Shown here: in pieces, positions 1-64,000 of the stretch
Layout: the number at the start of each line of letters is the position of its first letter
Position numbering within the stretch: the stretch's first letter is position 1
Assembly: GCA_012729335.1 (NCBI GenBank)
Contig: JAAYDJ010000025.1
Span: 60,422-124,421, forward strand
DNA length: 64,000 bases
Direction: 5' to 3'
From: Bacteroidales bacterium
GTDB lineage: Bacteria; Bacteroidota; Bacteroidia; Bacteroidales; Prolixibacteraceae
Program-made: the position numbers and the translations under genes
Notes under the pieces: model-generated
The model's database searches: none
Told to the model about the DNA's origin: nothing
What the model saw: only the letters and a program-made list of their open reading frames with translations

Positions 1-60
1 CTGATCGAAAGAATAAAACAAGATACAGAATATAAAAAACTCTTTGAAGATGACAGCTAA
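1..60 (+). CDS. 3' end of an upstream gene (partial), possibly an ECF sigma factor
   Basis: Frame 1 is open from the window edge to a TAA at 58-60 and encodes the last 19 residues of a protein, LIERIKQDTEYKKLFEDDS. The stop overlaps the start of the next gene (ATG at 50) by 11 bases, which implies translational coupling. A short basic-acidic tail ending in a 'DxEYKKLF' pattern is common at the C-terminus of Bacteroidota ECF sigma factors, and the following gene looks like an anti-sigma protein. The sigma-factor call is inference from context and 19 residues only. Confidence 0.5.
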   Translation: MIERIKQDTEYKKLFEDDS

Positions 61-1564
61 AATTTCTTCGGCAGCCTCCGTGGCCCGCATTTCCGGCACG
101 ATGACCCACACCCCTGGGTTGGCCCGGCAAAACCAGTTTGACACTGACACACACAATGATCAAGATCTATGGGATGACATAGAAAGCGCCCTGACCGAGA
201 AAGATATTCAGGTTTTACGGGCGAAACTGAAAGAGATTTCCCACATGCCCTTCGAGGCTGCCCCCGATGGCCTTTCCGGCGAGTTTTTATTTGACCTGAC
301 CCATGGTGTGGCCACTCCCGGTGAGTGGCAGGAATTTGACGGATTGCTCCCCGATTTTTCCGAAGTCACCCAGGCGCTCCCCAAAATCCACCTTCATCAC
401 CATAAAAGGTGCATGAACGAGACCATTCACCACTATTACCTGGAGCAGGCCGCGCCCATCTCACGGGAGCAGGACCCCTTTTCCGCGGAGGTGGAAGATC
501 CCGAATGGCAGATGCTGGAAGAGGCCATGACCGAAGGTGACGTCATGGATTTACGCCAAAAACTGCAGCTGATCGCCAAAACGGCCTCCACCCATCCCTA
601 TGGCGTGTCCGATATGGAAGATTACCTCAATGGGGAGATGGACCCGGGTGACCGGGAACGCTTCGAGGAAGAGCTGGCTTTTAATCCCCAGCTGAGTGAC
701 GATCTGGATCTTAACCTTGAGCTGGAGGAAGCCATTGGTGAGCAGGATGTCATGGCCTTACGTGAGGCTCTGGGAGGCGTCATGCGGCACCAGAAAGGCC
801 GGGCCAGGAGCATCGCCGACATTGACTCCTTTCTTGAGGGAAGCATGACCGGCGACGACAGGGAAGCCTTCATGGAAGAGATGGCCGGAAACCGGGAGCT
901 GAGGAGGGAAATACGCTTGTCAGGCGAAATGGAGAAGGCCCTGGGCGAACAGGATGTCATCGCCCTGCGTGACAAACTCAGGGAGGTCGCTGACTCGGAG
1001 GAAAAGGTGGTCGGCCGGGGATTGGTGACCCCACCCAAGGTGAGCGGCGTGAAACAACTGGCCACGGTAGCTGCGGTGGCCTTGCTGGTGATGGGTTTCT
1101 TCTCATTGCAAACGGTGACCAACCTGACCAACCGCAATGTTTATGAGGCCTTTTACAAAGCACCCCCGGCTCCTTCCAACTTCCGTGATGTGGCGGCAAC
1201 CCCCGCCGACGGGCTTACACAGGGATTTCTCCTTTTTAATCACGGACAATATGCTTCCGCCCTTTTACTTCTGCGGGAAGAAGCCAACCGCGAACCCTTT
1301 AACCCGGCAGCGGTCTTTTACACCGGGGCCAGTCACCAGGGTCTTAAAGAGTATTCACAGGCCGTAGCCCAGTATGACCGGATCCTTCTTCACCGCGACA
1401 ATCTTTTCGTGGAACAGGCCGAATGGTACGCAGCCCTGAGTCTGGTGGGAAGTCATCAGTTCCCGGAAGCCACCGGCCGGCTCAATGCGGTGGTTAACCG
1501 GAGGGGGTATTATGCGCGCGACGCCGAAAAACTGCTCTCCCGGATAAGAAAGGGAACCCAATAA
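50..1564 (+). CDS. anti-sigma-like membrane protein with repeated modules and C-terminal TPRs
   Basis: A 504-residue protein starting at ATG 50; a TTG two codons earlier is also in frame. The N-terminal ~330 residues alternate two modules. Module A (near residues 41-65, 154-178, 224-248, 292-314) has the pattern EEAxxExDVxxLRxKLxxIA. Module B (near 188-222 and 256-291, with a weaker copy near 73-108) has the pattern DxEDYLxGxMxxxDRExFEEELAxNxxL, resembling the zinc-less anti-sigma N-termini common in Bacteroidota. One membrane helix follows (about 334-353, LATVAAVALLVMGFF). The C-terminal ~115 residues carry two or three TPR-like helical pairs and would be periplasmic. The gene overlaps an upstream gene by 11 bases. 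I infer a membrane regulator linking a periplasmic TPR sensor to a cytoplasmic sigma factor; the role is not proven. Confidence 0.75.
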   Translation: MTAKISSAASVARISGTMTHTPGLARQNQFDTDTHNDQDLWDDIESALTEKDIQVLRAKLKEISHMPFEAAPDGLSGEFLFDLTHGVATPGEWQEFDGLLPDFSEVTQALPKIHLHHHKRCMNETIHHYYLEQAAPISREQDPFSAEVEDPEWQMLEEAMTEGDVMDLRQKLQLIAKTASTHPYGVSDMEDYLNGEMDPGDRERFEEELAFNPQLSDDLDLNLELEEAIGEQDVMALREALGGVMRHQKGRARSIADIDSFLEGSMTGDDREAFMEEMAGNRELRREIRLSGEMEKALGEQDVIALRDKLREVADSEEKVVGRGLVTPPKVSGVKQLATVAAVALLVMGFFSLQTVTNLTNRNVYEAFYKAPPAPSNFRDVAATPADGLTQGFLLFNHGQYASALLLLREEANREPFNPAAVFYTGASHQGLKEYSQAVAQYDRILLHRDNLFVEQAEWYAALSLVGSHQFPEATGRLNAVVNRRGYYARDAEKLLSRIRKGTQ

Positions 1565-1587
1565 CAGCTAAACATATCTGACCCTTG

Positions 1588-4491
1588 TCAGTGGTCACCG
1601 GCCGGATTCTTTCCGGCCGGTTTCTTTATGACCATATCGGCTGCAATCAGGACCAGCAGCAACCCCATCAACCCCAGGAGGTAGAGGCTGATCCCCCCGA
1701 ACAGGGGATCTGTTTGCCCGATGAGCACATATCCCATCCAGAAACGGGGATGGGCTGTGACCGGTGTTGCTTCGCGGAGGTATTTGAGTTTGGCGTTGCG
1801 CAGGGCATGATCCTTGCTTTTTCCCGCCTTCAGGTTGCGGTAGAACTCCTTCATCACCGTGGCACCTGCCTGGTCCTCGACTTCCCACAGGGAGAGGAGT
1901 ACCGACTGGCACCCCGCATAGAAGAAACCCCTGGCCAGGCTGATGATACCCTCTCCGTTGCGGAGCATCCCGCCGCCGCTGCGGCAGGCTCCCAATACGG
2001 CCATACGGGCTTTGAGCCGAAGGGTATAAACATCGGCCGTATTCAGCCATCCGTCATCTTCCAGTGAGCCCCCGGCCCCGGGAGCAAAGGCCAGCCGCGA
2101 AAACAGGGGAAGCGAATCGTTGATGAGGGTATGCATGGCCAGGTGGAGGATATCGAATCTTCCGGCAACCTCCCGGAACCTGCCTTCGGTGGCCTCCTCC
2201 CCGGCATACAGGGTCGTATTCAGCTTTCTTTTCATGACCTTCACCTCTTCCAGGGCCCCCGGAATGGGCGGTAATGCCGCTGTGGATCCGGAAAGACCAC
2301 TACTCCCTGCATACACCGGCGCAAAAGCCACGGAATGGTTGCCCCAGCCCTTCTTATCCCTGGCAAAAAGCGTCGCCGAGTAGTTGTAACTCACCGCATG
2401 ACGCCTGATCAGGTATGCGAGATCATGATAATGCACCGATTCCGTCACAGCCGGTTCACTCAGCAAGGCTTCAAAAGGCAGGTAATTCAGAATCCCGTCG
2501 GGGATGACCGTGATCCTTTTGTCGAAAACCAAATCGCCAAAGGGAAGGATCAACAGGTTGTACAGGCTGTATGCCGCTTCACAGTATGCCCGGAAACTCT
2601 CCACCCCTGCATTCAGGAAGGCCTGGTCTGAAAGAATCCCAAAGACCGTGAGCACCATTTCCTGATTTTCGCGGGTGAAAGGCTGCCTGATAAAACGGTG
2701 CCCCCGCGCCGTAAGGGCGATGGTATACAACTCTCCGTCGCTCTGCGCTCCGGGCAGCTTCAGGTTATAGGAGAGCAACACCTCATCCTTTTTCATCCGC
2801 TTCCTGGCCAAATCAAAGGAGAGCGGTTTCTGCCTGTATTTGATGCCGTAATAATCGGGATAACTCTTCTCTAACTGCTCCCTGAAACGGAGATTTAACT
2901 CTTCGTATTCGAAGACCTTCTGCCGGTATTCATCCAGTTTTTGAGGATCGGGTTCTTCCTCCTGCATTTCCAGGTGGAGTTTTTCGCGATACCAGGCCAG
3001 GCTGGTGATGCCATCGTTTTCTTTTCTCAGGAGGCTGTCGGGGATGATTCCCTGTGCGCGGGACTCAAGTTCGGAGATCTGGTCCATGAGGGCCCCGGCT
3101 TTGTTTCTTTCGGCATGGCGGAAGGCTGTTTCAGCCCACTGGGGATCCTGGCTGAGCTGGTAAAGCTCAAATGAGGCCTCCACCACACCGTGGAAAATCT
3201 CCTGTTGGAGGGTGTACAGCTGTACTTTACTCTCCTCCGACACGAAACCGGTGCGGAGGTATTCGGCCAGGTCACTCCCCAGGCCCAGAAATTCCGCCGA
3301 TTTCTGTAAGTTCTCTGTTTTGGCTTCTTTCCTGACTGCGTCGGTGAATTTGGCCAGCTGCAGATGGTTGAGTCCGATATTCCGGAGGGTGGTCAGTGTG
3401 GCGATGGGATAGTTGTTGTCGCGCAACTGCGCCCTGTCGGTTTGTACAGGCCCCTCCCCTGAAAATGCCTTTTCCCGCTCTGGCACGCCGGTTCCCTTCT
3501 TCTTCACGGTCAGAATGGACAATGCCCTTTCATACCAATTTTGCGCCTCCATCAGGTTGCTATACCGCATCTTCCGGAATTCCTCCCATGAGGCCGAATT
3601 GATCTTCCTTTGGGCATGGGAATCGCCGATGATATTGTAAAGATCGGCCAGGTCGCCCTTCCGGTTCGGGAATTGACGATAGATAAGTTCGGCTTTATGG
3701 AGCCAGCGCAACGCCGTATCCTGCCTGCCTGCCAGATTCAGAAACTGCCCATAGTAGAGATACTGGTCGGCCACATCGGTCGATTCCTCCCCATGTTCCC
3801 CGGCTACCATGGCGATCAACCCGGTATAGAGATGGTCGGCTTCTTTAAGGTTCCCCAGGGTCGCCAGAATGTTGGCCTTCAGATTTAACCACCTGGCACG
3901 GTGGTCAAACGACCCCTTGCCGGAAAAACGGGCCACCAGCTGCAAGGCCTCCTGCTCCCGGTTGACCAGATAGTAACTGTCGGCCAGATTGTACACCGCC
4001 GACAAATAATTGACTTCCGGAAACGCGTCGGGTGAATGCTCATAGATGTATACCGCACGCTCCTGGTACCGGATGGCTTCCCCCAGATTCCCCTTGGCCC
4101 GGAAATAATTCCCCATGTTGGTATAAATATCCCCCAGTCGTGAATCATTGGCCGGGGCATGTAGGAGATATATCTCCTCGGCCATCTGGTAGTAACGGAA
4201 GGAATTGTCCAGCTGGCGGAGATTCTTGTATTGGATGGCCATGCCCATGTAATTGGCCGCCAGCCTGATGTGCTTCTCCCCAAAGGCCAGCTTGCGGAAT
4301 TCCAGACTCTGCCTGAACAACTCCAGGGCCTTCTCCGGTTCCCCCTCCCGTCCCCATTCCACACCCTTCCGGTACAACTCCAACCCCTGTAAACTGTCAC
4401 TCTTCTCTTCTGGCTGATCCCCTGACATTTGCAGGGTAAACCCTAAAAAGAGGCTACATAACCATAATTTATGTCTAAAGCTAATTATCAT
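1588..4491 (-). CDS. secreted, membrane-anchored TPR-CHAT caspase-like protease
   Basis: A 967-residue protein from ATG 4491; in-frame extension to a TTG at 4542 is less likely. The N-terminus is a plausible signal peptide (MIISFRHKLWLCSLFLGF). Residues ~35-450 are tandem TPRs, including a run typical of TPR-CHAT proteins (IRYQERAVYIYEHS). The last third is a CHAT domain with the catalytic His in LHLAMHT (near 785) and the catalytic Cys in LGACRSGGG (near 834). A C-terminal hydrophobic helix (about 930-950, LYLLGLMGLLLVLIAAD) is followed by a lysine-rich tail. Both catalytic residues are present, so activity is expected. The topology places TPRs and protease outside the cytoplasm. Neighbours are an anti-sigma-like TPR protein and a double-glycine peptide divergently transcribed 135 bases away. 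Domain assignment is firm; substrate and role are unknown. Confidence 0.9.
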   Translation of the reverse strand: MIISFRHKLWLCSLFLGFTLQMSGDQPEEKSDSLQGLELYRKGVEWGREGEPEKALELFRQSLEFRKLAFGEKHIRLAANYMGMAIQYKNLRQLDNSFRYYQMAEEIYLLHAPANDSRLGDIYTNMGNYFRAKGNLGEAIRYQERAVYIYEHSPDAFPEVNYLSAVYNLADSYYLVNREQEALQLVARFSGKGSFDHRARWLNLKANILATLGNLKEADHLYTGLIAMVAGEHGEESTDVADQYLYYGQFLNLAGRQDTALRWLHKAELIYRQFPNRKGDLADLYNIIGDSHAQRKINSASWEEFRKMRYSNLMEAQNWYERALSILTVKKKGTGVPEREKAFSGEGPVQTDRAQLRDNNYPIATLTTLRNIGLNHLQLAKFTDAVRKEAKTENLQKSAEFLGLGSDLAEYLRTGFVSEESKVQLYTLQQEIFHGVVEASFELYQLSQDPQWAETAFRHAERNKAGALMDQISELESRAQGIIPDSLLRKENDGITSLAWYREKLHLEMQEEEPDPQKLDEYRQKVFEYEELNLRFREQLEKSYPDYYGIKYRQKPLSFDLARKRMKKDEVLLSYNLKLPGAQSDGELYTIALTARGHRFIRQPFTRENQEMVLTVFGILSDQAFLNAGVESFRAYCEAAYSLYNLLILPFGDLVFDKRITVIPDGILNYLPFEALLSEPAVTESVHYHDLAYLIRRHAVSYNYSATLFARDKKGWGNHSVAFAPVYAGSSGLSGSTAALPPIPGALEEVKVMKRKLNTTLYAGEEATEGRFREVAGRFDILHLAMHTLINDSLPLFSRLAFAPGAGGSLEDDGWLNTADVYTLRLKARMAVLGACRSGGGMLRNGEGIISLARGFFYAGCQSVLLSLWEVEDQAGATVMKEFYRNLKAGKSKDHALRNAKLKYLREATPVTAHPRFWMGYVLIGQTDPLFGGISLYLLGLMGLLLVLIAADMVIKKPAGKNPAGDH
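1597..1629 (+). terminator. hairpin terminator after the anti-sigma-like gene
   Basis: A perfect 10-bp stem ACCGGCCGGA / TCCGGCCGGT (1597-1606 and 1612-1621) with a 5-base loop is followed by TTCTTTAT. It lies 33 bases after the TAA of the preceding plus-strand gene and inside the last codons of the convergent CHAT gene. Confidence 0.6.
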
Positions 4492-4514
4492 AAAATCAGA
4501 GGCTTGTAAAAAAG

Positions 4515-4542
4515 TTGCATTTTTTTTAAAAAAAATGTGCAA
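4515..4542. promoter_or_regulatory. AT-rich near-palindrome between the CHAT gene and the peptide gene
   Basis: TTGCA, eight T, eight A, then TGTGCAA form a near-perfect 28-base palindrome with one TG insertion in the right arm. It sits in the 135-base divergent intergenic region, 24 bases upstream of the CHAT start and 85 bases upstream of the peptide start. It could be a shared operator or a bidirectional hairpin; no factor is known. Confidence 0.4.
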
Positions 4543-4626
4543 TTCCCGGGTTACCTTTTGACCGGCTGCGGAATATTATAGAGAGTGAATATAAGTAAAA
4601 TAGCTGAACAATTTAAACCCATAGTC

Positions 4627-4785
4627 ATGAAAAGTTTCATCCGTAAGTCCGCTGTGAAAGAAGTTTCCTTTTATGCTCAAGCCGAAATCCTCACCGTCGA
4701 GGAGATGTACAAACTCAGGGGTGGTTTGGCCAGTGAAAAAATCAAAACCAAGGAAATCGACGTTTACGATACCCGCGAGGACTGA
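4627..4785 (+). CDS. double-glycine leader peptide (Bacteroidales GG-type precursor)
   Basis: A 52-residue peptide from ATG 4627; a GTG at 4585 would add 14 residues. It has a basic N-terminus and the motif ILTVEEMYKLRGG (residues 21-33), matching the LxxEEMxxxxGG leader of Bacteroidales GG-type natural product precursors cut by C39-type peptidases. The 19 residues after GG (LASEKIKTKEIDVYDTRED) are highly charged, with no Cys, Ser-rich or hydrophobic stretch, unlike a typical bacteriocin core. It is transcribed divergently from the CHAT protease gene and closed by a strong terminator, so it is a free-standing cistron. I infer a secreted signal or protease substrate; no exporter or modifying enzyme lies in the window. 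Confidence 0.7.
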   Translation: MKSFIRKSAVKEVSFYAQAEILTVEEMYKLRGGLASEKIKTKEIDVYDTRED

Positions 4786-4812
4786 TTCATGACTTATCAT
4801 CGCACATCGTTG

Positions 4813-4850
4813 AAGTAAGGAGGCGCACAACGGGGTTCCTTACTTTTTAT
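4813..4850 (+). terminator. terminator after the GG peptide gene
   Basis: A 9-bp stem AAGTAAGGA (4813-4821) / TCCTTACTT (4837-4845) is followed by TTTTATTTT. It ends the peptide transcript and overlaps the stop codon (4840-4842) of the convergent methyltransferase gene. Confidence 0.8.
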
Positions 4851-6006
4851 TTTGTGTATTGATGATCAGGGTTTTTCTTTTTCCCTCAAAAAGTTCAAAT
4901 TTCTGGAAGCTGCATTCGAGTGCACCGTTGTAGAGCCTGATTCTGGCCGCAGGCTTCAGTCCGATTTTCTGCATCATTTCCTGGGAGGAGGTCAGTATCC
5001 AGGCCACATTGCCCGGCAGCCGGTGTTTCAGACGCTCCCCAATCATTCCGTAAAGCAGCGATAAATCTTCCCTTTTCATTCTTTCTCCATAGGGTGGGTT
5101 GATGAGGATCAATCCGTTTTCCAGTACAAGGTCGCTTTTCCCGAAGTCTTCGTTCCGGAAGGAGATCATGTTGAACACCCTGGCGTTGCGGGCGTTGGTT
5201 TGTGCCGACAGGATATTCCTGGGCAGGAGGTCGCCGGCATAGATCCGGTGGGGGAACTCTGCAGGGGTGGTTTCCTCCTTTATTTTTTCAAAGAGTTCGG
5301 GTTCGTAATCTTTCCAGTTCATGAAGGAGAAGGATTTGCGGAATTTGCCGGGGGGGATGTTTCTGGCCATCAGGGCGGCTTCGATGGGGAGGGTACCTGA
5401 CCCGCACATGGGATCGTAGAAGTCGGCGTCTCCTTTCCAGCCGGTCAACAGGATCATGCCTGCAGCCAGCACTTCGTTGAGGGGGGCGTCGCCCTGTGAC
5501 TGGCGGTATCCGCGTTTATGCAGCGATTCCCCCGAGCTGTCGAGGCTGATCACGCAGCGCTGCCCCGAAATGTGGAGGTGAAAGATGATGTCGGGTTCCG
5601 AGGTGTCGACACTGGGCCTGAGCCCTGTTTTCTGCCGGAACCGGTCAGCGATGGCATCTTTCAGCTTCATTGACGCGAACATCGAGTTCTTGAAGAGTTC
5701 CGATTGAATGACCGTGCTTTGCACCACAAAGGTGTGGTTCAGATTCATCAGGAGTTCCCATTTGACCTTCAGGCATTTGATGTAAAAATCATCCATACTG
5801 GTGAAGGTAAAGGCGGTGATCTGCCTGAAGATTCTGATGGCTGTCCGCAGCCTGTAATTGGCCCGGTACATCATGGCTTTGTCCCCTTCAAAATGGACCG
5901 CCCTCAGGGCGGGAGTCACCTGTTCTCCTCCCAGGGCCCTGATCTCTTCTGCCAGTACTCCCTCCAGTCCTTCGAGGGTCTTGGCCGTGTAAAAGTAGTT
6001 TTCCAA
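4840..6006 (-). CDS. THUMP-domain class I SAM-dependent 23S rRNA guanine-N2 methyltransferase (RlmL N-terminal-half type)
   Basis: Residues 1-~165 are a ferredoxin-like/THUMP RNA-binding region and the rest is a class I methyltransferase. Seen: 'DPMCGSGTLPIEAA' (SAM-binding motif I) and 'INPPYGERM' (the N-P-P-Y catalytic motif IV). Family COG0116 methylates 23S rRNA and is usually ~380 residues. The open frame runs upstream to 6333 but the extra residues are low-quality shadow sequence of the antisense gene; no in-frame ATG lies near the domain start, so I chose TTG at 6006, giving 388 residues starting LENYFYTAKTLEGLEG. It lies 100 bases downstream of epsC on the same strand. Function is firm; the start is not. 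Confidence 0.88.
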   Translation of the reverse strand: MENYFYTAKTLEGLEGVLAEEIRALGGEQVTPALRAVHFEGDKAMMYRANYRLRTAIRIFRQITAFTFTSMDDFYIKCLKVKWELLMNLNHTFVVQSTVIQSELFKNSMFASMKLKDAIADRFRQKTGLRPSVDTSEPDIIFHLHISGQRCVISLDSSGESLHKRGYRQSQGDAPLNEVLAAGMILLTGWKGDADFYDPMCGSGTLPIEAALMARNIPPGKFRKSFSFMNWKDYEPELFEKIKEETTPAEFPHRIYAGDLLPRNILSAQTNARNARVFNMISFRNEDFGKSDLVLENGLILINPPYGERMKREDLSLLYGMIGERLKHRLPGNVAWILTSSQEMMQKIGLKPAARIRLYNGALECSFQKFELFEGKRKTLIINTQNKK

Positions 6007-6106
6007 AACAGTTCTGATTATCGGATGAATGGTATGTCTTGATGATGATCCCCGCTGATGTGATCCTGCCCCGGAACCTGCTTGCTGAAACCGCAGGTCT
6101 GCGGAT

Positions 6107-7030
6107 TCAGATGCCCTCCCCGTTGGTGAAGGCGTTGTCGCGGGCTTTTTTCTGGACCACCCTGGAACCCGGGGGGAGATCGTGGGTGACCCAGACATTC
6201 CCGCCCACCACCGAATGGTGGCCGATGGTGATCCTGCCCAGGATGGTCGCTCCCGCATAGATGACCACATGGTCTTCCACGATGGGGTGACGGGGTATTC
6301 CTTTGACCGGGTTCCCCTGGTCGTCCACTTCAAAGCTTTTGGCCCCCAGGGTCACCCCCTGGTAGATCTTGACATGGTGGCCTATGATACATGTGGAGCC
6401 AATGACCACCCCTGTGCCGTGATCGATGGCAAAATATTCACCGATGGTCGCCCCGGGGTGAATGTCAATGCCGGTTTCACTGTGGGCCATTTCGGTGATG
6501 TAGCGGGGCATCAGGGGAACTCCCAGCTCTTCAAGCCTGTGGGCCATCCTGTAATTGGCGACCGCCCTGATGGAAGGGTAACAGAAAATGACCTCTCCGA
6601 AGCTTTTGGCGGCAGGATCGCCCAGGTACATGGCCTCCACATCGGTGACCATTTTCCGGCGGATTTCGGGGAGCGAAAGGATGAACTCCGCAGCCGCCTG
6701 CCGGGCATACAGCGCGTGGCGCTCCACCTTGTTTTCCCTCTCATCGCGGCACTCGTAGCACATGCCGGCCAGGATTTCTCCTGCCAGCAGTTCCTCCAGC
6801 TCATCGATATACACTCCCATGTAATGGCCGATCGTTTCAGGCCGCAGGGAAGTACTGCCGAAGTAGCCCGGAAAAATGATTTCCCGGGTCAGTTCAATGA
6901 TCCGGGTCAGCTTTGGTATGGACGGCAGGGGTTCCCCCTGGCGGTGTTCGTGACATACCAGCCGGTAGGAGCGGGGATCGGCGAGCTGACTGATGATCTC
7001 TCCAAAGGGGGGATGGGAGTCCTTATCCAT
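6107..7030 (-). CDS. epsC: serine O-acetyltransferase, EpsC type
   Basis: It makes O-acetylserine from serine and acetyl-CoA, the substrate of the cysteine synthase encoded just upstream. The 307-residue protein has a long helical N-terminal domain and a C-terminal left-handed beta-helix of hexapeptide repeats. Characteristic residues are seen in 'GIDIHPGATIGEYFAIDHG' and 'GIPRHPIVEDHVVIYAGA', including the catalytic DHG and the His-Pro of the active site. Start ATG 7030 overlaps the cysK stop (7023) by 8 bases; an ATG at 7045 would overlap by 23. Coupled translation with cysK is likely. Confidence 0.93.
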   Translation of the reverse strand: MDKDSHPPFGEIISQLADPRSYRLVCHEHRQGEPLPSIPKLTRIIELTREIIFPGYFGSTSLRPETIGHYMGVYIDELEELLAGEILAGMCYECRDERENKVERHALYARQAAAEFILSLPEIRRKMVTDVEAMYLGDPAAKSFGEVIFCYPSIRAVANYRMAHRLEELGVPLMPRYITEMAHSETGIDIHPGATIGEYFAIDHGTGVVIGSTCIIGHHVKIYQGVTLGAKSFEVDDQGNPVKGIPRHPIVEDHVVIYAGATILGRITIGHHSVVGGNVWVTHDLPPGSRVVQKKARDNAFTNGEGI

Positions 7031-7958
7031 TGTTTTCCAGTTCAAAGAGATTGGTGCTTAGATATCTTTCCCCGGTGTCGCAGACGATGAACACGATGGT
7101 TTTTCCCTTATTGGCGGGGCGTGCGGCCATTTCGAGGGCGGCGTGGCAATTGGCACCCGAGGAGATTCCCGCCAGAATGCCTTCCCTGGCGGCCAGCTCC
7201 CGGGCCCTCGTCAGGGCGTCGCCGTCTTTGACCCTGATGATTTCGTCATACACGGAGGTGTTGAGTACCGCGGGGATAAACCCGGGGCCGATGCCCTGGA
7301 TTTTGTGTTTTCCCGGGCTGCCCCCAGAAAGAACAGGAGATCCTTCTGGTTCCACGACCACACTGGTGACTCCTGGTTTTTTCTGTTTCAGGATTTCCGA
7401 CACCCCAGTAATGGTGCCGCCTGTTCCCGAGCCGGCTACGAAGATGTCCACCCTTCCCTCCGTGTCGTTCCAGATCTCCAGGGCGGTAGTCTGGCGGTGC
7501 ATTTCGGCATTGGCGGGGTTGCTGAACTGCATCGGCATGAAAGCTCCGGGTGTGCGGGCGGCGATCTCCCCTGCAACCCGGATCGATTCATTCATGCCCC
7601 CGGCGGCCGGTGTGAGCATCACCTCCGCGCCATAGGCCCTGAGCACGCCCCGCCGTTCCATGGAGGCGCTCTCAGGCATCACGATGATCAGCCGGTAGCC
7701 CCTGACGGCGCATACCATGGCCAACCCGATCCCTGTGTTGCCGCTGGTGGGCTCCACCACCACACTCCCTGCTCCCAGGCGCCCCTCCCGCTCCGCAGCC
7801 GTCACCATGGCCAGCGCCAGGCGGTCCTTCACCGACCCTCCCGGATTAAAAGATTCCAGTTTGGCCAGCAGGGTCACTTCCCACTCCGCGGAAAGCCGGT
7901 TCAGTTTTACCAGTGGGGTGCGGCCTACCAAACAGGTGATGTCGTTATATATCTTCAT
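7023..7958 (-). CDS. cysK: cysteine synthase (O-acetylserine sulfhydrylase)
   Basis: A 311-residue PLP enzyme that makes cysteine from O-acetylserine and sulfide. The PLP lysine is in 'NPGGSVKDRLA', the substrate loop is 'TSGNTGIG', and the phosphate-binding glycine loop is 'GSGTGGTITG'. The start is ATG 7958 (MKIYNDITCLVGRTPLV), preceded by GGAAAAA; the frame extends upstream to 7997 but without family similarity. It leads a cysK-epsC pair with overlapping ends, so the two cysteine biosynthesis steps are produced together. Confidence 0.95.
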   Translation of the reverse strand: MKIYNDITCLVGRTPLVKLNRLSAEWEVTLLAKLESFNPGGSVKDRLALAMVTAAEREGRLGAGSVVVEPTSGNTGIGLAMVCAVRGYRLIIVMPESASMERRGVLRAYGAEVMLTPAAGGMNESIRVAGEIAARTPGAFMPMQFSNPANAEMHRQTTALEIWNDTEGRVDIFVAGSGTGGTITGVSEILKQKKPGVTSVVVEPEGSPVLSGGSPGKHKIQGIGPGFIPAVLNTSVYDEIIRVKDGDALTRARELAAREGILAGISSGANCHAALEMAARPANKGKTIVFIVCDTGERYLSTNLFELENNG

Positions 7959-8071
7959 TTTTTCCAATAAATATAGGCCAATCTGATGTAAAACCAAGCA
8001 GCGGTATGGCCCTCAGCCATGAATTCATCCTTTCCCGGACCATTAATTAACTTTTGGCGCAGGAAGATGCT

Positions 8072-8620
8072 TCAGACGGTTTCGGCCATTCCCATCTTCT
8101 CCCTGATGATCTGCAGGGCGTGGGCGGTGCGTTCTGCGCCCGTGCCGGTAACAATTCCGTAGGGAGTCCCCGATTCTTCGATGTGCCGGAGGTAGATTTC
8201 CGAGAGGCGGATTCTCCTATCGCCGCCGTTTTCCCGGAGGGGATCGGGAATCCAGGGGATGTCGGGAGCACAAAGCAGGTAGAGGTCAACAGGAAGGCTT
8301 TCAAGGGCCCGGGTGATGAAGCCCGGGGCTTCTCCATAAACCACTTCCATCCATACTTTGGTGATAATCAGCCAGGTGTCGAAGAAATACCAGGCTTCTC
8401 CGGAAGCCAGGGCCTGTGTCATCTGGGTCACCTGTTCCCGTGCGATATGCAGGACCTCCTCCCGTGTATAGGGATGGTTTTTCTTCTCGAGGTATTCCCG
8501 GGCATACTCCGGAAAGAAAGGCGCGTTGAACATGGTGGCCAGTTCGCGCGTCAGCACCGATTTTCCCGTGGATTCCGCGCCGGTTACCACCACGATCCGG
8601 GGGGGTCTGTTCCTGGTCAT
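8072..8620 (-). CDS. NadR-type ribosylnicotinamide kinase
   Basis: A 182-residue P-loop protein with Walker A 'VVVTGAESTGKS' at the N-terminus, matching the C-terminal kinase domain of NadR (AAA_28 type). It would phosphorylate nicotinamide riboside to NMN, trapping substrate imported by PnuC. The start is ATG 8620, which overlaps the pnuC stop by 4 bases (ATGA type); the longer open frame to 8761 is antisense-like junk within pnuC. There is no N-terminal adenylyltransferase or HTH domain, unlike full-length NadR. The adjacency to pnuC supports the substrate. Confidence 0.85.
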   Translation of the reverse strand: MTRNRPPRIVVVTGAESTGKSVLTRELATMFNAPFFPEYAREYLEKKNHPYTREEVLHIAREQVTQMTQALASGEAWYFFDTWLIITKVWMEVVYGEAPGFITRALESLPVDLYLLCAPDIPWIPDPLRENGGDRRIRLSEIYLRHIEESGTPYGIVTGTGAERTAHALQIIREKMGMAETV

Positions 8621-9219
8621 GACGTTCGGTGATTTATGGAACGTTTCCAGGAGAAATAACCGTAAAAGGCCATTCCCAGGTAAATCACGTAAAGGAGGGC
8701 CGTGGGCCACATGTCGCGCGAGATGTAGAGGATGACGGCGCAGGAGTCGCTGACAATCCATATGATCCAGTTAAAGAGGATTTTACGGGCGAGCATCCAG
8801 GTGGCGATGATCCCCAGGGTGGCAATGAATGCATCCATGAAGGGGATGGGGGAGTCGGTATGATGGTGCAGTAAAAGGTAGATCCCTCCGAAGAGCGGCA
8901 GGGCGATGGCTGCGGCGGCTCCCCCCTGGCGCAGGGAGAGGTGTGTGACCGGCAGCTGGCCCCCGGGCTCCTCCTTTTTGCCCCTGAGCCAGAAATACCA
9001 GCCATATATGCTCATGCCCGTATAATAAAACTGCAATCCCATGTTGGCATAAAACCGGGCATCCAGGAAAATGAAAATATAGAGGAGCGAGGAGATGATC
9101 CCTGCCGGCCAGGTGAGAATGTTTTGTCTCACCCCTAAGATAATGTAGGCCAGGCCCAATAAGGAACCCGCCACTTCCAGCAAATTCGCCGATAACCACT
9201 CCGCGGCAGCCTGTATCAT
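8617..9219 (-). CDS. pnuC: PnuC-family nicotinamide riboside transporter
   Basis: A 200-residue integral membrane protein with about seven hydrophobic helices. PnuC hallmarks include 'NILTWPAGIISSLLYIFIF', 'QFYYTGMSIYGWYFW' and 'ILFNWIIWIVSDSCA'. Some Bacteroidota relatives carry thiamine (PnuT), but the 4-base overlap with a NadR-type kinase argues for nicotinamide riboside. It begins 19 bases after the S41 protease gene on the same strand. Confidence 0.9.
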   Translation of the reverse strand: MIQAAAEWLSANLLEVAGSLLGLAYIILGVRQNILTWPAGIISSLLYIFIFLDARFYANMGLQFYYTGMSIYGWYFWLRGKKEEPGGQLPVTHLSLRQGGAAAAIALPLFGGIYLLLHHHTDSPIPFMDAFIATLGIIATWMLARKILFNWIIWIVSDSCAVILYISRDMWPTALLYVIYLGMAFYGYFSWKRSINHRTS

Positions 9220-9238
9220 GAAGAGGGTGGAATATGTG

Positions 9239-10876
9239 CTATTCTTTGCTGGCCAGAATCAAAGAGAACTGCTCCTGGTTCGCCAGGACTTCCATCGCCT
9301 TTCTGATCATGGAGTCCTCTTCGTTGATGATCTGGTAGAAATGGTCTGCGGTATAGAGGCTTCGGGCCATGTGTGCCCTGATCTCCCGTTTCATCATGGG
9401 AAGGGTGAAATCGATGCTTTTCTGGTCGCGTGCGATGGAATCCTTTTCACCTGCGGCCACAATGCCTTCAATCATCTCCTCCCCGGGTTGAAATTTATCT
9501 CTGAACTTGTCGAATGTGGGGTACTTTCCGAGCAGGGAGGTCCTGTTCTGATCAAGGTAATCCAGGACGTAGTTATAGACGATATTATTCCGCTGGAGGC
9601 GGTTGTAGTATGCGAAGAGGGAGGAAGTGTCGAGGGGCACGAAGATGTCGGGCACGATACCTCCGCCGCCGTAAACGGTTCTGCCGCTGGCCAGGGTTTT
9701 GTAGCGCAGGGAGTCGGCAACGTGAATGCTGTCGGCATGAAACATCTCTCCGTTTTCGAAGCGTTTCAGGCCTTCGGTACGGTAATCTTCCACTCCCTGG
9801 TCATAGGGTTTCTGGATGCATCTGCCGCTGGGTGTATAATAATGGGCGGAAGTCAGTCTGACCATGGAGCCGTCGGTCAGGTAGTAGGGTTGCTGCACCA
9901 GCCCCTTGCCATAGGATCGGCGGCCGATGATGATCCCCCGGTCCCAATCCTGGATGGCTCCGGCGACGATCTCGCTGGCCGAGGCCGACCCTTCATTGAC
10001 CAGCACCACCAGGTTCCCCTTCTCAAAGGAGCCGCCTCCCGTGGACTTATACTCCTTCCGGGGATGGTGAACCCCCTCGGTATAGACCATCATCTTCCCT
10101 GCGGAGAGGAATTCACGGGCCAGATCGGTGGCCGCGTTCAGATATCCACCACCATTGTTGCGCAGATCCAGAACCAGCCTGGTCATCTTTTCCTCCCGGA
10201 GGGCCTCCATGGCGGCTTTGAACTCCTCCATGGTCGTGGCCGAGAACCGGTTGAGTTTGATATATCCGGTCTCCTTGTCCAGCATGTACGAAGCGTCGAG
10301 ACTGTTGATGGGTATTTTGTCGCGGATCACCGTGAAGTCAAGCAAACCCCTGACATTCTTCCGGAGGATCTTCAGCTGGACGGAGGTTCCCTTTTCACCC
10401 CTCAGCTGATTGAAGACATCATTGTTGGTGAGCCCGATTCCGGCCACATTCCGGCCGTCAATGGAGAGGATGCGGTCGCCCGCCTGAATACCCGTTCTTT
10501 CAGAAGGACCCCCCGGAACCGTCGAAACCACCAGAAGGGTATCCTTGTGAATATTGAAGGAAACGCCTATCCCCTCAAAATTGCCTTTCAAGGGTTCGTT
10601 CATTTTTTCAACCTCATCCCTGGTGATGTAAACCGAATGGGGATCCAGTTCCTGCAGCATTGAGACGATGGCTTTCTCTGTCAGGCGGTTAATGTTGGTT
10701 GTGTCCACGTAATAGGATTCGACCAGCCTTAAAAGCCGGCCGAATTTGAGGGTATTGGCCTGCGCATCCTGGGCCCTGAGTTCCTGTACTCCTCCCAGAA
10801 GCAGAAGTAACCACATTCCCGTGGCAAATAATCCTGGTTTCATCTTTAGATTGCTCATTAATATCTTACGCTTCAT
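9239..10876 (-). CDS. S41 family C-terminal processing protease
   Basis: A 545-residue periplasmic protease. A signal peptide (MKPGLFATGMWLLLLLGG region) follows one of three close ATGs (10876, 10858, 10843). A PDZ domain occupies about residues 95-185 ('GDRILSIDGRNVAG'). The catalytic Ser lies in 'NEGSASASEIV' and the Lys in 'RRSYGKGLVQQP'. Family members trim C-termini of envelope proteins. A C-terminal extension of ~140 residues is charged and helical, as in many Bacteroidota members. It is the first gene of a possible S41-pnuC-kinase unit, though the functional link is not evident. Confidence 0.93.
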   Translation of the reverse strand: MKRKILMSNLKMKPGLFATGMWLLLLLGGVQELRAQDAQANTLKFGRLLRLVESYYVDTTNINRLTEKAIVSMLQELDPHSVYITRDEVEKMNEPLKGNFEGIGVSFNIHKDTLLVVSTVPGGPSERTGIQAGDRILSIDGRNVAGIGLTNNDVFNQLRGEKGTSVQLKILRKNVRGLLDFTVIRDKIPINSLDASYMLDKETGYIKLNRFSATTMEEFKAAMEALREEKMTRLVLDLRNNGGGYLNAATDLAREFLSAGKMMVYTEGVHHPRKEYKSTGGGSFEKGNLVVLVNEGSASASEIVAGAIQDWDRGIIIGRRSYGKGLVQQPYYLTDGSMVRLTSAHYYTPSGRCIQKPYDQGVEDYRTEGLKRFENGEMFHADSIHVADSLRYKTLASGRTVYGGGGIVPDIFVPLDTSSLFAYYNRLQRNNIVYNYVLDYLDQNRTSLLGKYPTFDKFRDKFQPGEEMIEGIVAAGEKDSIARDQKSIDFTLPMMKREIRAHMARSLYTADHFYQIINEEDSMIRKAMEVLANQEQFSLILASKE

Positions 10877-10967
10877 TCACTTTCAGGCACATTACTGAAA
10901 CCGCGGAATGATCTAAAAAGTTCAGCGAATACCGTGCCAAATTCTATATGATATATTTATATGATAG

Positions 10968-11087
10968 TAACTTGCTTTTCAATGAGATATCGTGGTGAAG
11001 CCAGTTGATGTGCTTCATGCCTGTGAAAACCGCCGGCAGCAAATATACATCTCCATATGTGGTTTGAAGCGCCATGCGGCTTTGAGT
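10968..11087 (-). repeat. interspersed intergenic repeat, copy 1
   Basis: This lies between the guaA stop (11096) and the S41 gene start (10876). Read on the minus strand it shares GCCGCATGGCGCTTC, AACCACATA, TATATTTGC and GGCATGAAGCACAT with copies at 16250 and 28488. The segment AAAGCCGC (minus strand, 11083-11076) can pair with GCGGTTTT (11033-11026). It starts about 10 bases after guaA, in the same orientation relative to that gene as the other copies are to theirs. Confidence 0.8.
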
Positions 11088-11095
11088 GAAAGGGA

Positions 11096-12625
<1,530 letters not shown>

Positions 12626-12709
12626 AGGGTGTGGAATGTATGGCGCAAATTTATTATTATTTTTGCCCGATATTTGCGGGATGAGTTCCGAAACCAAAAA
12701 AACGATATC

Positions 12710-14950
12710 GTGCGGATTCTTTTGTTTACATGGATGGTGTTTTTGAGCTGCGCTTATGCGGGGGCCCAGGAGAGGCCAGCAGGAGAGCGGATGGCAGAAA
12801 ACGGGGCAGTATATTATCTCCATACGGTCAGGGCGGGGGAGACCCTTTATTCGATTTCAAAGCGGTACCAGGCTTCCCTGGAAGAGGTCAGAAGGGTGAA
12901 TCCCTCTGCATCGGAGGGCATCAGGCCGGGCGACCTCCTGAAGATTCCCGCGGGGCCTGAGCGTGCTGCCGGAACGGTGAGCCCTCAGGCGGGAGAGGCG
13001 CGCATCATCCTGCATAAGGTACAGCGTAAGGAAACCCTCTATTTCATCTCCCGGAAATACGGGGTGACCATCGATGACATCCTCTCTTATAATCCGGGAT
13101 TGTCGCAGCTGAAACGCGGGGAGACCATCCGGATCCCGCAATGGGGGAGTGCCCCCATGCCGGGTGCGAAACCCCATGATCAGGGCGAGAAGGGAACCCA
13201 TTGGGTACAACCCGGGGAGACCCTCTACTCCATTTCGCGGAGGTATGGTGTGGCCGTGACGGCCCTTCTGGAGGAGAATCCCCAGGCGCGTGAACTCAAA
13301 TCCGGGATGCGGCTGACGATTCCGGGGCGGAGCAGCGGGGATTCCGCGGATGTATCCCATACCCCCGCCCACGAAGAATATATCACCCATACCATTCAAC
13401 CGGGAGAAACCCTCTATTCCCTGAGCAAGCGCTATGGGGTAAGTGCCGAACGGCTGGTGGAACTGAATCCCTCCCTTGACCGCTCCTTCCGTTCCGGAAA
13501 TGAAATCAGGGTTCCCCGTATGGGGACCGCACCTGCAGTCCCGGCTCGTGAAGAGTCAGACAGGGTGGCCCATGTGGTTGCACCGGGGGAGACCCTGTTC
13601 AGTATCTCGGGGAAATACGGCATCGGCATGGGAGAGCTGGTGGCTGCCAACCCGGTGCTGGAAAGCCGGCCCCCCCGCACAGGCGATACCCTGTTGATCA
13701 GGCTTCCTGAAAATCCTTTGCCTGCGGAGACTGACGCGGAAACGCTTTCACGGTCGGCCGATTGCATGGTGAAAAAGAGCTATCACAACACTCCCGAGGT
13801 GAGGGTGGCCCTGCTGTTACCCCTGTTTATCGATGCCAACCGATACCTGAACGCCGGCTTTCTCTCGGGGAAAAACGAGGAGGAAGATCACGGAGAAGAG
13901 AGCACCGGAACGGTCTCCCACAATGAGAAATATATCAGTTTCCAGGGAAACAGCGAGAACTTCCTCCATTTTTACGAGGGGGCGCTGCTGGCTGTCGACT
14001 CCCTCCGGCAGATGGGGATCCGCATAAAACTCGATGTCTTTGATACCGAGCAGAAACCTTCCAGGGTGAGGACTCTGGTCTCCTCAGGAGACCTGGCAAA
14101 TGCCGACGTCATCATCGGCCCTGTTTTTCCCAATGAGCAGAAGGAGATTTCCGATTTTGCCCGGGAGAAGAAGATTGTCGTGGTATCGCCGCTCTCCGCC
14201 TCGGATGAGGTGACCAGGAACAATCCCTGGTTTTTCCAGATCAATCCGCCCCGGGAGCATGTGGCCGAGAAAACCGTGGAATACATTGCCGCTACCTATC
14301 CTCATGCCAACCTGGTGGTGTTGCAAACCGGCAACTCGTCAGCGGGGGCCGAGAAGGAAGCCGAGCTTCTCAGGAAGGAGATTACCCGCAGAGGAAGTGG
14401 GGAAAGCACCGCACACGTCAGGGTGGTCGACTACCGGAAGGAGGGATTTACTGCCCTGAAGGCGGCGATGGCCGGTGACAGGAAAAACATTATAGTGCTT
14501 ACCTCCGACAGTGAAGCCGAGGTGAGTGTGGCTGTATCCAACATGAAAATGCTTGCCCGGGAATTCGATGTGACCCTGATCGGCAACAACCGGTTTCCCC
14601 AGTTCGACAGCATCAATCCCGAGAATTTCCACGCAGGGAGGCTGGAATTCCTGACTCCGTACTGGCCCGATACCCGCCAGCAGGTGACCCGTTCATTCAT
14701 CTCCCGTTTCAGGAGTTTCTTCAAGGGGGACCCCAACCAGTTCAGCATGCAGGGGTATGACGCCGTTTTCTTTTTTGCCAAGGCGGTCGTGGACTTCGGA
14801 AGCGACTTCCGCCAGTGCATTCCCAGTGCTTCCGCGGGGCTCGTCCAGGGCAACTACAGGTTTGACCCGCGCCCCGCAGAAGGGGCCGTTAACGACGGAC
14901 TCATCGTGGTCCATTATACCTCCGATTTCCAGGTGATCAGGAAAAATTAA
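12710..14950 (+). CDS. secreted protein with five LysM domains and a type I periplasmic-binding-like domain
   Basis: A 746-residue protein from GTG 12710, chosen because it gives a clean signal peptide ([20 protein letters not shown]); the ATG at 12734 would truncate it. Five LysM repeats start near residues 33, 98, 163, 222 and 284, each with the [12 protein letters not shown] motif followed by xxNPxxxxxxxGxxLxIP. From about 363 to the end is a leucine-binding-like (type I periplasmic-binding) domain, '[15 protein letters not shown]' through '[16 protein letters not shown]'. LysM domains bind peptidoglycan, so this is probably a cell-wall-attached sensor or amidase-activator-like protein; relatives in Bacteroidota are annotated as LysM peptidoglycan-binding proteins. 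The ligand is unknown. Confidence 0.88.
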
Positions 14951-15005
14951 GGGTCACACGCTCCTCAGGCCATGGTTTCCACGGCAGAAGCCGGCAAGCC
15001 TGGCG

Positions 15006-16229
15006 TTAAACTCCTGATTCGCGGAAAGCTTTTTTGATCCTGGTCAGGGCGTCTTCCATCTGGTTTTCAGTGATCACCAGGGGGGGCGTAAAGCGGATGA
15101 TGTGTTCGTGCGTGGGTTTGGCGATGATGCCGTTTTCCTTCATTTTCAGGCATATTTCCCATGCCGATACGGGATGGCTGGCATCGATGGCCACGGCGTT
15201 CAGCAGTCCCTTCCCCCTGACAGTTTCGATCATGCCTGATCTGATGGCGCGCATTTCGCTCCTGAAGATCTCCCCCATTTTCTCGGCGTTTTCGGCCAGG
15301 TTCTCCTCCCTGATAACGTCAAGGGCAGCCATGGATACGGCTGCGGCCATGGGATTTCCGCCATAGGTGCTGCCATGTTCGCCAGGTTTGATGGTGAGCA
15401 TGACCTCGTCATCGGCCAGAACGCACGATACGGGGTAGGTGCCTCCCGACAGGGCTTTCCCCAGCACCAGTATGTCGGGTCTGACCTGTTCATGGTCGCA
15501 GGCCAGCATTTTCCCGGTACGGGCGAGTCCCGTCTGGACCTCGTCGGCGATCAACAGCACGCGGTATTTCTTGCATAGCGTGGCGGCTTTGGCCAGAAAA
15601 CCGTCTTCGGGAACGTACACCCCGGCTTCCGCCTGAATGGGTTCCACCAAAAAACCGGCCACATCGGGATCCTTCAGGGCATTCTCAAGGGCGGCGGTGT
15701 CGTTGTAGGGAATATTGACAAATCCCGGGGTATAGGGGCCATAATCATTGTAGGCATCCGGGTCGGAGGACATGGAGATGATGGTGATGGTCCGCCCATG
15801 GAAATTGCCGTTGCAGACGACGATTTTTGCCTGGTTCCGGGGTATCCCCTTTACCTTGTAGGCCCATTTGCGGCAGAGCTTGAGGGCCGTTTCGTCGGCC
15901 TCGGCACCTGAGTTCATGGGCAGCATGCGGTCGTAACCGAAGAGCCGGGTCATATACGCTTCCCATTCTCCCAGCAGGTTGTTGTAAAAGGCCCTGGAGG
16001 TCAGCGTCAACCGTGATGCCTGAGCCGTGAGGGCTCCGATGATCCGGGGATGACAGTGCCCCTGGTTCACCGCAGAATAGGCCGCCAGAAAATCATAATA
16101 CCTTTCACCTTCCACATCCCACACATACACCCCTTCGCCTCGTTCCAGCACCACCGGCAACGGGTGGTAGTTGTGTGCTCCGTAGCGCTCCTCACGCGCC
16201 ATATAATCACGCGAACTCATTTTATTCAT
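15006..16229 (-). CDS. rocD: ornithine--oxo-acid transaminase
   Basis: A 407-residue class III PLP aminotransferase converting ornithine and 2-oxoglutarate to glutamate semialdehyde and glutamate. Seen: the N-terminal '[13 protein letters not shown]' typical of ornithine aminotransferase, '[17 protein letters not shown]', the Asp of '[15 protein letters not shown]', and the PLP lysine in '[13 protein letters not shown]'. The start is ATG 16229. Repeat copy 2 lies directly upstream of the start, so it may form part of the 5' region. Confidence 0.95.
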
Positions 16230-16249
16230 TTGTATAATTATTAGTTATG

Positions 16250-16397
16250 ACTTGCTCTTCAGTTACCTGCCGTGGTGAAGCCGGTTTATGTGCTTCACGC
16301 CCGTGGAATTGGCTCCGCAGGGCTCCGCCGAACTCCGTTTCGCATGTGGCAAATATCCATGTCTTTATGTGGTCGGAGCGCCATGCGACTTTCATAC
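16250..16397 (-). repeat. interspersed intergenic repeat, copy 2
   Basis: This lies between the stop of the BatA/VWA gene (16506) and the rocD start (16229). Read on the minus strand it holds GTCGCATGGCGCTCC, GACCACATA, GGATATTTGCC and GGGCGTGAAGCACAT, as in the other copies, plus about 30 extra bases in the middle. TCGCATG and CATGCGA (plus strand 16340-16346 and 16382-16388) form a perfect 7-bp stem. Similarity to copy 3 continues to about 16227 (CATTTGTATA). Confidence 0.8.
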
Positions 16398-16505
16398 CGT
16401 CTGATATTAAGAATTACAGTGCAGATATACGATTTTGAATCTGAATTTGAAAGGATATTTGTTATGCCCCGGTATGTTTTATAATATACCGTGAAAATCC
16501 GGGCC

Positions 16506-18566
16506 TCACTTCCAGAACCTGATGAGGAGGGCTTCCGACAGCAGGAAGAACAGGGCTGCCGCCAGAAAATACTTCCAGAGCCGTTTCCCGTTCTGAAGTT
16601 CATTGAACACCTCTGAAAACCTCTTCCCGGGATCGTCGATGACCCTGGTGGTGGAAAGGCGGTATTTTTCAATTTCCCGGGTAAGTTCCGCAGCAGGGAA
16701 GGATCCGGTATGGGATTCCTGCCGGTCGTAGTTCATGGAGAGTGCGGCGAGGGTCTCCCTTCCGTTTTTGATCAGGTAGTGTCCTGCGGTAGTGAAATGA
16801 TCGCTGAGGCTGATCCTCAGTTTATGGCTTTCGGTGGTGGAGGTGGCGGGGATGAATTCCAGGCCGGAGTCCTCTCCGGTCACCGTAAGGGTAGCCTCGC
16901 TGCCGGGTGGCTGCCCGGGTAGTGTGGCAAAACGCTCCCTGCCGATCGTAAAAGCCAGCTCCTGTCCGGGGAGCAGGTTGACGACCAGACCATAGAGCGT
17001 GGGCACAAAAAGCATGTCGCGGGCAAAGATCTCGTTGACGGGAGAGAGGGGAAAACTGAAAACCAAAAGATGCCCCTCACCCACGGGTTGCACGGAACAG
17101 GCTTTTTCCCCGCTGCGGAACCAGAGCAGCGGACTTTCAGGGATTCTGATTTCACGCGCAAAGCGAAGGCTCCCGCTGATCTGGGGAAATTCTGTTTCTT
17201 CGGTGCGGGAGCGGAAGACCTGGTCGTAGACGGGATGGTCCCAGGCGATCCCGGCGATTTCTGTCCGGGAAGTATCTCTTCCTACGATAGGGTTGGCTCC
17301 CATCGCCTGCAGAAAGGCATTGTAGCTTTCCATGTCTCCGTCGGGTTCCGGAAAAAAAACCACGTTGGTTCCGTTTTCAGCCGCCTTCCTCAGTTCGCTG
17401 ACCAGGCCGGTGCTCAGCGTTTTGACATTGACCAGAAAGAGGGTCTGGGTGGTGGAAAGTGCGCTCACCCGGAGGTTTCCTGTGGTGGCTTCCTCAAACT
17501 CCACATAGGGATCGTCGCCGAACAACGCACGGAGATAGGGCAGCCCCGATGTTCCGGAACGGGCATCACCCCCGATGGCCAGGACCCGCAACCGCGGCTC
17601 CACCGTATAGTTCAGATACCAGGTGTTGTCGTGGACAAAAGGGTAATCGGAAATTTCGACATGCCCTTTCTGTATGCCCGTTCCCAGGTTGACATATCTG
17701 ATGGGGACGATGGTCTCCCCTTCGGGTCCGATACTGAAAAGACCTGGGGTTTTCAGCGTGTCGTTCAGGTAGAATTTCACCGGCAGGTTCTGGTATCCTT
17801 CTGCAGAGCGGTTGACGATCCTGACCATCAGATTTTCCTCCTGCCCAAGACGGTGGGCGGGGTATTCCATCCAACAGCTGTCAATATAGAGGTTGCCATT
17901 GTCTCCCGGTGGAATGGGCAGCAGGTAGTCGGTGAGCGTGGTATCTTCCCTGAACCGCTGCAAATCGGTGATGCGGATCTGAAAATCGCTCAGGTAGTAA
18001 AGGGTCATCGCCGCCTGGGGATCGGCTTTCCTCCCGGCAGTGGCCAACCGTGCTCGCACCTGGGAAAGGGTGACCGACCGGGGAGATATCCCCGTTTCAC
18101 TCACCTCCCTGATGAACTGTTCCTTGTTGAAGAGGTGGAGATGCCGGGCATGCAGATCGTTGGTGGCCAGTAAGAAACGGGTGCCCGCCGGATAGGCCGA
18201 GGCGATCTCCAGCGCTTTCGCACGGGCCACCTCCAAAAGCTGCCCCCCCGTGGTCTGCCCGTTCATGCTGAAGGAATTGTCGAGGTAAACCCCCACAATG
18301 GACCGGGGAGACGCATGCTGATCCCTCACCCTGAGATAGGGCTGCGCAAACATCACCACCAGGCTGGCCACGGCCAGAATACGCGACAATAAAATCAGAA
18401 GCTGCTTCAGCCTGGATTGCCTCCGGCTTTCCTGCCTGATGTTTTTCAGAAACCCCACATGACTGAAATAAACCGTGGTGTGCCTCCTGAAACTGAACAG
18501 ATGTATCAGAACCGGAATCAGTACCGCCAGTAATGCCAACAGAAAGGAAGGATATTGAAAATGCAT
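16506..18566 (-). CDS. BatA-type membrane protein with VWA-like domain
   Basis: A 686-residue protein with the BatA N-terminal double membrane segment ('YPSFLLALLAVLIPVLIHLF' and a second helix near residues 58-80). Next comes a von Willebrand A-like domain with a MIDAS-type 'VYLDNSFSMNGQ' (DxSxS present), then a beta-rich glutamine-amidotransferase-like region with 'LRVLAIGGDARSG'. A final membrane helix is 'FLAAALFFLLSEALLIRFW'. Members sit in the inner membrane; their role is unresolved. It is monocistronic here and followed by repeat copy 2. Confidence 0.85.
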   Translation of the reverse strand: MHFQYPSFLLALLAVLIPVLIHLFSFRRHTTVYFSHVGFLKNIRQESRRQSRLKQLLILLSRILAVASLVVMFAQPYLRVRDQHASPRSIVGVYLDNSFSMNGQTTGGQLLEVARAKALEIASAYPAGTRFLLATNDLHARHLHLFNKEQFIREVSETGISPRSVTLSQVRARLATAGRKADPQAAMTLYYLSDFQIRITDLQRFREDTTLTDYLLPIPPGDNGNLYIDSCWMEYPAHRLGQEENLMVRIVNRSAEGYQNLPVKFYLNDTLKTPGLFSIGPEGETIVPIRYVNLGTGIQKGHVEISDYPFVHDNTWYLNYTVEPRLRVLAIGGDARSGTSGLPYLRALFGDDPYVEFEEATTGNLRVSALSTTQTLFLVNVKTLSTGLVSELRKAAENGTNVVFFPEPDGDMESYNAFLQAMGANPIVGRDTSRTEIAGIAWDHPVYDQVFRSRTEETEFPQISGSLRFAREIRIPESPLLWFRSGEKACSVQPVGEGHLLVFSFPLSPVNEIFARDMLFVPTLYGLVVNLLPGQELAFTIGRERFATLPGQPPGSEATLTVTGEDSGLEFIPATSTTESHKLRISLSDHFTTAGHYLIKNGRETLAALSMNYDRQESHTGSFPAAELTREIEKYRLSTTRVIDDPGKRFSEVFNELQNGKRLWKYFLAAALFFLLSEALLIRFWK

Positions 18567-18803
18567 ACGCCAAGTCTCCTCATGCCCCGGGGGCAGAAAT
18601 GCAAAAATAGCATTTTCTTTCAGCTGCGCTATCCGCTTCTCCCTCCCCGCCGGCCATCATCACCGATACTTGAAAATCCACCCGGATTGTTTAATATGTT
18701 ATTTTTTAAATTGAACAAAAAAAGGTTAATTTCGTTGTTGGATGGATAGGTTCTCCCTTTTCAGGATGCTGCTCAGAAGGGGAACCTTTAACAGGTTGTG
18801 GCT

Positions 18804-19682
18804 ATGTCAGAGAAGGTATATTCAATAAAGGATATGGAGGTGATTTCAGGGATCAAGGCGCATACCATCAGGATGTGGGAGCGCCGTTATGGTTTGCTGA
18901 AACCTTCGCGCACCGGGACCAACATCCGGTTTTATGATGACCAGGAGTTACGGCGTCTGATGAACGTGGCTCACCTGGTGGGATGCCATTATAAAATATC
19001 GAAGGTGGCGCGCATGGACGACGATCAGCTGCGGAGGCTGGTGCTGGAGCAGAATGAACTGCACGCCGGCCAGGAAGCGATCATCTCCCAGTTTGTGATG
19101 CATATGCTTCATTTTGATTCAGCGGGATTCTCACGTCTTCTGTCGGAGGTCATGGCCCGCTACGGTTTTGAAGAGGCGGTCTTCAGGGTGATCTTCCCTT
19201 TTCTCAACAAGGTCGGGACCTTCTGGCAGGTAGGTTCGGTATATCCTGCCCAGGAGCATTTTATTTCGGCCATGATACGCCACCAGTTCATCTGTGAACT
19301 GGAACGACGGCAGCTGGAACCCAAAGGAGAGAAGAGCATGTTGTTTTTTCTGCATGAAAACGAGTTGCATGAACTCCCCCTTTTATATTATGCGGCTGTG
19401 GCAGCCAGGAAGGGATTCAGGATCATCTACCTGGGGCCCGGGGTGCCTCTCTCCGACCTGGAACACCTCGATGTGCTGGCCGGGGTGACCCACGTCCTCA
19501 CTGTTTTTACCAATGCCCTGGAGCACGAGGAGTTAAACACCATTCTCCAGCGTTTGACCGGATTGCTTCCCGGAAAGGAATTCATCATCTCGGGCCACCA
19601 GTTGAAACTACACTCCCTGAAACTGCCCGAAGGATTCACCCTTATCAGCAATTACCACGACTTTGACGCCATGTTTCCCTGA
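18804..19682 (+). CDS. MerR-family regulator with cobalamin-binding domain (CarH/LitR type)
   Basis: A 292-residue protein from ATG 18804 (GTG at 18798 also in frame). It has a MerR winged helix, 'YSIKDMEVISGIKAHTIRMW', and then a four-helix B12-binding region with the diagnostic W-x9-EH motif ('FWQVGSVYPAQEH'). A Rossmann cobalamin-binding domain follows. The lower-ligand motif reads E-L-H-E-L-P: the ligand His is kept but the usual Gly at the sixth position is Pro. CarH relatives sense light through adenosylcobalamin and repress carotenoid genes. Here the gene precedes a flavin reductase-rubredoxin gene by 54 bases on the same strand, so the likely target differs. B12 binding is expected; the photoreceptor role is inference. 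Confidence 0.88.
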   Translation: MSEKVYSIKDMEVISGIKAHTIRMWERRYGLLKPSRTGTNIRFYDDQELRRLMNVAHLVGCHYKISKVARMDDDQLRRLVLEQNELHAGQEAIISQFVMHMLHFDSAGFSRLLSEVMARYGFEEAVFRVIFPFLNKVGTFWQVGSVYPAQEHFISAMIRHQFICELERRQLEPKGEKSMLFFLHENELHELPLLYYAAVAARKGFRIIYLGPGVPLSDLEHLDVLAGVTHVLTVFTNALEHEELNTILQRLTGLLPGKEFIISGHQLKLHSLKLPEGFTLISNYHDFDAMFP

Positions 19683-19736
19683 CTGGTGGTTGGACAAGCC
19701 GCAGAAAATGGTAATTTCGGCGTAAAATGCGTCAGG

Positions 19737-20543
19737 ATGCAATACAAAGCCTTTCACAAACTATCGTACGGCATGTATCTGGTGACTTCTGCCTGGGAGG
19801 GGGCCAGAGCGGGTTATGTGGCCAACACGGTTTTCCAGGTGACTTCTGCGCCACCGCAGGTAGCCCTGAGCTGCCATAAGAACAACGATACCCTTCAGGT
19901 GATCCTTAAAAGCGGGGTTTTCTCAATATCGGTCCTCAAGCGGGAGGCCGATGTGTCGCTGATCGGGGAGTTCGGATTCATGTCGAGCAGCTGGTTTGAC
20001 AAGTTTGCCAAAGTCAATGCGGAGGTAAAAAGTACGGGGGCGCCAGTGGTCACCGATTCCTGTGTGGCCTGGCTCGACTGCCGCCTGGTGCATTCCCTCG
20101 ACCTGGGCACCCACCAGCTTCTGATAGGGGAGGTGCTAGACAGCGGCCTCCTTTCCAGGGAGGAACCCCTGACCTACCAATGGTATCGTGACCACCTGAA
20201 AATGCTGGCCCCCCGCAACGCCCCCACCTACATCGACAGGGAAACCCTGGAAAAAGAAGAAAACTCTCCGGCTTCAGAGGCCTCTGAGGCCTCTGCTACA
20301 GAGCCTTCCGGTTCCGGTACAGACCCCGGCAGGGCCATGGACGCCTCACCAGCCCCGACACAGGAGCACGATCCCGATGATGACGAACAGTATATATGTG
20401 TCGTCTGCGGGTACGTCTATCGCCCTGAAGACGGGGATCCTGCGGCAGGCATCCCCCCCGGAACTCCCTTCAGCGACCTCCCGGAGGATTACCGCTGCCC
20501 CATTTGCAACGCGGGCAAAGACTACTTTAAACCTCTGGGGTGA
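19737..20543 (+). CDS. flavin reductase-rubredoxin fusion (high-molecular-weight rubredoxin type)
   Basis: A 268-residue protein from ATG 19737. Residues 1-~170 are a flavin reductase-like FMN-binding domain ('GYVANTVFQVTSAPPQVALS'). A ~45-residue Ala/Ser/Glu/Pro linker follows. The C-terminal ~50 residues are a rubredoxin with both metal knuckles, CVVCGY and CPICNAG. Moorella Hrb has the same architecture and passes electrons from NADH to FprA-type flavodiiron proteins that reduce oxygen or NO. No FprA gene is in the window. It probably shares a transcript with the preceding B12-MerR regulator. Confidence 0.9.
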   Translation: MQYKAFHKLSYGMYLVTSAWEGARAGYVANTVFQVTSAPPQVALSCHKNNDTLQVILKSGVFSISVLKREADVSLIGEFGFMSSSWFDKFAKVNAEVKSTGAPVVTDSCVAWLDCRLVHSLDLGTHQLLIGEVLDSGLLSREEPLTYQWYRDHLKMLAPRNAPTYIDRETLEKEENSPASEASEASATEPSGSGTDPGRAMDASPAPTQEHDPDDDEQYICVVCGYVYRPEDGDPAAGIPPGTPFSDLPEDYRCPICNAGKDYFKPLG

Positions 20544-20577
20544 TCATTTAAACCACCTGTCCCGAAAAAGTCCTCCT

Positions 20578-20814
20578 TCAGAGCGATTTGTGGGTGCCGT
20601 CACAATAGGGTTTATGGTCAGAATGCTTGCAGTTGCACAGCCAGACCTCCCGTTTCTCGTCGATGGTGAAGGCCAGGGGGGTGAGGCCGGTGCCCTTGTG
20701 GGCCCCGCTGCAAAAAGGCTGGTTGGTGCTCAGCCCGCAGGCACACCAGTAATAGGTTCCCGGCTCCAGGGTTACCCTGGCGGGTTTCTTGTCAAAAATC
20801 TTCGGATCACTCAT
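20578..20814 (-). CDS. CDGSH iron-sulfur domain protein, tandem type
   Basis: A 78-residue protein with two CDGSH motifs. The first is CxC...PFCSGAH ('CACGLSTNQPFCSGAH') and the second CNCKHSDHKPYCDGTH, each supplying three Cys and one His for a [2Fe-2S] cluster. Such small proteins are common in Bacteroidota and are linked to redox or iron handling. It is convergent with the rubredoxin fusion (34-base gap). Confidence 0.93.
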   Translation of the reverse strand: MSDPKIFDKKPARVTLEPGTYYWCACGLSTNQPFCSGAHKGTGLTPLAFTIDEKREVWLCNCKHSDHKPYCDGTHKSL

Positions 20815-21007
20815 GGAAATTCGCTTTTATGATCGTGCTTCTCCTGCTCCGGCAGGGCGCCCCATCTGTTGTCCAGGGGCCAGGCCGGACCAGGCTTGAA
20901 GATAGTGTTTTTTTGCGACCTCTATTTCCGGTCAATGTGAAAATATTTCCCTGTGGACCCGTTCATGACCTTTTTATGGCTATTTTTCCGGAAAAAACCA
21001 AAGTATC

Positions 21008-22126
21008 ATGAAGAGCCTATTGCTTTGGACGCTGTTGCTGATGACCTCACTTTTGCCGGAGGCCTGGTCACAGGGCGTCGCCCGGTTTTACACCGGGACT
21101 TTCACCTCGGAGGGGGCGGAGGGGATTTCGCTTTGCACCCTGGATACCCTTACAGGAGATATGGAGGTGGTGCAGGTGTTTAAGGGGATCGATAACCCCA
21201 ATTTCCTGAAAATATCGCCTGACCGGCGTTTTCTGTATGCTGTGACGCGGGGGCCACGGGGGGTGGACCCCGACGGGGGATCGGTGAGCGCTTTTCAGAT
21301 CATGGACAATGGGGAGCTCCGTTTCCTGAACAAAATGAGTGCGCACGGGGATGACCCTTGCTATGCGGAGGTCAGCAGTGACGGGCGGTGGTTGGTGGTG
21401 GCCAATTACGGTGGTGGTTCGGTGGTTCTTTTCCCTTTGGAGGAGGACGGTTCACTGGCCCCGGCCACATCGGTGGTGCGCCATGAAGGCTCAGGAGCCC
21501 ATGCCGTCAGGCAAACCCGCCCTTATGCACATAGCATCAGGTTCTCTCCTTTTGACGGACTCCTCTATGCCGCCGACCTGGGCGCCGACCGGCTTTTTGC
21601 TTATACCCTGCGGCCCGGGCCGGGAACCCTGGAGCCCAAGCCCGGAGCACAGGCCCTCCTCCCTCCCGGGGCGGGACCGCGCCACATTGATTTTGCCCCC
21701 GAAGGAAGATTTTGCTATGTGGTCAACGAGCTCTCTTCCACCGTCTCCGTATTTGAATTCGTGAACGGAGCCATGTCCCTTCTGCAGGATATTTCCACCC
21801 TTCCCGGGGAATTCCGCGGTACCAGCTTTTGTGCCGATATTCACCTCTCTTCGTGTGGAAAATGGCTTTATGCCTCCAACCGGGGTCACAACTCCCTGGC
21901 TGTTTTCAGCAGGGACGCTGTCACGGGGCGGCTTACGCCGGTGACGCATGTGTCCGTGGAGGGGAACTGGCCCCGCAATTTCGCCCTGGCGCCGGGGGGC
22001 CGCTACCTCCTGGTGGCCAACCAAAGAAGCCACCAGATCTCTCTTTTCAGGCTCGAAAACGGGATTCCCCTTTTTACCGGGAAGGAACTGAAAACCCCGG
22101 CCCCGGTGTGCGTGGAATTCCTGTGA
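21008..22126 (+). CDS. secreted lactonase-family beta-propeller (6-phosphogluconolactonase-like)
   Basis: A 372-residue protein with a signal peptide (MKSLLLWTLLLMTSLLPEAW). It is a seven-bladed propeller of the YbhE/Pgl family: 'FLKISPDRRFLYAVTR', 'DGRWLVVANYGGGSVVLFPL', 'GPRHIDFAPEGRFCYVVNEL' and 'WPRNFALAPGGRYLLVANQ'. Classical Pgl is cytosolic; the signal peptide points to a periplasmic lactonase of unknown substrate. Confidence 0.9.
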   Translation: MKSLLLWTLLLMTSLLPEAWSQGVARFYTGTFTSEGAEGISLCTLDTLTGDMEVVQVFKGIDNPNFLKISPDRRFLYAVTRGPRGVDPDGGSVSAFQIMDNGELRFLNKMSAHGDDPCYAEVSSDGRWLVVANYGGGSVVLFPLEEDGSLAPATSVVRHEGSGAHAVRQTRPYAHSIRFSPFDGLLYAADLGADRLFAYTLRPGPGTLEPKPGAQALLPPGAGPRHIDFAPEGRFCYVVNELSSTVSVFEFVNGAMSLLQDISTLPGEFRGTSFCADIHLSSCGKWLYASNRGHNSLAVFSRDAVTGRLTPVTHVSVEGNWPRNFALAPGGRYLLVANQRSHQISLFRLENGIPLFTGKELKTPAPVCVEFL

Positions 22127-22131
22127 AGGGC

Positions 22132-22755
22132 TCAGGAGAGTTTCGACCCGATGAGCTTGATGAACTCTTCGCGTGTGGCTACCCTTTCAAAGGCGCCTGT
22201 GAAGTCGGACGTGGTGGTGATGGAGTGTTGTTTTTGGATGCCGCGCATCTGCATGCAAAGGTGCTGGGCTTCGATGACCACGGCTACCCCGAGGGGCTTG
22301 AGGGTCTCCTGGATGCACTCCTTGATCTGGGAGGTCAGCCGTTCCTGGACCTGCAGCCTCCGTGCGAAAACATCGACCACGCGCGCAATCTTGCTCAACC
22401 CGGTGATGTATCCATTGGGAATGTAAGCCACATGGGCCTTGCCGATAAAGGGTAACAGATGGTGCTCACACATGGAGTAGATCTCAATGTCCTTGACAAT
22501 CACCATCTGCCGGTAATCCTCCCGGAACATGGCCGACTTGAGAATGTCGACGGGATTCATCTCATATCCCTGCAAAAGGAACTGCATGGCCTTGGCTACC
22601 CGCGAGGGCGTCTTGGCCAGCCCCTCACGCCTGACATCCTCCCCCAGAAGGGTCAGGATTTTCTCGTAATGAAAGGCCAGTTCGGCGAGTTTTTCGGGAT
22701 CATACCTGTCTATGCGGCGGTAGCTGCTGCTGTCGTTATTCAGTGAAACTTCCAT
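22132..22755 (-). CDS. folE: GTP cyclohydrolase I
   Basis: A 207-residue enzyme opening folate or pterin synthesis from GTP. The zinc and active-site motifs are seen in '[20 protein letters not shown]', '[19 protein letters not shown]' and 'QERLTSQI', with the third zinc Cys in 'HLCMQMRGI'. Start ATG 22755; a TTG at 22779 is in frame. It is divergent from mqnB with a 68-base gap. Confidence 0.95.
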
Positions 22756-22823
22756 GGGTTCATTTAAAATGACATACAAAGATTAACCTTTTTTGATAAA
22801 AACAGTATGAATAAGAAGAATTA

Positions 22824-23537
22824 ATGGTCATGCGCATACACGACAATGAAAAGAGGGTGCTGGTGGTAGCGGCCACGGAGATGGAGGTCAAACTTCTTAT
22901 TGAGGAATGCACCATGACGGCGGCGGCTTCCGACAATTGCAGGAGTTACCGCGGGGGCCACGGGGGATTTGACCTGTTGCTGACCGGCATCGGCACCACC
23001 TTTACCACCTTCTTCCTCACCCAGCATCTGATGACTCATCCCTGTTCACTGGTCATCAACGCGGGGATCGCAGGTGCCCTGGGCGATCACCTCCGGATCG
23101 GGGATGTGGTGAATGTGGTGGAGGAGGAGTTTGCCGACCTGGGCATCGAAAAGGAGGAGGAGTTTCTGACTCTTTTCGACAGCGGGTTCATGCATTCCGA
23201 TGAATTTCCTTTTGAGAACAGGATGCTCAAGGCCGAAGGAGAAGGGCTGGCTGCTTTTTTACCGCGGGTGAAGGGAATCACCTCCAATATCAGCCACGGG
23301 CGGGAATCGACCATTGCCCGGCTCAAGGACCGATATTCGGCGAGTGTGGTCAGCATGGAGGGGGCCGCCGTGTTTTATGTGTGCCGCTGGATGGGGATCC
23401 CCTGTGTGCAGATCAGGGCCATCTCCAACCTGGTGGCTCCCCGCAGCCAGTCCAGATGGGACATCCCCCTGGCTTTGGAAAACCTCAGGACCAGCCTGCT
23501 TCGCGTATTTGCCGATCTGGGACAGGAGTTGCAATAA
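22824..23537 (+). CDS. mqnB: futalosine hydrolase
   Basis: A 237-residue nucleoside phosphorylase-fold protein that removes hypoxanthine from futalosine in the alternative menaquinone pathway. Seen: 'RVLVVAATEMEVKLLI' (start of the MTA/SAH nucleosidase-like fold), 'VINAGIAGALG' and the ribose-binding 'VVSMEGAAVFYVC' near the C-terminus. It sits 29 bases upstream of mqnD on the same strand, which fixes the assignment over other nucleosidases. mqnA, mqnC and mqnE are not in the window. Confidence 0.92.
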   Translation: MVMRIHDNEKRVLVVAATEMEVKLLIEECTMTAAASDNCRSYRGGHGGFDLLLTGIGTTFTTFFLTQHLMTHPCSLVINAGIAGALGDHLRIGDVVNVVEEEFADLGIEKEEEFLTLFDSGFMHSDEFPFENRMLKAEGEGLAAFLPRVKGITSNISHGRESTIARLKDRYSASVVSMEGAAVFYVCRWMGIPCVQIRAISNLVAPRSQSRWDIPLALENLRTSLLRVFADLGQELQ

Positions 23538-23566
23538 ATTGCTAATTTCGCCCCAAATTTTACACA

Positions 23567-24403
23567 ATGGAACTCTCCCTGGGATTTTCCACCTGTCCCA
23601 ACGATACGTTTATTTTTGACGCCATGGTTCATGGCCGTGTAGACACCGAAGGGCTCACCTTCAAGGTCACCCTGGCCGATGTGGAGAGCTTGAACCGGAA
23701 GGCCTTCAGCCACGACATCCATATTACCAAACTGAGTTACCATGCCTATGCCCGTGTGGCGGGGGAATATGCCCTGCTCCATGCCGGAAGTGCCCTCGGG
23801 AGGGGTGTCGGTCCCCTGCTTATCGGGAGGCAGAAGCTCTCTCCTGCAGAAATCAACGCCGGCAGGGTGGCCATCCCCGGTTATTACACCACCGCCCATC
23901 TTCTCTTTTCGCTCTTTTATCCGCAGGTGAAGGAAAAACCGGAGATGCTCTTTTCCCGCATTGAAGAGGCCCTGCTTTCAGGAGAGGCGGATGCCGGCGT
24001 CATCATCCATGAGAACCGGTTTACGTATGCGCGTCGTGGCCTGGTCAGGATAGACGATCTGGGGGAACGTTGGGAGGCCGCCACGGGACTTCCCATTCCG
24101 CTGGGGGGCATTGCCGTGGACCGCTCCCTGCCGCTCCCTGTCCGCCAAGCCGTTAACCGCATCATGAGAAGAAGCGTGGCTTACGCCTTTGAAAACCCGG
24201 AGGCCTCCGCCCCATTCGTCAAAGCCCATGCCTGCGAAATGGACCCGGATGTGATGGCCAGCCATATCGGTTTATATGTGAATGCGTTTACGCTCGACCT
24301 GGGTGAAGAGGGTGTCATGGCGGTCAGCCGCCTCTTCGGGGAAGCCTCCCGGCTCGGCCTTATCCAGGCGCTTCCCGCCGACGGTTTTCTCCAGGAAACT
24401 TAA
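23567..24403 (+). CDS. mqnD: 1,4-dihydroxy-6-naphthoate synthase
   Basis: A 278-residue periplasmic-binding-fold enzyme acting on cyclic dehypoxanthine futalosine. The N-terminus 'FSTCPNDTFIFDAMVHG' is diagnostic of MqnD, with 'DIHITKLSYHAY' and 'DAGVIIHENRFTY' further on. It follows mqnB by 29 bases as an operon. Confidence 0.95.
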   Translation: MELSLGFSTCPNDTFIFDAMVHGRVDTEGLTFKVTLADVESLNRKAFSHDIHITKLSYHAYARVAGEYALLHAGSALGRGVGPLLIGRQKLSPAEINAGRVAIPGYYTTAHLLFSLFYPQVKEKPEMLFSRIEEALLSGEADAGVIIHENRFTYARRGLVRIDDLGERWEAATGLPIPLGGIAVDRSLPLPVRQAVNRIMRRSVAYAFENPEASAPFVKAHACEMDPDVMASHIGLYVNAFTLDLGEEGVMAVSRLFGEASRLGLIQALPADGFLQET

Positions 24404-24435
24404 TTTTGCCCCCGCAAACAATAATTACCGCCACC

Positions 24436-24513
24436 ATGAGTTTAAGAAGGCAAACGGTCCCGTTTCAGGAATCAGTTGTAAGCAGTACTGAACCAAACCA
24501 GATATCAGCATGA
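24436..24513 (+). CDS. possible 25-codon leader peptide upstream of rfaD
   Basis: ATG 24436 opens a 25-residue frame (MSLRRQTVPFQESVVSSTEP...) whose TGA overlaps the rfaD ATG as ATGA. This geometry is typical of translational coupling, but the peptide has no recognisable features and the arrangement could be chance. Confidence 0.25.
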   Translation: MSLRRQTVPFQESVVSSTEPNQISA

Positions 24514-25475
24514 TCGTTGTTACAGGAGCTGCGGGTTTTATAGGCAGTTATTTTGCAGGGAGGCTCAACAGGGAAGGCATCAATAACCTGGTACTCGTTG
24601 ATCGTTATGATGATCCTGCCAAAGAGCGTAATCTGCACTCCAAGAGTTATGTCCACCTGGTCGACAGGGAGGATTTTTTCGAGTGGTTCAGCCGGAACGG
24701 TACAAAGGTGGAATTTGTGTTTCACCTGGGTGCACGGACCGACACCGTTGGGCAGGAGCCCGAAAGTTACCAGGAGTTGAACCTGCGTTATTCCCAGCAT
24801 TTATGGAAGGCCTGCACCGACATGGGGGTTCCCCTGGTGTATGCCTCTTCGGCGGCCACCTACGGCAACGGCGAAAAGGGCTTCTCCGATGCCCACCATC
24901 AGATTGCCCACCTGAAGCCCCTGAACCTCTATGCCTGGTCCAAGCACGATTTCGACCTCTGGGTGCTGAACCAGCGTAAAACCCCGGGCTTCTGGGCCGG
25001 GCTTAAATTCTTCAACGTATACGGCCCCAACGAATACCATAAGGGCAGAATGGCCTCGGTAGTCCTCCATGCCTATCAAACCATCAGGGAAACGGGAGGT
25101 ATGAAACTCTTCCGCTCCCACAGGGAGGACATCCCCGACGGCGAACAAAAACGCGATTTCATATATGTCGACGACATCGCCCAGGTGATGCTCTTTTTCC
25201 TGCACCACAGGAAGCACTCCGGAATATACAACGTTGGAACGGGGAAAGCCCGCTCATACCTGGATCTGACCCATGCCGTTTTTGGAAGCCTGGGACTGAA
25301 ACCCGACATCGAATTTGTCGACACACCCCGTGACCTGCGCAGCCGCTACCAGTATTTCACCGAAGCCGACATTCAAAAGCTAAGGGAGATCGGCTACTCC
25401 CGGCCTTTTACCGGCCTGGAAGAGGGCGTGGGAGAATATGTCACCCGCTACCTGGCCAGGGAAGCTTGTTTCTGA
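24510..25475 (+). CDS. rfaD: ADP-L-glycero-D-manno-heptose 6-epimerase
   Basis: A 321-residue short-chain dehydrogenase-type epimerase supplying heptose for lipopolysaccharide core. Seen: the NAD(P)-binding 'VVTGAAGFIGSYFAGRL', the catalytic 'NLYAWSKHDFD' (YxxxK), 'FFNVYGPNEYHKGRM' and 'KRDFIYVDDIAQVM', all typical of RfaD/HldD rather than of UDP-glucose epimerases. It is followed by a strong terminator shared with eno. Confidence 0.95.
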   Translation: MIVVTGAAGFIGSYFAGRLNREGINNLVLVDRYDDPAKERNLHSKSYVHLVDREDFFEWFSRNGTKVEFVFHLGARTDTVGQEPESYQELNLRYSQHLWKACTDMGVPLVYASSAATYGNGEKGFSDAHHQIAHLKPLNLYAWSKHDFDLWVLNQRKTPGFWAGLKFFNVYGPNEYHKGRMASVVLHAYQTIRETGGMKLFRSHREDIPDGEQKRDFIYVDDIAQVMLFFLHHRKHSGIYNVGTGKARSYLDLTHAVFGSLGLKPDIEFVDTPRDLRSRYQYFTEADIQKLREIGYSRPFTGLEEGVGEYVTRYLAREACF

Positions 25476-25490
25476 TCAGGGCAGGCCATA

Positions 25491-25524
25491 AAAAAAACGG
25501 GAGAAACTTTCTCCCGTTTTTTTT
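25491..25524. terminator. bidirectional terminator between rfaD and eno
   Basis: Seven A, CGGGAGAAA, C, TTTCTCCCG and eight T form a near-perfect hairpin flanked by A- and T-tracts. It lies 15 bases after the rfaD stop and 43 bases before the end of the convergent eno gene, so it can serve both. Confidence 0.9.
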
Positions 25525-25566
25525 ATGTAACCCGCAGGGGGTATTTTCTTTGTGACCCGCAGGAGC

Positions 25567-26925
<1,359 letters not shown>

Positions 26926-27048
26926 TCATTAATATGGCATATAAAGATACAAAATCGCGGAATCTCTTTCTATTAATAAGGAGTTAACTTTTCCGGCCGG
27001 CCCCTGAATGGGTTGGTTTTTATTAGTTTTGAAGAAATTTTGTCAGAT

Positions 27049-28488
27049 ATGAAAATGGGGTTTCTTTCTTTCGCTCTTCTGTTGGGGTGGCCGTTTTTGA
27101 TGTGGGCGCAGCACCCGGTGCCGGGGGTAGTAAAGGTTTTCCATGAGGATCGGGCGCTTGCGGGGGCTTCTGTTGGGATTTATGTCTCTGACCTGGCTTC
27201 GGGGAGGATTTTGGTGGCCGATGGTGCCGATTTGCTGCTGGCCCCGGCCTCCACGCTGAAGACGGTCACTACGGCCGCCGCCCTGGAACTTCTGGGGCCC
27301 GGTTACCGGTTCAAAACCCTGTACGGGTATCGCGGGCAGCTGAAGGCCGCCGATGGGGAACTGGAGGGAGACCTGGTGGTCAGGGGAGGGGGTGATCCCA
27401 CCCTGGGAAGCGCTGAAATCGGCGGCGTCGCTTCTCCGCAGGCGGTGGCCGATGCCATTGCGGCCAGGGTGAAAGCCGCCGGAATTGCCTCGGTCCGCGG
27501 CGACCTCGTTTTAGACCTCTCCGCCTGGCAGGAGGCAGATCTCCCCGGAAGCTGGGCCTGGGAGGATGTCGGCAATTATTATGGTGCTGCTCCTTCGGCC
27601 CTTACTTTTGCCGACAACCTGATCACCCTCTGGTTCGATACACCCGCCAAAAGTGGTGAGGCGGTGATCATGACCGGGTGCGCACCTGTCCTTCCATGGC
27701 TTTCCTGGCAGAACGAACTGACCTCCTCCGCAGTCAACCGTGACCTGGCCTATGTCTACGGAAGCCCCTGGGGAGAAAAAAGGGTGATCAGGGGGACCCT
27801 CCCCGCCGGCAGGAAGGGATTTTCAGTAAAGGCCTCCATGCCTGAGCCGCCCCGGTGGTTCGGGGAATTCCTGCGCTCACGCCTGAATGCCGCCGGCATT
27901 GCCATTTCCGGAAATCTTTCCCTCTCTGCCCTTCCTGTAAGCCTCACCCCCCTTGATTCGCTGGTCAGTCCCCCGTTGCAGGAGATCATCAGGGAGATCA
28001 ACCATAAAAGCATCAACCTCTTCACGGAACACCTGGTCATGCAGATCGCCCTGGCAAAGTCGGGAAGGGGAAGCCTCAGCGAAGGACTCCGGATCATATC
28101 AGCCTTCTGGAATGAGAAAGGCGCCGGGGATGCCCTTTTCATGGAGGATGGCAGCGGCCTGTCGCGCTATAATGCCGTGTCGGCGCGTTTCCTGGCCAAA
28201 GCTCTGGCTCTGGCAGTTAAAACCCCTGCCGGAGAAATCTTCCGCAATTCGCTGCCCACCGCCGGCAACGGTACCCTCACGGGATTCAGCGCTGTCGCCT
28301 TCCCCGGAGAAACCTTGCGCTGCAAAAGCGGCTCCATGGAACGCGTCAGAGGTTATGCCGGCTACCTGACCGGTACCTCCGGAATGAAAATGGTATTTGC
28401 TGTCCTGGTCAACAATTACCCGGGAACCTCAGCGGAAGTCACCTCAAAAATCAGGGACCTGCTGACTGACATCAGGAATAAGTATTGA
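27049..28488 (+). CDS. dacB: D-alanyl-D-alanine carboxypeptidase/endopeptidase (PBP4 type)
   Basis: A 479-residue peptidoglycan hydrolase of the S13 family. ATG 27049 gives a signal peptide (MKMGFLSFALLLGWPFLMWA); an upstream TTG at 27013 is in frame. All three penicillin-binding motifs are present: SxxK in 'APASTLKTVT', SxN in 'NHKSINLFTEHL' and KSG in 'CKSGSMERVRGYAGYL'. The large insert between the first two motifs is typical of PBP4. Repeat copy 3 begins at its stop codon. Confidence 0.94.
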   Translation: MKMGFLSFALLLGWPFLMWAQHPVPGVVKVFHEDRALAGASVGIYVSDLASGRILVADGADLLLAPASTLKTVTTAAALELLGPGYRFKTLYGYRGQLKAADGELEGDLVVRGGGDPTLGSAEIGGVASPQAVADAIAARVKAAGIASVRGDLVLDLSAWQEADLPGSWAWEDVGNYYGAAPSALTFADNLITLWFDTPAKSGEAVIMTGCAPVLPWLSWQNELTSSAVNRDLAYVYGSPWGEKRVIRGTLPAGRKGFSVKASMPEPPRWFGEFLRSRLNAAGIAISGNLSLSALPVSLTPLDSLVSPPLQEIIREINHKSINLFTEHLVMQIALAKSGRGSLSEGLRIISAFWNEKGAGDALFMEDGSGLSRYNAVSARFLAKALALAVKTPAGEIFRNSLPTAGNGTLTGFSAVAFPGETLRCKSGSMERVRGYAGYLTGTSGMKMVFAVLVNNYPGTSAEVTSKIRDLLTDIRNKY

Positions 28489-28612
28489 AAGTCGCATGGT
28501 GCTTCGACCACATAAGGACATGTATATTTGCTCCATGCGACTTCCATGGGCGTGAAGCACACAAATCGGCTAAACTTCGATATATAACTGAAGAGAAGTT
28601 ATTAACAAAAAA
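28488..28612 (+). repeat. interspersed intergenic repeat, copy 3
   Basis: This begins at the dacB stop and fills the gap to the convergent gene at 28636. It contains AAGTCGCATGG (28489-28499) and its exact reverse complement CCATGCGACTT (28533-28543), an 11-bp stem around TGCTTCGACCACATA. It also has GTGCTTC (28499-28505) and its complement GAAGCAC (28554-28560), which could form an alternative or nested pairing. Shared words with copies 1 and 2 are GCATGG, ACCACATA, ATATTTGC and GTGAAGCACA. Confidence 0.85.
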
Positions 28613-28635
28613 AAGTATACAAATGAAAAGTGAAG

Positions 28636-29526
28636 TCAGAACAGGGGGGAGAGGATCATCCCCTGGATGATTTTGCCTGTTTCGGGGTCGAGCTGTGAGC
28701 CATACATGCTGTGGGGAATGGAGTAGACGGCAAGCATGACCAAAGAGGCGAGGAGGACGTAACCGGGGCGTTCCCTTTTACGGTTCATGACCACGGCCAG
28801 GATCCAGAAGAGGAAGGCCAGGAGGGTTTTGTTGTCGGTGAGGTCCCAGGCAAAAGGGATGCCGGCCCAGGCTTCCCCGAAGGCATGCCATTGCACCCAG
28901 GGGCCAAAGATCATCCCGCCTACACCCAGGAGCACCAACGTCCATATGGTATAAAACCTGAATCTGGGGTGACGGAAGAGAGCCATCACCCCCGCCAGAT
29001 TGGCAAAAAACATGGCCACAAACATCAGAATGACGTGAGGAATGAGAATGGCTGCCGGTACATCGCCCTTGAAACGGATCACCGTGGCATTCGATTCATG
29101 GAGCGGATAAACCTGTTCACCTTTGCGGAATTCCACCCGGTATTCCAGCTTACCCGCAGGGGGCTGGTGCGGTAAAGAAGCGGTCAGCAGAGAATCCTTG
29201 CGCACCATGGCGACAGTGGTCCACTCCTCGTTCACCGGGAACCTGCGGTATGTGACGCTGCCACTCACCGCCGTATCGGGAACCAGAAACTCGAGGGGAC
29301 AATCCTGTGTGCCCCCGTGGCTCCTGATCAGTTCCAAAGGATAGATGGACGTACCAATCTGCAGTTCGCTTTTTTTGGGATAGGTGGGCCCTGTAGCCCG
29401 CTGATATACAATGGCCGCCATCGTAATGGCTGCTGCAACCAGAATGTAAAGAAGAGTTTTCAATGCTTTAACCTTTTTTCTAACGGGGTAAAAGTATGAA
29501 AAAAAACGCCCACAGGATAAAGTCAT
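28636..29526 (-). CDS. conserved-looking integral membrane protein of unknown function
   Basis: A 296-residue protein from ATG 29526; a TTG at 29463 after AAAAAAGG would give 275 residues starting at the first membrane helix. One N-terminal helix ('LLYILVAAAITMAAIVY') leads to a ~120-residue beta-rich extracytoplasmic region containing 'TGPTYPKKSELQIG' and 'LIRSHGGTQDCPLEF'. At least four further helices follow, with 'HVILMFVAMFFANLAGVMAL' and 'WDLTDNKTLLAFLFWILAVV'. I do not recognise the family. It is divergent from the susC gene, with only 161 bases between starts. Confidence 0.75.
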   Translation of the reverse strand: MTLSCGRFFSYFYPVRKKVKALKTLLYILVAAAITMAAIVYQRATGPTYPKKSELQIGTSIYPLELIRSHGGTQDCPLEFLVPDTAVSGSVTYRRFPVNEEWTTVAMVRKDSLLTASLPHQPPAGKLEYRVEFRKGEQVYPLHESNATVIRFKGDVPAAILIPHVILMFVAMFFANLAGVMALFRHPRFRFYTIWTLVLLGVGGMIFGPWVQWHAFGEAWAGIPFAWDLTDNKTLLAFLFWILAVVMNRKRERPGYVLLASLVMLAVYSIPHSMYGSQLDPETGKIIQGMILSPLF

Positions 29527-29527
29527 A

Positions 29528-29558
29528 TTGTAAAATGTACTACCTTAGCTTAAATTTG
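29528..29558 (+). promoter_or_regulatory. Bacteroidota-type promoter for the 29688 susCD operon
   Basis: TTG (29528-29530) and TAAATTTG (29551-29558) are spaced by 20 bases and match the Bacteroidota -33/-7 consensus (TTG, N19-21, TAnnTTTG). Transcription would start near 29565, leaving a ~120-base leader before the susC ATG. Confidence 0.6.
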
Positions 29559-29687
29559 AACTAAGACCTAACGGAGATCCTAAACCCGTTTCCGTATTTA
29601 ACAATTGTTATTAACCTATTGAACCATAAATAGATATCACCGATCTATAATTTTTCTTTCAATTTCTATTAACAAAACTTCAAATCT

Positions 29688-32600
29688 ATGGAAAAACTGA
29701 AATTAAGAGGGGGCCGTTGTGCTGCCTTTGTAATGCTGGCCATTTTCATGGTCTTTTCTCTGGGTTCTTTTGCGCAGCAGAAGAGTCTTCAGGGTAAGGT
29801 GACCGACAACACCGGTTCGCCGATCCCGGGGGCTACTGTAGTGGTGAAAGGGACCACCGTGGGGACGGTCACCAACCTCGACGGGGCCTATCAGCTTGAT
29901 GTTCCGGCATCGGCCACGGTACTGACTTTTTCCTATATCGGAATGAAGTCACAGGATGTCACCATCGGCAGCCAGACGGTCATTAACATGGCTCTGGAAC
30001 CTGAAGTCTTCGATGTGGATGAGGTGGTGGTAGTCGGTTACGGCACGCGAATGAAAGAGGAGCTCACCGGTGCGGTTTCCTCCGTGAATGCGGAACAGAT
30101 GCAGGTGTCGACGGCTCCGAGTGTGGTAAGCCGTATCCAGGGTCAGGTGTCGGGGGTAACCATTACTTCCGCCAACCGGCCGGGGGGAGATGCCACCATC
30201 CGTATCCGTGGGATCGGAACCATCAACAATTCCAATCCGCTCTACATCATCGACGGTGTACCCGCAGGGCCGGGGAACAACCTTAATCCCAATGATGTGG
30301 AGTCCATCTCCATTCTGAAAGATGCCTCTTCAGCAGCTATTTACGGAACACGGGGTGCCAACGGGGTAGTGATCATCACCACTAAAAAGGGGAAGGACAA
30401 CCAACAGGCCAACATCACCTTCAGTGCCCGTACCGGACTGACCCAACCGTCGAACCGCTATGATCTGCTCAATACACAGGAGTACGGTGAAGCGCTGTGG
30501 CTTTCCTATGCCAACCGGAACATGACCCCGAAACATGCCCAGTATGGCAACGGCCCCAAACCCGTGATCCCCGACTACATCCTTCCGGCGGGAGCAAAGG
30601 AGGGCGATGCCTCCGTGAATCCCTCCTTGTATAAATACCCTGACTATCAGATCTTCAAAGCCAGCAAGCAAGGTACCGACTGGTATGATGAGATCTACCG
30701 CAACGGGGTGGTCCAGGAGTATGACCTTTCGGTGTCAGGCGGCGGCAAGAACGCCACTTATGCCTTCTCGGGCAACTTCCTCGATGAAGACGGTTACCTG
30801 ATCCATACCAATTTCAAAAGGTACAGCTTCAGGATGAATTCCGATGCGAAATTCAACAGCTGGTTTAAAGCCGGGGAAACCCTGCAGGTGATTTATATCG
30901 ATGAGCACGGCCGGTTCACCGACAATGCCGAGGACAGCTCTCTTTCCGATGCCTACCGTATGCAGCCCATCATCCCCGTATACGACATCAATGGGAACTT
31001 CGCCGGAACCCGTGCCCCTGAAATGGGGAACGGCTTTAACCCGGTCGCAAGGCTCTACAGACAAAGAAACGACAATGGCAAGTACAACCGTATCCTGGGG
31101 AGTGTCTTCGGTGAGATCACCTTCATGAAAGGGCTCACGGGCAAGTCCCTCCTGGGATACAACTGGGGCCAGTGGAACTACAAGGGCTACAGCATTCCCA
31201 GCTTTGAATTCTCGGAACCCGACAAGGTGAACGACCTCTATGTCAACTCCAACTACTCCTTCCAGTGGAACTGGACCAACACCCTGAGTTACAGCGCTAC
31301 CTTTGCCGACATCCACAAACTGAACGTGGTGGTGGGTACCGAAGCCATCGAAAACAAATACCAGGAGCTGAATGCCAGCCGCAGCCAGTATTTCTCGGAA
31401 GATCCCGGGTACATGCAGCTTAACTCGGGCGAAATCAACAAGGACAACAGCGGTTACGGATCGGAATGGTCGTTGTTCTCACAATTCGGACGTGTCAACT
31501 ATGACCTGGCCGGCAAGTATTTCCTGGAAGGGACGGTCCGTCGTGACGGTTCCAGCCGTTTCAGTGAAGCCAACCGCTACGGGGTATTCCCCGCCGTGTC
31601 GGCAGCCTGGGCCCTCTCACAGGAAAACTTCATGGCAGGCACCCAGAACTGGCTTGACCTGCTCAAAGTCAGAGTGGGTTACGGCGTTTCCGGAAACGAC
31701 CAGATCGGGAACTACAACTCTTACACCACCTATGCCAGTGACAAATATGTCGCCGCCTATGCCTTTGACGGTTCCAACACCTCGGCCGTGGCAGGCTTCC
31801 AGCCTTCCACACTGGGCAATGAGGATGTGACCTGGGAAAAGACCAAAACCCTCAACTTCGGGATCGATGCCACCCTGCTGAATAAAACCCTTAACTTCAG
31901 TTTTGACGTCTGGGACAGGGTGACTTCCGACATGCTTATCCAGGAACCCATTCCCAACGTGATGGGTCTGGCCACCGCCCCCAACGTCAACATTGGTGAA
32001 ATGGACAACCGGGGTTTTGATGTAGAACTGGGCTACAACAACTCGGCCCTCAACGGCAAGCTGAAGTACCACATTACCGCTACCGCTTCCCACTATAAGA
32101 ATGAAATTGTAAAGCTTTTCGGGGATCCCAAGAAAACGGTTGACGCCGGGAGCCTTCGTCAGATGACCTATACCCGTTATGCCATCGGAACCCAGTTCCC
32201 TGAGTTCTTCGGTTATATTGTCGACGGGATCATCCAGACCGATTCCGAAGCGGCCGCTGCCCCGAAATACGGCGATGAATATACCGCCCCGGGTCACTTC
32301 AAATTCAGGGACATCAGTGGTCCCGACGGGAAGCCCGATGGCAAGATCACGGCCGACGACCGTACCTTCATCGGCAGTCCGCACCCCGACCTGGTCGGCG
32401 GTCTGAATGTCGACCTGGCCTACGGCAATTTCGACCTGAACCTCTTCTTCTACGGCAGCTACGGCAATGAAGTGGTCAACTATGTGAAAAGATGGATCGA
32501 CTACGGAATGTTCAACGGAGGTCTGAGCAAAGCCGCATTGTATGACTCCTGGGGCAGCCCCCACGTCAATAAGGCCGACGCCACTCTCCCCATGCTGGAC

Positions 32601-32882
32601 TTCAACGACATCTCCCAGCAACCTTCCACGGAATTCCTCGAAGACGGCTCCTTCTTCCGGCTCAAGAACCTCCGCCTGGGGTATACGGTGCCCGCCAGCC
32701 TGCTCAGCAAAGCCCAGATCAAGGGACTGCGCCTTTATGTCCAGGGAACCAACCTCTTTACCCTGACCAAGTATACCGGCCTGGATCCCGAACTCAACTC
32801 CTCGGGGTCGGGAATGGGTCTTGACCAGGGCGCCTGGCCTACCGCCCGCCAGTTCATGTTCGGGATCAACCTCGACTTATAA
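29688..32882 (+). CDS. SusC/RagA-family TonB-linked outer membrane transporter (lone pair, locus 1)
   Basis: A 1064-residue porin with a signal peptide (MLAIFMVFSLGSFAQQ region). A carboxypeptidase-like regulatory domain lies near residues 32-115 ('GKVTDNTGSPIPGATVVVKG'). The TonB box 'DEVVVVGYGTRMKEELTG' and the plug domain with 'RIRGIGTINNSNPLYIIDGV' come next, then the barrel to the C-terminus. It imports oligosaccharides or peptides with the SusD partner encoded 28 bases downstream. No glycoside hydrolase is adjacent, so the substrate is unknown; the DUF6807 gene is the only other member. Confidence 0.95.
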   Translation: MEKLKLRGGRCAAFVMLAIFMVFSLGSFAQQKSLQGKVTDNTGSPIPGATVVVKGTTVGTVTNLDGAYQLDVPASATVLTFSYIGMKSQDVTIGSQTVINMALEPEVFDVDEVVVVGYGTRMKEELTGAVSSVNAEQMQVSTAPSVVSRIQGQVSGVTITSANRPGGDATIRIRGIGTINNSNPLYIIDGVPAGPGNNLNPNDVESISILKDASSAAIYGTRGANGVVIITTKKGKDNQQANITFSARTGLTQPSNRYDLLNTQEYGEALWLSYANRNMTPKHAQYGNGPKPVIPDYILPAGAKEGDASVNPSLYKYPDYQIFKASKQGTDWYDEIYRNGVVQEYDLSVSGGGKNATYAFSGNFLDEDGYLIHTNFKRYSFRMNSDAKFNSWFKAGETLQVIYIDEHGRFTDNAEDSSLSDAYRMQPIIPVYDINGNFAGTRAPEMGNGFNPVARLYRQRNDNGKYNRILGSVFGEITFMKGLTGKSLLGYNWGQWNYKGYSIPSFEFSEPDKVNDLYVNSNYSFQWNWTNTLSYSATFADIHKLNVVVGTEAIENKYQELNASRSQYFSEDPGYMQLNSGEINKDNSGYGSEWSLFSQFGRVNYDLAGKYFLEGTVRRDGSSRFSEANRYGVFPAVSAAWALSQENFMAGTQNWLDLLKVRVGYGVSGNDQIGNYNSYTTYASDKYVAAYAFDGSNTSAVAGFQPSTLGNEDVTWEKTKTLNFGIDATLLNKTLNFSFDVWDRVTSDMLIQEPIPNVMGLATAPNVNIGEMDNRGFDVELGYNNSALNGKLKYHITATASHYKNEIVKLFGDPKKTVDAGSLRQMTYTRYAIGTQFPEFFGYIVDGIIQTDSEAAAAPKYGDEYTAPGHFKFRDISGPDGKPDGKITADDRTFIGSPHPDLVGGLNVDLAYGNFDLNLFFYGSYGNEVVNYVKRWIDYGMFNGGLSKAALYDSWGSPHVNKADATLPMLDFNDISQQPSTEFLEDGSFFRLKNLRLGYTVPASLLSKAQIKGLRLYVQGTNLFTLTKYTGLDPELNSSGSGMGLDQGAWPTARQFMFGINLDL

Positions 32883-32910
32883 TGATTCATTTAATACCAA
32901 CCTATAATAT

Positions 32911-34722
32911 ATGAGAGATATGAAAAAATATAAGATAATCATGGTCACTACCCTGTTGCTGGCCATGTCCTTTTCCTGCTCTGAAGATTTTCTGACCAAG
33001 GCGCCCCTGGGGTCGACCTCTGAAAATGTTTTTTACAGTGAGAAGGGGATTGATGCCTTGCTGACGGGAACATACGGTATCATCAGCGGGAGCGCCCTGT
33101 GGACGGTATCCTGGGGGGCTTCCATCCAGAACTGGACCTACGGCTCTGTGGCCTCCGACGATGCCTACAAGGGCTCGGAGATCGGCGACCAGACCCCGGT
33201 GAACGACATCGAAAGATGGGCGGTTTTCAGCACCAACGGATATCCGGCCGACAAGTGGAGACTGTGTATAGGGATGGGAGTTGACCGTGCCAACAAAACC
33301 ATCAAAGTCATCAAAAAGACCCTGGAAGACGGCGGTATCAACGAGGCAACGGCCACCAAATACATGGCCGAGGCCCGGTTCCTCAGGGGAATGTACAATT
33401 TCGAGGCCCGGTTGGTTTTCGGGGATTACATTCCGATTCTGACCGAAGATACCCCTGATCCCAAGGCCGTCTCCAATGTCAACGAAGCGGGAGCCGTCCT
33501 GAACCATATCATTGCCGACCTGAAATATGCCTACGAGAATCTTCCGGAAACCCAGGCGCAAAAGGGACGGCCTACAAAGTATGCCGCCATGGCCCTGGCC
33601 GCGCGTGCCTATCTGCAGGATCTCAAGTATGCCGAAGCCAAACCGCTGCTTGATAACATCATCAACAGCCAGAAGTATTCCCTGATGCCCAAGTTTATCC
33701 AGAATTTCGAGATCGCCTCCGAGAACAACGCCGAATCGATTTTTGAGATCCAGGCCAACGTCAACGACATCAACGAGTCGCTGAACGCCGAGATGGGTAT
33801 CGGCCTGAACTTCCCCCATGGGTCCGACATCGGGATGTGCTGCGGTTTCCACCAGCCCTCCCAGAACCTGGTCAACGCCTTTAAGGTGGATGCCAACGGC
33901 CTGCCGCTCTTCGATACCTTCAATAACAGCGACTTCAAGAACGACCAGGGAGTGGCCTCTGAAGCGACTTTTGTCCCCGATGATGTGACTCCCGTGGATC
34001 CCCGGTTGGACTGGACGGTGAGCCGCCGTGGCATTCCTTACAAGGACTGGGGAATCAACCGCGGACGCGACTGGATCCGCAAGCAGCCCGAGGGCGGGCC
34101 TTACATGCCTGCTTCCAAGCCCTTCTTCAAACAGTCGGAAAAGTTCAGCCTCTCCACCACCACCGGATGGCAGACCGGGATCAACGCCAACAACTACCGT
34201 TATATCCGTTATGCCCATGTCCTCCTGTGGAGGGCCGAGGTAGCGGCTTTCGATGGTGAGTTGGGTAAGGCCAAGGATCTGGTCAATATGGTCCGTCAGC
34301 GTGCCGGCAACGACATGGTCATGGGCAAGGTGAAGATCTTCCAGTTGCCCCCCGCTGCTTATCCATGGGGAGCTGAAGGCGATGTCGATTTCACCAAGCC
34401 CGCTGCCAACTACAAGATCGGCCAGTATACGGCCTTCGCCAGCAAGGAAGAGGCCATGAAAGCCGTACAGTGGGAGCAGCGCCTTGAGTTTGCCACTGAG
34501 GGCATGCGTTTCTTCGACCTGCGCCGCTGGGATAACCTGCCCATGAAAATCGGCGGCAAGAGTATGGCCGAAGTGCTCAACAGCTTTGCTACCGCCGACC
34601 TGCGGATACGGGAATTCATGAAAGGGTACACTTTCAGCGATGCCGACAAGTACCAGCCCGTTCCCCAGGGCCAGCTTGACCTGCAGCCGGGTGTCCTCGA
34701 GCAGCGTCCCGAATACAAGTAA
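32911..34722 (+). CDS. SusD/RagB-family outer membrane lipoprotein (locus 1)
   Basis: A 603-residue substrate-capture lipoprotein pairing with the preceding SusC. The signal peptide ends at a lipobox-like 'MSFSCSEDFL' (Cys near residue 27). An ATG at 32920 is an alternative start. The TPR-rich SusD fold is shown by 'EARFLRGMYNFEARLVFGD', the RagB 'WRAEVAAFDGELGKAKDLV' helix and the C-terminal 'RLEFATEGMRFFDLRRW' motif. It is followed by a terminator. Confidence 0.95.
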   Translation: MRDMKKYKIIMVTTLLLAMSFSCSEDFLTKAPLGSTSENVFYSEKGIDALLTGTYGIISGSALWTVSWGASIQNWTYGSVASDDAYKGSEIGDQTPVNDIERWAVFSTNGYPADKWRLCIGMGVDRANKTIKVIKKTLEDGGINEATATKYMAEARFLRGMYNFEARLVFGDYIPILTEDTPDPKAVSNVNEAGAVLNHIIADLKYAYENLPETQAQKGRPTKYAAMALAARAYLQDLKYAEAKPLLDNIINSQKYSLMPKFIQNFEIASENNAESIFEIQANVNDINESLNAEMGIGLNFPHGSDIGMCCGFHQPSQNLVNAFKVDANGLPLFDTFNNSDFKNDQGVASEATFVPDDVTPVDPRLDWTVSRRGIPYKDWGINRGRDWIRKQPEGGPYMPASKPFFKQSEKFSLSTTTGWQTGINANNYRYIRYAHVLLWRAEVAAFDGELGKAKDLVNMVRQRAGNDMVMGKVKIFQLPPAAYPWGAEGDVDFTKPAANYKIGQYTAFASKEEAMKAVQWEQRLEFATEGMRFFDLRRWDNLPMKIGGKSMAEVLNSFATADLRIREFMKGYTFSDADKYQPVPQGQLDLQPGVLEQRPEYK

Positions 34723-34741
34723 CGTACTTTCACAGATATAC

Positions 34742-34771
34742 AAAGAGGGGCAGAAATGTCCCTCTTTTTTT
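34742..34771 (+). terminator. terminator after the locus 1 susD
   Basis: An 8-bp stem AAAGAGGG (34742-34749) / CCCTCTTT (34760-34767) is followed by a run of T to 34771. It starts 20 bases after the susD stop and 31 bases before the DUF6807 start, so it may limit read-through into that gene. Confidence 0.8.
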
Positions 34772-34801
34772 GTTACCTTGCAGGACCAATACGGAAATGC
34801 C

Positions 34802-35881
34802 ATGAAGCTTTTTTTCAGATCCCGGCAGATGGCGCTTCTGCTGTTTGTCCTTTTCAGTCCGGAGCTCACGGCTCAAAGAGCGTTGCCGGTAGAACTGCGG
34901 AGTGTGCCCGGCAGCAACAGGGTGGAGGTCTTTACCGGCGGAGAGTTTTTCACTGCCTATTTCCAGCCTGACCAGGTGAAAAAGCCCGTCATGTGGCCGG
35001 TGGTCTCCCCGGGCGGCCACGAAATAACCCGTGCTTTTCCATTGGCTTACAAGGAAGGCGAACGTACCGACCATCCCCATCAGGTGGGCATCTGGTTCAA
35101 TTTCGGCGATGTGAACGGCCTTGATTTCTGGAATAACTCAGAGGTCATAGCTCCTGAAAGCAGGGCGCGTTATGGCACGGTGATACTCCGTTCGGTCGAC
35201 AGGATCAAGAGCGGCCGGCGCGAGGGCGTGCTCACGGTGAGCTGCGACTGGAGCGATGCAGAGGGGAATCTCCTGCTCCGTGAAAAAACCACCTTCCGGT
35301 TTCTGGCCAGTGACCAGCTCAGGATCATCGACCGCACCACCACCCTGACGGCTACCCGTGGTCCGGTGACCTTCACCGACAACAAAGAGGGATTGTTTGC
35401 TGTCAGGGTAGCCACGGAGCTGGAAATGGAAGCCCGGGGCAACCTGGAGGTGACCGCGGCAGAAAAGGGGGTGAGGTCTGTCTCTGCAGAGAGCCGGCTG
35501 GGGATTTCAGGTGAATATCTGAGCAGTGAGGGAGTCCGCGGGGAGAAAGCCTGGGGCTCCCGGGCCAGGTGGATGGCGCTCTCGGGAAGGACCGGCGGGG
35601 AAGAGGTGGCCGTGGTCATCATCGACCATCCCTCCAATCCGGGATATCCCGCACACTGGCATGCCCGGGGATATGGCCTGTTTTCCGCCAACAACATGGG
35701 GCAGAAGGCCTTTTCCCCTGAGGAAGAAGCCTTTCGTCTCACCCTCCAGCAGGGGCGTAAGGTCACCTTCCGCCATCGCCTGGTGGTGGGATCGGGCGGA
35801 TTAACCCCCGGCCAGATCAACCGGCTCGTGAACAACTTTGTCTGCTGCCGGAAAAGCAAACTCATTTCAAGTGAATGGTAA
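34802..35881 (+). CDS. DUF6807/PmoA-family secreted protein
   Basis: A 359-residue protein from ATG 34802 with a signal peptide (MALLLFVLFSPELTAQ). It matches the so-called PmoA/DUF6807 family seen in Bacteroidota and Planctomycetota sugar loci: 'HPHQVGIWFNFGDVNGLDFW' with its conserved His, 'DNKEGLFAVRVATELE' and 'HWHARGYGLFSANNMG'. Despite the family name it has no link to methane oxidation. It follows susD but behind a terminator. Function unknown; a role in the metabolism of the imported glycan is inference. Confidence 0.85.
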   Translation: MKLFFRSRQMALLLFVLFSPELTAQRALPVELRSVPGSNRVEVFTGGEFFTAYFQPDQVKKPVMWPVVSPGGHEITRAFPLAYKEGERTDHPHQVGIWFNFGDVNGLDFWNNSEVIAPESRARYGTVILRSVDRIKSGRREGVLTVSCDWSDAEGNLLLREKTTFRFLASDQLRIIDRTTTLTATRGPVTFTDNKEGLFAVRVATELEMEARGNLEVTAAEKGVRSVSAESRLGISGEYLSSEGVRGEKAWGSRARWMALSGRTGGEEVAVVIIDHPSNPGYPAHWHARGYGLFSANNMGQKAFSPEEEAFRLTLQQGRKVTFRHRLVVGSGGLTPGQINRLVNNFVCCRKSKLISSEW

Positions 35882-35890
35882 AGCAGGCAG

Positions 35891-36130
35891 TTGGAATCTG
35901 GAATCTGGAATCTGGAATCTGGAGTCTGGAGTCTGGAGTCTGGAATCTTGAGTCTTGAATCTTGAATCTGGAGTCTGGAATGGAGGAGTCTGGAATCTGG
36001 AATCGGGAATGTGGGAATCTTGAGTCTGGAATCTTGAGTCTGGAATCTTAAGTCTTAAGTCTTAAGTCTTGAATCATGGAATCTGGAGTCAGGAATCCGA
36101 AATCCGGAATCTTGCGTCTGGAGTCCTGAA
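35891..36130. repeat. degenerate heptamer tandem array
   Basis: About 34 tandem copies of a 7-base unit with consensus RARTCTK (GAATCTG, GAGTCTG, GAATCTT, GAGTCTT, AAGTCTT variants) fill the gap between the DUF6807 gene and nfo. The same variants recur at 63905-64000, including GAATCTTAAGTCTT. Period 7 is out of phase with codons and contains stops, so it is non-coding. Confidence 0.9.
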
Positions 36131-36165
36131 TTTGATCTTAATTCGTTTGAAATATTAATACATAT

Positions 36166-37008
36166 ATGAAGTATATCGGAGCACATGTGAGTGCGCAGGG
36201 GGGTGTGGAGAATGCGCCCCTGAATGCCCATGCCATCGGGGCCAATGCCTTCGCCCTGTTTACCAAGAACCAGCGCCAATGGGTGGCAAAACCGCTCACC
36301 CCGGAGAGCATTGCTGCCTTCCGGGAGCATTGTGAGCGGCTGGGATTTCAGCCTTTTCAGATTCTTCCCCACGACAGCTACCTGATCAACCTGGGCCATC
36401 CAGGGAAAGAGGAGCTGCAAAAGTCGCGTGAGGCCTTCCTGGATGAGATGAGGCGATGTGAGCTTCTGGGTCTCGACCGGCTCAATTTTCACCCCGGATC
36501 CCACCTGAACCAGATTTCCGTGGCCGCCTCGCTGGCGCTGGTGGCCGAGTCGATCAACGGGGCCCTGGACCAAACCAAAGGGGTTATCGCCGTGATTGAA
36601 AACACGGCCGGCCAGGGGTCCAATCTGGGGCATACCTTTGAACAGATCAGGGAGATCATTGACCAGGTGGAGGACAAAAGCAGGGTAGGGGTTTGCATCG
36701 ACACCTGCCACAGCTATTCGGCAGGCTATGATCTGAAGACCTTCGAGGGGGCTGCAGCCGTCTTTGCCGAATTTGACCGCATCATTGGTTTTGAATTTCT
36801 CAAGGGAATGCACCTGAACGAAACCAAGAAAGAGCTGGGATCGAAGGTCGACCGGCACGACGTCCTGGAAAACGGTCTTCTGGGCATGGAGGTCTTCCGG
36901 TTTATCATGAACGATCCGCGGTTCGACGGCATTCCCCTGATCCTGGAAACTCCCGATGAAACCCGCTGGGCCGGAGAGATCAGGCTGCTCAGGTCGCTGG
37001 TCGGCTGA
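36166..37008 (+). CDS. nfo: deoxyribonuclease IV (endonuclease IV)
   Basis: A 280-residue AP endonuclease of base excision repair. Seen: '[19 protein letters not shown]', 'NFHPGSH' (zinc His), '[19 protein letters not shown]' (zinc Glu), '[16 protein letters not shown]' (zinc Asp and His) and '[19 protein letters not shown]'. Full length, with no operon partner. Confidence 0.97.
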
Positions 37009-37162
37009 CGGTGCACCACTAAAACTGGAAAACCTCCCGCCGTAATGAAAAATAGCGGGCCATGAAATATCCATGCATCATGTATGCTCCGACCGATGTG
37101 ATTGACCACTTTGATATGTCATCTGGTTACAGAAAGGACTTAATCGTGCAACAATTTATAAG

Positions 37163-38026
37163 ATGAGTGAAAGGGTGTTTTTAAACGGCAGGTTTCTTCC
37201 GGGGGAACAGGCGCTGGTTTCGGCCAACGACCGGGGATTTCATTTTGCCGACGGGGTCTATGAAGTGGTGAAATACTACCCGGGGGGGCCATTTTGCCTG
37301 GAGGAGCATATGGAACGGCTGCGGAACAGCCTTGCTGCGGTGCGTATTGTCTATCCCATGGGTGTGGAGACTCTGCCCGTCATTTTCAGCCGTTTGCTGG
37401 AAGAGAACGGTTTGAGCGGCCGCGAGGCGGGAGTTTACCTGCAGATCACACGGGGTTCCCATCCCCGGGTCCATCATTTTCCGGAGATTCCGGAGCCCAC
37501 GGTGTATGCCTGTGCCTTTGCGTTTCCCTCCTTTGTCAGGCAGCTGACTGAAGGGATTGGCGTCATCACGGCCGAAGATATCCGCTGGCTGAGGTGTGAC
37601 ATCAAATCGGTGAGTCTGCTGGCCAATACCATGCTGTACCAGCAGGCGGTAGAGCGGGGTGCCGGGGAGTGTGTGCTGGTCAGGGATGGCCTGGTCACCG
37701 AGGCGACCCACAGCACGGTGATGGCGGTGCGGCACGGCACCGTGGTGACCCATCCGCTGAGCAGGCTGATCCTGCCCGGAATCACCCGGAAGGTGGTGCT
37801 GGACCTCTGCCGTGAAAACGGGATTCCTGTGGCTGAAGAAGCACTGCCTGCGGAGGAGCTGCATGCGGCCGACGAACTTTTTCTGACCGGCACAGGCAGT
37901 GAAGTGATGCCTGTGGTGGCCGTCGACGGTCATCCTGTGGGCCACGGCCTGCCCGGGCCGGTCACCCGGCTTCTGCAAAACGCCTTTTTCAGAAAAGTGG
38001 ATTCCCCCCTGAAGTTCGACAGATAA
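37163..38026 (+). CDS. dat: D-amino-acid transaminase (class IV aminotransferase)
   Basis: A 287-residue fold-type IV PLP enzyme. 'ANDRGFHFADGVYEVVKYY' and 'QITRGSHPRVHHFP' carry the Arg and His residues characteristic of D-amino-acid aminotransferase rather than the branched-chain type. The PLP lysine is in 'CDIKSVSLLANTM'. It would make D-glutamate or D-alanine for peptidoglycan. It begins 28 bases upstream of ppa on the same strand. Confidence 0.88.
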   Translation: MSERVFLNGRFLPGEQALVSANDRGFHFADGVYEVVKYYPGGPFCLEEHMERLRNSLAAVRIVYPMGVETLPVIFSRLLEENGLSGREAGVYLQITRGSHPRVHHFPEIPEPTVYACAFAFPSFVRQLTEGIGVITAEDIRWLRCDIKSVSLLANTMLYQQAVERGAGECVLVRDGLVTEATHSTVMAVRHGTVVTHPLSRLILPGITRKVVLDLCRENGIPVAEEALPAEELHAADELFLTGTGSEVMPVVAVDGHPVGHGLPGPVTRLLQNAFFRKVDSPLKFDR

Positions 38027-38054
38027 ATTATCTTTGTACCAAAACTTGTGAACT

Positions 38055-38720
38055 ATGGTTGACAGACTTTCAGATCCCATCGGGAGGCTGATGGGGCTGC
38101 GCTACAAATCGCATCCCTGGCACGGGGTATTTATCGGCAAAGAAGCACCGGCAGTGGTGACTGCTTTCATTGAGGTGGTGCCCACTGATACGGTGAAGTA
38201 TGAGATCGATAAGGATAGCGGTTACCTGCGTTTAGACCGGCCACAGAAGTATTCCAATGTGATTCCCGCCCTGTATGGGTTTATCCCGCAAACCTTCTGC
38301 GGAGATGGGGTGGGGGCATTCTGCAGTGAGCGCACCGGCCGGCCGGGCATCATTGGCGACGGGGATCCCTGCGACGTTTGCGTGCTGACCGAAAAAGACC
38401 TTACCCATGGCGACCTCCTGGTCAGCGCCCGCCCCATCGGCGGATTCCGGATGATTGACGGAAACCAGGCCGATGATAAAATCATCGCCATTCTGAGCAA
38501 CGACACCGTCTATGGCCATTACCAGGATATTACCGAGGTCCCTGAGATCGTCATTCAACGGCTTGAACACTACTTCCTGACCTACAAAGACATGCCCGGA
38601 CAGGAGAAAAATACCGAGATTACCCACGTGTATAACCGGGAGGAAGCCCTGACGGTCATTCGTCATTCCATGAACGACTACGCCAAACGGTTTGAGAACC
38701 TGGGCAAGCTGCTCTACTGA
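38055..38720 (+). CDS. ppa: inorganic pyrophosphatase, family I
   Basis: A 221-residue enzyme hydrolysing pyrophosphate. Seen: 'VKYEIDKDSGYLRLDRP', the metal-binding 'GDGDPCDVCVL' and 'MIDGNQADDKIIAI'. The last 65 bases overlap the 3' end of the convergent CE12 esterase gene, so both C-termini share DNA in opposite strands. Confidence 0.95.
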   Translation: MVDRLSDPIGRLMGLRYKSHPWHGVFIGKEAPAVVTAFIEVVPTDTVKYEIDKDSGYLRLDRPQKYSNVIPALYGFIPQTFCGDGVGAFCSERTGRPGIIGDGDPCDVCVLTEKDLTHGDLLVSARPIGGFRMIDGNQADDKIIAILSNDTVYGHYQDITEVPEIVIQRLEHYFLTYKDMPGQEKNTEITHVYNREEALTVIRHSMNDYAKRFENLGKLLY

Positions 38721-39468
38721 CGACACGTACACCCTTTTTTCTCAGTTCTGCGGCAGCCAGCCGGGCCACCATCTGCGCTCCTTCCCGGTTCAGATGGGTG
38801 TCGTCTTTTCTCCCCTGAGGGAATTTTTCATCGGGAGGCGTCCAGAGATAGAATCGCTTTGACTTTTCAGGGCCTGTGTGCTGTACTTTGCGGGCCGTGC
38901 GCTGTTGTAAATCGATAAGCGCCACTTTTTGGGCAGCAGCCACCTCCCTGACCACCTGCGGATATTCGCCGTGGGTATCGGTAAGTTTTCCCCGGTCGTC
39001 AAATTTACGCCTGACGATGGAGGTGAACAATACCGGAATGGCCCCTTTTTCGCGTGTTTCAGCCACAAACCGCTCCAAGTGGGCTTTGTAGTCCGTCCAG
39101 GGCGCCGCATAGCGGTTGGTATCCTGGATCTTCTGGTCGTTGTGGCCAAACTGGATGAAGACCACATCGCCCTTGTGGAGGCTGTCCCTGACCCGCTGCC
39201 ACCTCCCCTCCGTCAGAAAGCTTTTGGCAGAGCGGCCGTTCACCGCATGGTTCCGCACGGTTACTCCCTGGCTGAGGTATGGGGGAAGGGCTTCCACCCA
39301 ACCAGTTTCCGGGTAGACCTCCGGCTTTTTCTCTGCCATGGTGGAATCACCGATGGTGTGCAGGGTAAGGGCTTGCCTGCCAGTAGTACAGGCCACCATG
39401 GCTACCAAAAGCAGCAGAAGTGCAAATCCTTTCATGCAGAATCGATTGTCCGAAACATGTTTCTTCAT
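38656..39468 (-). CDS. rhamnogalacturonan acetylesterase (CE12, SGNH hydrolase)
   Basis: A 270-residue esterase that removes acetyl groups from rhamnogalacturonan or galacturonan. SGNH blocks: Ser in 'TIGDSTMAEK', Gly in 'HAVNGRSAKSF', Asn in 'QFGHNDQK' and Asp/His in 'KDDTHLNREG'. A lipobox-like 'LLVAMVACTTG' suggests lipid anchoring; starts are possible at 39468 or 39435. The last ~25 residues (after 'AAELRKKG') exceed the usual family end and lie over ppa. It is the last gene of the pectin locus. Confidence 0.92.
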   Translation of the reverse strand: MKKHVSDNRFCMKGFALLLLLVAMVACTTGRQALTLHTIGDSTMAEKKPEVYPETGWVEALPPYLSQGVTVRNHAVNGRSAKSFLTEGRWQRVRDSLHKGDVVFIQFGHNDQKIQDTNRYAAPWTDYKAHLERFVAETREKGAIPVLFTSIVRRKFDDRGKLTDTHGEYPQVVREVAAAQKVALIDLQQRTARKVQHTGPEKSKRFYLWTPPDEKFPQGRKDDTHLNREGAQMVARLAAAELRKKGVRVVSRAACPGSQTVWRSRSWNDE

Positions 39469-39576
39469 GGGTGTGTGTATGTGTTAAGCTGGCGTCCTTG
39501 TTTATGGCATCAGGTTTGAAAAAGAAGTGTTTACTGGTGCCGAAGCGTGATCTCCAAAGAGGTCAGCGATCGCGGA

Positions 39577-41298
39577 CTACCTTGCGACATTCACTTGCCG
39601 GGCATCTGCATCTCCGCCGATGTTCACTTTATAATCCGCATTCCACGCTTTGAGATGGATGTTCCGTGTGCGGGGGCCACTGATGGTAATGTACGCCTGC
39701 GGTGCCCCCGGAAAGGAAATCTCTTCGGTGGTGACCCCGCTGCTGTTGAAAAATTCGGCCGCCGGTTGTTCCCGGGTGATCAGGGTGACTCCCCTGAGGT
39801 GTACACCCCGGGCATCGGTGCAGGTCAGCCCCTTATCTGCTTCCATCAGGATCTGCTCGAGGACGATGTTCTCCAGGTTCATTTCGGGGAGCCCCTGGAG
39901 GAAAATAGCCTGCAGAGCTCCCTTGCAGGTGACCTCCCTGATGAAAATGTCCTTAAAACGGGGTGTTTCTTCGGTGACGGGCATGATTTCGGCTGTGACC
40001 TGCTGCCCTTCCCCCTCGAGCATTTCGGCCACCGATTTGCCTCCGTAATAGAGGTCGAAGGAGATGGCCTGGGTAGGAATATCGGTCATGCGGATATGGG
40101 AAATGTGGATGTTTTCGACAACCCCCCCGCGGCCCCGGTTGCTCTTGAAACGGAGCCCCACGTCGGTGCCGATAAAGGTACAGTTGGAAACGTGCATGTT
40201 TCTGACGCCTCCCGACATCTCACTGCCCACGGTGACGCCGCCATGACCATGGTACACCACACAATCCCTGATCACAATGTTCTCGCAGGGAATCCCTCTT
40301 TCACGGCCGTCGCGGTCCTTGCCCGACTTGATGCAGATGGCATCATCGCCCACATCAAAAGAGGAGGAGGTCAGCACCACATTCTTACACGACTCGATGT
40401 CGATACCGTCGCCGTTCTGTGAATACCAGGGATTTCTCACGGTGATGTTCCTGACGGTAAGGTCTTCGACCATCAGGGGGTGGATACACCAGGCCGGGGA
40501 GTTCTGGAAGGTAGGCCCGTCGAGGAGCACCCTTTTACTGGAAATGATGCTGACCATGACGGGGCGCAGAAAATCCCTGATGGCTTCAAATTCCTCGCGG
40601 GTGGTGAGGTGTGCCGGCACGTTCATGTCGGCTTCCTGGGCGGCCTTGCGAAACTGTTCCGAGGGGTACCATTCGTTTTTTTTGTCATTGAGGACCCCCC
40701 CGGAGGCCACCAGCTTCTTCCATTGGCTGTCGGTGAGTTTGCTTTTCTTTACGAACCGCCAGGCATCACCCGAACCATCCCATACTCCCTTTCCTGTGAG
40801 GGCCACGTTTTCAAGCTCTTTACCATACAGGGGGGAGATGCAGCGCCAGGTGTTCAGCCCCTCGAAGCTGGTCTCCACCAGGGGATAGAGTTCCTTGTCG
40901 GTGCTGAAAAGGATGAGGGCACCCTCCTGGGCGTGGAGTTCCAGATTGCTTTTAAGGCGTATGGGGCCGGTGAGCCATATCCCGGGAGGAATGATGACTT
41001 TTCCGCCGCCCCGGGAGGTGACGGCTTCAATGGCGGCGGCAAAAGCATCGCTGTTGAGGAACTGTCCGCCGCTGACCGCTCCGAAGTCGGCAAGCGACAC
41101 TGTCAGGGCTGGAATCCGGGGTTCTTCGACCCGGGGCATGGGAAATTCCACGCCTGTATAGGGGGAAGCGTCCCCGACGGCTTCCGGCCCCGGAAGGGAA
41201 CCAGGGGAGATGCTCCCGGTCGGTGTACAGTTGACCAGAAAGACCCCCAGAAGAAGGGCGCTCACCTTTGCGCTGAAAACCTGTTTTCTTGTCGTCAT
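39577..41298 (-). CDS. GH28 polygalacturonase
   Basis: A 573-residue right-handed beta-helix enzyme hydrolysing oligogalacturonides. GH28 active-site motifs are all present: 'QNGDGIDIESC' (NxD), 'VGDDAICIKSG' (DD), 'YHGHGGVTVGSEM' (GHG) and 'GLRFKSNRGRGG' (the RxK position). The N-terminus has a lipoprotein signal ('LLGVFLVNCTPTG'). It lies downstream of the CE8 gene with a 74-base gap and fits an exo-acting periplasmic enzyme. Confidence 0.95.
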   Translation of the reverse strand: MTTRKQVFSAKVSALLLGVFLVNCTPTGSISPGSLPGPEAVGDASPYTGVEFPMPRVEEPRIPALTVSLADFGAVSGGQFLNSDAFAAAIEAVTSRGGGKVIIPPGIWLTGPIRLKSNLELHAQEGALILFSTDKELYPLVETSFEGLNTWRCISPLYGKELENVALTGKGVWDGSGDAWRFVKKSKLTDSQWKKLVASGGVLNDKKNEWYPSEQFRKAAQEADMNVPAHLTTREEFEAIRDFLRPVMVSIISSKRVLLDGPTFQNSPAWCIHPLMVEDLTVRNITVRNPWYSQNGDGIDIESCKNVVLTSSSFDVGDDAICIKSGKDRDGRERGIPCENIVIRDCVVYHGHGGVTVGSEMSGGVRNMHVSNCTFIGTDVGLRFKSNRGRGGVVENIHISHIRMTDIPTQAISFDLYYGGKSVAEMLEGEGQQVTAEIMPVTEETPRFKDIFIREVTCKGALQAIFLQGLPEMNLENIVLEQILMEADKGLTCTDARGVHLRGVTLITREQPAAEFFNSSGVTTEEISFPGAPQAYITISGPRTRNIHLKAWNADYKVNIGGDADARQVNVAR

Positions 41299-41372
41299 AT
41301 GTGGATGTTTTTATATGCTATGCAGAAAATATCTTATTGAGCCGCTTTGGTTTCTCTCCTTGCTGCGGAGGT

Positions 41373-42350
41373 TCACTCTGATTCAATCCAGTCGCCGAGG
41401 ATTTTCTGGGGGGTATATTCTGCGGCCTCTTCCCGGGAGAGGAGGTGCATCCAGGGAACCCTTTCTCCGGTTGCGCCGGGGCCGGTATTGCCGTATTCGG
41501 CAAAGAAGGCCGTCTTTTCGGCCTCCGGTTTGTCCCAGTTGTGCCATCCTTCCGGTTTGACCAGGTTTCCCAGGTGGCAGCCGATGAAAACCGCCTGCCC
41601 GAAAGGGCGCCAGGGGCGGCCCAGGTAAAAGGAGGCTTCCGGGGCATCACCGGTCACCGTACATCCCACGAATACCAATCCGTGTTGGCGTCCCTCATTG
41701 GTGGAGGGCGCTGTGAGGTATCCCCCTTTTTTACAGTAAAGGGTGCAATTCTCAAAGAAGGCGGTGGCCCAGCCGAAAATGAAATCCACAGAACCTTCGA
41801 TATAGCACTCACGGTAATACTGGTGGCTCTCTTCCCCCTGTGGGTATAAGGTGTCCTGCCATCCCAGGAAGCGGCAGCGCGTGAACATCACCCGGTCGGC
41901 GGTCACCCTGACGGCCACCGCCTGCCCCACCGGCCCCGCGGAATTCTCAAAGGTGATGTTTTCGGCCCGGAACCCCTCCCCGAAGACAAAAAAGGTGGAG
42001 GAACCCGTGGTCCCCATCTCCTCCCCGAAGCGGTTCTTCTTTTGGGCGAAATCGTTCCAGGTGACCACGGTTTCGTTTCTGTTTTCCCCCAGGAGGGTGA
42101 TGTTGGTCTTGCTGGTGGCCAACACCAGCTTCTCCCTGTAGATTCCCCTTCTGACCAGTATGGTGGTCCTGTTTTTCCGGAAATCGGGGACCGCATCAAA
42201 GGCTTCCCCGATGGTACGGAAATCGCCGCTGCCGTCGGCGGCCACGATGAAGTCGGGGGCGACGGGCACCACCTGCTCCACGGTAGGCTGCCCGCTCATC
42301 TGCAGCCCCCCCGGAAGAAGCAGAATCAGCGTCACAAACGCTTTTGTCAT
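41373..42350 (-). CDS. pectin methylesterase (CE8)
   Basis: A 325-residue beta-helix esterase with a signal peptide from ATG 42350 (MTKAFVTLILLLPGGLQM). Catalytic residues are present: Gln/Asp in 'FLGWQDTLYPQG', Asp in 'EGSVDFIFGWATAFFE' and Arg in 'YLGRPWRPFGQAVF'. It removes methyl groups so that galacturonate can be cleaved by PL1 and GH28. The frame extends upstream to 42407 without support. Confidence 0.95.
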   Translation of the reverse strand: MTKAFVTLILLLPGGLQMSGQPTVEQVVPVAPDFIVAADGSGDFRTIGEAFDAVPDFRKNRTTILVRRGIYREKLVLATSKTNITLLGENRNETVVTWNDFAQKKNRFGEEMGTTGSSTFFVFGEGFRAENITFENSAGPVGQAVAVRVTADRVMFTRCRFLGWQDTLYPQGEESHQYYRECYIEGSVDFIFGWATAFFENCTLYCKKGGYLTAPSTNEGRQHGLVFVGCTVTGDAPEASFYLGRPWRPFGQAVFIGCHLGNLVKPEGWHNWDKPEAEKTAFFAEYGNTGPGATGERVPWMHLLSREEAAEYTPQKILGDWIESE

Positions 42351-42552
42351 CGTCCACACATTCTTTTTGTGATGGAAAGGAGTTGAATTTCGCATAGCAC
42401 CATGCAACTTTTATCGGTCACTTATTGGGGGTTTTACCACGGTTTTTGGGGGAAGGTGGTTTGCCACTGGTTGTATTTCTATGGTCTTCATCACGGACGG
42501 TCTTTCATGGGTTGTCATGCACTGGGATATTTAGGGAACGGTGTATTTCCGG

Positions 42553-44223
42553 TCATTCCGGGGTGATTCTGAACCAGTCGATATCGGCGGTTCCGGCGTC
42601 GTTGGTGTTTCCTTCCCGCAGGGCAAAGAAACCCACTTTGGCGCCGGTCCATCTTCCGGGTTGCGCGGTAAATTCAGGTCCGGCCGGGGTAAAGGTCACC
42701 CCGTCGCTGCTGTAACTGAACCGGCAGATGGCTCCCTGGCTCACCGATACCCGGAAGTAGATCTCCCCGTTGACCATTGCGGTGGTGAAGAGGTTTTCCT
42801 CAGGGGTATCCTTTTCTGCTTCAAGGCAACGGTTGACGACCACCGACAACTGGCCGTCGTGGTTTTCGAGGGCGATGTACTGGTAGTCGTCACCCATGAT
42901 GAGAAGGCCTGTTTTTTCAATTCCCTTGCGGGGGTGAAAGGTGAGGCGGGTGGTGGCGGTGAAGGTTTCGGCCGGGAATTTCTGCAGGAGCAGGTTGGGA
43001 ACGGCCCACAGATTACGGGCCCCTTCCGGGCGGGGGATGCAGTTCAGCCGGTAAAAGCCGAGGTTCCCGGAGGGGAAACCCCAGGTGATCTGCGGGTTGG
43101 CGTGCCATTGCCATTGCAGGCCCAGGGTGGGGGTGTTAAACTCGTCGTTTTCGGGGGGTGTGGCCTTGGGAAAGGTGCGGCCCACATCAGGTTTGGCATG
43201 GGTGGTAACCGGTTCACCGCAGTGATCTCCGTCGGGATCGCTGCCGATCACCGGCCAGTCGTCGACCCAGGTCATGGGATTGAGGTGGACCACCCGGCCA
43301 TAGGCCCCTTTATCCTGAAAATGAAGGAACCAGAATTCGCCGCGGGGGGTGTTGACCCATCCGCCCTGGTGGGGGCCGTTCACAGGGGAGTTGCCCCGGG
43401 CCATGACGGTCCGGGCTTCATAGGGTCCCCAGACATGGCGCGCACGCAGGACCAGTTGCCAGCCGTGGGTGACGCCCCCTGCCGGGGCAAAAAGGTAATA
43501 CCAGCCATTACGTTTGTAAAACTTGGGTCCTTCGACGGTAGGGTGTTGGGGATTTCCGTCGAAGACCATCACCGGCTGCCCGTAAAGGCGGGTTCCATCG
43601 GGGGCCATCCGGTCTACCATCAGTACACTTTTAATGCCGGCGCGGCTGCCTGCAAAGGCATAGGCCAGATAGGCACGGCCATCGTCATCCCACAACGGGG
43701 AGGGATCAATCAGCCCCTTTCCTCCTGCCACCAACACCGGCTCACTCCAGGGCCCCGCAGGATGGGAGGCTTTGGTGAGGTATATCCCGTGGTCAGGATC
43801 GGGAAAGTAGATGTAGAATTCCTGGTCATGGTATCTGATGCAGGGGGCCCATACCCCCTTCCCGTGTTGGGGTTGGTCAAAAAGGCTGCCGGGGGTGAGG
43901 CGGACCAGGGCATGGCCGATGAGCCTCCAGTTGACCAGGTCACGGCTGTGGAGCACAGGTAACCCCGGTACACAGTTGAAGGAGGAGGCCGTCATGTAAT
44001 AGTCGTCGCCTACCCTGACCACATCGGGGTCGGAGTAGTCGGCATGGAGGACCGGATTGCGGTAGGTGCCGTCGCCCTGGTCGGCCACCCACACCTGTGA
44101 TACTCCGGGGGATTTCCGGGGCCCTGTGCCTTCCTGGCTCCCGGCGGTCCCTGCTGAGGCCAGGACAAGAAAGGTACACCCTGCGGCGGCTATCCTGAAA
44201 TGCGTGCTTATTGACATATCCAT
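42553..44223 (-). CDS. GH43-family arabinofuranosidase/xylosidase-like enzyme
   Basis: A 556-residue protein: signal peptide, a five-bladed GH43 propeller from about residue 52 to 330, and a C-terminal beta-sandwich (DUF1349/GH43 C2-like). The catalytic base Asp is in 'HADYSDPDVVRVGDDYYM' and the acid Glu in 'TVEGPKFYKRNGWYYL'. The architecture suits removal of arabinose or xylose from pectin side chains; the exact specificity cannot be read from sequence. It lies within the pectin locus between the two CE8-containing genes. Confidence 0.9.
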   Translation of the reverse strand: MDMSISTHFRIAAAGCTFLVLASAGTAGSQEGTGPRKSPGVSQVWVADQGDGTYRNPVLHADYSDPDVVRVGDDYYMTASSFNCVPGLPVLHSRDLVNWRLIGHALVRLTPGSLFDQPQHGKGVWAPCIRYHDQEFYIYFPDPDHGIYLTKASHPAGPWSEPVLVAGGKGLIDPSPLWDDDGRAYLAYAFAGSRAGIKSVLMVDRMAPDGTRLYGQPVMVFDGNPQHPTVEGPKFYKRNGWYYLFAPAGGVTHGWQLVLRARHVWGPYEARTVMARGNSPVNGPHQGGWVNTPRGEFWFLHFQDKGAYGRVVHLNPMTWVDDWPVIGSDPDGDHCGEPVTTHAKPDVGRTFPKATPPENDEFNTPTLGLQWQWHANPQITWGFPSGNLGFYRLNCIPRPEGARNLWAVPNLLLQKFPAETFTATTRLTFHPRKGIEKTGLLIMGDDYQYIALENHDGQLSVVVNRCLEAEKDTPEENLFTTAMVNGEIYFRVSVSQGAICRFSYSSDGVTFTPAGPEFTAQPGRWTGAKVGFFALREGNTNDAGTADIDWFRITPE

Positions 44224-44280
44224 TTGTTTTTTCTCTTAAGCTCTTTCACGGGTGGGCTGATGGCGGGCCACACTCCATTC

Positions 44281-47200
44281 TCAGTGTTTGATGAACTTCC
44301 CTGAGTGCATGGTGCGATCGGCATCCTGCACCCTGAGCAGGTACATCCCCCCTCTCAGAAAGGAGACCCGCAGCGAGGGATTTTTGCTGCAAGGGCTGCT
44401 GTCGAACATTCTGGTTCCCGTGACCGACCAGATTTCCACCCGGTTGATGTCCGAAGGATGGCTGATGTGCAAGGTTTCCTCACCCGGAACGTAACGGAGT
44501 TTCAGGGGTTCCCTGCGAAGGGGGGTGAACGATGCGGCTGTGGTGGTTCCTTCCTTTACCTGTTCTTCGGTGATGGTCGCCACCAGGCTGTTGATATACA
44601 CCTCCAAATTGGGATACTTGCCATCCACGGAAGTGCTTTGTGCGTCGGTGGGGCTGTTTCTGTCGAGGTTATGGTCATCCTCCCAGGCGTCGGGCATGCC
44701 GTCGTTATCGGTATCGGTGGGAGCCGGCAGGGCGTTCAGAACAGGCCACCCTCCCACATGTTCCTGGGTGTCGATGATGCCGTTGATGCTGCCGTTGCCG
44801 CCGGTCATGAAGGTGGCGGTGCCGGTGGTGACATCCCTGATCACCCGCTTGTCGACGGTGTCACGGACCAGGCTGGCCCCGGCATAGGCAAGGACTTTCT
44901 CGTAGGCTTTCTCCGCGGTGTGGGTGGTGATCTCCCCGCCATCAAGGGGAGTGCTCAGACGCATGGCCGCCTTGTCGGCCGCTGACACCACCCCATAGCC
45001 GCTGTTGAACTGGTTGTAAACCCCGTAGGTCCAGTTGTCGGCAGTAGCCCTGGCAGAGGCGGTCAGGAGGTTGCCCTCGATGAAATACTTGCCCCAGATG
45101 TTGTAGGTGGCCAACCCGGAAACCAACTCCTTATCGATGGAGATAATCCGTTCCTTTTTGGTAGTGCCCGGGCCGGGCTTGTAAGTGCAGTTGATGATAT
45201 TGGCGTTCATTCCCTCGCCGCCGTAGCAGCTGTTGCCCACCCAGTTGTAGATGACGTTGTTGCGCAGGTCGACCAGGTCGGTCAGTGCAAAGGGGTCGCC
45301 ATCGACTTCGCCCAGGCGGGGGTTGCGGCTGTCGTGGTGGGCCAGCAGATTATGATGAAAGGAGGCTTTCCGGCCACCCCAGATGCCGCCATAACCATGC
45401 GATCCCTTTCCATGCACCGAATTACGCAGACTCTCGGCAATGACGCACCACTGCAGGGTGAAGTTTTCATTCTGGTAAAAGGAGACGCACTCATCGGTCG
45501 ACCAGCTCATGGAGCAGTGGTCAACGATGATGTTCTTGCGGAAACGGCCCCCCAGGGCATCCCCTTCCTGTTGGGCGGCGTCGCCCATCCGGAACCGGAG
45601 ATAGCGGATAATGACGTTGTCGGCATCGAGGAGAACAGGATAGTCGCGCAGGGTGATGCCGTCGCCGGGAGCCGTCTGGCCGGCGATGGTGACATCCCCT
45701 TTGGTGATCTTAAGTGCCGATTTGAGTTGTATGGTTCCGGAGACCTTAAAAAGGATGATCCGTGCGCCTGACTGGTTCAGGGCATAGCGCAACGATCCGG
45801 GATTAAGGTCATCATTCAGGTTGGTGACATAGAGCACCCTTCCCCCACGGCCGCCGGTGGTGTATTTGCCGTGGCCCTGGGCGCCCGGAAAGGCGGCCAG
45901 CAGGGGAGGTTCCGGAGTGGTGCCTCCCACGGTAAGCGTTCCTGCCCCTTCAAACCACTGCGGATGACTCTGGGCCGAATAGGTGCCCGCCTGCAGGGCG
46001 TGGCCGTTAAGCAGGCCCTCTGAGATCGTCACATGGGTTTGCAGGACCACCCTGGCCTCTCCGGTAAGGGAGAGGTCCAACGGCCCGCCTGCAGCCCCGG
46101 CATGGCTGAAAATCACCCTGTTCTTAAAACCGGCCTTAATTTTACCCTTACCGAAACTCAACGCTCCGTTTCCTTCCAGGTGGGTGACATACCGGTCATC
46201 GCCGGGATAACGGCTTCCCAGGCGGGTCACATCCCACATTCCCGAAAAGCCGCTGTTGAGGCCTGTCAGAAGTACTTTTCCAGCATTGGGTTTGTTGTTT
46301 TTACCGTTGTTGATGGCCGTGACGGTGCCATTCCCGGTGATGGGGCCGGCCAGGGTCATCGTGCTGCCGGCGGCATTGTCGCTCTCCATGACCAGGGAGA
46401 TGTTCCCTTCGACCGACAGGGGGGCGGTAAGGGTCATCCCGGTTCCTCCGGTGTTATACTTGATCACGGTTCCCTCCTCCAGGTGAAGGATACCCGTTGC
46501 CTGATGATTTCCACGGAGCCTCAGGGCGCCGCCGTTGCGGAAGATCACTTCCGCAGCCAGGGGGGTGGAGGTGGTCTCCATCTCCCTTTCGCAGAGGATG
46601 GTTTCCCCGGCCAGGGGCAGCAGGGCAGGAGCGTAGTTCCCGGGTTGGTCCCAGGCTGCACTCACGCTTCCTGTAAACTGGAATTGAGCCGGACGGCCCA
46701 CAATGACCTTACCGCTGCCCGACAGGACGTCAGGATGGGTGACCGCCGTGTATTCCCCGGGGGCTTGCAGGATTCCCCCCAGATAGAATTCGCTGGTGGT
46801 CAGGTCGCCATTCAGCTCCAGAAAACTGCCATCCGCGAGGGTCAGCCTGGCTTTGGCATAAAATGCCCCGCTGTGGCCTATCCTCAGGGTGGCTCCTGCA
46901 AAGACTTCCACTGGACCTTTTCCCAGCGCACCTTCATTTTGGGCTTCCAGGGTGCCCTCCCTGATCAGGAGAGGCCCCGAAAAGGCGGTGCTGTTGTTGG
47001 TCAGCGCAAGCACCCCTGCGCCACTCTTGACCAGGGGGTGGATGCCTGTGAGGGTGGCGGCCAGGGTCAGCCGGCCGGAGATTCCACAGACCAGGGTATC
47101 TTTCAGATGGATTCTTCCGGAAAGGGTGTCGTTCCCTCCGGCATGCAGGGTGGCCCGGTCTGCCGCCAGGTAGGTGACGGAGGCCTTTCCGCTGACGGTG

Positions 47201-48474
47201 ACCTGGGGATGGTTCTTCAGGTTCAGGTCGGCGGCGAAGGTTCCCGAGGCGGTCAGGGTGTAGGGCCCCCCGACGGTGGCGCTTTCCCCGGCCGCAGGAA
47301 TCCCCTCCGGATTCCAGTTGGCGGCCGCCAGCCAGTGGTCATCGACGCCCAGGCCCGCCCAGGTGTACTGTTTTACGAGGGGGCCACCTGCCGCCGGATC
47401 CCACTGGTCGGATCCTCCCAGGACTCTGAGTAGGGTGTAGCCGCTGGCTTCCTCCGGGGTGAGGGTCCGCAATCCTGCCCAGGCAGTGCGCCCGCCCATC
47501 GCGGCTCCCCCACCCGTATTCCCATATTCATACAGGTGAATGTCGGTGGTGGTGGCCACATAAGATCCCATCTCCTCCTCATTCATGACCTGGTCCCAAC
47601 CCCGGGGATCCACCTTTTCTGAAAGGTCGCAGTAGAGCCACGCCACCTTGGGGTAGTTGTGCCACGGCCGCCCCAGGAAAAAAAGACGGCCATCATCGCC
47701 GGCACGGGGACTGTTCAGGGCATAGGTGATGGTGCAATGGCTGAAGACGAATCCGTATGACTGGCTTTGGGGCGTTGAAGGAGCAGTGATCCAGCCACCT
47801 CCCCAGCTGCGTATTTCGCACTGGTCGAAAAAGGCGATGCCGTCACCATAAATATAGTCGGTACGCCCCGCGATCAGGCAGTGACTGAAATAGCTGCGGG
47901 CACCCGGTTTCCAGAAGTAAACCGTATCCTGGTACCCCAGGATGTTACAGTTGACGAAGACGGTCCTGTCGGCACGAATCGTCAGGGCTTGGGCCTGTCC
48001 CAAGGGCCCTGCCGTATTGCGGATGGTGAGGTTCTCAGCCCGGAACCCGGGTGCCAGGATGGTGAGCGTCGCCGAAGTAAGAAGATTATCGCCGCTCCAC
48101 AGGGCTGCATCCTCCTGAGGACATTTTCCCGCGGTGCAGTCATAGAGATGGTAGCTCAGGATGGTTTCGTCGCGGCTCTCCCCCAGCAGGGTCACGTTTT
48201 TTTTATCGGCCGGAACAATCAGCTTCTCGGTATCGTAAACCCCCCTTTTGATAAAAATGAGGGTGGCCCTGTCGCTGTATGAGGGCACCGCATCGATGGC
48301 CGCCTGCAGGGTGGTGAAATCGCCGCTGCCGTCGGCGGCCACGACAAAGTCGGGTTCCGCGCCTTCCCGTGAAACGGGCCTCCCCGGGAAATCCCCGGCC
48401 CTGATATCACCGGGCGCCGTACCGAAAACCGTGAGGAACATAACCACCACCAGAGATATGGATTGAATTCTCAT
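44281..48474 (-). CDS. bifunctional pectin methylesterase-pectate lyase (CE8-PL1) with T9SS sorting domain
   Basis: A 1397-residue secreted enzyme from ATG 48474 (signal peptide MRIQSISLVVVMFLTVFG). Residues ~40-365 are a CE8 esterase with 'ILGYQDTVYF', 'GRTDYIYGDGIAFF' and 'FLGRPWHNYPKVAWL'. Residues ~370-850 are Gly/Thr/Leu-rich beta-strand repeats resembling autotransporter-associated repeats ('SGPLLIREGTLEAQNEGALG'). Residues ~858-1245 are a PL1 pectate lyase ('FPGAQGHGKYTTGGRGGR', 'HHNLLAHHDSRNPRLGE' with the catalytic Arg). A thrombospondin type 3-like calcium linker follows ('DTDNDGMPDAWEDDHN'). The C-terminus is a type A T9SS signal ('LRGGMYLLRVQDADRTMHSG'). It would demethylate and cleave pectin at the cell surface. 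Confidence 0.93.
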   Translation of the reverse strand: MRIQSISLVVVMFLTVFGTAPGDIRAGDFPGRPVSREGAEPDFVVAADGSGDFTTLQAAIDAVPSYSDRATLIFIKRGVYDTEKLIVPADKKNVTLLGESRDETILSYHLYDCTAGKCPQEDAALWSGDNLLTSATLTILAPGFRAENLTIRNTAGPLGQAQALTIRADRTVFVNCNILGYQDTVYFWKPGARSYFSHCLIAGRTDYIYGDGIAFFDQCEIRSWGGGWITAPSTPQSQSYGFVFSHCTITYALNSPRAGDDGRLFFLGRPWHNYPKVAWLYCDLSEKVDPRGWDQVMNEEEMGSYVATTTDIHLYEYGNTGGGAAMGGRTAWAGLRTLTPEEASGYTLLRVLGGSDQWDPAAGGPLVKQYTWAGLGVDDHWLAAANWNPEGIPAAGESATVGGPYTLTASGTFAADLNLKNHPQVTVSGKASVTYLAADRATLHAGGNDTLSGRIHLKDTLVCGISGRLTLAATLTGIHPLVKSGAGVLALTNNSTAFSGPLLIREGTLEAQNEGALGKGPVEVFAGATLRIGHSGAFYAKARLTLADGSFLELNGDLTTSEFYLGGILQAPGEYTAVTHPDVLSGSGKVIVGRPAQFQFTGSVSAAWDQPGNYAPALLPLAGETILCEREMETTSTPLAAEVIFRNGGALRLRGNHQATGILHLEEGTVIKYNTGGTGMTLTAPLSVEGNISLVMESDNAAGSTMTLAGPITGNGTVTAINNGKNNKPNAGKVLLTGLNSGFSGMWDVTRLGSRYPGDDRYVTHLEGNGALSFGKGKIKAGFKNRVIFSHAGAAGGPLDLSLTGEARVVLQTHVTISEGLLNGHALQAGTYSAQSHPQWFEGAGTLTVGGTTPEPPLLAAFPGAQGHGKYTTGGRGGRVLYVTNLNDDLNPGSLRYALNQSGARIILFKVSGTIQLKSALKITKGDVTIAGQTAPGDGITLRDYPVLLDADNVIIRYLRFRMGDAAQQEGDALGGRFRKNIIVDHCSMSWSTDECVSFYQNENFTLQWCVIAESLRNSVHGKGSHGYGGIWGGRKASFHHNLLAHHDSRNPRLGEVDGDPFALTDLVDLRNNVIYNWVGNSCYGGEGMNANIINCTYKPGPGTTKKERIISIDKELVSGLATYNIWGKYFIEGNLLTASARATADNWTYGVYNQFNSGYGVVSAADKAAMRLSTPLDGGEITTHTAEKAYEKVLAYAGASLVRDTVDKRVIRDVTTGTATFMTGGNGSINGIIDTQEHVGGWPVLNALPAPTDTDNDGMPDAWEDDHNLDRNSPTDAQSTSVDGKYPNLEVYINSLVATITEEQVKEGTTTAASFTPLRREPLKLRYVPGEETLHISHPSDINRVEIWSVTGTRMFDSSPCSKNPSLRVSFLRGGMYLLRVQDADRTMHSGKFIKH

Positions 48475-48507
48475 GACATGATATTCTTTCAAACTTTATT
48501 TTTCATT

Positions 48508-48650
48508 GTTCAGCACTTTGATATCAGACTGCATTTTGGATAACACTCAGCACTTGGCATATCATTCAGCACTTGGGATATCACTCAGCACTTTGATATC
48601 AGACAGCATTTTGTTTATCGTTCAGCACTTTCTTTATTGTTCACCATTCT
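48508..48650. repeat. tandem repeat of 19-20 bp
   Basis: Seven or eight degenerate units of about 19-20 bases follow the pattern TCAGCACTTTGATATCAn, alternating with GACnGCATTTTGnnTAnCn. Units begin near 48509, 48526, 48547, 48566, 48585, 48602 and 48621. The block fills the 222-base gap between the PL1 stop (48697) and the start of the CE8-PL1 fusion (48474), so it would be transcribed within the operon. Confidence 0.85.
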
Positions 48651-48696
48651 AAAGCTTCGGTTAACTGCCGTTTCCGGCCCTGAAGAGCCCTGATCC

Positions 48697-50082
48697 TTAC
48701 TTTTCGGAGAGCAGGTCGTTAAGGTAGACCTCGATGTTGGTAAAATGGGGTGAGAGGTCAAAGCGGTTCTGATCGGCCTGATCGGCAGGGTTTAGCTTCC
48801 GGCCTGTTTCCCAGGTGTCGGGCATGCCGTCTTCATCGCTGTCGGTAGGTGGGGGGGCGGAGGCCAGGAGAGGCCATCCGCCGACGGCTTCCGGGGAGTC
48901 GATGATGCCCCGTTTTCCGCCCCGGAATGTCTCCCCGTATTTTTCGGTACCGGTCCAGCACTCTTCGATGATCCGCAGGTCGACCGAATCGCGGGGGTGG
49001 GAAGCTCCGGCATGCCGGAGAACGTCCCGGCAGGCGGCAAACGCCGTCTGGGTCTTCATGCCGTTGACCTTCACCGGTTTTTTCAGCCGCGATTTGTTTT
49101 TCAGGGTGCGGGTGACCCCCGACCCCTGGACACCGAACTTCCAGTTGTCGCGTGTGACGTCGGGATGCCCCTCCATCATGTTTCCTTTGATGTAAAACAT
49201 CCCGGGGCCCAATGGATCGGGATTGCGGCGTTCATCAAAGAAACTCAGGGTCAGGTCCAGAATCCGGCGGTAAGAGCCCCTTGAGGTAGCCGGTCCGGGT
49301 TTGTAATAGTTGCCCACGATGTTGTAATGGCCTTCTTCCCCTCCATATACCGAGTTGTTGCCCCAGTTGTAAATAACATTGTTACGGAAGTCGGCTTTTT
49401 CCCTCTGCGGGTCATTGGTGTAGCGTGATCCCTGGAGCCGCGGATTCCGGCTGGTGTGATCACTGATCAGGTTGTGGTGAAAGGTGGCGTTCAGGCCTCC
49501 CCAGATGCCGCCGTAACCATGCTCTCCCTTGTGGTGCTGCGATTTGTTCAGACTTTCACTGATGATACACCATTGAAGGGTGAAGTTGCTGTTGTCATAA
49601 AAAGAGGCGGTTTCGTCGTTGGACCAGCTGAAACTGCAGTGGTCAATGATAAGGTGGTCCTGGTTGGTGCCGCTGATGGCGTCCATTTCTTCCCCCGAAG
49701 CGTCCCCGGGGCGCACCCGCAGATAGCGGAGGATGACCTGGTTGGCTTCGATCCTGATTCCGTAGTTTTTCAGGCAGATGCCATCACCAGGTGCCGACTG
49801 GCCGGCAATCGTCACACTGTCGTTCTTGATGTATATGGGTTTCTGGAGTTCGATGGTTCCCGACACCCGGAAAAGAATGGTTCGCGGGCCCCTGGCCTCC
49901 ACGGCTTTGCGCAGGCTGCCAGGGCCACGGTCATTCAGGTTGTCGACGAAGAGCACACGGCCACCCCGGCCACCTGCGGTGTATTTCCCTCCACCCTCGG
50001 CCCCGGGAAAGGCCAGGGGCTGCCCGGAGACCAAATGGATCCAACCAAGAATAAATAACGATAGAAACGCGCTTTTTACCAT
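48697..50082 (-). CDS. PL1 pectate lyase
   Basis: A 461-residue secreted lyase with a signal peptide (MVKSAFLSLFILGWIHLVSG). The beta-helix starts 'FPGAEGGGKYTAGGRGGR'. Calcium-binding and catalytic residues lie in 'IIDHCSFSWSNDET' and 'HHNLISDHTSRNPRLQG' (Arg). The C-terminal tail has a calcium-binding 'DSDEDGMPDTWETGRKL' but no T9SS domain. It resembles the PL1 half of the downstream fusion closely, which suggests duplication. Confidence 0.95.
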   Translation of the reverse strand: MVKSAFLSLFILGWIHLVSGQPLAFPGAEGGGKYTAGGRGGRVLFVDNLNDRGPGSLRKAVEARGPRTILFRVSGTIELQKPIYIKNDSVTIAGQSAPGDGICLKNYGIRIEANQVILRYLRVRPGDASGEEMDAISGTNQDHLIIDHCSFSWSNDETASFYDNSNFTLQWCIISESLNKSQHHKGEHGYGGIWGGLNATFHHNLISDHTSRNPRLQGSRYTNDPQREKADFRNNVIYNWGNNSVYGGEEGHYNIVGNYYKPGPATSRGSYRRILDLTLSFFDERRNPDPLGPGMFYIKGNMMEGHPDVTRDNWKFGVQGSGVTRTLKNKSRLKKPVKVNGMKTQTAFAACRDVLRHAGASHPRDSVDLRIIEECWTGTEKYGETFRGGKRGIIDSPEAVGGWPLLASAPPPTDSDEDGMPDTWETGRKLNPADQADQNRFDLSPHFTNIEVYLNDLLSEK

Positions 50083-50179
50083 GGGTAGTTTTTTATGTCG
50101 GCGTGGTTTTCATGATGTGGTTCCGGGAAGATATCCGGAAGGCGTATTTTTTTCCGTGGAGGAAGTATGGCCGGTTTAA

Positions 50180-50215
50180 GGAGGGCAGGGCGGGTGTGAC
50201 ACAACCCTGCCCTCC
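50180..50215. promoter_or_regulatory. perfect 11-bp stem-loop between the DUF5123 lipoprotein and PL1 genes
   Basis: GGAGGGCAGGG (50180-50190) and CCCTGCCCTCC (50205-50215) pair perfectly around a 14-base loop in the 186-base gap. There is no T-tract on either strand, so it is less likely a simple terminator and more likely an mRNA processing or stabilising stem between the capture genes and the enzyme genes. Confidence 0.6.
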
Positions 50216-50268
50216 ATGGCCGTTACCCGGCTGCAGGGGATCTGGAGCCGGTCATCAGGGACCGGGCA

Positions 50269-51918
50269 TCAGGGTTTCCACCGGGGATCCCCGCTGTCGT
50301 TTTTCCCGGGAAACGCCGAATCCTTAAAGTGAAAATCCATCCCGCCATAGGGACTCACCCACAGATCGGCCCCGGTTCCGGCATAGTTCCCCACGGGAAT
50401 GCCCGCCAATTCGTTGCCCGCGGCAAAGAGGAACAGGGAAGTCGTATAGACATTGACCACACTGATGGTGGTGGCGGCCAGGCTGACACCTCCGTTGTGC
50501 GCCTTAAAGGCGTAGGTTCCGCTGTTGGCCTCATCCCAGGCATGCCCCCAGATGGTGTTGCTGATGGTCAGTCCATTGGTGATGTCGGCATTGCCGGCAG
50601 ATCCCCTCCACCTGAACATAATCTGGTCCTTGGCAGGCACCTCACTCAGGGTACAGTGGTCGATGACCACCGAGTTGGACTGCATACGCGAGATGAGGAA
50701 GTACCGGCACCTCGAAAAGGTGGAGTTGGTCAGAAGGATATCTCCCACGGCCACCCCGTTGTCGGTATCAGTGCACACCACGGCATAATCCCGGATGCTG
50801 TCGACCACACAGTTGTTCATGCTGAATTTCTGGATCATGCCGGGAGCGGGACCACGGAAGCGGGCCACTCCCCGGAGATTGGAAATCCGGCACCCTTCAA
50901 AGTGGATTTTACCCACATCGAAAGGAGTCGATTCGCTGGGATTGAAGACGTACCTCGAATCATAGGCTCCCGAGAAGCTGAGGTTTTTGAAGACAATCGA
51001 GTCGACACGGACACCCCCGCTGATGTTGAAATTGGAGGTGCAGTCGATATGGGGCAGTGCCGGGACGAAACTATACCCGCTCATGATGGTCAGGGATTTG
51101 TCGAATTTGTATCCCCCCGTGGTGTAAGACCTGCCGCCTTCAAGAAGGATGACCGCGCCTGCGGGAACATCGGCAAGCGTGTCGGCCAGGATGGTGGTGC
51201 TTTCTATGCCGCTCAGGTTGATCACATTATCGCCCGATACCAGTGGAGGTTTGGTGGTGTAAACCTCCCACCCCCTGAGGGTTTCGTTGCTGTATAGGGC
51301 GATGTTGTAAGAAGTCGAGGCCGTCAGTCCCTTGAGATACTTCTCTCCTTCGGCCTGTTCTTCAGGAGTCACCTCAAAGGTGAGCAGCGGGGTAGTCAGC
51401 CTGACGTCACCAATGGCAAACACCTTCACCCGGGTAATGGCCGCCCCCGCCGGGGTCCAGAACACCCTGGCCTGGTTGTCAAGCACATCAAAAGTGGTGG
51501 GCGCTCCCATGTTCGACGGAAACTTCTGGGTTCTCACACTGCCCAGGTCGGAGACCTTGCTGTTGTATGCCGGATCGTCGGCATAAGCCGTAGCCCTCAC
51601 CTGGTAAAAAGTGAACCAGAGCAATTCTTCCCCGACAAGATCCTTGTTGATGACCACATAGTTGGTGTCAACCGTCACCGTGTAGTCAATGGTTTTAAAG
51701 GTATCGCGGCTGATCTCCAGTTTATAGGAGACCGCCTCCTTCATCCTGGCCATGTTGACGAGGATGTTGTTCTGCTCGGCACTCAATTCCTCATTCAGAA
51801 CGGGCATAAACAACCTGGTGCGGGGATAAACCTCCTCCTCTTCGCAGGCTACCATCCAGAACATCCCGGCAAACAAAAGAAGCAAAACGGGTATAAGGGA
51901 AACTATTTTCTTCTTCAT
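50269..51918 (-). CDS. surface lipoprotein with DUF4957 and DUF5123 domains
   Basis: A 549-residue lipoprotein from ATG 51918, with lipobox 'FWMVACEEEE' (Cys near 25). Residues ~35-230 hold two fibronectin type III-like modules ('VSYKLEISRDTF', 'STSYNIALYSNE'). The remainder is a beta-helix of the DUF4957/DUF5123 type ('TILADTLADVPAGAVILLEG', 'KNLSFSGAYDSR'). Such proteins are frequent third members of pectin SusCD loci and are thought to be surface glycan-binding proteins. It starts 29 bases downstream of susD. Confidence 0.85.
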   Translation of the reverse strand: MKKKIVSLIPVLLLLFAGMFWMVACEEEEVYPRTRLFMPVLNEELSAEQNNILVNMARMKEAVSYKLEISRDTFKTIDYTVTVDTNYVVINKDLVGEELLWFTFYQVRATAYADDPAYNSKVSDLGSVRTQKFPSNMGAPTTFDVLDNQARVFWTPAGAAITRVKVFAIGDVRLTTPLLTFEVTPEEQAEGEKYLKGLTASTSYNIALYSNETLRGWEVYTTKPPLVSGDNVINLSGIESTTILADTLADVPAGAVILLEGGRSYTTGGYKFDKSLTIMSGYSFVPALPHIDCTSNFNISGGVRVDSIVFKNLSFSGAYDSRYVFNPSESTPFDVGKIHFEGCRISNLRGVARFRGPAPGMIQKFSMNNCVVDSIRDYAVVCTDTDNGVAVGDILLTNSTFSRCRYFLISRMQSNSVVIDHCTLSEVPAKDQIMFRWRGSAGNADITNGLTISNTIWGHAWDEANSGTYAFKAHNGGVSLAATTISVVNVYTTSLFLFAAGNELAGIPVGNYAGTGADLWVSPYGGMDFHFKDSAFPGKNDSGDPRWKP

Positions 51919-51946
51919 AATTTTTTCAATTAACGGATTAAAACAT

Positions 51947-53770
51947 TCAGAAGCCATAGCCGTCGTTTTTCAGAACGCCTTTGCTGTTGTCAATGCCGAT
52001 GGTGGGAATGGGGAAGACATACCTGACTATGCCGTCAGGGACGCCGATTTTGGACCCGGTGATGTAGTTTTCCCAGTCCTTGGTGATCCATTCCCTGTAG
52101 GTTCCCAGGTTGGTATCCCACATGGAGATCAGCCAGCTTTTCTGTTCCCAGCTCTCATCGGGAGCGGCGAGTACCTTCCGGTCAAGGTTATAGATGAGCA
52201 GATCGCCGTTGTCGCCGTTTTTGACATAGAGGTAGTCGGGGAGGGTGCCGGTGCCGGAGTTGGCCTCGTCGGCCATCTTTTTAAGCTGTTCCACCATGCC
52301 TGAGACTTTCTGATGGTAGATGCCCCAGCGGATCAGTTCATATTTGCGGATCATTTCACCTCCGAATTCCCAGGCGCGCTCGTCGACGATGGCTTCAAAG
52401 AACTTCTCCTTACTTGCGGAAGCATTGGTGATGTACTGGTCGACCTTGAGGGCCCATGCCGATTCGGGGAAGGCCCTTTGTCTGACCCTTTGCAAGGCGG
52501 CCCGGGCGTCGGCCGTGGGACCGTTGAGTTCATTTTCAGCTTCGGCCAGCATCAGCAGTACATCGGAGTAACGCATCATGGGCCAGTTGATACCGGTGCC
52601 CTTGTCGGTTGATTTTCCGGGGGGCGTGGGCAGCAGATGACGGCTCCATTTCCCCTGGGAGATGTTCATATTACCCGTGGAAACCAGCACTTTCTGATTG
52701 TCGGTGTTGATGGTGTAGAGACCGCAGGTGACTTCCCTGCGGATGTCAAGGGTATCGAAGGAGTAGAGGTAAGTGGGAGGCATGGCCATATAGTTGCTGC
52801 CAGAGCCATAATCGTGTTTGGCCGACGAGCCGCCATCGACCCTGATGCCGATGTTCCAGCCTACGTCACCTTCGCCGACGGCAAATGGAACCTCAAAGAG
52901 AATGTCGCTGTTGACGGGCGAGATGAATTTGCACTGGTTGACAAAAACCTGACGGAAATCACGGGGGAGTTCCCTGTCTTTAAGCTGGATCAGCTTCCGG
53001 GCATACTGAAGGGCGATCTGGTAATATTGCTGAGAGTCGCCATCCCTGGTCATGGTCAGGTCGGGTTTCAGGTAATATCCGCCGCGCTGGAGGGCCAGAC
53101 GGGCAATCATTCCCAGGGTGTACTCCCTGTTGATCTGTTCGATGCCGTTGGGCAGCTGGTCGGCCCACATCATGTTTTCCTCGGCGTTGATCATATCCTC
53201 AATGACATGGGAAAGAATGACATTCCTGTTCTCTTTGGGAAGATTAAATTCCACCCCGGGTTTGGGGGCTTCCGTGGAGAAGGGGACATCCCCGAAATAA
53301 AAGACCAGCATGCTGTACCAGTAAGCACGCATGGTGTATGCTTCACCCAGGAGATGTTTCATCTTGCGGGTGAGTTCAGCGTCGGAGGAGGTGTAGGCTG
53401 TGCTCCCCAGGATCCCCTCGATGGCGATATTGGCATCACGGATCGCCTTGTAGCCGATGTCCCACACATATCCCAGGTCGCCGTTGTTGGGCTGGGCCTT
53501 CAGGTTCCAGATCTGGTAACGGGCTCCGTCGCTGGTCCACCCGCTGCTGTGTTCAATGTCGGTATTTCCGGTCATGTTGTTGGAAAGCCTCGAACGGAAG
53601 CCGTCATGACTGAAATGGACATACATGGCATTCACCGCCTTGCGGGCATCCTCGGCATTGGAGAATATATACTGGCTGTCGAAAGTGGAAAGCGACTCCG
53701 GGTCCAGGAACTCCTGGCAGGAAGAAAGTACCAGCAGGGCCAGCAGGGCTATTATTGATCTCTTCTTCAT
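51947..53770 (-). CDS. SusD-family outer membrane lipoprotein (pectin locus, pair 2)
   Basis: A 607-residue lipoprotein with 'IALLALLVLSSCQEFLDPES' (lipobox LSSC). SusD motifs: 'LLGEAYTMRAYWYSMLVFYF', 'RYSDVLLMLAEAENELNGP' and 'FFEAIVDERAWEFGGEMIRK'. It follows the 1111-residue SusC by 26 bases and should form its capture lid. Confidence 0.95.
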   Translation of the reverse strand: MKKRSIIALLALLVLSSCQEFLDPESLSTFDSQYIFSNAEDARKAVNAMYVHFSHDGFRSRLSNNMTGNTDIEHSSGWTSDGARYQIWNLKAQPNNGDLGYVWDIGYKAIRDANIAIEGILGSTAYTSSDAELTRKMKHLLGEAYTMRAYWYSMLVFYFGDVPFSTEAPKPGVEFNLPKENRNVILSHVIEDMINAEENMMWADQLPNGIEQINREYTLGMIARLALQRGGYYLKPDLTMTRDGDSQQYYQIALQYARKLIQLKDRELPRDFRQVFVNQCKFISPVNSDILFEVPFAVGEGDVGWNIGIRVDGGSSAKHDYGSGSNYMAMPPTYLYSFDTLDIRREVTCGLYTINTDNQKVLVSTGNMNISQGKWSRHLLPTPPGKSTDKGTGINWPMMRYSDVLLMLAEAENELNGPTADARAALQRVRQRAFPESAWALKVDQYITNASASKEKFFEAIVDERAWEFGGEMIRKYELIRWGIYHQKVSGMVEQLKKMADEANSGTGTLPDYLYVKNGDNGDLLIYNLDRKVLAAPDESWEQKSWLISMWDTNLGTYREWITKDWENYITGSKIGVPDGIVRYVFPIPTIGIDNSKGVLKNDGYGF

Positions 53771-53796
53771 ATCTGTCTGTAATTAATTGTGATCGG

Positions 53797-56700
53797 TTAA
53801 AAGGTTACATTCACACCAAAGGTGACAGACCGGCTGCGGGGATAGGCAGAGTAGTCGATTCCGGGGGTGAGGGCGGCATAGCTGCTGTTGCGGGTGGTAC
53901 TCACCTCGGGGTCATAGCCTGAGTAGTTGGTCCACAGGGCCAGGTTATACCCGGTGGCGTATATCCGGAGGTTGTTCAGACCGATGGCTGAGACCACCCT
54001 TTTGGGCAGGGTATATCCCAGAGTGAGCGTGTTGAGCCTGAGGAATGAACCGTCTTCAACCGCCCAGGAGTGGATCACCGCGGTGGCCGTTCCAAAGGAG
54101 TTGTTTCCGCTCCAGAGGTTTTTCCCCTGGTTCATGGCGGCCAGCTGGGCCAGGTCGGTGACCTTGCCACCGGTCACTCCTGTGATGGAGCCATCGACGT
54201 CGATATAGGTGAAGCGGTTGGCCATGTTCATGGAGTTGAGCATGTTGCCGTAGGATGTACGGTAGTACTGGTTGAATTCGATTTTTCCGGTGTTGTACAT
54301 GTCGTTGCCATACGACCAGTTAAAGAGGACCGAGAAGTCGAATCCCCTGTAGGTGGCGTCAAAGCCGAATCCGCCGATGGCGTCGGGCAGGGTGCTGCCG
54401 ATGACCGTGCGGTCGAGGCTGTTGATGATCCCGTCGGGCTGGTCTTTGTCCGGTCCGCCACCTGCGATGTCCTTCAGCTTCAGGAATCCGGGCCGGAGGG
54501 CACTCACCCCCAGCACACTCTTATTGTCGGGAACCCCTTCCTTCAGGGTATAACGGTCGGTGGTGGCATTGTAGCCGGTGAAGTCGTCTGTGGTATAATA
54601 CCCATCGGTGGTATATCCGTAGATCAGGCCGATGGTGCGCCCCACAGCCAGGTAATAGTCGTCGCGGTCCTTGAGGTCGGTGCTGGCCCAGTTCGACTGG
54701 AAAAAGCGCTCATTGGTCTCATCCAGTTCGTCGATGCGCGACTTGTTGATGCCGAAATTGACCTGGGCTGACAGGGAGAAATCCTTCTTGTCGACCAGCA
54801 GGGCAGAAAGAGCCAGTTCGATCCCCTTGTTGCTGGTACTTCCCACATTGTTCCACTGGGTGGTGAAGCCCGAAATGGGGGAGATGGCTGAGGCCAGCAG
54901 CAGGTCTTTGGTGGAGTTCCAGTAGAGGTCGAAATTTCCCCGGAGGCCTCCCCTGAAGAAGATGAAGTCAAGACCGGCATTGCGGTTGATGGTGGTTTCC
55001 CAGATGATGTCGGGGTTGAAAAGGGTGGATCCGCTGGGAGAATAATAGGCGTTGTAGTCGTTGGTGCCCATGCCGGGGCCGTCGCTGGTGCGGGCGGTGA
55101 AGAGAAATTTGGTGGCATTGGCGGGAATCCGGTCGTTCCCGGTTTCCCCGTAGCTGGCCCTGAGCTTCAGCTCATCGATAAAGGAGCTCCCTTTCAGGAA
55201 GGGCTCTTCCGAGATTTTCCATCCCAGAGCCACGGCCGGAAAAATCCCCATCCGGTTCTCTTTTTTGAACTTGCTGGAGGCATCGGAGCGGAGGGTGGCC
55301 GTCAGCAGGTATTTTTCGAGCAGCTGATAGTTTGCGCGCCCGAAGAAAGAGAGCCTGTTGGATTCGGTGGACTCATAGCTGGAGTATTCCACGGTTTTGC
55401 CCAGCGCCATGTTGGCAAAGAGCTCTTCAGGCCGCATCGACTCGCGGAACTCCTCGGTTCTGACGAAACTGCCCTTGCCGCCCCTGGAATAGATTTCATG
55501 GCCGAGCAAAAAGTCAAGCTGGTGGATGCCCAGGTTGGCAAAGGTGTAATTCAGGGTGTTGAGCCAGCGGTAAGAGAAGTCCTTTTCCTCGCTGACGGTT
55601 CCCAGGGGTAGGCTGCTGCCCTCCTGGCGCGACTGGCTGGTGAGGGGGCCGTAGTAACGTAGGCTTTCGTCGTAGCCGGTTTCGGTGGTGAAGGTGGTCT
55701 TGGCGGTCAGCCGCTCCACAATATCCCAGGAGAGCCCCGCATTAAGCACATAGGAGCGGGTGTTACGCTGGCGCCAGTCGTCTTCGGCCAGGCGCAGGGG
55801 GTTGATCAGGGAGCTGAGAAACGACTGGTAGTCGTCGCTGGAGTCGATCTGTGAAAGGTCAATATCGAGTTCATCGGCAATACCGTTGACTGGGCGCGTG
55901 GTGATGGCATCCTTCACGCGGAGTTGTGATCCTCCGGCGGTTCCGGCTCCGTCGACACGGGTGTCGGTGATGCGCGCCGAAGCTTCAAATTCGAGTGGGG
56001 CGGCAATCTCCTGGCTGAGCTTGAAGTTGATGACATTGCGGCGGTATCCCGATCCCACCAGCAGGCCTTCATCGTTGTTGTTGGTAAGACTCAGGCTGAT
56101 GCGCGTCTTTTCGTTTCCTCCGCTGAGGCTGACATTATGCAGCTGGGAAAGGGTGGTGCGGCCGAAGAGTTCTTCCTGCCAGTCGGTAGGTTTTTTATCC
56201 TGATAGAGTTCAAGGTCGTCATATTTTCCGAAGTATTTCTCGAAATTGCGCACATCGGCATCCGATCTCAAGCGGGCATACTCGTACTGTGCCATGACAA
56301 ATTCATAGGGGGAGAGTACCTCCAGTTTGCGGTCACGCGGGAGGGTTTTGAGCTGTGCGTAACCGTTATAGGTCACGGAGACTTTGCCTGCCACCGGTTT
56401 GCGGGTGGTGATCAGAACCACGCCGTTGGCTGCCTGAGCGCCGTAGATGGCGGTGGCGGCGGCATCCTTAAGGACGTTGATGCTGGTGATGTCGGTGGGG
56501 GGAATGTCTCTGATGGAGTTGACGATAAAGCCATCGACCACGTAGAGGGGCGAGTTGTCCTGGGTGACGGAGCCTCCTCCGCGGACGCGGATCACAATTT
56601 CGGCATCGGGGGAACCGTCGGTGGTCAGCACATTGACGCCAGGCATGCGCCCCTTAAGGGCATCGGCGGCACTGGCCACGGGAATTTTCTGTAATTCATT

Positions 56701-57132
56701 CCCGGAGATGGTGGCAATGGATCCCGTGAAATCGGCTCTCCGTGCCTGGCCGTACCCCACAGCAATGATCTCATCAAGTTGCGTGGTCTCCGGCTCCAGG
56801 TTGACGGATACGGTTGTCCGGCCAGCCAGAGGAACCTCCTGGCTGGCATAGCCAATGAATGTGACCACCAGGGTGGCGTTGGAAGTGGGTACGCTCAGGG
56901 TGAAATCCCCGTCCACATTGGTGATTGTTCCCGTCGTGGTTCCCTTGACCACCACGTTGGCCCCGGGGATCCCCTCTCCGCTGGAGGCGTCGGTCACTTT
57001 CCCCCTGACCGTCACCTGCTGGGCACCGGCCAGAACCGGTAACAACAGAAAACCACACGCCAGGAGGAGCATCGCCTTACCCGGTAACCGGGTGAAGCGC
57101 CCTTTAAGCAATGGAATCATTCTTAAAATCAT
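53797..57132 (-). CDS. SusC-family TonB-linked outer membrane transporter (pectin locus, pair 2)
   Basis: A 1111-residue porin with signal peptide ('MLLLACGFLLLPVLAGAQQ'), a carboxypeptidase-like domain ('GKVTDASSGEGIPGANVVVK'), a TonB box region 'DEIIAVGYGQARRADFTG' and the plug 'IRVRGGGSVTQDNSPLYVVD'. An ATG at 57120 is an alternative start. It begins a second transcription block behind a terminator and a TAtaTTTG box, followed by SusD, the DUF5123 lipoprotein and the enzymes. Confidence 0.95.
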   Translation of the reverse strand: MILRMIPLLKGRFTRLPGKAMLLLACGFLLLPVLAGAQQVTVRGKVTDASSGEGIPGANVVVKGTTTGTITNVDGDFTLSVPTSNATLVVTFIGYASQEVPLAGRTTVSVNLEPETTQLDEIIAVGYGQARRADFTGSIATISGNELQKIPVASAADALKGRMPGVNVLTTDGSPDAEIVIRVRGGGSVTQDNSPLYVVDGFIVNSIRDIPPTDITSINVLKDAAATAIYGAQAANGVVLITTRKPVAGKVSVTYNGYAQLKTLPRDRKLEVLSPYEFVMAQYEYARLRSDADVRNFEKYFGKYDDLELYQDKKPTDWQEELFGRTTLSQLHNVSLSGGNEKTRISLSLTNNNDEGLLVGSGYRRNVINFKLSQEIAAPLEFEASARITDTRVDGAGTAGGSQLRVKDAITTRPVNGIADELDIDLSQIDSSDDYQSFLSSLINPLRLAEDDWRQRNTRSYVLNAGLSWDIVERLTAKTTFTTETGYDESLRYYGPLTSQSRQEGSSLPLGTVSEEKDFSYRWLNTLNYTFANLGIHQLDFLLGHEIYSRGGKGSFVRTEEFRESMRPEELFANMALGKTVEYSSYESTESNRLSFFGRANYQLLEKYLLTATLRSDASSKFKKENRMGIFPAVALGWKISEEPFLKGSSFIDELKLRASYGETGNDRIPANATKFLFTARTSDGPGMGTNDYNAYYSPSGSTLFNPDIIWETTINRNAGLDFIFFRGGLRGNFDLYWNSTKDLLLASAISPISGFTTQWNNVGSTSNKGIELALSALLVDKKDFSLSAQVNFGINKSRIDELDETNERFFQSNWASTDLKDRDDYYLAVGRTIGLIYGYTTDGYYTTDDFTGYNATTDRYTLKEGVPDNKSVLGVSALRPGFLKLKDIAGGGPDKDQPDGIINSLDRTVIGSTLPDAIGGFGFDATYRGFDFSVLFNWSYGNDMYNTGKIEFNQYYRTSYGNMLNSMNMANRFTYIDVDGSITGVTGGKVTDLAQLAAMNQGKNLWSGNNSFGTATAVIHSWAVEDGSFLRLNTLTLGYTLPKRVVSAIGLNNLRIYATGYNLALWTNYSGYDPEVSTTRNSSYAALTPGIDYSAYPRSRSVTFGVNVTF

Positions 57133-57176
57133 ACAGCTTTCGATTAGGTTTGTTCAGAATTAATAGCGTTTGCTAA

Positions 57177-57184
57177 CAAATATA
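57177..57184 (-). promoter_or_regulatory. -7 box upstream of the pair 2 susC
   Basis: On the minus strand this reads TATATTTG, an exact match to the Bacteroidota TAnnTTTG -7 element, 45 bases upstream of the susC ATG. No good -33 TTTG is found 20 bases further upstream, where the preceding terminator hairpin lies, so the promoter may need an activator. Confidence 0.45.
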
Positions 57185-57195
57185 AGTAATTAAAA

Positions 57196-57225
57196 GGGAT
57201 TACCGCGGCATACCGCGGTAATCCC
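57196..57225 (-). terminator. hairpin between the two susCD pairs
   Basis: A perfect 13-bp stem GGGATTACCGCGG (57196-57208) / CCGCGGTAATCCC (57213-57225) with a 4-base loop begins 40 bases after the susD stop. On the minus strand it is followed by TTTTAATTA, giving a moderate intrinsic terminator or attenuator. Confidence 0.7.
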
Positions 57226-57265
57226 GATGGCGAATAGAAGTGATATTTTCCGATCCTTTTCAGGG

Positions 57266-59251
57266 TTAATAGCCTGTGTTTTGCCAGAATCCCTCCCCTC
57301 CGGGTGCGGAGGCCAGGTTGGTGATTGCATCGAGCTGGGCCTGCGGGATCGGCCGGTAGTAATGGAACTCCTTGATGCTGGCCGCGCCCTGGGCGTTGTA
57401 TTTCTTCACGCGGTCGACCAGGGTTTTGGTTCTTTTAAGGTCGAACCAGCGCTGTTGTTCCCCGCACAGTTCGATGGCGCGCTCCTCGAGGATGGTGTTG
57501 ATATCGACGGTTCCTTTCAGGGAGTTGTCCATGCCGGTTTTGGCCCGTTTGGCCCTGAGCTGGTTCAGGGTGGACAGGGCCGCTGAAGCGCTGCCACTTC
57601 CCAATTCGGCTTCCGCCTTGATCAGATACATCTCGGCAAGGCGCAGAACGATGGCATCGCGGCTCGAAATGTCATGGGTGGGATAAGTGGGGTCATACAC
57701 GTCGTCAAGGAACTTCTTAATACCCGGATAAGAGCACCATCCTCCGATTTTATAGGAGTTATAGCGGCCGTCGGCATATACATCGGAATTGGCTTTGGCG
57801 GCTTCCGTGGGTTTGGCCGTCGCCGGATCGGAAGAAGTGTAGACGGGAATGTCCCCCCCGCTCATGAACTGAATACGGTAACGCCCTTTGGCCCATGCCT
57901 GCATCGCCTGCCCTTCGGGAGAATTCCCATCAAGAAAACAATAGTAGATGGCCGTGTCCTGGATCGCCGGATAGTTCTTGGAACTCCCCGCCAGTCCGGG
58001 CGCAATGGTGTAGGCATCCAGAAGTGTGGCCTCGGTCCGCTGGTCGGTGGCCCTATTCTTCTCCAGAACACTCCAGAGATAAAGGGAAGGCAGATAACGG
58101 GTAAAACCTCTACCGTAAGGCGAATAGTAGGGGGCTACATAAACCTTTTCCCCTGTTTTGAAGTGAGTGATGGTGGAGGTGGATTCCCCCAGTACCCTGA
58201 CAAAAGTCTCCTTGCCGTTGTTTCCGAGGTCGGAAGCTCCATTGTTCCACATGGAGACGAACATGAGCAGCATGGCGCTGCCGCCGCGGCTGTAACCGGT
58301 GCGGGTGATCAGCGAGTTGTAGTCGAGGGGATCCCCCGATGCGTTGGTCTTGTACCTTTTGGGAATGCAGTTGACGTTGGTCTTGATGTCGGCCGAGTAG
58401 GTCACACCCCAGATGGCCTCCTTGTTTTTGGAGACATCCTCGTTTTTCATGGACCAGGTGTCGGCGTAGTTGTCGTAGAAGGAGGCGATGCCGCTGTTGA
58501 TGACCGCTTCGGCTTCCGTTTTGGCCTGGCCATAGAGGTCGGTTTTACCCAGCCAGCTGGCGGCATAAAGGAGCACCCTTGCCTTAAGGGCCCTGGCTGC
58601 CCAGTAATTGGCGCGGCCATCGCTCTTGATCATGTAGTTGGCGGCCTGGAATGCGGCAATCGACTTGTCGAGGTCGTCGAGGATGTTGTTGTAAACCTCC
58701 TCTTCCGAAAGCCGGGTGGGATTGGTGACGATCTCGGTCTGAGGCTCGCTGTTGTAAGGAATGGGACCCCAGATGTTCACCATATGAAAATAGTAAAAGG
58801 CCCGCAGGAAATAGGCTTCTCCCATGAACCTGCTCCGGAGGTTCTCGGCAATCACCTTGTTTTCGGGGACATACTTCAGTGCGGTATTACACACGTCAAC
58901 GGCGCAGTAAAACATCTCCCAGTAGTGGTCGAGGCTGGCATTGTCGCTGGAGTTGCCGTCGAGGCTCTCGGCGGTGATGTTATAGGTGTTGAGCGATTTC
59001 TGCTTGTTGTCATAGCCGTAGTAGAAGAGGTCGGTGCCGGTTTCCGACAGGCCGAGGCCTGCTTCTTTTCCGTACCATCCGCGGGCAAAACTGTAGGCCG
59101 AAGAAACGAGACCCTGGATGCCCGAAGCGGTACTGTACGTCAGGTCTGCGGTCATGCCTGCCTTGTTGTCCTCTTCCAGAAAGTCGGAACAGGAAGGGGT
59201 GCTCATCACGAGCGCCGCCGCAGCGAGTATGGTGAAAATTGTTTTTTTCAT
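57266..59251 (-). CDS. SusD-family outer membrane lipoprotein (pectin locus, pair 1)
   Basis: A 661-residue lipoprotein with 'AALVMSTPSCSDFLEEDN' (lipobox-like TPSC). SusD motifs: 'GEAYFLRAFYYFHMVNIWGP', 'VLRLAEMYLIKAEAELGSGS' and 'ERAIELCGEQQRWFDLKRT'. It follows its SusC partner by 20 bases and ends the first transcription block. Confidence 0.95.
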   Translation of the reverse strand: MKKTIFTILAAAALVMSTPSCSDFLEEDNKAGMTADLTYSTASGIQGLVSSAYSFARGWYGKEAGLGLSETGTDLFYYGYDNKQKSLNTYNITAESLDGNSSDNASLDHYWEMFYCAVDVCNTALKYVPENKVIAENLRSRFMGEAYFLRAFYYFHMVNIWGPIPYNSEPQTEIVTNPTRLSEEEVYNNILDDLDKSIAAFQAANYMIKSDGRANYWAARALKARVLLYAASWLGKTDLYGQAKTEAEAVINSGIASFYDNYADTWSMKNEDVSKNKEAIWGVTYSADIKTNVNCIPKRYKTNASGDPLDYNSLITRTGYSRGGSAMLLMFVSMWNNGASDLGNNGKETFVRVLGESTSTITHFKTGEKVYVAPYYSPYGRGFTRYLPSLYLWSVLEKNRATDQRTEATLLDAYTIAPGLAGSSKNYPAIQDTAIYYCFLDGNSPEGQAMQAWAKGRYRIQFMSGGDIPVYTSSDPATAKPTEAAKANSDVYADGRYNSYKIGGWCSYPGIKKFLDDVYDPTYPTHDISSRDAIVLRLAEMYLIKAEAELGSGSASAALSTLNQLRAKRAKTGMDNSLKGTVDINTILEERAIELCGEQQRWFDLKRTKTLVDRVKKYNAQGAASIKEFHYYRPIPQAQLDAITNLASAPGGEGFWQNTGY

Positions 59252-59271
59252 ATTGATGGGAATATTATGGG

Positions 59272-62200
59272 TTAAAACTCAAGATTGATGCCGAAGACGG
59301 CCTGCTTGGCCAGGGGGAAGGTGACCGCTCCTCCGCGTTCGGGGTCATAGTTGTCGATTTTGGCAAAGGTGAAGTAGTTCTTCAGGGAGCCGAAGAGCCG
59401 GACCCTGTCGATACCCACCTGCCCAATGAGGCGGGAGGGGAGGTTGTAGGCCAGGGTGATGTCCTTGACCTTGATGTAGTCGGCTTTTTCATACCTCAGG
59501 GAGGTGCCGTAGCTGCCGTAGGTGGTGCTGGCGGCGCCCGGACTGGGGAATTTGGCGCCGGTGTTGGTGGGGGTCCAGTAATCCAGGTCGCCCCAGTTGG
59601 CGGTTTCGTAATTGAGCTGGGTGTTCATGTCATACGACAGCATGCCTCCCAGGCGGGCAAACAGCAACACCGACAGGGAGAGATCGCCAAAGGTGAAGGT
59701 GTTGTTCATCCCGAAGATATGCTTTGGGGAACGTCCGTAAACGATCTTGTCTTCATCGTCAAGTTTGCCGTCGTCATTACGGTCGTTGATTTTAATGGTT
59801 CCCGGTACGCCGTATGCGGCTACATAGCCGATGCTCTCCCCTGGGTGGCGGGCTTCCCAGTCGGTTTTATATTGGGCGAATTCCCCCACATTCCAGTTGC
59901 CCAGGGCTTCATAGTCGTAGAAAATGGAGACCGGTTCTCCCACGATCTGTCCCGAAGTGCCGGTGATGTTCCGTTCCACTCCTTCCGAAAGCCCTGTGAT
60001 CTTGTCGCGCGAAGTGGAATAGTTCCAGTTAATGTCCCAGCTGAATTTTCCGGCTTTGACGGCCAGGGTGTTGAGGGCAACCTCCAGGCCTTGCCCTTCG
60101 GTGGAACCGATGTTGGCCAGCACACTGGGAAACACTGACGAAGGCGGAGCGCTCTTCAGATAAAGGAGGTCATCGGTTTTGCTCATATAATAGTCGATGC
60201 TACCCGAAATGCGGTTGGCCAGGATGCCGAAGTCGATGCCGAAGTCGAGGACGGTGGTGGTCTCCCAGGTGAGGTCTTTATTGCCCATGGTGCTGGGGAT
60301 ATTTCCGGGAATATCCTTGCCGTCGAGGTAATAATAGATAAGGTTGGTGCTCAGGGAGGTGAGGGTACTGTAGGGATCCACGGCGGCATTCCCTGACATC
60401 CCCCAGGAGGCGCGAAGTTTCAGGTTGGTGAGCCAGTCGCGGGAGCCTGCCAGGAACGGTTCTTCGTTGATGCGCCATGCGGCAGCCAGAGAGGGGAAGG
60501 TGCCCCATTTGTGCCCTTCGGCCAGGGTCGAGGAACCATCGGTACGGAGGGAGGCCGTCAGCAGATACCTTTCCCGGAATTTGTAGTTGAGGCGGCCGAA
60601 GTAAGAGAGCAGCGAGGACTTGGTATATGCGCTGGTGCTGGTCTCGGTGCTGATCTTGGAAAGGTCGTAGAAGAGACTGTTGTAATAATGCTCCCTGCCG
60701 GCATCTCCTTCGGTACGCATGTTTTCATAAACACTCTGTGCCATACTTTGTCCCAGGAGGAAAGTGACATCATGCGGAGATCCGCCGAAAGCAGTATGGT
60801 AGTTGAGGGTATTTTCCCAGGTATAACCGGTTGATTTGCTGTACTGCGAGGAGATAAAACTGGTGCCGGGCGACTGATAACGGCCCACACTCTGATAATC
60901 CTGGTAGGTGCCGTCACGGACATTGCTCCGGTCGAGGGCGTAAATCGATTTGAAAAGGAGATTTTTGTGTGGGGTCACCTCCAGATAGACGTTTCCGAAG
61001 AAACGGGTGGTTTCGATGTTGTGTGCGAAAGCCCCCTCGGTTTCGTCGAGCAGGGGGTTGGCATGGGCGGCATACCTCGGATTGGGGGTGTAGATGAGAT
61101 TTCCCTCCCTGGTATAGGGGTGGGTGATGGTGGTCATCTTCAGGGACTGCCCGAAGACGCTGGAGTTGCGGGCGTCATGGTCCTTGAAGGTATAGAGCAG
61201 GCTGGTACCTGCCCTGAAGAGATCGCTGATTTTATGGTCGAGGACCACCTTGGCATTGTAGCGGTCCATCATGTCGTCTTTCATGAGGCCCTCTTCGAAC
61301 ATGGTTCCCAGTGAAAGGTTGAAGTTGGTGCGTGCGCTGCCTCCCGAGACGGCCAGTTCGTAATTCTGGGTGAGGCCGTTCTGTAGGATCAGGTCGAGCC
61401 AGTCGGTGTAGGACCCGTCGTTATAGATCTCCATCTCGGTGAAGTCTTCGAGGTTCTCGGTGAGCACCTGTTCCACAGAAAGGTTGCTGGCTCCCCAGTT
61501 GCCTGAGGCGGCATCGGCCTGGTAATTGGCTTTGTCGATCAGGCGCTGCACCTCCTTCGGGCCGTACATCATCTGGGGTACGTGCGTGGGAATGTTGGAG
61601 GAGAGATACGAGTTGAGGGCTACCTTGGTTTTTCCCTCCTTACCCCGTTTGGTGGTAATCAGGATGACGCCGTTGGCCCCGCGTGTTCCGTAAATGGCGG
61701 TGGAAGAGGCATCTTTCAGCACTTCCATTGATTCGATATCAGAGGGATTGATGTCGAGCGTAGAGCCATATGCCACGCCGTCGACCAGGATCAGCGGGCT
61801 GTTAGAGGCCGAGATTGAGCGGTTCCCCCTGAGGGTGAGACTGACACCGGCTCCCGCCTGGCCGTTCGACTGCTGAATGTCGAGCCCCGGTACACGGGCC
61901 TGCATGGCCTGCATGGCATTGCTGGTGGTCGTTTTGGTAATGTCATCGGCCTTCACCGAGGAGACGGCCCCCGTGAGGTCCCTCCGGCGGACAACCCCAT
62001 ACCCGATGGCCACCACCTCGTCAAGCCCAAAGGTCTCTTCGGACAGCGCCACATGAATGACACTTCTTCCGGCTATGGAAACCTCTTCACTGTGATAGCC
62101 CACGAACGACACCACCAGGGTGCCGTTGGCCGGCGCCTCCAGGCTATAATTTCCCTCATTGTCGGTGATGGTTCCCGTGGTGGTCCCCTTCAGCACGACA

Positions 62201-62370
62201 TTGGCCCCGGGAATGGGCTCCCCGTTGGGGGTACCCGTGACTTTTCCCGTGATCGTCACATTCTGCGCCATCGCGACAGTGGTCAGAAAAAGAAACCATC
62301 CCCCCAGCAACATACGGATCGCCGCAGGTTGAAAGTTCCTTTTAATCAACATGGTCATTAGCTTTGTCAT
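59272..62370 (-). CDS. SusC-family TonB-linked outer membrane transporter (pectin locus, pair 1)
   Basis: A 1032-residue porin: signal peptide ('MLLGGWFLFLTTVAMAQ'), carboxypeptidase-like domain ('GKVTGTPNGEPIPGANVVLK'), TonB box region 'DEVVAIGYGVVRRRDLTG' and the plug 'LRGNRSISASNSPLILVDGV'. It starts 19 bases after GH105, so the hydrolase and the transporter are co-transcribed. It and the pair 2 SusC are clearly different proteins, so they probably take up different pectic fragments. Confidence 0.95.
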   Translation of the reverse strand: MTKLMTMLIKRNFQPAAIRMLLGGWFLFLTTVAMAQNVTITGKVTGTPNGEPIPGANVVLKGTTTGTITDNEGNYSLEAPANGTLVVSFVGYHSEEVSIAGRSVIHVALSEETFGLDEVVAIGYGVVRRRDLTGAVSSVKADDITKTTTSNAMQAMQARVPGLDIQQSNGQAGAGVSLTLRGNRSISASNSPLILVDGVAYGSTLDINPSDIESMEVLKDASSTAIYGTRGANGVILITTKRGKEGKTKVALNSYLSSNIPTHVPQMMYGPKEVQRLIDKANYQADAASGNWGASNLSVEQVLTENLEDFTEMEIYNDGSYTDWLDLILQNGLTQNYELAVSGGSARTNFNLSLGTMFEEGLMKDDMMDRYNAKVVLDHKISDLFRAGTSLLYTFKDHDARNSSVFGQSLKMTTITHPYTREGNLIYTPNPRYAAHANPLLDETEGAFAHNIETTRFFGNVYLEVTPHKNLLFKSIYALDRSNVRDGTYQDYQSVGRYQSPGTSFISSQYSKSTGYTWENTLNYHTAFGGSPHDVTFLLGQSMAQSVYENMRTEGDAGREHYYNSLFYDLSKISTETSTSAYTKSSLLSYFGRLNYKFRERYLLTASLRTDGSSTLAEGHKWGTFPSLAAAWRINEEPFLAGSRDWLTNLKLRASWGMSGNAAVDPYSTLTSLSTNLIYYYLDGKDIPGNIPSTMGNKDLTWETTTVLDFGIDFGILANRISGSIDYYMSKTDDLLYLKSAPPSSVFPSVLANIGSTEGQGLEVALNTLAVKAGKFSWDINWNYSTSRDKITGLSEGVERNITGTSGQIVGEPVSIFYDYEALGNWNVGEFAQYKTDWEARHPGESIGYVAAYGVPGTIKINDRNDDGKLDDEDKIVYGRSPKHIFGMNNTFTFGDLSLSVLLFARLGGMLSYDMNTQLNYETANWGDLDYWTPTNTGAKFPSPGAASTTYGSYGTSLRYEKADYIKVKDITLAYNLPSRLIGQVGIDRVRLFGSLKNYFTFAKIDNYDPERGGAVTFPLAKQAVFGINLEF

Positions 62371-62389
62371 AGATCTAAGAATTAGAGAT

Positions 62390-63619
62390 TTATTGAGTTA
62401 AGTGGATTTCCAGGCTGGCAAGGATGAAGGGGCCGACGCCCTTGGGGTCGTTGTCGCGCACCGGTTCTCCGACGTAATAGGCATAGGAGCCGTCGCGATA
62501 GGGATTCCCTCCCAGGCCGGCAACCGAACAACATTGGGTCAGGCTGATGGTGCCGTCGCCGTTATCGCGGATGAGCCTGCTGACGATTCCCTTATATCCT
62601 TTAAAGGCTGTTTTTTGGTATTTTTTGGGCAGATATCCTTTACGGACGCCCTTTAGCAGGGCATAGGTGAACATGGAGGAGGCGGTGGCCTCAAGGTAGT
62701 TCCCTTCACGGGTACCCAGGTCCATGACCTGGTACCAGAGGCCTGATTCCTTATCCTGGTGGCGGGCCACACCTGCGGCGACCTGCCGGAGAATGATGAG
62801 GAGCTCTCCGCGTCGGGGGTGGTCGGCGGGAATGAAATCAAGCACATCGACCAGCGCCATGGCATACCAACCCATGGCGCGGCCCCAGAAATGAGGGGAG
62901 GTGCCCTTTTCGGGATGGGCCCACTTCTGTTCCCTGCGCTCATCCCAACCGTGGTAATTCAGCCCGCTCTCCGGATCAAAGGTATGCCTGTGGACAATGG
63001 CGAACTGGTCAATCACATCATTGAAGGCCTCCGGTTCACCGAAGTCACGGGCATACCGTGCGTAAAAGGGTGCCCCCATATATAGACCATCGAGCCACAT
63101 CTGATGGGTGTATATCTTTTTATGCCAAAAACCCCCCTCTGAGGTGCGGGGATGGGTCTTCAGCTGCTCCCGCAGGTGAAAAATCGCGCTCTTATAGCGT
63201 TTGTCATGGGTCTCGCGGTACAGGTCAAAAAGAAATTTCCCGGAGTTGATACGGTCAATATTATATTCCTCAGGCCTGTATCCCATAATGGTACCCTGGT
63301 CGTCGATCATCTTGTCGGCATAACTGCGGGCATAATCGTAAAACGCCTTATCACGCGAAAACTCATATACCCCGAGCATGGCCTGTGCAATCAGTCCCTG
63401 CGTGTAGTTCCATACCGGACGGTTGTTGTAATCAACACCCAGGATGTCAGGGAAATGCCGTATTTCGGATCGGGCCATCTTCTCGGCCATATCCAGCCCT
63501 TTGGGCAGGGAATTCTTGCACGCCAGGGCTGGCCGGGGCAGCAATAGCCAGAATGCCATCAGCAAGGGCATCCAATGCAGTCCTGATGTCAGGAGGTGGG
63601 TGGTCTTTCTTTCGGTCAT
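62390..63619 (-). CDS. GH105 unsaturated rhamnogalacturonyl/galacturonyl hydrolase
   Basis: A 409-residue (alpha/alpha)6 barrel with a signal peptide ('MPLLMAFWLLLPRPALAC', possibly a lipoprotein). The catalytic Asp is in 'HQMWLDGLYMGAPFYARYA', and 'SPHFWGRAMGWYAMALVDVL' and 'NYLEATASSMFTYAL' are family signatures. It hydrates the 4,5-unsaturated end left by pectate lyases, releasing the non-reducing residue. It leads the main pectin operon, 46 bases after a small membrane peptide. Confidence 0.94.
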   Translation of the reverse strand: MTERKTTHLLTSGLHWMPLLMAFWLLLPRPALACKNSLPKGLDMAEKMARSEIRHFPDILGVDYNNRPVWNYTQGLIAQAMLGVYEFSRDKAFYDYARSYADKMIDDQGTIMGYRPEEYNIDRINSGKFLFDLYRETHDKRYKSAIFHLREQLKTHPRTSEGGFWHKKIYTHQMWLDGLYMGAPFYARYARDFGEPEAFNDVIDQFAIVHRHTFDPESGLNYHGWDERREQKWAHPEKGTSPHFWGRAMGWYAMALVDVLDFIPADHPRRGELLIILRQVAAGVARHQDKESGLWYQVMDLGTREGNYLEATASSMFTYALLKGVRKGYLPKKYQKTAFKGYKGIVSRLIRDNGDGTISLTQCCSVAGLGGNPYRDGSYAYYVGEPVRDNDPKGVGPFILASLEIHLTQ

Positions 63620-63665
63620 TGTTTATCTGGTTTTATAATTAACGAAGGACGGGAGGAGGGGCGGA

Positions 63666-63770
63666 CTAAAACGCAAAGAAGACCAGAGCCAGCAACAGGG
63701 CCAGCAGGCTCAGTGTGATCAGCAGGATCAGGGCGGAAAGCCTCCTGATCTCTTTCGGTTTGTCTTCCAT
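63666..63770 (-). CDS. 34-residue single-pass membrane peptide
   Basis: A short frame from ATG 63770 to TAG 63666 encodes MEDKPKEIRRLSAL followed by a strongly hydrophobic stretch of about 22 residues of Leu, Ile, Ala, Val and Phe ending AF. A charged N-terminus then a clean helix looks like a real small membrane protein. It lies 46 bases upstream of GH105 on the same strand, with a TAACTTTG box 24 bases before its start. Function unknown. Confidence 0.6.
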   Translation of the reverse strand: MEDKPKEIRRLSALILLITLSLLALLLALVFFAF

Positions 63771-63794
63771 CAGGCGGTGGTTTGATTCGTTAAT

Positions 63795-63802
63795 CAAAGT
63801 TA
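63795..63802 (-). promoter_or_regulatory. -7 box for the pectin operon head
   Basis: On the minus strand this reads TAACTTTG, matching TAnnTTTG, 24 bases upstream of the small membrane peptide. A convincing -33 TTTG is not seen, which suits a regulated promoter. Confidence 0.4.
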
Positions 63803-63904
63803 AATATTACGCTTCACCAGGGGGCATCCTCGTTTCCCAACCAAGGGGGGGGGCATTCCTGACCGGCGCCAGGTTTCCCAAAAAGCGGGGAAAATCTTCC
63901 CGGA

Positions 63905-64000
63905 GAGGGATTGTCGGGAATCGGGAGTCGGGAATCATGAATCTTGAATGTGGGAGTCGGGAATCTTAAGTCTTGAGTCTTAAGTCTTAAGTCTTGAATC
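63905..64000. repeat. degenerate heptamer tandem array, running off the window
   Basis: The same 7-base unit family as at 35891-36130 (GAGTCGG, GAATCTT, AAGTCTT, GAGTCTT). The array is still continuing at the right edge, so its full length is unknown. Confidence 0.85.

Follow-up and report, generated by a model that had tools for sequence, protein, structure and literature searches.

A conserved ECF sigma/anti-sigma/TPR-CHAT protease/double-glycine peptide module of Bacteroidales and its candidate role in peptide-triggered signalling

Introduction

ECF sigma factors released by proteases, TPR-CHAT proteases with sigma inhibitors as substrates and an anti-sigma factor that bears a CHAT domain are each known already. 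As described in PMC10028731, the Csx29 protease of the type III-E CRISPR system (Craspase) sits on the RNA-guided Cas7-11 complex with the target RNA as its switch, and cuts the anti-sigma-like protein Csx30, the inhibitor of an ECF sigma factor whose motif is found in its own locus; the same text outlines the DegS/RseA/RseP/sigma E pathway, in which a one-pass anti-sigma factor undergoes stepwise proteolysis with the first cut outside the membrane. In the type III CRISPR system CalpL/CalpT/CalpS, a signal-activated protease likewise cleaves an anti-sigma factor in complex with an ECF sigma factor; CalpL is a Lon-type protease activated by cA4 and not a CHAT protease, and the portions of PMC11417357 that deal with it mention no peptide gene. 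In the DdvA/DdvS pair of Myxococcus xanthus, DdvA is the transmembrane anti-sigma factor for an ECF sigma factor, and its signal is called unknown in the portions of PMC4374960 that treat the pair.

Here we describe a locus from a Bacteroidales genome in which an ECF sigma factor and a transmembrane anti-sigma-like protein adjoin a TPR-CHAT protease and a double-glycine (GG) peptide. We read it as a conserved ECF sigma/anti-sigma/TPR-CHAT/GG-peptide module that would work as a peptide-triggered, self-amplifying signalling circuit, and we give this reading a probability of roughly 0.55. No description of such a module was found in the literature, where subscription journals were thinly covered and absence is therefore weak evidence, and the accessible portions of a paper on Bacteroidales RiPPs (PMC10352776) contain neither a CHAT domain nor a sigma factor.

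Materials and Methods

The window is the whole stretch of DNA analysed, 64,000 nucleotides corresponding to bases 60422-124421 of contig C17 in a genome of 3.66 Mb; a further stretch, L004, reaches 10 kb to the left, with window base 1 at L004 position 10001. Each species is represented by one genome in the genome sets, and contig ends cut many loci short. Nine duplicate contigs (L066-L069, L073, L075, L080, L087, and L089) were dropped before loci were counted, and L033, an anti-sigma fragment, was left out of the 60-locus and stem-arginine counts. Loci in which the anti-sigma ORF is at least 380 aa long are called long-type. Within the host family (G000-G036, n = 37), presence of the anti-sigma protein was defined as a match with E under 1e-39. 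GG peptides were recognised by the pattern hydrophobic-x4-hydrophobic-xx-hydrophobic-x-GG, and partial Mantel tests were used to compare pairwise distances between peptide cores with the distances of five protein domains.

Results

The features of the locus are collected in Table 1. A first-pass annotation of the window had suspected that the gene tail at the left edge belongs to a sigma factor and had suggested reading the DNA beyond it. This gene does encode an ECF sigma factor of 195 aa, starting 527 bases left of the window edge and matching TIGR02937 with an E-value of 2.7e-14 (53.1 bits, above the cut-off of 42.9) and Pfam Sigma70_r2 just under the cut-off (23.4 bits against 24); given the TIGR02937 match, the tail of a gene unrelated to sigma factors was rejected. 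The sigma and anti-sigma genes overlap by 11 bases, the CHAT gene is convergent with them, and the peptide gene is divergent from the CHAT gene. Two more CHAT genes are found in the same genome, one adjoining caspase-domain (C14) genes (L005) and the other in a different setting (L006).

Table 1. Positions of the module's features in the window.
Feature	Position	Strand	Remarks
ECF sigma factor, 3' end	1..60	+	rest left of the window, L004:9473-10060
Transmembrane anti-sigma-like protein with TPR, 504 aa	50..1564	+	ATG at 50
Anti-sigma membrane helix	1052..1129	+	residues 335-360 in the model
Stem Arg379 codon, candidate cleavage site (inferred)	1184..1186	+	from Arg conservation
Anti-sigma TPR domain, predicted outside	1211..1558	+	residues 388-503
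TPR-CHAT protease, 967 aa	1588..4491	-	ATG at 4491; open frame reaches 4542
CHAT C-terminal membrane helix, then basic tail	1627..1692	-	from hydrophobicity and model
Catalytic Cys836 codon	1984..1986	-	invariant in 32/32
Catalytic His787 codon	2131..2133	-	invariant in 32/32
Promoter-like motif GGGTTACCTTTT-N11-GAAT, before the peptide	4548..4574	+	second site before sigma, L004:9432-9458
Double-glycine leader peptide, 52 aa	4627..4785	+	leader 33, core 19; GG at residues 32-33

The second gene had been annotated as an anti-sigma-like membrane protein with TPRs, a description in keeping with its overlap with the sigma gene, its one strong membrane segment, seen singly in all 60 anti-sigma proteins (60/60), and a confident TPR model. 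The protein carries anti-sigma-like repeats of type ALTEKDIQVLRAKLKEI; its model (mean pLDDT 65) is poor except for the TPR domain, which is confident, and some of the repeats, and a poorly ordered stem is modelled between the membrane helix and the TPR domain. The top matches of a fold search with this model were all TPR proteins. The match of the window's protein to zf-HC2 is weak and under the cut-off (E 0.01), and zf-HC2 was found at E up to 0.01 in five of 29 homologues (best 4.5e-5), while NF052375 scored 19.2 bits against a cut-off of 100. A likeness to CATASP, also under the cut-off (E 0.005), was seen in only one of 29 homologues and was dropped.

The CHAT protein matches Pfam CHAT (PF12770) with an E-value of 7e-56 (190 bits, cut-off 24) and its structure is modelled with a pLDDT of 82. 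His787 and Cys836, which we take from the CHAT family pattern to be the catalytic pair, are invariant across all 32 aligned homologues, and the pair is thus intact, as had been noted from the window's sequence. The same homologues share a C-terminal membrane helix followed by a basic tail (32/32), and 27 of the 32 have a strongly hydrophobic N-terminus at a threshold of 1.6, the window's own protein (1.21) being among the five below it; this conserved topology agrees with the earlier proposal that the enzyme faces outside. A fold search with the CHAT model placed Csx29 among its neighbours and DdvA at rank 4. In separase, an Asp in the LWxVxD loop binds the P1 Arg; the profile match of the CHAT protein to this loop was not significant (E 1.5). 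An anti-phage module was considered and rejected: of the four module proteins, PADLOC matched only CHAT, with a single weak TPR match, and its matches to three of six neighbouring proteins (two helicases and one methyltransferase) look generic. In these scans, none of the ten proteins was named as Cas7-11.

A protein search yielded 28 anti-sigma homologues besides the window's own, and a search of a genome collection with the homologue alignment yielded 27 named loci. Their titles nearly all read Prolixibacteraceae, Bacteroidales or Bacteroidetes; the exceptions are three MAGs, titled Chlorobiota, Bacteroides, and Chitinophaga, respectively. Anti-sigma matches occur in 40 of 61 related genomes, the window's own included, and an anti-sigma ORF of at least 200 aa is present in 60 of the 61 non-redundant loci. 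Among the 35 long-type loci, sigma is present in 29 and CHAT in 26, and among the 25 short-type loci the counts are 19 and 18, respectively; where at least 4.5 kb is available on both sides, CHAT is found in 19/20 long-type and 14/17 short-type loci, and sigma in 17/20 and 17/17. The gene order varies (sigma and anti-sigma with convergent CHAT; sigma, CHAT, anti-sigma; CHAT beyond sigma) and the set stays together. In Mangrovibacterium marinum, a single locus (L011) holds all four genes, the peptide included. The trio of sigma, anti-sigma and CHAT is found repeatedly as a set across Bacteroidales, and the expectation that homologues would be found side by side in other genomes is borne out by this set in many genomes and by the peptide in 23/23 long-type loci. 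Within the host family, CHAT is present in 27 of the 28 genomes with the anti-sigma protein and in two of the nine without it (Fisher p 2.6e-5, not corrected for kinship). The anti-sigma match of G003 is interrupted by an internal stop and is possibly a paralogue, and that of G005 is a fragment at a contig end.

The GG peptide, likewise picked out by the first-pass annotation, is no isolated reading frame. All 23 long-type loci with the CHAT start in the contig carry a peptide of 34-56 aa adjoining that start, with GGT[N]ACCTTT at most 160 bases upstream in every case, and a chance ORF was rejected because of this conservation beside CHAT. Elsewhere in the 61 loci (965 kb), the pattern was met at eight free places, one of them an extra copy of a true peptide, and once inside a CHAT gene. 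The cores are 10-27 residues long, are net negative in 21 of 23 and have clade-specific endings, e.g., IDVYDTRED, DSYADLD, VEDLE, and KDIFDFEAE. Some cores lack an Arg cleavage motif, and such a motif was therefore rejected as a general feature of the peptide. Two to four peptide copies are present in L012, L026, L070, L071, and L072, and the peptide and anti-sigma pair is doubled in tandem in L013, L018, and L078. A recognisable GG peptide was found in only five of the 17 short-type loci with a CHAT start (L026, L093, L094, L103, and L195), and the others may therefore use another input, a point against the reading preferred here; L008, L065, L083, and L090, where the CHAT start lies beyond the contig, are left out of both the 23 and the 17.

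Sigma and peptide genes are preceded by one promoter-like motif of the form GGGT(T/A)ACCTTTT-N11-GAAT. With up to one mismatch, it occurs in the genome of the window only before sigma and before the peptide, and two mismatches add five more sites versus two for a reversed control. Summed from the per-genome table, up to one mismatch gives 176 sites in the 61 genomes versus 16 for the reversed pattern, with sites present in 35/61 genomes and up to 26 in one relative. Every host-family genome with anti-sigma or CHAT has at least one site (30/30), and G024 is the only one of the seven genomes lacking both in which the motif occurs (2 sites). Five loci with another gene order (L011, L014, L017, L018, and L078) lack the motif before sigma and read motif, peptide, anti-sigma on the same strand; the motif precedes the peptide even there, and the peptide is therefore the constant target. 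For sites away from the module, 40 stretches were read, a sample outside which lie 24 off-locus sites of G008 and others. In four of these stretches the motif leads a GG peptide (L147, L169, L171, and L179), and L147, L169, and L179 adjoin CHAT genes of G023, G015, and G008, respectively, in which the anti-sigma gene is on other contigs. About ten further sites precede proteins with signal- or lipoprotein-like N-termini as judged by eye, and the remaining stretches show no clear product.

C39 exporters are encoded in 44 of the 61 genomes; among host-family genomes with the anti-sigma protein the count is 27/28, with only G003 (85% complete) lacking one. The genome of the window has a single C39 exporter with Pfam C39 and ABC domains, located by eye near ribosomal genes; it is unlinked to the module and adjoins a short ORF (222 aa) without a Pfam match, which counts against the reading preferred here. 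The exporter gene lies at most 8 kb from the anti-sigma gene in six of 60 loci (L024, L025, L026, L100, L194, and L195). The most telling is L195, where one stretch holds the motif, a GG peptide, the exporter with its partner ORF, and then CHAT, anti-sigma and sigma. One gene for an M50 site-2 protease is present in the genome of the window, and the family is also found in all 14 control genomes. The shared promoter motif and the exporter link go beyond what the first-pass annotation had seen.

Discussion

The genes and their association, the catalytic pair, the membrane segments and the motif common to the sigma and peptide genes are read directly from the sequence, and they suggest a circuit of the following kind. 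The sigma factor would read the shared motif and drive both its own operon (sigma and anti-sigma) and the peptide gene. The peptide leader would be cut at the GG site, and the core exported by a C39 exporter; beyond the inner membrane, it would bind the CHAT protein at its TPR superhelix. The protease would then cleave the stem of the anti-sigma protein, probably C-terminal to the conserved Arg, and an intramembrane protease together with cytosolic proteases would finish the anti-sigma protein and set the sigma factor free. The freed sigma factor would give more peptide, and the loop would be reset as the operon supplies fresh anti-sigma protein.

The least certain step of this proposal is the sign of the feedback. 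The peptide could instead be a brake, a pseudo-substrate or inhibitor that shuts the CHAT protease off and exerts negative feedback on sigma, with another envelope input as the activating signal. Both the sigma-type motif before the peptide and the covariation with the CHAT TPR described below are equally expected of a brake, and several short-type loci have CHAT and no recognisable peptide, meaning that activation can do without it. However, the anti-sigma protein already provides negative feedback, as part of the sigma operon and, in the five loci with another gene order, downstream of the motif-driven peptide, and a signal accounts at least equally well for loci with several peptide copies (L026, L071). 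Since a brake thus already sits in the same regulon, we prefer activation by the peptide and consider inhibition unlikely.

The cleavage-release model was put forward in the first-pass annotation with either the peptide or the anti-sigma protein as the substrate. Release of sigma by cleavage is retained in the proposed circuit, and on the choice that had been left open the comparison of homologues favours the anti-sigma stem as the probable substrate and the peptide as a putative ligand of the CHAT TPR. The stem Arg is kept in 29/29 close anti-sigma homologues and in 54/60 wider ones. It is present in 43 of the 44 anti-sigma proteins with CHAT in the locus (the exception is L098) and, counting against our explanation, also in 11 of the 16 without, at least some of which belong to genomes with CHAT elsewhere; L100 and L194, with an exporter and no CHAT nearby, have no Arg at the stem column. 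Because it is near-invariant where CHAT is in the locus, the stem Arg is the best candidate for the cut site, which is not proof of cleavage there.

Evidence for the ligand comes from covariation. Over 23 loci, the core follows the CHAT TPR when the other four domains are controlled (r 0.47, p 0.0005), the Mantel tests being only a partial guard against shared ancestry, and the signal lies mostly at CHAT residues 70-270. The middle part of CHAT (-0.13), its peptidase domain (-0.21) and the cytosolic part of the anti-sigma protein (0.06) do not follow the core under control; without control, the CHAT middle part and the anti-sigma cytosolic part and TPR also correlate (r 0.22 to 0.29). The CHAT TPR result survived dereplication to 17 loci (r 0.39, p 0.0025) as well as the removal of each clade (r 0.28 to 0.63). 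With sigma distance as the control in 20 loci, L013, L015, and L084 being left out of this test for want of a sigma gene and back in the 23-locus test, the CHAT TPR is the only one of the five domains that the core follows (r 0.32, p 0.003), whereas the leader follows the other four but not the CHAT TPR (0.13, p 0.17).

The same comparisons bear on the possibility that the CHAT protein does not cut the anti-sigma protein at all, and rather processes the peptide or other envelope proteins, the product being sensed by the anti-sigma TPR. Without control, the core does correlate with the anti-sigma TPR (r 0.29, p 0.0035), and removal of the two GG..LQ loci brings this domain to p 0.008, which counts against our explanation; moreover, many cores of the window's clade contain Arg or Lys. 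However, the anti-sigma TPR signal disappears under domain control (r 0.13, p 0.14), a basic residue at a fixed core position is not general (e.g., L070 and L071), and the stem Arg is near-invariant with CHAT in the locus and missing in L100 and L194 without it. We regard this possibility as more doubtful still than the brake.

A GG leader and a C39 exporter are characteristic of bacteriocins, which are usually cationic. That the peptide is a bacteriocin or other effector whose production is switched on by the sigma module under stress is improbable and the weakest of the alternatives, for although it would suit the GG leader and exporter, the passing of the TIGR01847 (bacteriocin_sig) cut-off by three of nine GG peptides scanned (eight of them from the module; the window's own peptide gave no match) and the secreted-looking proteins that follow some off-module motif sites, the cores are short and mostly negative, unlike cationic bacteriocins, and covariation with the CHAT TPR is not expected of an effector.

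If peptide-triggered signalling is indeed the function of the module, Bacteroidales would possess a dedicated peptide-signalling pathway, and an outward-facing CHAT protease would gain both a substrate and an input. The regulon is readily testable because the motif is sharp: at up to one mismatch, the genome of the window has two sites and one relative as many as 26. Set against what was known, the new elements are one motif before both sigma and peptide and the covariation of the cores with the CHAT TPR.

Among the known systems, DegS/RseA/RseP/sigma E resembles the module in that a one-pass anti-sigma protein and an M50 site-2 protease gene are also found here. DegS, however, is a serine protease that senses envelope stress, and the sigma E system is not known to have a CHAT protease or a peptide gene. 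TPR receptors of peptide pheromones, NprR and Rap, are cytoplasmic proteins of Gram-positive bacteria with no known CHAT or anti-sigma partners. DdvA matches the CHAT profile with an E-value of 0.0029, and its chain (991 aa) is titled CHAT domain-containing protein in PDB entries 8rot and 8rw5; DdvA thus combines anti-sigma and CHAT in one chain, whereas here they are two proteins plus a peptide. If the proposed circuit holds, it would also hint at how DdvA might be switched.

The type III-E relay of Csx29, Csx30 and CASP-sigma shares with the present module the TPR-CHAT fold of its protease, as far as the structure model indicates. The CHAT protein here differs in its C-terminal membrane anchor (32/32) and its N-terminus, hydrophobic in most homologues, in a partner that passes the membrane once and in the attached peptide gene, whereas Csx29 presumably has no membrane anchor. 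The module may thus follow the logic of the Csx29 relay turned outward, with a peptide in place of the target RNA, and would then offer, outside immunity, a possible relative of the protease-sigma relay of CRISPR. In its fullest form, to which we give somewhat less than even odds, the proposal is a pheromone circuit of Bacteroidales, in which an exported GG peptide is read by the CHAT TPR, the anti-sigma protein is cut at the stem Arg and the freed sigma factor gives more peptide, as a cousin of the Csx29-Csx30-sigma relay; if this is true, such CRISPR relays were perhaps recruited from cell-surface signalling.

Motif sites and transcription of the module

The promoter-like motif GGGT(T/A)ACCTTTT-N11-GAAT, counted at up to one mismatch, occurs at 26 sites in G008 and 14 in G023, both related genomes, compared to 2 in the own genome, where it precedes the sigma and peptide genes. 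Since these numbers far exceed those of the own genome, the regulon seems to have expanded in both relatives, and products at their sites include GG peptides as well as secreted-looking proteins. Upstream of sigma, only ~14 bases separate the motif end from the start codon, likewise in several relatives; judged from this spacing, the sigma mRNA may be leaderless.

Neighboring genes and variant loci

A conserved gene left of sigma keeps its position in many loci, with similar ORFs in L007, L009, L010, L012, L064, L065, L078, L082, and L086. Its protein end resembles TonB C-termini by eye, and no Pfam match was obtained at 1e-3. The genes right of the module look ordinary.

In three loci, the peptide and anti-sigma genes appear as tandem pairs. 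Within each locus both peptides are identical and the anti-sigma ORFs score equally, reflecting either a real duplication or an assembly effect.

A further TPR-CHAT gene of the own genome sits between two Peptidase C14 (caspase-domain) genes, one encoding 274 aa and the other 1209 aa; the three genes share one strand.

After the sole C39 exporter of the own genome, the candidate exporter of the GG peptide, comes an ORF of 222 aa for which the Pfam comparison gave no match. The partner ORF at this place is longer in relatives (440 aa in locus L201), and the 222-aa ORF may be a shortened version of it. In loci L100 and L194, a C39 exporter directly follows sigma and anti-sigma; CHAT is absent nearby and the anti-sigma lacks the conserved stem Arg, an arrangement that is perhaps a version using another protease.

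Coordinates of the features (window base 1 is L004 10001)
Feature	Location	Basis
Motif and gap before sigma start codon	L004:9432-9475	
Conserved gene left of sigma	L004:8352-9134	
Ordinary-looking genes	window 4840-7045	
RlmL-like THUMP methyltransferase	window 4840-7045 region	Pfam
Serine acetyltransferase-like gene	window 4840-7045 region	by eye
G008 and G023 motif-site stretches	L142-L155, L178-L181	
Apparent tandem pairs	L013:9670-13805	
Apparent tandem pairs	L018:9707-14088	
Apparent tandem pairs	L078:8937-13826	
Further TPR-CHAT gene with flanking C14 genes	L005:6732-15269 (G000:C31)	
C39 exporter and 222-aa ORF	L190:6208-9068 (G000:C38)
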